From positions 1-28,336 of IMG/VR virus record IMGVR_UViG_3300035698_010138: DNA of 28,336 nucleotides; one strand, written 5' to 3'. This stretch comes from a virus. This document shows, piece after piece, positions 1 through 28,336 of this stretch. A program made the position numbers and the translations under genes. Every line of letters starts with the position of its first letter. Positions within the stretch are counted from its first letter, which is position 1. The notes under the pieces are model-generated. The model searched no databases and was not told the DNA's origin. It saw only the letters and a program-made list of their open reading frames with translations.

Positions 1-8820: not shown

Positions 8821-8849
8821 ATTATATACGATAATAGCCAAATTGTCAA
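8821..8849 (-). promoter_or_regulatory. Full-consensus sigma70 promoter for the Rap1a-like gene
   Basis: On the minus strand the -35 is TTGACA (8849-8844), the spacer is exactly 17 bases, and the -10 is TATAAT (8826-8821). Both hexamers match the sigma70 consensus at every base. Initiation would fall near 8814, about 25 bases before the ATG at 8788, leaving room for the AGGAG site. Confidence 0.85.
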
Positions 8850-8865
8850 CAGAAAAGGAAGCAAT

Positions 8866-8934
8866 ATGACAAAACAAGGATTCCCATACCCATACGAATC
8901 ATTCAGCGATAAAAGTGGCTGGTGGTGGGCCTGA
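8866..8934 (+). CDS. Possible 22-residue peptide
   Basis: A short frame beginning with ATG after AAAGGAAGCAAT, reading MTKQGFPYPYESFSDKSGWWWA and ending in TGA. It is rich in aromatic residues and ends with three tryptophans. It has a plausible ribosome site and stands just before the lysis genes, but a frame this short can occur by chance. Confidence 0.3.
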   Translation: MTKQGFPYPYESFSDKSGWWWA

Positions 8935-9015
8935 CGCAATTTATATGTGGTTCAAAGTACAGGAAATCTAATAACCGTTTCATCCCCGGCTGGTAATAAT
9001 ACCAGTTGATTCGGT

Positions 9016-9040
9016 GGCCCCCCTTTAAAATGGGGGGCTG
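9016..9040 (+). other. GC-rich hairpin before the lysis genes
   Basis: GCCCCCC (9017-9023) pairs perfectly with GGGGGGC (9032-9038) around an 8-base AT loop. No T-run follows on either strand, so it is not a classic terminator. It lies about 10 bases before the -35 of the lysis promoter and could terminate weakly or stabilise a transcript end. The rest of 8935-9015 shows no gene. Confidence 0.5.
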
Positions 9041-9049
9041 AAAAAGGGG

Positions 9050-9078
9050 TTGACAATGACAATGTAATGTAGTATTAG
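9050..9078 (+). promoter_or_regulatory. Promoter before the lysis cassette
   Basis: TTGACA (9050-9055), a 17-base spacer, then TATTAG (9073-9078). The -35 is consensus and the -10 matches at four of six bases. Initiation would be near 9085, very close to the ATG at 9093, so the leader would be unusually short unless a neighbouring -10 such as TAGTAT is used. Confidence 0.45.
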
Positions 9079-9092
9079 TCAAAGAAGACAAT

Positions 9093-9431
9093 ATGAAAAC
9101 TATCATAGATGCGGAAACGGGGCGTTGGCTGAATAATAAGGCTTGGATAGCGGTTCTTGGTTTTGTCTGTGCATTTGTTTTTTACTGTTCAAACATAGTC
9201 GGTGATGTGGAAGCGATGAAGAAACATGTTGACGCTTATTCCGACAGGTTAGCAACACGAACACAAGAACGAATTGATCAGAATACGTTTAACACCATTG
9301 TTAAGAAAGATATCGATAAGGCTACAGAACACCGGGACCGGATAGAAGTCGCATTAAATAAGCAAAGCGATTATTTAAAACAACTGAATGAGCATCTTAT
9401 AAAATTGCAGTTGATAAAAAGTAAGGACTAA
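9093..9431 (+). CDS. Membrane-anchored coiled-coil protein of the lysis cassette
   Basis: 112 residues, with AAGAAG before the ATG. Residues 18-35 (AWIAVLGFVCAFVFYCS) form one membrane span after a short charged N-terminus. Residues 40-110 are charged, helical and probably coiled coil. This topology resembles an inner-membrane spanin (Rz type) or a holin accessory such as XhlA. It stands directly before the endolysin gene with a one-base gap. No partner lipoprotein (o-spanin) was found, so the spanin reading is tentative. Confidence 0.6.
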   Translation: MKTIIDAETGRWLNNKAWIAVLGFVCAFVFYCSNIVGDVEAMKKHVDAYSDRLATRTQERIDQNTFNTIVKKDIDKATEHRDRIEVALNKQSDYLKQLNEHLIKLQLIKSKD

Positions 9432-9432
9432 T

Positions 9433-9831
9433 ATGCCTTCATTTGGAGAAAAAAGTAGAGACAATTTATCTCAATGTGATTACAGATTGCAGACCCTTTT
9501 TAATACTGTGGTCGAATACTTTGACTGCTCTGTGATGTGTGGCCATAGATCAGAAGAAGATCAGAACGAAGCATTCAGAACTGGTAATAGCCAAGTGAAA
9601 TGGCCTGATTCTGACCATAATGAAGATCCTTCGTTGGCAGTAGATGTAGTGCCTTATCCGATAGACTGGGAAAATTTAAAAAGGTTTTACTATTTTGGTG
9701 GATTTGTTAAAGGGATTGCAAAACAATTACAACTTGAAATAACATGGGGTGGCGATTGGGATGACGACACAATATTAAATGATCAGTCGTTCATGGATTT
9801 ACCCCACTTCAAAATCAAAGCAAGGGAATAA
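9433..9831 (+). CDS. Endolysin, M15-type peptidoglycan peptidase
   Basis: 132 residues. Motifs of the zinc D-Ala-D-Ala peptidase / L-Ala-D-Glu endopeptidase fold are present in order: CGHRS (36-40), SDHNEDPSLAVDVVP with zinc-ligand candidates His62 and Asp71, then a glycine/tryptophan motif (WGGDWD, 105-110) and DLPHF with His125. This is the same family as the phage T5 endolysin and enzymes of similar short length, which cut the peptide stems of the wall. There is no signal peptide, so a holin would be needed for release. It lies between two small membrane-protein genes, as expected for a lysis cassette. Confidence 0.88.
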   Translation: MPSFGEKSRDNLSQCDYRLQTLFNTVVEYFDCSVMCGHRSEEDQNEAFRTGNSQVKWPDSDHNEDPSLAVDVVPYPIDWENLKRFYYFGGFVKGIAKQLQLEITWGGDWDDDTILNDQSFMDLPHFKIKARE

Positions 9832-9832
9832 A

Positions 9833-10030
9833 ATGGAAGAATTACTATTAGCATATTGGCCTGCCGGTGTTTTTGTACTGCCAGTTATCGGAGCCATATG
9901 GGTCGGGTTCAAAAAATACGCAAAATATTCTAAAACAGAAGTGGATGATGAGATAGTTGAAGCGGTGGAAAAAGATCCTATCGGGAAACGTGTATCTGCA
10001 TATTTCCAATATAAATCACCGCTTAAATAG
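9833..10030 (+). CDS. Small one-span membrane protein, holin candidate
   Basis: 65 residues from the ATG at 9833, one base after the endolysin stop. Residues 3-26 are hydrophobic (LLLAYWPAGVFVLPVIGAIWVGF) and are followed by a charged soluble tail (KKYAKYSKTEVDDEIVEAVEKD). Size, single membrane span and position next to the endolysin suggest a holin or pinholin, but it lacks any family signature that I recognise. An in-frame upstream start at 9779 would overlap the endolysin and is not needed. Confidence 0.6.
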   Translation: MEELLLAYWPAGVFVLPVIGAIWVGFKKYAKYSKTEVDDEIVEAVEKDPIGKRVSAYFQYKSPLK

Positions 10031-10034
10031 AATG

Positions 10035-10114
10035 AACGGCCTGAGATTCGTCGGTCAATAATAAGCTGAGAGCATCATATACTTAAATCATCGACATGAA
10101 ATCCGGGCCGTTTT
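10035..10114 (+). terminator. Possible terminator at the end of the late genes
   Basis: AACGGCC (10035-10041) pairs with GGCCGTT (10106-10112), followed by TTTTA. The loop of 64 bases is long for an intrinsic terminator and contains further weak pairing. It lies directly after the last late gene and before the convergent integrase. Confidence 0.4.
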
Positions 10115-10127
10115 ACTATAGTGGCAA

Positions 10128-10148
10128 ATCAACAGAATACCTGTTGAT
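10128..10148. repeat. Perfect inverted repeat near the integrase 3' end
   Basis: ATCAACAG, 5-base spacer AATAC, CTGTTGAT: eight perfect base pairs. It lies about 100 bases from the integrase stop, where attP often sits, and is a candidate for core-type integrase sites. The rest of 10115-10245 shows nothing else and no tRNA-like segment. Confidence 0.45.
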
Positions 10149-10245
10149 GTATAAAGGAATGATCCCAAACAAAAACCAACCTATGTAAATATATCTTTCT
10201 CTTCCACCGTAATGTTTTTTGCGCCATGTTCTTTTGATTATCATT

Positions 10246-11277
10246 TCATCCCCATTTTATAGATTTAATCTCATCAGGTGAGACATAAGTATAGCGAGTG
10301 AACATAGAATCAGACTTCCAGCCACTCCACATTTTGATCTGCTCCCTCGAATTACCAGCCAATCTCATACGATTAGCACAGACATGCCGAATGTCATGAA
10401 AATGGAAGTCTGCAAGTCCAGTCTTCAGACATGCCTTATTGAATAAACGGTTAAACGTGCTTTTTGGTACTTGCTCAAAGACATATCCCTGACCGAACCT
10501 CGACGGCAATCCTTTAAGCATTTTGAGAACATCCGGGTGGATTGGAGAAATTCGATCTTCTCCATTTTTTGTCTTTTGGCCAACCAGTTCAAAAACTTTC
10601 TCATTTAGATTTACCTCTTTCCAGGTTAACGAACATATTTCATCCATCCGTAGCAAGGCATAGAAGGCCGTAAAAACGACATTCTTTATACGGGGGTCTG
10701 AGTTCCTAATTAAATTCTTTTCATTCTCAGTGCTTATGAGCACATTCCTCGTGTTGTTCTCTGCCAATAACTTTATTTTAGCCAAGGGATTCATTTGAAC
10801 TTCATAATATTTCACCGCTACATTAAAACAGGCTTTCATATAACTCAATTCCCGATTCAAAGTTGCTGGTTTAACCGTTTCAGCCCGTTCCGATTGATCA
10901 GCGAGATACGCTTCTGTCAGACTGTCATTAACTACGTTAGGCAGTCGCTTCGCTATTACCAACAGATTCCGCTTGATTTCCTTGTACTTTCGCCTACTTT
11001 TAACTTCATGCAGAGCGAGATACCAATCGATTAAAGAGGTCAAAGTGTGGTTATGCCGTTTAATGCCATAAGAACCTTCGAGGATTGAAACTTCTACTTT
11101 AGCCAGTGCGATCATGGCATATTTATAGTTTCGGCCTATTTTACGCCTTCTGACGACATTCTCTGCCTTATATTCGATGTAATATATCTTGTCTTGCAGT
11201 TTTTCACCGCATTTGCAGATTTTGTTTTCATGCTTTTGGTATAATCTGCATTCAGGACATCTCGTTAGGATACGCAT
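10246..11277 (-). CDS. int: Tyrosine-family integrase
   Basis: 343 residues, with AAGGGGAACT before the ATG. Residues 7-23 carry a small Cys cluster (CPEC, then CKC) resembling a zinc ribbon, followed by an Arg/Lys-rich arm-binding region and a SAM-like core-binding domain. The catalytic domain shows the first Arg in ALLRMDEICSLTW, the box II pattern HDIRH (294-298), Trp320 in place of the usual second His (WSGW), and the nucleophile, probably Tyr329, in TRYTYVS. It catalyses integration and excision between attP and attB. It ends about 100 bases from an inverted repeat that may mark attP. A small coiled-coil gene precedes it by 15 bases. Confidence 0.93.
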   Translation of the reverse strand: MRILTRCPECRLYQKHENKICKCGEKLQDKIYYIEYKAENVVRRRKIGRNYKYAMIALAKVEVSILEGSYGIKRHNHTLTSLIDWYLALHEVKSRRKYKEIKRNLLVIAKRLPNVVNDSLTEAYLADQSERAETVKPATLNRELSYMKACFNVAVKYYEVQMNPLAKIKLLAENNTRNVLISTENEKNLIRNSDPRIKNVVFTAFYALLRMDEICSLTWKEVNLNEKVFELVGQKTKNGEDRISPIHPDVLKMLKGLPSRFGQGYVFEQVPKSTFNRLFNKACLKTGLADFHFHDIRHVCANRMRLAGNSREQIKMWSGWKSDSMFTRYTYVSPDEIKSIKWG

Positions 11278-11292
11278 AGTTCCCCTTAATGG

Positions 11293-11535
11293 TTATGTGT
11301 TTACAAATTTATCAAGCTCGTCTTTATCCATTTCTTGTTGAAATTCCCCTGACATGCCAAGTGATACAGTGGCCTTCATGATACGCTGTTGATGTTTTTC
11401 GATAAATTTTCTGAGCCGTGAAGCGCAACTTTCTATCTGTTGGCGGCCTCTTCTAAAATGCCAGTCCTTATTATCTATTTTTAGGTTAGCTTCAGCCTCT
11501 TCTAGCATTTTTAGGATCTCCTGTAGCTCTTTCAT
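11293..11535 (-). CDS. Small charged helical protein before the integrase
   Basis: 80 residues from the ATG at 11535. A TTG at 11553 would add six residues but has no better ribosome site. Residues 1-30 (MKELQEILKMLEEAEANL) and 40-62 are strongly helical and likely coiled coil, with an acidic C-terminus. No DNA-binding motif is clear. It is probably co-transcribed with int. By position it could be an excisionase-like accessory, but its composition does not show this. Confidence 0.55.
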   Translation of the reverse strand: MKELQEILKMLEEAEANLKIDNKDWHFRRGRQQIESCASRLRKFIEKHQQRIMKATVSLGMSGEFQQEMDKDELDKFVNT

Positions 11536-11551
11536 TTTTGCACCATAATTC

Positions 11552-11605
11552 AACCGTAGTCAATTTGAATACGGTTAGTGAACTATCGCTAAATTGGCGA
11601 TAGTT
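11552..11605. promoter_or_regulatory. Two adjacent inverted repeats before the integrase operon
   Basis: First repeat: AACCGTA (11552-11558), 11-base spacer, TACGGTT (11570-11576), both arms perfect. Second repeat: AACTATCGC (11581-11589), 7-base spacer, GCGATAGTT (11597-11605), nine perfect pairs. They stand just before the start of the int operon, where a dimeric regulator would act. Confidence 0.55.
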
Positions 11606-11673
11606 GAAAACAATTAAGAGAAAGATTCACCCGAAAACCTTCGGGGTATATTATTTATTAACTCTTATTTCCA

Positions 11674-11713
11674 GTTAATTGTTATATAATGTATGGTTAA
11701 TTGTTATATAATG
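11674..11713. repeat. Two 18-bp AT-rich direct repeats
   Basis: GTTAATTGTTATATAATG occurs identically at 11674-11691 and 11696-11713, a 22-bp period of about two helical turns. Each contains TATAAT. The block abuts the three iteron-like repeats to its right, resembling an AT-rich unwinding element beside iterons. Confidence 0.75.
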
Positions 11714-11714
11714 G

Positions 11715-11782
11715 TACATTTTTGTGCTTATGGGCAGAAGTACCTTTTTGCACTATACCATAAATACCTTTTTGCACTTATG
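11715..11782. repeat. Three iteron-like 18-bp direct repeats
   Basis: Copies are TACATTTTTGTGCTTATG (11715-11732), TACCTTTTTGCACTATAC (11741-11758) and TACCTTTTTGCACTTATG (11765-11782), spaced 26 and 24 bp. The last copy abuts the stop of a winged-helix gene. Spacing near a whole number of turns fits repeated binding of one protein. Confidence 0.75.
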
Positions 11783-12103
11783 CTATTTCAATAACCTGTA
11801 TGCGGTCACATGTTTTTCACTTTTTGATCCATCATCATTTATCCAGTGCATTTGCCAAGTCTTCAAATAATCACTATCAATCAACTCTTTTCTTGCCGTC
11901 CTGATAGTCCTTAAATCCATTCCTGTGTCTGTCTTGATGTCGTCTTGTGCTCTAAAGAAGAAACTTATTTTATCACCTGTGTATCTATGTTCAAGTTCAG
12001 ACAGAACACAATAAAGCCATTTAGCCTTATATGATATTTTGCAGTCTTCATGAAATATGGAACGGCTTAATTGTATAAACGGATTTTCGTTGTATTTTGG
12101 CAT
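11783..12103 (-). CDS. Winged-helix DNA-binding protein, Rep/HTH-like
   Basis: 106 residues from the ATG at 12103, chosen because AGGAAGG lies before it. A start at 12139 would lack such a site. The segment KISYKAKWLYCVLSELEHRY followed by FFRAQDDIKTDTGMDLRTIRTARKELIDSDYL is a winged helix-turn-helix of the type found at the N-terminus of phage O-like and plasmid Rep proteins, with DLRTIRTARKEL as the recognition helix. The C-terminal part (KTWQMHWINDDG) looks like the wing. It may bind the repeats just past its stop codon. It could initiate replication, or simply regulate the int operon downstream. Confidence 0.65.
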   Translation of the reverse strand: MPKYNENPFIQLSRSIFHEDCKISYKAKWLYCVLSELEHRYTGDKISFFFRAQDDIKTDTGMDLRTIRTARKELIDSDYLKTWQMHWINDDGSKSEKHVTAYRLLK

Positions 12104-12131
12104 GATAACCTTCCTGTAAAAGGTTTTTGGC

Positions 12132-12159
12132 AGGGTCACGTTACAGGCGTGACCCTTTT
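12132..12159 (+). terminator. Strong hairpin with T-run in the leader of the winged-helix gene
   Basis: AGGGTCACG (12132-12140), 7-base loop, CGTGACCCT (12148-12156): nine perfect pairs followed by TTTT on the plus strand. No plus-strand gene lies upstream for 2 kb, so if it works as a terminator it blocks stray rightward transcription. On the minus strand it sits in the winged-helix gene leader and might act as an operator. Confidence 0.55.
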
Positions 12160-12237
12160 AATCCTCCGAACCAAAGGGATGGGGCTGAGTTAGACCCCGG
12201 AATGTCCTTTATTCATATCATGTCAAAATTCATTCTG

Positions 12238-12927
12238 TCAAGTTATTTCTTCTTCATCATCCACTTCCACAACTTGACAGATCCTTGCCGGGACTACTCC
12301 GTTCCTAGAATACTCCGTGATCTCGTCCATTGTCATAGAATTGAAATGATCAGCCATGTTAATATTATTAATCTGTGTATTGTGTACAGATTTATCCGTG
12401 AGATACAAGTCTTGTTTTGATTTAGTCAACGGCTCAGTAAAAGCGTTTCCATGCCGTTTACCCATTTTGTTGAATGTTTCCAGTGATTTTACAATTGCAC
12501 TTGCCAGTTTTGGTTCTGAAATTGTGCCGTCCCAAATTGAAATGATCGCTTCAGTTAAAACCGGTAACTCGTCGGCTAACTTCCTGAACATCCAGTCTTG
12601 CCTAGAGTTGATCAATTCGGCCGTCAATTCACCCCACCACTCTTTATGCATTAGTTTACGTACTCCACTAACTGACATTCCAGCCAATACAGCCGTTTCT
12701 GAGATATTGCCTTGACCAGTAGAGCAGAATATTTCAAAGACCTGCCATTGTTTATAGGTGACTTTCTGTCCTTTGACTGTGACCTTGATACTTTTATCCT
12801 TCGCAGTCAAAGCATTTTGATATTCCTTTATGGTTTCACCTATTTTCGTCTTGTGGTCTGTCGATTTATCCGACGTTATTCTCGGATCTCCAGGTCTGAA
12901 TAAGTGATCCTTCTTTTTCTTTGCCAT
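12238..12927 (-). CDS. Terminase small subunit-like HTH protein
   Basis: 229 residues. The Lys-rich N-terminus is followed by TYKQWQVFEIFCSTGQGNISETAVLAGMSVSGVRKLMH (read in parts), a helix-turn-helix arrangement like the DNA-binding domain of TerS proteins. Then come long helices for oligomerisation (about 95-160) and an acidic tail ending in DDEEEIT. In headful or cos phages TerS recognises the packaging site and feeds TerL. No TerL lies downstream, and the structural genes in this window run the other way, so the packaging role is uncertain; a plain regulator is the alternative. It overlaps the preceding gene by 62 bases. Confidence 0.5.
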   Translation of the reverse strand: MAKKKKDHLFRPGDPRITSDKSTDHKTKIGETIKEYQNALTAKDKSIKVTVKGQKVTYKQWQVFEIFCSTGQGNISETAVLAGMSVSGVRKLMHKEWWGELTAELINSRQDWMFRKLADELPVLTEAIISIWDGTISEPKLASAIVKSLETFNKMGKRHGNAFTEPLTKSKQDLYLTDKSVHNTQINNINMADHFNSMTMDEITEYSRNGVVPARICQVVEVDDEEEIT

Positions 12928-13075
12928 CTTTTAACCTTGTGATAATGTCCTGATAATGGCCGTTGTCAATCAGAAACTCGTCCACTTCCTTCTCGTCTTG
13001 AATCATTTCAATAGACATATTTCTGTCAATCTGACCGCCATTGCTGAGATATTCAGCTATTTCTTTTTCAAACAT
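12866..13075 (-). CDS. Small phage protein with YLxxGG motif
   Basis: 69 residues, with GAAGGGG before the ATG. The N-terminus MFEKEIAEYLSNGGQID contains the YL-x2-GG-x-I pattern also present in the protein at 19793-20023. From memory this motif occurs in small phage proteins of unknown, possibly DNA-binding, function. It overlaps the TerS-like gene, so the two are probably translated together. Confidence 0.65.
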   Translation of the reverse strand: MFEKEIAEYLSNGGQIDRNMSIEMIQDEKEVDEFLIDNGHYQDIITRLKDGKEKEGSLIQTWRSENNVG

Positions 13076-13114
13076 TATATCCCCTTCTGTTATGAGTTGT
13101 CAATAGAAAATATT

Positions 13115-13252
13115 TTAATCCCTGCCGTCAATTTCACAATCCAATATTTCAATTATATATTTGATTGCTTCTACTGCTGTTTGGTCTTCTGACTCTTCAC
13201 AAAGTAACCAAGTCAGAACCATAACGCAATTTCTTAGTAGAAAGGTTTTCAT
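13115..13252 (-). CDS. 45-residue small protein
   Basis: ATG at 13252 preceded by AAAGGACAA, TAA at 13115. It reads MKTFLLRNCVMVLTWLLCEE and then an acidic helix (AVEAIKYIIEILDCEID). The first 20 residues are moderately hydrophobic. The good ribosome site and its fit between neighbouring genes support a real gene of unknown function. Confidence 0.55.
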   Translation of the reverse strand: MKTFLLRNCVMVLTWLLCEESEDQTAVEAIKYIIEILDCEIDGRD

Positions 13253-13300
13253 TTGTCCTTTGAATAATAAGGTTTCATAATTACCTTTTGTTAAAGTTTA

Positions 13301-13332
13301 GCAATCCCGCTATATGTAATTAGCAGGATTGC
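13301..13332 (-). terminator. Hairpin after the clamp-like gene
   Basis: GCAATCC-C-GCTA, an 8-base loop, then TAGC-A-GGATTGC: eleven pairs with one internal mismatch. On the minus strand it lies directly after the stop at 13341 and is followed by TAAACTTT, a weak T-tract. It is probably a partial terminator or RNA stabiliser. Confidence 0.5.
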
Positions 13333-13340
13333 CGGGGATT

Positions 13341-13874
13341 TTACCATTCAATTCTAACTGGCATGATAATGACAGTGTATTCTGGACAATTGCAGAATGT
13401 TATTTTTGCCGGTGTTGTTAATGAGTATCCGGGGCTATCATCTCTTTTGAATTGCAATTTAAACACATCAACAGGACCACTTTTAAGAGCGTCAACAATA
13501 ATCTTTGAGTTAAAACCTATTACCTTATCAATTGCTCCGAAGTCTCCACTAATAAGTTTGTCAAGATCAGGATAAGTGAAATCTTCATCAAACCATTTTA
13601 GCGATACACTATCAACTAAAATCCCGTCAATTGTTAATTCAATAATATCAGCATTAGTGGATATTTTTAGCAGTTTAGACACCTGTTTCCCTGCCATGTA
13701 GTAGCGTCCATTCGGCAGATCTGTTTCTATTTCAAGCTGTTTAACGATAAAAGCATTTGCAGACCTGACAACACATTTTCTATCTATTACATTAAACTCT
13801 AAAAACATCAGGTTTGATCTTGATTCATCTTTTCCGATAGCTGATTCCAAAAACTTGAATTGTTCCTTATTCAT
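13341..13874 (-). CDS. Possible sliding-clamp (DnaN)-like protein
   Basis: 177 residues, GGGG before the ATG. It is beta-rich with an alternating pattern: FNVIDRKCVVRSANAFIVKQ, NGRYYMAGKQVSKLLKI, then ELTIDGILVDSVSLKWFDEDFTYPDLDKLI (read in parts). It ends in YTVIIMPVRIEW, which resembles the C-terminal YVVMPMRL of the E. coli beta clamp. The 'FTYPDLDKLI' segment also recalls the clamp linker 'FPDYRRVLP'. It is about half the length of a three-domain clamp, so it would be a short version of one or two domains. If real it would recruit host polymerase or phage enzymes. Similarity is by eye only. Confidence 0.45.
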   Translation of the reverse strand: MNKEQFKFLESAIGKDESRSNLMFLEFNVIDRKCVVRSANAFIVKQLEIETDLPNGRYYMAGKQVSKLLKISTNADIIELTIDGILVDSVSLKWFDEDFTYPDLDKLISGDFGAIDKVIGFNSKIIVDALKSGPVDVFKLQFKRDDSPGYSLTTPAKITFCNCPEYTVIIMPVRIEW

Positions 13875-13910
13875 AAATCCCCATTTATAAAGTTTGAGTG
13901 ATCCCTAAAC

Positions 13911-13958
13911 AGATATCATAAGTTATTTTATGGTATCTATAAGGGGATCAATCCCCTT
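13911..13958. terminator. Two back-to-back hairpins between genes
   Basis: AGATATCATAA (13911-13921) pairs with TTATGGTATCT (13928-13938) with one mismatch, and AAGGGGAT (13941-13948) pairs with ATCCCCTT (13951-13958) perfectly. They follow the stop of the gene at 13965. Neither has a clear T-run on the minus strand, so termination is only possible, not shown. Confidence 0.45.
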
Positions 13959-13964
13959 AATTTG

Positions 13965-14240
13965 TTACAGATATTCAACGTTTCTAACTGCCAGGTTATA
14001 TCCGACTACAAAGCCTAGCATTTCCTGCTTAGTAGAAAAATGTTTCTGCATTGGTACGCAATGCTTATCGTCAAACAGAGTGATTGAAATAGCGCCTCTG
14101 ATATCCTGCTTCCCATATGATACACTGACAATGTTCTGCTTCACTCTATCCGCTATCGTTTGAGCGAAAATTTCAAGCTGGTTTCTGTAAAATGCCTTGT
14201 CGATTCCTGTCAGTCTCATATTTGCAATAGTGATTTTCAT
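13965..14240 (-). CDS. Hypothetical protein, 91 residues
   Basis: ATG preceded by AAAGGATATAAA. The sequence is mixed alpha/beta (MKITIANMRLTGIDKAFYRN, then IVSVSYGKQDIRGAISITLF), soluble, with one Cys and no known motif. It is the first gene after a 176-base regulatory stretch, so it may be transcribed from a promoter there. I do not recognise the family. Confidence 0.65.
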   Translation of the reverse strand: MKITIANMRLTGIDKAFYRNQLEIFAQTIADRVKQNIVSVSYGKQDIRGAISITLFDDKHCVPMQKHFSTKQEMLGFVVGYNLAVRNVEYL

Positions 14241-14301
14241 TTTATATCCTTTGTTTAGTGTGATTGATTAAATTCGAATTAACTATCTTTAACATTACAT
14301 T

Positions 14302-14315
14302 AACTATGCCAAACT
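14302..14315 (-). promoter_or_regulatory. Repeated control motif, copy 1
   Basis: On the minus strand the sequence is AGTTTGGCATAGTT, identical to a copy at 15151-15164. Each copy lies about 60-70 bases before a minus-strand start codon (14240 and 15082), as a promoter or activator site would. The base order GG-N10-GC of a sigma54 promoter fits copy 2 but not this one. Confidence 0.5.
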
Positions 14316-14325
14316 TGTAAACCCT

Positions 14326-14369
14326 TTGTTAATAGCACTTTGTCGGTTTTTGACTTGTGCTATTGACAA
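14326..14369. repeat. 13-bp inverted repeat in the regulatory gap
   Basis: TTGTTAATAGCAC (14326-14338) and GTGCTATTGACAA (14357-14369) pair over 13 positions with one G-T wobble, around an 18-base loop. It lies between a repeated control motif and a palindrome and could be an operator pair or a transcript hairpin. Confidence 0.55.
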
Positions 14370-14376
14370 TTTGCTT

Positions 14377-14390
14377 CGACGATATCGTCG
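14377..14390. promoter_or_regulatory. Palindromic operator candidate, site 1
   Basis: CGACGATATCGTCG is a perfect 14-bp palindrome. A copy differing at one base stands at 15283-15296, and a partial match (CAATATCGGCGA) at 14401. The symmetry suits a dimeric repressor. A single 14-bp palindrome is expected by chance in a window this size; the near-identical second site is the stronger argument. Confidence 0.5.
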
Positions 14391-14416
14391 GGTTTCGTTT
14401 CAATATCGGCGATTAG

Positions 14417-14539
14417 TTATTTAATAACTTTTCCGCAAATCTCACAGGCTTTTCCGTCTATTACTTCATATTCAGTGCTGGACAATTCATCTTCAAATAT
14501 TTCAGCGCACTTTTCGCAAACTATAGTTATTTCATCCAC
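14417..14539 (-). CDS. 40-residue zinc-ribbon protein
   Basis: GTG start at 14539 preceded by AAAGGG at six bases, two bases after the previous stop. Two CxxC knuckles are visible: VCEKCAEIF near residues 7-15 and ACEICGKVIK at the end, 24 residues apart, typical of a tiny zinc ribbon. Its function is unknown. Confidence 0.65.
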   Translation of the reverse strand: MDEITIVCEKCAEIFEDELSSTEYEVIDGKACEICGKVIK

Positions 14540-14540
14540 T

Positions 14541-14681
14541 TTATACCCTTTGTTTAATAGCTATAACTTTATAATTATAGCATGATTTAAAAAATTCAAT
14601 TGCCTGCTCAGGACTGTTGCCCCTAATTTCATAGGTTAACAGACAATTGTTTGATAAAACCTGGATTGTGTAAGTTTTCAT
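14541..14681 (-). CDS. 46-residue small protein
   Basis: The ATG at 14681 overlaps the preceding stop (TAATG), with AAGGTG upstream. It reads MKTYTIQVLSNNCLLTYEIR and then a helix (SPEQAIEFFKSC) and a strand (YKVIAIKQRV), a beta-alpha-beta pattern. It is tightly packed between two small genes and of unknown function. Confidence 0.6.
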   Translation of the reverse strand: MKTYTIQVLSNNCLLTYEIRGNSPEQAIEFFKSCYNYKVIAIKQRV

Positions 14682-14872
14682 TAAATACACCTTGTTATCA
14701 ATGAAAAACATTGGTGAGACTGGTTTAATATCTTTTCAGTCACCGTGAAACCGCCTTTTATCATAGCGTTTATTCTATCCTGAATCATATTGTATTGATC
14801 GGATTGAGATTGTGTGAAGATATGGCCGTTAAATGCTTTATAGCCTGGTTTGATCATTTTTCTTGTGTTCAT
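14681..14872 (-). CDS. 63-residue hypothetical protein
   Basis: AAAGGTAAAA stands before the ATG. The sequence is basic at the start (MNTRKMIKPGYKAFNGHIFT) and helical after (SDQYNMIQDRINAMIKGG). Its leader TTTACAAAGGTAAA is nearly the same as that of the gene at 15082. No family recognised. Confidence 0.6.
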   Translation of the reverse strand: MNTRKMIKPGYKAFNGHIFTQSQSDQYNMIQDRINAMIKGGFTVTEKILNQSHQCFSLITRCI

Positions 14873-14899
14873 TTTTACCTTTGTAAATTAAATGATTGG

Positions 14900-15082
14900 T
14901 TATTTAATAATGAAGTGCAATTCGCAATGTTTATTTTCTATCCGCTCGGCTACCATTAAAAACCGTTTTGCCTGGTGTCGGTCTTTCAGCCAGTCGGTTA
15001 AGTAGGAATCAGTTTCGATATGATACACTGAGTATAATTTCTGAGATCCGCCTTTTTTATAACCTTTCAAAATAGTTTGCAT
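14900..15082 (-). CDS. 60-residue hypothetical protein
   Basis: AAGGGTAAATC stands before the ATG. It is basic and reads MQTILKGYKKGGSQKLYSVY, then a helix (DRHQAKRFLMVAERIE). It is the first gene of the leftward middle cluster, about 70 bases after a repeated control motif. No family recognised. Confidence 0.6.
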   Translation of the reverse strand: MQTILKGYKKGGSQKLYSVYHIETDSYLTDWLKDRHQAKRFLMVAERIENKHCELHFIIK

Positions 15083-15150
15083 GATTTACCCTTGTAAATT
15101 AAATGTCAATTAATTAATGAATGTTAAAAACTTAACTCTACTATTGCTGA

Positions 15151-15164
15151 AACTATGCCAAACT
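15151..15164 (-). promoter_or_regulatory. Repeated control motif, copy 2
   Basis: On the minus strand: AGTTTGGCATAGTT, followed by TCAGCA. Read as TTGGCA-N8-AGCA it meets the GG-N10-GC rule of sigma54 promoters. With TTGGCA as a -35, a -10 would be TAGAGT at 15 bases, which is poor. It probably controls the leftward cluster starting at 15082. Confidence 0.4.
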
Positions 15165-15204
15165 GAAAAAAGAATGAATAATACCCCTGTAATGCAGAAA
15201 TAGC

Positions 15205-15233
15205 TTGACAAAGATGTTTTAACCTGATATGGT
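15205..15233 (+). promoter_or_regulatory. Promoter for the SD-less plus-strand island
   Basis: TTGACA (15205-15210), 17-base spacer, TATGGT (15228-15233). The same -10 TATGGT at the same spacing recurs in the minus-strand promoter at 25074-25102. Initiation would be near 15240, giving a leader of about 75 bases to the ATG at 15314. Confidence 0.55.
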
Positions 15234-15266
15234 GAACATATATTCAGTAGTTACATTTATGTCGGG

Positions 15267-15296
15267 TTGACTTGAAAATAATCGACAATATCGTCG
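15267..15296 (+). promoter_or_regulatory. Second promoter overlapped by palindromic operator, site 2
   Basis: TTGACT (15267-15272), 16-base spacer, TATCGT (15289-15294). The near-palindrome CGACAATATCGTCG (15283-15296) covers this -10 and differs at one base from the site at 14377. A repressor bound here would block the plus-strand genes. Initiation would be near 15301, only about 12 bases before the ATG. Confidence 0.45.
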
Positions 15297-15313
15297 AACC
15301 TTAAAAACATACT

Positions 15314-15514
15314 ATGGATTGGGAATTATACAGAAATGAATATGGGGAACTGGACTTGCTTAAACTATTTGCTGATCAATCCCAGGGTATGACAGGGAAT
15401 AGTAAATACTCGGCTGGCTGGATATTTATCAATGATATAATAACAATCCAACCAATCAAATCGAGACAACTTGCAGCAGTTATCTTAATTGCAGCTTTAC
15501 ATATAAGTAAATAA
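15314..15514 (+). CDS. 66-residue protein of the SD-less island
   Basis: ATG at 15314 after CATACT, with no Shine-Dalgarno sequence. It is acidic at first (MDWELYRNEYGELDLLKLF), then hydrophobic near the end (QLAAVILIAALHI), which may be a buried helix or weak membrane segment. No family recognised. It is the first gene downstream of the repressible promoter, where cro- or cI-like genes often stand, but no helix-turn-helix is visible. Confidence 0.55.
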   Translation: MDWELYRNEYGELDLLKLFADQSQGMTGNSKYSAGWIFINDIITIQPIKSRQLAAVILIAALHISK

Positions 15515-15517
15515 ACT

Positions 15518-15685
15518 ATGATCTCTAAACTAACAACAGCTATCAGACTGAGAAGAAACAAGAAACAAGAAACTAAGTCATACAACATGCCGTTAACATG
15601 CATAAGCTATTCACCGTTAGAGCAAGCTGAATTAATAAAGGCTGGTGCTATTGACACACAAACAGACATAAAAGATGGACGATAA
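15518..15685 (+). CDS. 55-residue protein of the SD-less island
   Basis: ATG three bases after the previous stop, no Shine-Dalgarno sequence. A basic N-terminus (MISKLTTAIRLRRNKKQETK) is followed by CISYSPLEQAELIKAGAID. The last part resembles a short helix that could bind a partner. It uses many ATA, ACA and AGA codons. Function unknown. Confidence 0.5.
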   Translation: MISKLTTAIRLRRNKKQETKSYNMPLTCISYSPLEQAELIKAGAIDTQTDIKDGR

Positions 15686-15839
15686 TTGGAAATTAGAGCA
15701 TGATCTATTTATAGAACTGTTACTTCACGGTATAGCCTGCATAAAGGCAAATGAATCAGGCTATAGATTAATCAGCAATGATGAGCTATTTAAAACACCA
15801 TCGGACATAAACAAAGAAAAGACTACACACAAAACATAA
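15675..15839 (+). CDS. 54-residue protein of the SD-less island
   Basis: ATG at 15675 overlaps the end of the previous gene by 11 bases in another frame, so coupling is likely. The acidic helical sequence reads MDDNWKLEHDLFIELLLHGI and then YRLISNDELF. No ribosome site and no known motif. Confidence 0.5.
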   Translation: MDDNWKLEHDLFIELLLHGIACIKANESGYRLISNDELFKTPSDINKEKTTHKT

Positions 15840-15860
15840 GAACTAACCTATCTATACACT

Positions 15861-16214
15861 ATGAAGACAACAATAGATATATCACGAGAATCAGACCAGA
15901 CAAAGATAAAAAGCACGATAGACAGGAAAGTATCTATCTTAGATGCATACATAACAAAGAAGGCGCTAGACAAGCAAAGACAAACCAGAATCAAAGCTCA
16001 GTACCTTGACAGCTTATTGGCAAACATAAGACTAGGCCAAATAAACATAATAACGTTTGATGATAAAGCAACAGCTATCACTGGAGGAGACCCAGACTTA
16101 TTAAAAGCACTTAGAGACATAGAAGCGATTATACTAAAACACCTCAACCCTTTATTAGTGCAACAATCAAAGGATAGACATAAGAACAACCAAACCTTAT
16201 CAACAACTCTCTAA
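15861..16214 (+). CDS. 117-residue protein of the SD-less island
   Basis: ATG after CACT, with no Shine-Dalgarno sequence. Largely helical and basic: MKTTIDISRESDQTKIKSTI, AYITKKALDKQRQTRIKAQY, then ITFDDKATAITGGDPDLLKAL and a late helix (LRDIEAIILKHLNPLL). It might be a small nucleic-acid-binding or assembly protein, but there is no recognisable domain. It is the last gene of the island. Confidence 0.55.
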   Translation: MKTTIDISRESDQTKIKSTIDRKVSILDAYITKKALDKQRQTRIKAQYLDSLLANIRLGQINIITFDDKATAITGGDPDLLKALRDIEAIILKHLNPLLVQQSKDRHKNNQTLSTTL

Positions 16215-16279
16215 ACAACAATACCAACACACCTTCTATATATACTCCTATCAATACCACTTTCTCTACACCAGGATGT

Positions 16280-16307
16280 ATTCCATTACACTATGGTGTA
16301 ATAGAAT
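16280..16307. repeat. Inverted repeat after the SD-less island
   Basis: ATTC-C-ATTACAC, loop TATG, GTGTAAT-A-GAAT: eleven pairs with one mismatch. It begins 65 bases after the last plus-strand gene. No T-run follows, so it may be an operator or RNA end structure. Confidence 0.5.
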
Positions 16308-16694
16308 ATACCAGAATGCTAAACCAATGAAACTAGGTGCTCAGAGTATGTATTGAGCGATTTAACCCTATTTGTGAATAACTCCCTGTGTATATCAATC
16401 GGCTTATTGTCTGGCAGTCTCATCAAGGTGGGACCTCTTTATAAAGATGTCTCATTTACTAACAAGGTGAACGAATACAGTGCAATACAATTGGTTGATA
16501 GTGTTTGGATACAATAGGGATAGATTATTGATTGGTTTATAATGACTGGCAGCAGGAAAAAGGGAGGATTCTTTCGACATCCAGGCAAACACCCCCCGAC
16601 GCCCCGGTTTTGCTTCCTTCGGATACGTATTACATGTCCCCCCCAAGTACCCACCTCATACAACATGAAGGATTCGAGTCTACAAACAAAAACA

Positions 16695-16737
16695 GGTGTT
16701 TAGTCAGGTTTGCACCCCACAAAAACACCCGCTTTTT
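16695..16737 (+). terminator. Terminator-like hairpin with T-run
   Basis: GGTGTTT (16695-16701) pairs with AAACACC (16723-16729), followed after CGC by TTTTT (16733-16737). The loop of 21 bases is long. It is oriented to end rightward transcription from the island before it meets the leftward early operon. Confidence 0.5.
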
Positions 16738-16893
16738 AAAAAATATATAAAATTTCACATGTAAGGCTTCCAGCAGCGTATTTATCACAAAGAGGTACTG
16801 AGGTATTGGTTTTATTAGGTTTGAGTGCTACGTGGTTATTTCGAGGTAGTTTTCAGGGGTTTATTCATGGGGCAAAAACAGGGCATTTTGGGG

Positions 16894-16931
16894 AATACCT
16901 GATTTACGTTTGTTATTGCAGATCAGGTATT
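16894..16931. repeat. 10-bp perfect inverted repeat at the end of the early operon
   Basis: AATACCTGAT (16894-16903) and ATCAGGTATT (16922-16931) around an 18-base loop. A further AATACCTG stands at 16972. It lies 33 bases past the last minus-strand gene of the early operon, so it may fold in the transcript end; no clear T-run follows. Confidence 0.55.
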
Positions 16932-16964
16932 TAGTTACACTTTCCCTTACGACAGAGACTCGTT

Positions 16965-17150
16965 TTAACCGAATACCTGCCATTCATTGTCAAGTATACA
17001 TTCCGGATCAACGTTTTTCATTTCTAAAGTGAACTCTGCCAAGAATTCATTTGTAAGGGGTTTAATTTTTATAAATTCACTGGCCAGCATGTTAATGTTT
17101 TGTATCTTCTGTCCAGGTTTTGCTTTTTCTAACGATTCTAGTAGTGTCAT
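16965..17150 (-). CDS. 61-residue hypothetical protein
   Basis: AAAAGGTAAAT stands before the ATG. It is mixed and soluble, reading MTLLESLEKAKPGQKIQNIN, then SEFIKIKPLTNEFLAEFTLE. It is the last gene of the leftward early operon, separated by 184 bases from the methyltransferase. That gap holds a 7-bp inverted repeat (ACCACGG and CCGTGGT around 17175-17215). Function unknown. Confidence 0.6.
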   Translation of the reverse strand: MTLLESLEKAKPGQKIQNINMLASEFIKIKPLTNEFLAEFTLEMKNVDPECILDNEWQVFG

Positions 17151-17334
17151 ATTTACCTTTTGGTTTTTTTCACCACGGATTAAAAGAGCGGTGGGGAAGG
17201 GAGCCGTGGTATCTCCTTTTCGGTTTAACCTATCCCACTTGAATTAAAACTTATTTGCTGGATAGTGGAATCTGAGTTATCCAACAATATCAGTATCAAT
17301 ATGGGGTTTTGGCTTCGTGTGGCACTAGATTAAG

Positions 17335-17913
17335 TCAACCCCATTGTTCTGCCATAGCATCGGCAATTCCTTGATATGTAACGGATCTGAGCTTTGACCG
17401 GTCTTTTGATGGAGCCATTCGGTGTATTTTGTCTGTTTCGGTTTTACTCATTCCCTTCATTTGTTCTTTGACGTTATTTGTTTCTTTAAGTTCCGGGAGG
17501 TTTTTAAGCCATAAACATGTTCTTTTTGTTTCTGTATGCCCGAATTGCCACGGCTGTATTGTCTGGTTGTATTTTGGTAGTTCTGCATGACCATGAGGAA
17601 TTGGATTTTCAACACACACCTTTTCGATATCAGCGGATAGAAGGGCTTTAAAGAAATCGGCTGCCTGGTACATTAACTCCCATCTACCTGGTTTTTCATA
17701 TAACCACCTCACCCCGGAATTTGTTAGATAGGTGCATGGTGGGTGGGCAATCATAAGATCCCATCCGTCATTTATTATGTCCATGATATCCCCCTGGTAA
17801 TGCCATCCTGGTTGTTCTGTTGGTAATATGTCACAACTCAGGGCATAATGACCTTTGTTTTTAAAGGCATCTCTGACTGTTCCTGAGAATTCACACGCTA
17901 TTAATACATTCAC
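17335..17913 (-). CDS. C5-type DNA cytosine methyltransferase-like protein
   Basis: 192 residues, AAGGAGAACT before the ATG. The start MNVLIACEFSGTVRDAF matches the SAM-binding motif I of m5C methyltransferases. HPPCTYLT holds the motif IV Pro-Cys, with Cys60 as the expected nucleophile, and VENPIPH (101-107) corresponds to motif VI. It is much shorter than restriction-type enzymes (300 residues or more), lacking a large target-recognition domain, as in small phage DNA methylases. Probable role: methylating phage DNA against host restriction. No restriction partner is nearby. Confidence 0.8.
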   Translation of the reverse strand: MNVLIACEFSGTVRDAFKNKGHYALSCDILPTEQPGWHYQGDIMDIINDGWDLMIAHPPCTYLTNSGVRWLYEKPGRWELMYQAADFFKALLSADIEKVCVENPIPHGHAELPKYNQTIQPWQFGHTETKRTCLWLKNLPELKETNNVKEQMKGMSKTETDKIHRMAPSKDRSKLRSVTYQGIADAMAEQWG

Positions 17914-17935
17914 AGTTCTCCTTTTCGGTAATGAG

Positions 17936-18463
17936 CTATAGATCAGATTCCAGTTTTTTCAACTCTTCCCTTTTCTTAATTATGTCTTCTTTTAACTTCT
18001 CTTTTCTTTCAGCATTTTTTAATTCAGTTTTGTTTATGACTCCTTTCTCAAGGTTTGTTATTAGTTCTTTGGCTTTCTTTAGCTCGTATTGAACGCTGTG
18101 GATCGCTCTTGTGATCGCCAATAACTCACCATTTTTTGCTTTCACGGCCTCGATTTTTTTGATGTAGTCTGCTGAAATTCTTTCGACTGGAGGACTTTGG
18201 AAAACTTCGCTGACAACTATTTTCTGGTCATAATAGTAATCCTCGTTTCCTTCCTCATCAAGAAAAATCATATGCGGATGAACAATGTAATTCTCTTCAT
18301 CGACCTGCTTTACAAATTCAGCAGCTTGTCCGTTTCTCAAATAAACAGTTCCATTCATTTCATCTCCTTTTTCAATAAGTTTATTCTTATTATCGAAGTA
18401 GAATTCAGAGTCTTTCGTTGCCTCATCAAGTTCTTTGATTTTATCGAGCACATTTGATTTCAT
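17936..18463 (-). CDS. Hypothetical protein with C-terminal coiled coil
   Basis: 175 residues from the ATG at 18463, preceded by GGAGG. An upstream start at 18502 has no such site. The N-terminal half is mixed (YFDNKNKLIEKGDEMNGTVY, then ENYIVHPHMIFLDEEGNEDY). The C-terminal 75 residues are charged helix with Lys/Glu heptads (ELKKAKELITNLEKG, EDIIKKREELKKLESDL), almost certainly coiled coil. It may bridge protein or DNA partners. Family not recognised. Confidence 0.6.
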   Translation of the reverse strand: MKSNVLDKIKELDEATKDSEFYFDNKNKLIEKGDEMNGTVYLRNGQAAEFVKQVDEENYIVHPHMIFLDEEGNEDYYYDQKIVVSEVFQSPPVERISADYIKKIEAVKAKNGELLAITRAIHSVQYELKKAKELITNLEKGVINKTELKNAERKEKLKEDIIKKREELKKLESDL

Positions 18464-18479
18464 CCTGCCTCCATTAGAT

Positions 18480-18665
18480 TCATGGTTTATGTTGAATATC
18501 AAGTGTATTCCAGACTCTTACGAGAGCAGCGATGTTTTCCAGGTCTTCGACATCATCTTCCATTATAGCGCATTCTTCTTCACCTATTTTGATCCTCTTA
18601 AAGTATTCTCCTTTGAATTCATCTTTAAGGGATTTAATTATCCAGTCGAGCCAGTCCGTTCTCAT
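18480..18665 (-). CDS. 61-residue acidic protein
   Basis: AAGGAGAAGAG stands before the ATG, which overlaps the previous stop (ATGA), so translation is coupled. It reads MRTDWLDWIIKSLKDEFKGE, then IGEEECAIMEDDVEDLENIA. Mostly helical and acidic. Function unknown. Confidence 0.65.
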   Translation of the reverse strand: MRTDWLDWIIKSLKDEFKGEYFKRIKIGEEECAIMEDDVEDLENIAALVRVWNTLDIQHKP

Positions 18666-18949
18666 CTCTTCTCCTTTTCCATTACAATACCAAACACTAT
18701 ATTTCTATCTGATTCGCTGAGGTCGTCAAACTCATGAAATATTGAGATAACTCTGTTTAATCTATCTATATTAAACCTGTTAATTGCGGCTTCTAACGCA
18801 GCGGCTTGAACGGCTACCGGTTGAATTGCTCGTTTTGCCTTTTCCATTTTCTTCAGGAATTCAGGCATATCCTTCTCAAACTCTCTGGCCAATAATACCG
18901 ATCTTTTAATATCTGACAATGTTTCCTTTAAGTCTTTTAGCCTTCCCAT
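18662..18949 (-). CDS. 95-residue helical protein
   Basis: The ATG at 18949 is preceded by AAAGGAGAAGAG and is preferred. An in-frame ATG at 19009 preceded by AAAGGCAAC would add 20 residues (MVSVGVTSPFVQVAALKGEE), so two products are possible. The main part is long helices (LKDLKETLSDIKRSVLLARE, FLKKMEKAKRAIQPVAVQAA). It is the first gene after the long structured leader at 18950-19287. Function unknown. Confidence 0.6.
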   Translation of the reverse strand: MGRLKDLKETLSDIKRSVLLAREFEKDMPEFLKKMEKAKRAIQPVAVQAAALEAAINRFNIDRLNRVISIFHEFDDLSESDRNIVFGIVMEKEKR

Positions 18950-19287
18950 CTCTTCTCCTTTAAGAGCCGCAACTTGAACGAATGGTGATGTCACACCCAC
19001 TGAAACCATGTTGCCTTTATGGGCTTCCCATTACGGGAAAAGTTGGTTTCTCTGAGGGCCGTTTATCCTCGTTTCTGCCGTGGGACTTCACGCCAAGTTG
19101 CGACCGCTTGTTAAATGTGGCTGGCCGGATTCGATACCGGCAATATTTTAACTAATGCGCTCTAACGGACAACGCATCGGCGTATACTTACCTACCTCAC
19201 ATGGAATTATTCTATGAGTATTGGTCGCTTTCGCCACAGCCACACTTTTGTGATTTCATTTTGGATTTAGAGTATGTACATCATTTT
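18950..19287 (-). ncRNA. 338-nt structured leader with a tRNA-like element
   Basis: No good gene lies here on either strand. In the minus-sense transcript there is a 129-nt element (19244-19116) closed by a perfect 8-bp helix, TGTGGCTG with CAGCCACA. The 3' strand of that helix directly follows, without gap, a hairpin GCCGG-TATCGAAT-CCGGC (19141-19124), as acceptor and T arms meet in tRNA. Inside are hairpins GATGCG...CGCATT, CTCA...TGAG and a GAAA tetraloop (GCGAAAGC). Downstream are more hairpins: CGTG/CACG (19079-19092), GAGG/CCTC (19054-19070) and TTCCC/GGGAA (19025-19039). The T-like loop has eight bases and there is no normal anticodon arm, so it is not an ordinary tRNA. Confidence 0.55.
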
Positions 19288-19614
19288 CTATGCCATAACT
19301 CCCAACTTTATATGATTAACACTTTTAACTCCTGAATTAAATGCGTTAATCATATCGCCTCGGTTAAATAATTCCTGGCTTCGATATTCTTCATCAAGCC
19401 ATTCATTAGACTGTTCTTTGATCTCTTCCAACCAGGCAGAAGGGATTCTTAAATCGACCCCATTATTCCCGTCGATAATAGCCCAAGGTGCTTTATTCCC
19501 ATGATAGGTCATATCAAATTCATGTCCGTTCATAGAATTAGCGACTGAGATATTATCGCAGAGAAGTATGTCTTTCATTTTGAGGTCTTCTGGAATTTTG
19601 ATTCTGTATTTCAC
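19288..19614 (-). CDS. 108-residue hypothetical protein
   Basis: A GTG start at 19614 is fixed by a perfect AAGGAGG seven bases upstream. The protein reads MKYRIKIPEDLKMKDILLCD, then FDMTYHGNKAPWAIIDGNNG and an acidic helix (SAWLEEIKEQSNEWLDEEY). It is soluble with mixed fold and no motif that I know. It is the last gene before the structured leader. Confidence 0.65.
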   Translation of the reverse strand: MKYRIKIPEDLKMKDILLCDNISVANSMNGHEFDMTYHGNKAPWAIIDGNNGVDLRIPSAWLEEIKEQSNEWLDEEYRSQELFNRGDMINAFNSGVKSVNHIKLGVMA

Positions 19615-19623
19615 TTTACCTCC

Positions 19624-19791
19624 TTAATCTTTAAATGATGGACAATCGTTATCTGGATCAACTTCACCATCTGCAACACATTGTCCGTATTTAAAAAATA
19701 TACAAACGTCACATTCGCTATCATACTCAGGAGGTTCCATGTTATCATATGCCCGCTGAGCATCGTCAAAACTTTTACCGTGTTGGCTCAT
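19624..19791 (-). CDS. 55-residue Cys-rich, metal-binding candidate
   Basis: ATG at 19791 three bases after the previous stop, with CAGG upstream. Four cysteines are placed as CDVCIFF, YGQCVADG and NDCPSF (residues 27, 30, 38, 50), resembling the cysteine spacing of the protein at 21455-21778. It is very acidic, probably zinc-binding. Ends nine bases before the next start. Confidence 0.6.
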   Translation of the reverse strand: MSQHGKSFDDAQRAYDNMEPPEYDSECDVCIFFKYGQCVADGEVDPDNDCPSFKD

Positions 19792-19792
19792 T

Positions 19793-20023
19793 TTAATACC
19801 TGATTAAAGGAGTCAGTCCAACAACGGATATCGGCCCCTTGGATTTAGAAAAATTCTCAGAGTTAACTGGGTTTGTTGAATAATAAGAATCACTTGTCTC
19901 CACTTTTGTGATTATCCCGCCACCGGCTAGATACTCATCCACTTTCACCTGGAGATCCTCCTTGGAGATATTGAACTTCGGCTTTTTCTTATACTCTTTG
20001 TGATATAGTTTATTGATGTCCAT
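19793..20023 (-). CDS. 76-residue protein with YLxxGG motif
   Basis: TTGGAGAAAG stands before the ATG. After a basic start (MDINKLYHKEYKKKPKFNIS) comes KVDEYLAGGGIITKVET, the same YL-x2-GG-x-I pattern as in the protein at 12866-13075, suggesting a shared small domain. The C-terminus is Ser-rich. The start overlaps the previous gene by 14 bases. Function unknown. Confidence 0.65.
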   Translation of the reverse strand: MDINKLYHKEYKKKPKFNISKEDLQVKVDEYLAGGGIITKVETSDSYYSTNPVNSENFSKSKGPISVVGLTPLIRY

Positions 20024-20264
20024 CTTTCTCCAATAATGTAATCATTCTGCTATGCAGTGTCGCAAGTGCTGCTGCTTCGGAATAAAAACCTCCATAGTCA
20101 TCATTTCCAGGCATCCATAGTGGCGCAGCATTAAGCATGTCCTGTATTACTGATTCAAGCTCTTTCAATCTTTCGGACTGTATTTTAATATATTCCTCGT
20201 CCGTGTAATCACCCTGCTCTCTCCTGCCTAGCCAAAATTCCTGTGAGTATTTTATCTCTCTCAT
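20010..20264 (-). CDS. 84-residue hypothetical protein
   Basis: ATG at 20264 chosen for the TTGGAGAAAAT before it; a start at 20294 has none. It reads MREIKYSQEFWLGRREQGDY, a charged helix (EYIKIQSERLKELESVIQDM), and then PLWMPGNDDYGGFYSEAAAL. The start overlaps the previous stop by four bases. No family recognised. Confidence 0.65.
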   Translation of the reverse strand: MREIKYSQEFWLGRREQGDYTDEEYIKIQSERLKELESVIQDMLNAAPLWMPGNDDYGGFYSEAAALATLHSRMITLLEKDGHQ

Positions 20265-20647
20265 ATTTTCTCCAATAACTCTGCGATTATCCATCGTGAC
20301 CAGTCTCTCTCATAAGCGACATGATCGATATCAGGAGCGTCTTTATCCGGTACTATGGAAGCCTCTGTGCCGCATTTATGATGTGCCCATACACTGAGGT
20401 CGTCCAGAACTTTTAACGCTGTTCCGTGGCCGTACATGTGCTTGAAATACGGTGCTTCAGGATGATGAAAGTAACAACTACCGTCATCTGGCTTACCGCA
20501 TATTCGGCAATGCGTATTTTTCGGCTTATCGATATCATGCACCCTCACCTTTTTATTCCAGATTTTAGTAGGTTTTACCTTCTTTCCGGCCTTTGGAAAA
20601 GCTGGTGTGTATTTCTCTGTCATTTGTTTAGTGGGGGAAGATTTCAT
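20261..20647 (-). CDS. Zinc-binding protein, possible YbcO/HNH-like nuclease
   Basis: 128 residues, TTGGAGAAATT before the ATG. After a Lys-rich start comes HCRICGKPDDGSCYFHHPE, then GHGTALKVLDDLSVWAHHKC (two Cys, several His, a late His-x2-Cys-like pair). This order of ligands resembles DUF1364/YbcO and other HNH-type phage nucleases, in which the zinc supports a His/Asp active site, though I see no clear Asn. It lies amid replication genes. Call is tentative; a structural zinc protein is the alternative. Confidence 0.5.
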   Translation of the reverse strand: MKSSPTKQMTEKYTPAFPKAGKKVKPTKIWNKKVRVHDIDKPKNTHCRICGKPDDGSCYFHHPEAPYFKHMYGHGTALKVLDDLSVWAHHKCGTEASIVPDKDAPDIDHVAYERDWSRWIIAELLEKI

Positions 20648-20979
20648 AATTTCTCCAAAATTTTCTGTTGTGCTAATGGCGAGAACTTCTCAAAGTCAGC
20701 CATTGATATATCGCCACATAAACATTCCTTTAAATCTTCCCAAATTTGCTTGTAAAAATATCCACAGGTTAAATAAGAATCTCTTACTTCGACACATGGA
20801 AGGCATGTTTTGTGGATCTCAAAGTGTCCCTCATGCGTTGTTTTCTGCACTTCATAACTCTGTCCGGGTTTTATAATATCCCCACATTCCTGGCATTTAT
20901 GCTCCTTTCTTGCCTTTGGTTTTGTCTGCTCTATTAAATAAACAAAGCCATTAACTCCTACATCGCATGAACATTCCAT
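20644..20979 (-). CDS. Zinc-ribbon protein, 111 residues
   Basis: CGGAGATGAT stands before the ATG. The pattern PKARKEHKCQECGDIIKPGQ, then SYEVQ and TCLPCVEVRD, with two CxxC pairs about 29 residues apart, is common in small phage proteins that I know only as 'zinc-binding'. Extra cysteines sit at the start (CSC) and near residue 85 (CLC). The ATG overlaps the next gene's region by four bases. DNA or RNA binding is possible. Confidence 0.65.
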   Translation of the reverse strand: MECSCDVGVNGFVYLIEQTKPKARKEHKCQECGDIIKPGQSYEVQKTTHEGHFEIHKTCLPCVEVRDSYLTCGYFYKQIWEDLKECLCGDISMADFEKFSPLAQQKILEKL

Positions 20980-20990
20980 ATCATCTCCGG

Positions 20991-21272
20991 TTAAGGCATC
21001 GTCCAGTGGCAGACCATTCGGTCAGAAGAATATTTATTCCCGTTAGCTTCCCGGAAATACATAAGTTTGATAGCACATTCTGCTTTTCTCGGCAGCATCC
21101 AGTGAACTTCTTTTTCTCGGTTGAGAGAAGCGATTTCCTGCGACAACCTCTCAACCGTTTTCAAGTTTTGTTTTATGATTCCATTATACGTTAGAATTAG
21201 GTTTATGTAAAGAAAAAAGAAACAAAAGATGAAAGCTGATATTGAAGCGATAAACCATTTTTTTACTGTCAA
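20991..21272 (-). CDS. Membrane-anchored small protein (TTG start)
   Basis: The TTG at 21272 is fixed by AAGGAGG seven bases upstream. Residues 6-27 form one membrane span (FIASISAFIFCFFFLYINLIL), followed by a helical extracytoplasmic or cytoplasmic domain (LKTVERLSQEIASLNREKEV). It follows a two-span membrane protein gene by nine bases, and the two may act together. Early membrane proteins of temperate phages often serve exclusion or lysis control, which here is inference only. Confidence 0.6.
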   Translation of the reverse strand: MTVKKWFIASISAFIFCFFFLYINLILTYNGIIKQNLKTVERLSQEIASLNREKEVHWMLPRKAECAIKLMYFREANGNKYSSDRMVCHWTMP

Positions 21273-21281
21273 ATAGCCTCC

Positions 21282-21458
21282 TTAAAAAGAATTTATGAAA
21301 TAGATTATTATACAGGCTGGAACCCATATAACCGATGTTGCCATTGCCATAGAGAAGACTATTATAAAAGCAATACCAACAAATGCGGCTATGGAACCTA
21401 TTAATATTAATATTGAAAGCCCCGCTATGAACAAAAACTCCTTTATACTTGATATCAC
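21282..21458 (-). CDS. 58-residue two-span membrane protein (GTG start)
   Basis: GTG at 21458 preceded by GGAGGAGAA; the GTG overlaps the previous stop (GTGA), so translation is coupled. Nearly all of it is hydrophobic: FLFIAGLSILILIGSIAAF and then VGIAFIIVFSMAMATSVIW, two helices. It is holin-sized but lies in the early region, far from the endolysin. Function unknown. Confidence 0.65.
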   Translation of the reverse strand: MISSIKEFLFIAGLSILILIGSIAAFVGIAFIIVFSMAMATSVIWVPACIIIYFINSF

Positions 21459-21778
21459 TTCTCCTCCTCTGGTAGCAATGATTTTAGGAAGTCTAGCTCT
21501 GCTGTGGCTAGGGTTTTGGATTTTGCATCTCTTACTATGAAGTTTGCATATTTTTCAAGTACATCAATTTGGTAACTGTGCCAACCGTTATATGGAGTCG
21601 CCAAACATGAATTTCCTGACACAATGTGAACTGGACAAGTTTTGCAATCATTTTCCCCATATGCAATACACAAATCACAATTAATACCTCCTTCGTCTAC
21701 ACCTTCTCCACTCACGATCAGCTCCCATTTTTTAATCGACTTTTTGAGAGCTGTGAGTTGTCTTTTCGATAGTTTCAT
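21455..21778 (-). CDS. 107-residue Cys-rich protein
   Basis: CGAGGCAAA stands before the ATG. A basic helix (MKLSKRQLTALKKSIKKWEL) precedes a Cys cluster: CDLCIAYGENDCKTCPVH and SGNSCLATPYNGW (five Cys), likely a zinc site. A second helix (ELDFLKSLLPEEE) ends the protein. Similar cysteine-cluster proteins occur in many phage early regions without assigned function. Confidence 0.65.
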   Translation of the reverse strand: MKLSKRQLTALKKSIKKWELIVSGEGVDEGGINCDLCIAYGENDCKTCPVHIVSGNSCLATPYNGWHSYQIDVLEKYANFIVRDAKSKTLATAELDFLKSLLPEEEK

Positions 21779-21793
21779 TTTGCCTCGTTTGGG

Positions 21794-22324
21794 TTAGAAC
21801 CTGTAAGATTTAGCTTTGTCATGCGCTTTTACTAACGCATCAGAAAGAAATGGAGGCTTATCAGAACTGCAGTCTTTTCCACAATTTGCAAACGCTCCCC
21901 ATGATAATCCGTCTACTTGCCAATACCAATGTCCTTCGCATCTTCGGCACTGCAGTATTTTATTAGGATTTTCAATCTCATAGTATATATCTCCATCGTG
22001 TTCAACTCCGGGGAATATCAACTGATAAAGCATGTAATCAGGGGGGCCATGCAACACAAAACATCTTTTTCCTGTCATCTCAGATAGCAGCCTGCATTTG
22101 TCAATCCCGTTTTCAAGTTGCATTGGATCGCCTTTTACTTCCACAAAACAATCCCAATCATGAACCCAAAAGTCTGGTAAGTACCAAACTCCATCGAAGC
22201 TGTATCCTTCCTTCTCATATTCCCATACGACACCGATCTCATCAAAGAAAACTGCCCATCTTGCTTCCATTCTGCTTCTAAATTTGTATCCCCTGTATGC
22301 TGTCTCTATCGCCTTAATTTTCAT
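21794..22324 (-). CDS. PD-(D/E)XK-type nuclease-like protein with zinc site
   Basis: 176 residues from the ATG at 22324, two bases after the helicase stop; a start at 22384 would overlap the helicase. The N-terminal pattern GYKFRSRMEARWAVFFDEIG, then WYLPDFWV (Pro50-Asp51) and CFVEVKG (Glu62-Val-Lys64) gives the R-E-D-ExK layout of a common phage PD-(D/E)XK protein. A Cys group follows (CRRCEGH, NCGKDC). It would cut or process DNA during replication or recombination. Position next to the primase-helicase supports DNA metabolism. Confidence 0.7.
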   Translation of the reverse strand: MKIKAIETAYRGYKFRSRMEARWAVFFDEIGVVWEYEKEGYSFDGVWYLPDFWVHDWDCFVEVKGDPMQLENGIDKCRLLSEMTGKRCFVLHGPPDYMLYQLIFPGVEHDGDIYYEIENPNKILQCRRCEGHWYWQVDGLSWGAFANCGKDCSSDKPPFLSDALVKAHDKAKSYRF

Positions 22325-22325
22325 T

Positions 22326-24197
22326 TCATTCCAATTTTGAATAATTAAAAAATTTAATAGGATCCCCGTTTGAATTTTCGACATACTGCAGTGTGTTTCC
22401 GTTGAACCATAGTTTAATCATACCCTCCCACTCCCCATTTCTTTGCTTTACGCAATTAAGATAAAAATCCGGCTGGGAAAGAATTTTCTCAGCTTTCTTT
22501 TTTTTATCATCTTCAAGTGACGATATGTCATACCCGTCATTATTTATCATATCCAGCAGTTCTTTCTTTTTTATATTCTTGAACATTATAAAGGCGTTAT
22601 CGGTCATATCAGTCATACCGCCTGATCCCTTGATATCCATCTTGTCTGGCCTTGTTTTTTCGCTATCGCTTTTTCTTGTGTGCATTACCAGATGGACATG
22701 GACATCATGCTCATGTGCAAAGTCAGTCAAGTCTTCAACAAATAATTTTTGGGCTGAATAATCATCCTCTCTCATTCCGCACTTTGCAAGAGGATCGATT
22801 ACAAGGTGTGTCACTCCATAACGCATAACAGCATAGCTTAATTTTTTCAGTAATTCTTCAGGCTTGATTGCTCCCTGTTTATTTACCATCCATACACTTC
22901 CAGCAAGATGATCTTTTACTACTGCAGCGTATTCATCCGATGGTTTTTTGCCAGAATTGGCCTGTCTCATCAATCTGTACATAACTTTACCTTTTTTCAT
23001 TTCCATGGAAGCAATAAGACTCTTCTCACCCATCATCAACCCGAGTGAAATCATGATAAAATTAACAAGCATTGATTTACCTGACGAATTATACCCAGCC
23101 CAGATAGTTACCTCTGCAGGTCTAAACCTAAATAGATTCTCGTATTTCTTCCATGGCAGCGGTTTCCCCGTAACGGCAATGTCGTCCCTGAATATTTTCA
23201 TTGCGTCTTCAAACGCTTCAGAACAATTTATTATACCCGGGACTGGAGGATACTGCGAAGTCTCTATGCAATATTTTAAGTCCTTTCCGGCTTTATGGCA
23301 TGAGTTTCCATCTGATTTTTCGTCCTGCAGGGCTGGTAATTTAACTATCCTGCAGTTTGTTGAACCCAAAGATTTAATTAACCCGGGAACCATTGTCTCT
23401 CCCGCAGCATCCATATCCATTGAAATATAAAATGTCTTAAAATGATTCATCAAGTGCGGGTGGTCATTCTCCATAAACGTATCAATCTTTCCCTGCCCTG
23501 CTCCATTTGGCACAGACAAAGCTGGAATGCCCTGCTCATGAAAACTCATCGCATCTATTTCCCCTTCAGTTATCACAACTTCTCTGTCAGTAGCCTTTAT
23601 CGACTGCCACCCGAATAGAGATATCTCCTTATCCCCGGGGTTCATCATCCATTCGTTCTTGCCATTTTTAACCTTCAGGGTTTTGTGCATCTTAACTTTT
23701 TGCCCTTGGTAATAAGGGAATGTTATCTTTCCCCCTATACTGCAGAGTCTATAATCGCTAATTGTCTCAGCAGATAATTTTCTTGTTTCTGTTAAATAGT
23801 TTATCATGGCAGAAGTCAGTGGTTTTCCGTAATCATCCTTTTTTGAAATGTCTACATTTTTAGGAGTCTTCAATTCGTATCCTTCTGACATCCCTAGATA
23901 TCTCTTAATGTCAGTCATGGCATCATTGAAGTCTGGCATACCCTTTGATATCATCCATAAATCTATCAAGTCACCGTAATCGCCACTTGCGGCATCATAG
24001 TCTGAAAATTGTCCAGCCTTATTCCCTTCCATGATGACGGCCATGGAGTCGCCCTCTTCACCATTAACGCTTCCTACCGTGTAATATTTACCGTTTCTTT
24101 TCCCGTTAGGAAGCAATGTCCTTACCACATCGTCTATCCTTTGATTGAGCTTCGCCTTAACAAGAGAAACATCTGTTTTAATCGCTGAGTATGTCAT
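22326..24197 (-). CDS. Primase-helicase (TOPRIM plus RecA-like helicase)
   Basis: 623 residues, GAGG ten bases before the ATG. The TOPRIM primase domain shows EGEID (211-215) and DMDAAGE (261-267). The helicase domain has Walker A GYNSSGKS (368-375), Walker B HLVIDP (464-469) and a DnaB-like HTRKS motif near 506. The N-terminal 100 residues follow the shape of the zinc-binding primase region but have no Cys cluster, so that domain is degenerate. This is the T7 gp4 type of architecture: unwinds DNA 5'-3' and primes the lagging strand. The start overlaps the initiator gene by 20 bases. Confidence 0.9.
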   Translation of the reverse strand: MTYSAIKTDVSLVKAKLNQRIDDVVRTLLPNGKRNGKYYTVGSVNGEEGDSMAVIMEGNKAGQFSDYDAASGDYGDLIDLWMISKGMPDFNDAMTDIKRYLGMSEGYELKTPKNVDISKKDDYGKPLTSAMINYLTETRKLSAETISDYRLCSIGGKITFPYYQGQKVKMHKTLKVKNGKNEWMMNPGDKEISLFGWQSIKATDREVVITEGEIDAMSFHEQGIPALSVPNGAGQGKIDTFMENDHPHLMNHFKTFYISMDMDAAGETMVPGLIKSLGSTNCRIVKLPALQDEKSDGNSCHKAGKDLKYCIETSQYPPVPGIINCSEAFEDAMKIFRDDIAVTGKPLPWKKYENLFRFRPAEVTIWAGYNSSGKSMLVNFIMISLGLMMGEKSLIASMEMKKGKVMYRLMRQANSGKKPSDEYAAVVKDHLAGSVWMVNKQGAIKPEELLKKLSYAVMRYGVTHLVIDPLAKCGMREDDYSAQKLFVEDLTDFAHEHDVHVHLVMHTRKSDSEKTRPDKMDIKGSGGMTDMTDNAFIMFKNIKKKELLDMINNDGYDISSLEDDKKKKAEKILSQPDFYLNCVKQRNGEWEGMIKLWFNGNTLQYVENSNGDPIKFFNYSKLE

Positions 24198-24909
24198 CTA
24201 TTCTATCCTCAAGTTCGTTGTTTTCTGTTGATTTATCATGTATCCGGTTAAGGTATTTTGGGAAGTTGCTTGGCCTAAACAATGTGTGCGGTGTTATATG
24301 TTCCCTCATCTTTGGATCATCTTTCCAATCATTAAACTTACTCTTTATAACGAACTCAAAATCAGCCACATTATATCCATCATTCAATCTTCCATTGATG
24401 TGTTCAATAATAGACTCTGTTTTTGCCTTGTATTTTGTTCCGCAAGTCGTGTTGAAAAAATCCACTATATCTTTTACTTTATCTTTATATTTATCTTTAT
24501 CTTTATCCTTACACCCTTTGGAGGGTGTAGTAAGCCCCTTATTAAGCCCCTTAACATATTTCTCTGTTAATTTGTATTTTTTAAGTATCTTCACAACAGA
24601 ATTATGTGCTCTGTTTTCTGGATTAAGATCACCATATTGGAAATCAATAAACCCGGGGATAAACCATTTCTTTCCGCTGTCGAATGGAAATATTCTTTCT
24701 TCTCCATTATTGAAATATTCAAGTGCTTTGTCATGATTGACTACCATATCTTGACCTAGATAAATTTGAGTAACCTCAAAATCAACTATCCAGACACCTG
24801 CGTGGTCACAGTCATGATATAAATAATCCCAAAGGAGCTTATAAGGGCCTAGTAAGCTCCTCATAAATGGTTTCTTGTATTTTTCTGTGTCAGTAAACCG
24901 CTTAGCCAT
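24178..24909 (-). CDS. Replication initiator / helicase loader-like, Phg_2220_C domain
   Basis: 243 residues from the ATG at 24909, preceded by AAAAGGAGAAAGTA; a start at 25020 is inferior. Residues 1-110 are an O-like N-terminal domain (KPFMRSLLGPYKLLWDYLYH, then WIVDFEVTQIYLGQD). A linker of KDKDKDKYKDKVKD follows. The C-terminal part (IVDFFNTTCGTKYKAKTESI, NDWKDDPKM, TLFRPSNFPKYLNRI) matches the conserved phage C-terminal domain of replication proteins. Directly upstream of the primase-helicase, it probably recognises the origin and loads the helicase. Confidence 0.8.
   Translation of the reverse strand: MAKRFTDTEKYKKPFMRSLLGPYKLLWDYLYHDCDHAGVWIVDFEVTQIYLGQDMVVNHDKALEYFNNGEERIFPFDSGKKWFIPGFIDFQYGDLNPENRAHNSVVKILKKYKLTEKYVKGLNKGLTTPSKGCKDKDKDKYKDKVKDIVDFFNTTCGTKYKAKTESIIEHINGRLNDGYNVADFEFVIKSKFNDWKDDPKMREHITPHTLFRPSNFPKYLNRIHDKSTENNELEDRIDDILSD
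24472..24512. repeat. TTTATC hexamer repeat coding the Lys-Asp linker
   Basis: Several copies of CTTTAT/TTTATC in a row (for example TTTATCTTTATCTTTATCC near 24490-24510), antisense to the AAA/GAT codons of the Lys-Asp linker. It is a short slippage-prone tract inside the initiator gene. Confidence 0.7.
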
Positions 24910-25051
24910 TACTTTCTCCTTTTTTAACCTGTTTCTTTTCCTTTCTAGGAACGTCCCAGTACGGGGATCTGCATAGAGAACATGTTTTTGGTGGTTCAGG
25001 TTTTCTTGGGTACCACACATGCCCGCATCTAGTACATTTCAACTTTTCCAT
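24902..25051 (-). CDS. 49-residue zinc-ribbon protein
   Basis: ATG at 25051 preceded by AAGGAG. The pattern KCTRCGHVWYPRKPEPPKT followed by CSLCRSPYWDVPR has two CxxC knuckles 15 residues apart, the shape of a well-known class of tiny phage zinc ribbons, with a Lys-rich tail. Overlaps the initiator start by eight bases. It is the first gene behind the promoter at 25074-25102. Confidence 0.75.
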   Translation of the reverse strand: MEKLKCTRCGHVWYPRKPEPPKTCSLCRSPYWDVPRKEKKQVKKGESNG

Positions 25052-25073
25052 CTTAACTCCTTGTGTTGGTATA

Positions 25074-25102
25074 ACCATATCATATAAGAATATAAAAGTC
25101 AA
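25074..25102 (-). promoter_or_regulatory. Internal early promoter
   Basis: Minus strand: TTGACT (25102-25097), 17-base spacer, TATGGT (25079-25074). Initiation would be near 25066, about 15 bases before the zinc-ribbon ATG at 25051. Its -35 lies inside the 3' arm of the terminator hairpin at 25098-25134. Confidence 0.55.
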
Positions 25103-25134
25103 GAAGTATTTTTCTTAATCCACAACTTCTTGAC
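25091..25134 (-). terminator. Terminator of the recombination operon, overlapping a promoter
   Basis: Minus strand: GTCAAGAAGT (25134-25125), 17-base loop, ACTTCTTGAC (25107-25098): ten perfect pairs followed by TTTTATATTC. It follows the stop at 25145 by about ten bases. GC content in the stem is moderate, so termination may be partial. Confidence 0.6.
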
Positions 25135-25144
25135 ATAACAAACA

Positions 25145-25348
25145 TTATCTAGCAAAACACAAACAGACCTTATTCAAATCGCTCCTGAAAACAACTTTAA
25201 CGTCCCCTCTCCTCTCAGCTTCTTTCTCGCACCATTCCAGATTACTCACCACGCCATAAGAAGTATCGTCTTTCTTATCAGCGGGTAGCCAGTGCGAATA
25301 CTGCCGCAGTTTTTCCAACGGGGTTAAATCTCTCCTGATCCTTTTCAT
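25145..25348 (-). CDS. 67-residue basic protein
   Basis: The ATG at 25348 follows the previous stop by two bases and has no clear ribosome site, so it probably depends on coupling. Basic and soluble, reading MKRIRRDLTPLEKLRQYSHW, then VSNLEWCEKEAERRGDVKVV and a late CLCFAR. Last gene of the recombination cluster, just before the terminator. Function unknown. Confidence 0.6.
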   Translation of the reverse strand: MKRIRRDLTPLEKLRQYSHWLPADKKDDTSYGVVSNLEWCEKEAERRGDVKVVFRSDLNKVCLCFAR

Positions 25349-25350
25349 AG

Positions 25351-25788
25351 TTAAGCAAATGATAGAATTTCCATGACCCGACCATTTAACTCCTCTTCAG
25401 TCGTGCCTTTAAGAATATGTTTCAGAATCAAGTTAATAGAATCTGAATAGAATTTATTAAAAGTATCGTCATCCATGCGATCCATAGCGATACTGCCCAC
25501 CACTTCATACCATTCTCCTGTTTGAATGTTTCTGCGTTTCTCAGTAATGCCCAGCTCCATCTTAATCGCTTCATGGAGTGATTCCTTGGTACGATAGGCA
25601 TCGGAGTTATCGGTCGTTACCTCAAGTAGCTTCCAATATTTTTGAAGAAGTTTCCAGTTACGTTCTCCCTTGATCTTTTTCAGATCGATTCGGTATATAC
25701 CACCCAGCTTACCTTTTGAGTGGTATTTAACCGCTTCTTCGTCAGCCGGAGCAAAGCCTGCTATAGTGCGTTTTAGATAAACCTTCAT
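25351..25788 (-). CDS. DUF1367-like phage protein
   Basis: 145 residues. The start overlaps the nuclease stop (ATGA). The opening MKVYLKRTIAGFAPADEEAV, then KLGGIYRIDLKKIKGERNWK followed by LLQKYWKLLE resembles the DUF1367 family, where a similar GL-x-PAD-x-EA motif leads to an RNx3H-like segment. The function of that family is not established; its members sit in replication/recombination clusters, as here. Mostly helical C-terminus. Confidence 0.6.
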   Translation of the reverse strand: MKVYLKRTIAGFAPADEEAVKYHSKGKLGGIYRIDLKKIKGERNWKLLQKYWKLLEVTTDNSDAYRTKESLHEAIKMELGITEKRRNIQTGEWYEVVGSIAMDRMDDDTFNKFYSDSINLILKHILKGTTEEELNGRVMEILSFA

Positions 25789-26078
25789 GAGATACCCAAT
25801 GTTTTAAGAATTTCATCAAGGCTAGAAACAATTTCATAATGCCCTGTGAAACTCGCCCTAATGCGTTTCTGGTCTTTTTTGATAGCAGACTCCCTAATCT
25901 TTCCGTCTTTACCCACAGTGTCTGGATTCTTCAATTCAAACCAGTAAGTCTTGCCTTTGAACCCCACCAGAAAATCATCATGGGATAGTTCAACGGTAAC
26001 ACCAGGAATCTGCCTAAGTTGCTTTACAATTTCTGGCTGGTTAGAATCCACTCTCGCATCTACCCTGTATTTTTTCAT
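25785..26078 (-). CDS. VRR-NUC-like small nuclease
   Basis: 97 residues. The pattern QIPGVTVELSHDDFLVGF followed by KTYWFELKNP gives Asp35, then Glu48-Leu-Lys50 (the D-ExK core). A QKRIRASFTGHYEIVSSLDE helix-strand with the expected Gln follows, as in VRR-NUC and Holliday-junction-type phage nucleases. No strong ribosome site; the start follows the SSB-like stop by three bases, so it is translationally coupled. Probable role: nuclease or resolvase in recombination. Confidence 0.65.
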   Translation of the reverse strand: MKKYRVDARVDSNQPEIVKQLRQIPGVTVELSHDDFLVGFKGKTYWFELKNPDTVGKDGKIRESAIKKDQKRIRASFTGHYEIVSSLDEILKTLGIS

Positions 26079-26081
26079 AGG

Positions 26082-26432
26082 CTAGAAAGGACAATCTTGT
26101 TCAAGTGGATCTTGAGAAGCGACATCAGTCTTACCGCCTTGATCTGGAGGATCTTGCTGGTACTTACCAACAATGGCAACCGCATTCAAAGTGTTCCAAT
26201 ACCCGCTGGAAGTAGCCCGACCATTAACATAAAAATCTACATAAACCTCAACACCCAACATTTTCGGTTTCACAATCCCAAGAGTTTTTCCACTCGTCTG
26301 AAATTTGATCGGGTTTGGATATTGTTCAGTCCCAGTCTCAAGAATAAATTCCTGAACCGAGAACTTCTCACTGATAGCCTTTTGCTCCGCAATACGCTGT
26401 ATTTTACCTTCAACCTGAAACTTTACACCCAT
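26082..26432 (-). CDS. SSB-like protein (DUF3127-type OB fold)
   Basis: 116 residues, TTGGAGGTGTTAA before the ATG. The beta-rich start MGVKFQVEGKIQRIAEQKAI, then SVQEFILETGTEQYPNPIKF and VEVYVDFYVNGRATSSGYWN, follow the OB-fold pattern of DUF3127. The C-terminus is low-complexity, ending in EQDCPF, an acidic tail with terminal Pro-Phe like the DDIPF of bacterial SSB that recruits partner proteins. It would coat single-stranded DNA for the ERF/YqaJ pair upstream. Confidence 0.7.
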   Translation of the reverse strand: MGVKFQVEGKIQRIAEQKAISEKFSVQEFILETGTEQYPNPIKFQTSGKTLGIVKPKMLGVEVYVDFYVNGRATSSGYWNTLNAVAIVGKYQQDPPDQGGKTDVASQDPLEQDCPF

Positions 26433-26613
26433 TTAACACCTCCAATTCTGCTACATGTTTAAAAAAGTTTGCTCTCTCCAACTTTATACTTCTGACTGTT
26501 TTAGAATACTGCTTAAATTTTGCAGGATCGGTAGTCCTCCTTGCTAAAGAAGAAGCAAGAATATAACATCCGTCAATAGTTTCAAGCGTGAGCGTGTTTA
26601 TTTTGGAAGACAT
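26410..26613 (-). CDS. 67-residue helical protein
   Basis: GGAGGGGAA stands before the ATG. Mostly helix and basic, reading MSSKINTLTLETIDGCYILA, then KQYSKTVRSIKLERANFFKH. It overlaps the SSB-like gene by 23 bases and the preceding gene by 16. Function unknown. Confidence 0.6.
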   Translation of the reverse strand: MSSKINTLTLETIDGCYILASSLARRTTDPAKFKQYSKTVRSIKLERANFFKHVAELEVLNGCKVSG

Positions 26614-26891
26614 TTCCCCTCCAGTGCTGTGTGCAAAAAATCAATCAACAGTTTTTTATTTACATAAAAAGCGTCATAATGAACATTTAAAATGTGTGCT
26701 GCCGGACTTTTTATCTCAATGAAAACAAAATCTTTATCACACTCTTTAACCCTTTCTATGTATGATTTGATGACTTCCAGTTGGTCTACCGGCTCATCTA
26801 TAACCTTGCCATCCTTATCACGCCCGACTGGAGCAAGAACTTCTGGGGGTATCAATTTTTTGTCTTTGAACTTCTTATTAAACACAAACAT
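26598..26891 (-). CDS. 97-residue hypothetical protein
   Basis: ATG at 26891 chosen for the TGGAGGTTAAAA before it; a start at 26921 lies inside the exonuclease gene. Basic start (MFVFNKKFKDKKLIPPEVLA), then mixed helix/strand (LEVIKSYIERVKECDKDFVF, HYDAFYVNKKLLIDFLHTAL). It lies between exonuclease and SSB-like genes, so a recombination role is possible. Family not recognised. Confidence 0.6.
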   Translation of the reverse strand: MFVFNKKFKDKKLIPPEVLAPVGRDKDGKVIDEPVDQLEVIKSYIERVKECDKDFVFIEIKSPAAHILNVHYDAFYVNKKLLIDFLHTALEGKCLPK

Positions 26892-27501
26892 TTTTAACCT
26901 CCAGTGCTTTGTATTGTTCAATAATTATCTGGACATTAGCAACCGATTCGCCAAGTCCCTTAGCCAGCATTTCAAACGCTTCAGGATCAGGCAAATGTTC
27001 CTTGATATACAGTTTTTGCCCCACTGGAAATGACGGGTTATAGGAAGCAAAATACCAGATACTTCTGCCGGAAACAAACAATGCACCCTGTATCTGCCAC
27101 TTGTACTTATTATCACCCTTTAAAAGACATTCTAAGTGGGTATGAGCGTCTTTGCATTTGAGTTCTAACCCTGCGTAATCACCGATCAATCCGTCAGGAC
27201 TAACACCGGCATATTGGCTTAGTTCTATGAACCCAACTTCTCTTGTCTCCACTCCCACTTCCAGATCAAACGCCATTCTCGCTTCTTCTTCCATTTCAAT
27301 TCCACGATCCATATTGAAATTTCTGAACGTGGATTCAGCGTATTCCCCGGTGATAATCTCAGCAGCCTTTTTATAACACAGCGTTTTTCTTGTGGCCGGT
27401 TTCCCGTTTGCGACTGTGGTGAAATCAGTTCCAGAGAATTTCCCCTTTTTGAGATCAAACCATTCATCTGACAACTGGACTAAATCTTCATGGATTATCA
27501 T
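26878..27501 (-). CDS. YqaJ-like / lambda exonuclease-family nuclease
   Basis: 207 residues, AGGGATCTATC before the ATG, which overlaps the ERF stop. The YqaJ/lambda-Exo core is clear: an N-terminal WFDLKKGKFSGTD motif, RGIEMEEEARMAF, SPDG with Asp103, LELKCK with Glu113 and Lys115, and KYKWQIQGALFVSG with Gln136/Gln138. These enzymes are 5'-3' dsDNA exonucleases making 3' single-stranded tails for the annealing protein. It is paired with the ERF gene just upstream, the usual two-component arrangement. Confidence 0.88.
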   Translation of the reverse strand: MIIHEDLVQLSDEWFDLKKGKFSGTDFTTVANGKPATRKTLCYKKAAEIITGEYAESTFRNFNMDRGIEMEEEARMAFDLEVGVETREVGFIELSQYAGVSPDGLIGDYAGLELKCKDAHTHLECLLKGDNKYKWQIQGALFVSGRSIWYFASYNPSFPVGQKLYIKEHLPDPEAFEMLAKGLGESVANVQIIIEQYKALEVKNVCV

Positions 27502-28136
27502 GATAGATCCCTCACTGATTTTCTAAACAGTCCGAGACAGGCTTCTTCATCTTGCTCGTATATTGGCAAAATATTTTCCCTAAGCAAACTATAAAGACCC
27601 TGCCTATTAGCATAGACAGTTACAATGTCCAAGCAATTTGTTATCTCATTTTTAAAACCCTGCTCGACATTGAACGACTCAGCCAACTCAGCAAAAGACT
27701 TTCTCATAAACGCAGTCTTCTTGTCTTCCTTCGCAATCACGTCGTCATCAAAATCATAATCTCCAGTAGCCCAAGCCAACATGGATTCCAGAGCGTATCG
27801 CTTCATATAACTGATCCCGCCACCGACCTGTTGAGCTTCGTTGATTTTGGCACTATTCATCATTTTGATTGGAGAGACGGACTTTATCCATTGGCATGAT
27901 TCAGCGTGGAGAATAATTGTGGTAATGGCAGGCTCGTTATCTGGAAGGCATGTGACAGGCTGGAATAACAAAAGCCCGGCTTCCGTGAAGATAGGCTTCG
28001 CTGTTTTTATCAACTCCGGGTATGGAGCATATTTGTTCATGTGACCTTGACCGGTCTTCTCAATAACCAGAAACTTATTCTGGATTTTAAGCATGGCAGG
28101 TATTATCGCGTCAATCTTAACCGACATATCGAACAT
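27498..28136 (-). CDS. ERF-family single-strand annealing protein
   Basis: 212 residues, AAGGAGTTTAAG before the ATG. ERF signature parts: an early YAPYPELIKTAKPIFTEAGL, a middle strand region with TTIILHAESCQWI, and the GGGISYMKRYALESMLAW motif followed by DYDFDDD. P22 Erf and its relatives anneal complementary single strands, circularising the phage genome and aiding recombination. Upstream of it (23 bases) ends the Gly-His repeat gene; downstream it is coupled to the exonuclease. Confidence 0.88.
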   Translation of the reverse strand: MFDMSVKIDAIIPAMLKIQNKFLVIEKTGQGHMNKYAPYPELIKTAKPIFTEAGLLLFQPVTCLPDNEPAITTIILHAESCQWIKSVSPIKMMNSAKINEAQQVGGGISYMKRYALESMLAWATGDYDFDDDVIAKEDKKTAFMRKSFAELAESFNVEQGFKNEITNCLDIVTVYANRQGLYSLLRENILPIYEQDEEACLGLFRKSVRDLS

Positions 28137-28159
28137 CTTAAACTCCTTATAATGTAAAA

Positions 28160-28336
28160 TTATTTAGACCGACCATGACCGTGACCATGACCGTGACCCT
28201 GACCCTGACCATGTCCATGACCGTGACCATGACCGTGACCCTGACCGTGACCCTGACCGTGACCATGACCGTGGCCCTGACCCTGACCATGACCGTGACC
28301 ATGACCGTGACCATGACCGTGACCATGACCGTGACC
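28160..28336 (-). CDS. Gly-His/Gln repeat protein, 5' end cut by window
   Basis: The minus-strand frame runs in from the right edge and stops with TAA at 28160-28162, 23 bases before the ERF start. All 58 visible residues are Gly-His or Gly-Gln dipeptides (about 27 of them), then Gly-Arg-Ser-Lys. His is the alternate residue in most units, Gln in six. This could bind metal ions strongly. No stop or frameshift interrupts it. The plus-strand frames are also open but have no start with a ribosome site. The N-terminal part is outside the window, so the family is unknown. Confidence 0.55.
   Translation of the reverse strand, partial: GHGHGHGHGHGHGHGHGQGQGHGHGHGQGHGQGHGHGHGHGHGQGQGHGHGHGHGRSK
28172..28336. 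repeat. 12-bp tandem repeat array (GACCAT-GACCGT)
   Basis: About 27 hexamers of the form GACC(A/C/G)T on the plus strand, mostly in the 12-base unit GACCATGACCGT with GACCCT variants. It reaches the right edge of the window and may continue. On the minus strand it codes for Gly-His/Gln. Confidence 0.9.

Follow-up and report, generated by a model that had tools for sequence, protein, structure and literature searches.

Phage T4 makes a stable RNA, RNA C, that has been known for a long time without being assigned a function. This RNA (rnaC, the 'species 1' stable RNA) has been detected by Northern blot, with no known function (PMC9697503). Among other described RNAs of related form, the YrlA Y RNAs (RF02553) are tRNA mimics of 90-150 nt with D-, T- and acceptor-like arms and no anticodon (PMC8394870), and GOLLD and ROOL are phage RNAs of unknown function that often lie near tRNA islands, with tRNAs sometimes found inside GOLLD (PMC12286853). 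RNase P is able to cleave model substrates consisting of an acceptor stem plus a T arm, as well as two phage RNAs (PMC11143913).

We analyzed the whole of a 28-kb virus record, IMGVR_UViG_3300035698_010138 of IMG/VR (28,336 nt, here called the window). On its minus strand, an otherwise tightly packed operon contains a gap of 338 nt running from a stop codon that ends at 19288 to the start codon at 18949, in which an initial annotation had described a tRNA-like element of 129 nt closed by a perfect 8-bp helix. Both the element and its helix were recovered in our analysis, and the features of the locus, in the direction of transcription, are as follows:

19288 to 19614, minus strand: upstream gene of 108 aa, function unassigned, weak match to phrog_37628
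19116 to 19244, minus strand: tRNA-like domain of 129 nt, a four-way junction with a perfect 8-bp closing helix (folding z = -5.77; constrained fold)
19237 to 19243, minus strand: 5' strand (GTGGCTG) of an acceptor-like 7-bp helix, paired with 19117-19123
19179 to 19235, minus strand: D-position arm, stem GGCG/CGCC, with a large insertion that has its own hairpin (fold and constrained fold)
19154 to 19178, minus strand: anticodon-position hairpin of 8 bp with a 9-nt loop (fold)
19142 to 19153, minus strand: linker of 12 nt at the variable-region position, with a terminal U as at tRNA position 48
19124 to 19141, minus strand: T-arm-like hairpin GCCGG-UAUCGAAU-CCGGC with an 8-nt loop, an exact 18-mer found in 22 viral contigs
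19117 to 19123, minus strand: 3' strand (CAGCCAC) of the acceptor-like helix, adjoining the T arm with zero gap
18958 to 19115, minus strand: second structured domain (z = -3.15), reaching the ribosome-binding site
18662 to 18949, minus strand: downstream gene of 95 aa, function unassigned, with the Shine-Dalgarno sequence AAAGGAG just past the second domain

The region 19250-19110 (minus strand) folds at -50.0 kcal/mol compared with a shuffle mean of -30.9 (z = -5.77, none of 200 shuffles as good), and the entire 338-nt gap at z = -4.3; the boundaries of the 129-nt domain were picked with the closing helix already in view. When 1200 segments of 140 nt were scored on a blind grid, four besides the element had z <= -5.9; folding energy by itself therefore does not settle the case, and it is the relatives that decide whether the element is real. 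These segments, at 10012-10151 (plus strand) and near 12738, 14289 and 22373, fold better relative to shuffles than the element itself, and the first lies in a convergent gap adjoining an integrase gene. On energy grounds, then, the element could be a chance folding of an intergenic stretch like a few others in the record. Elsewhere in the window, positions 28171-28336 at the contig end are a low-complexity tandem repeat of GACCRTGACC units, and positions 17-458 hold three 135-base direct repeats, each encoding one 45-residue repeat unit of what is probably a virion protein.

In the closing helix, 19244-19237 (TGTGGCTG) is perfectly paired with 19123-19116 (CAGCCACA), extending to 11 bp in the minimum-energy fold, and is followed around the junction by an unpaired U, the D-position stem, the 8-bp hairpin, the 12-nt linker and the 5-bp T stem. 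The T-arm loop reads UAUCGAAU (TATCGAAT in the hairpin 19141-19124) with position 19123 directly next to it, bearing out at 19123/19124 the gapless contact between closing helix and T-arm-like hairpin that had been claimed. Assuming a 7-bp acceptor and a 3-bp D stem (GCG/CGC), the linkers measure 2, 1, 12 and 0 nt as in tRNA, and a U occupies the equivalents of tRNA positions 8 and 48. The further hairpins of the initial annotation are placed as it described, but its judgement that they do not form a cloverleaf does not hold, since a four-way junction with tRNA-like linkers amounts to a cloverleaf with an enlarged D arm. At the anticodon position the element carries the 9-nt loop GUCCGUUAG, and no 7-nt anticodon loop occurs in the 129-nt domain. 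The element has neither the 7-nt anticodon and T loops of a tRNA nor a match to tRNA models: ARAGORN found no tRNA or tmRNA in the window, and searches of the window and of the relatives described below against Rfam, at gathering and at permissive thresholds, matched no family.

The additional hairpins that had been noted up to the next start codon correspond to the second domain (19115-18958), which combines a long closing helix (CGCAACTTG/CAAGTTGCG) with several hairpins and has no T-loop motif; it may be a second, degenerate element. For the downstream gene, Pfam and PHROG gave no match.

The exact T arm (GCCGGTATCGAATCCGGC) has 22 matches in viral contigs, and at 16 of the 19 distinct viral sites it directly abuts an acceptor helix (counted when pairing with the upstream strand scores >= 7) whose sequence differs nearly each time, although one relative, L020, has an acceptor identical to that of the window copy. 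Because acceptor sequences vary freely among relatives and pairing alone is kept, the proposed resemblance to tRNA-His is unsupported. In bacterial genomes the same 18-mer has 95 matches, mostly inside genes, of which about 7 reach a helix score of 7 and two (L030 and L078) look real. T-arm variants in which the two outer stem positions carry different G/C letters had no acceptor helices. With an exact T arm and abutting acceptor helix recurring across unrelated viral contigs, we regard chance folding as negligible. A T-arm match in Streptomyces phage Anedea was dropped as having no clear acceptor. L004 and L021 have, just 3' of the element, a second sequence resembling a tRNA, whose anticodon arm is expanded and whose last part is the T arm GCAGG-TTCAAAT-CCTGT.

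Variation of the T loop in the search led to a hairpin shared directly after the acceptor, GCGUG-GANGGA-CACGC, with a covarying stem. A scan with this D-arm motif gave at least 134 distinct sites, and at least 113 elements have the GANGGA loop. The acceptor plus T-stem pattern is present in 81% of 109 D-arm sites (those with enough sequence among the matches listed) versus 1.7% of shuffles. Where the T arm was picked by structure alone, its loop is 8 nt long in 81 of 90 listed sites, and in these a U stands at the equivalent of tRNA U55 in 78, a C at that of C56 in 79 and an A at that of A58 in all 81, giving a conserved UCRA motif for the class. When T arm and acceptor were fixed instead, GANGGA appeared at the D position in 25 of 34 sites. 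The joint conservation of the two loops is therefore not circular, as in each case sites were selected by one motif and the other was left free to vary. Read by established tRNA structure, the invariant GG and UC suggest a contact between D loop and T loop as in the tRNA elbow. All 17 core pairs of the class alignment show changes on both sides, a table in which complete pairing is a product of selection and the variety of pair types is not.

These are the compensatory base changes whose absence would have spoken against the element, and they hold for the class and not for the window copy, because no orthologue at the window's locus was found: phages showed no DNA similarity to the locus, and viral contigs gave no relatives via the upstream protein or the primase, the latter having its best matches (about 36% identical) in Pseudomonas phages. 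Shared acceptor, T arm, loop nucleotides and covariation among relatives argue for the tRNA mimic that the initial annotation had offered as one possibility. Another, a new class of phage non-coding RNA, agrees with the at least 113 uncatalogued relatives, for which Rfam has no family; a search of open-access literature gave no matching description. A D-arm match in Desulfovibrio phage 7757 was dropped after reading of its sequence showed neither T arm nor acceptor, the D-arm probe found no copy in E. coli genomes, and copy counts per record from a degenerate D-arm pattern were excluded as the pattern missed known copies.

Acceptors in the class range from 7 to 16 bp and, unlike those of tRNA, are seldom followed by an encoded CCA. 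Around a hypervariable interior of 43-210 nt between the D and T arms, the outer tRNA-like shell is conserved. Some phage pairs have a common interior and different flanks, and L321 and L405 have common flanks and closing helix with unrelated interiors. These two belong to a subgroup (L399, L349, L369, L358 and L354; L405, L321 and L361) whose closing helix is 16 bp long (ACCATCATCRAAGCGG-like) and whose interiors are exchanged, which suggests modular replacement. A canonical T-arm hairpin of their own is present in 3 of 115 interiors, versus 0.05% of shuffles; a T-arm hairpin or tRNA-like fold is nested in the interiors of L258, L206, L420 (Iodobacter phage PhiPLPE) and L421 (Pseudanabaena phage Pan3).

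A conserved shell around a hypervariable interior, with the unrelated interiors of L321 and L405 between common flanks, is what might be seen if the RNA were a decoy or inhibitor occupying a host or defence protein that recognizes elbow and acceptor of tRNA (such as a tRNA-cutting enzyme, a modification enzyme or PNPase), with the interior tuning the target. Y RNAs are a precedent, being tRNA mimics that bind PNPase (PMC8394870). Anticodon nucleases, however, are unlikely targets given that the element has no anticodon loop; we consider this role rather improbable, and it is compatible with the reading that we prefer below, not exclusive of it.

How the window copy itself relates to the class can be judged from its arms. 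Its closing helix has at least 7 bp and directly abuts the T arm, and its 8-nt T loop (UAUCGAAU) contains UCRA. Its D loop is not GANGGA and the base before its T arm is U instead of A, so it is a looser, tRNA-type relative and groups with L002, L007, L014, L017 and L019. Perhaps, with chances just short of even, there is a large, unnamed class of phage RNA in which a tRNA-like shell releases and protects a swappable interior, the window copy being a divergent member and T4 RNA C an isolated example; some interiors would then hold a second tRNA-like hairpin.

Genomic contexts bear on whether the element acts in cis. A ribosome-binding site and a gene lie closely 3' of the window copy, an arrangement that also fits a cis role. 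Serving RNase P as a cut site or the gene as a protective structure at the 5' end, the fold would then divide the mRNA upstream from the gene at 18949 and set expression of that gene, without any RNA acting in trans. The element is flanked by co-directional genes, the Shine-Dalgarno sequence comes directly after the second domain, and in several class-B relatives a Shine-Dalgarno sequence and ATG follow at short distance. Among 68 informative relatives (sites with both neighbours predicted by a rough gene caller, for which 32 of 114 elements fall within predicted genes), 37 sit between co-directional genes; the upstream gene is co-directional in 53, of which the other 16 precede a convergent gene. 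The genes next to the elements vary (terminase, portal, HNH and hypothetical genes are among them), none being a constant partner, and the relatives do not share the conserved downstream gene family of a riboswitch or leader. One copy (L319) occupies the interval that separates tRNA-Leu from tRNA-Lys in a cluster of 19 tRNAs, the Komagataeibacter phages phiKX1 and phiKX2 have a copy after tRNA-Met and before a terminator-like hairpin, and L233 has three tandem copies. By a strict rule almost no terminators were found after elements, so that those mentioned are single cases read by eye. Contexts of these three kinds (tRNA clusters, before a terminator, in tandem) are typical of stable RNA genes. 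Because of the varied, unrelated neighbours, tRNA clusters and convergent genes, the riboswitch-like leader proposed for the gene at 18949 is disfavoured as a general role, and a cis function for the element appears unlikely to us, if still worth keeping in mind, above all as a purely local leader in this phage.

The occurrence of some class-B relatives inside tRNA clusters, along with the tRNA-type linkers and the U at positions 8 and 48, would also be in keeping with a former phage tRNA gene that lost its anticodon and is drifting. Decay would break stems, however, and here all are intact in an unusually stable fold and covary across the class, making a decaying gene very improbable.

On balance, we think it somewhat probable that the element is a phage tRNA mimic without an anticodon, which the host's enzymes of tRNA maturation set free as a stable RNA. 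As part of the minus-strand operon transcript, the RNA would fold into the acceptor helix, D-position arm, anticodon-position hairpin and T arm, its D and T sides probably docking as in the tRNA elbow. RNase P would most likely cut the 5' side near 19244, with 3' trimming after 19116, to yield a stable RNA of roughly 130 nt that would, like T4 RNA C, consist of a tRNA-like shell with a variable interior. Since RNase P cuts acceptor-plus-T-arm models and phage RNAs, such processing is plausible, as is RNase P as the partner suggested in the initial annotation. This proposal draws on observed structure, class-level covariation, conserved loop nucleotides and genomic contexts, while docking at the elbow, processing, stability and any role in the cell are what we infer for the element.

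Cultured phages of five lineages carry unannotated copies: Acidovorax phage AP1, Caulobacter phage DMCA, Iodobacter phage PhiPLPE, Pseudanabaena phage Pan3 and the Komagataeibacter phages. With more than 100 well-formed relatives, including those in cultured phages of Caulobacter, Acidovorax, Iodobacter, Pseudanabaena and Komagataeibacter, the question of function raised by T4 RNA C can be tested in laboratory phages. Annotation based on tRNA finding and Rfam overlooks a common kind of viral RNA.

Compared with known systems, the element differs from the YrlA RNAs, which have a long basal stem that binds Rsr, in arm order: the phage YrlA copies that we read are permuted (T arm, acceptor hairpin, D arm), whereas the acceptor ends of the element are open, its D arm comes first and its T arm last. 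That it might nevertheless be a YrlA-type Y RNA tethering a Ro60-like protein gains something from YrlA-like RNAs in three records with relatives, two of them with a Ro60-like TROVE protein whose gene the RNA adjoins. Yet TROVE was found in only 3 of 138 records tested and nowhere in the window (a record that may be a fragment), and the element was not matched by RF02553 even at E values up to 10, a permissive threshold. Given the permuted arm order and the rarity of TROVE, we do not file the element under YrlA and see this identity as highly improbable. The TROVE proteins are those of L412 726-2078 (record G005, which also contains L174) and of L414 (record G120, which also contains L002), both with a YrlA-like RNA just upstream of their genes, and the G005 protein has the DVSGSMN motif typical of a vWA domain. 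L143/L415 combines, within a few hundred bases, a GANGGA element with a tRNA-Glu and a YrlA-like RNA (57.7 bits, under the 69-bit cut-off).

Like the element, tmRNA joins an acceptor and a T arm around a long insertion, but ARAGORN and Rfam find no tmRNA in the window and acceptor sequences are not conserved in the class. RNase P also processes two phage RNAs that are not tRNAs, phage M3 RNA and the C4 antisense RNA of P1 and P7 (PMC11143913); the element matches no Rfam family. GOLLD and ROOL, unlike the element, are several hundred nt long, form multimeric cages and have no Rfam match here. The closest known RNA is T4 RNA C, and the window element has each of its arms: an acceptor, a D-position arm, a non-anticodon hairpin and an abutting T arm. 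T4 RNA C, whose sequence we read, differs in its canonical 7-nt T loop, in a 7-position acceptor helix with two U-U mismatches and in its place at the end of a tRNA cluster, with no sequence similarity to the element shown. The topology is the same, as in both phage-encoded RNAs, which are similar in length (139 nt in T4), an acceptor-like helix abuts the T arm, a long arm occupies the D position and a hairpin stands at the anticodon position, in T4 RNA C one of 10 bp with a 6-nt non-anticodon loop.
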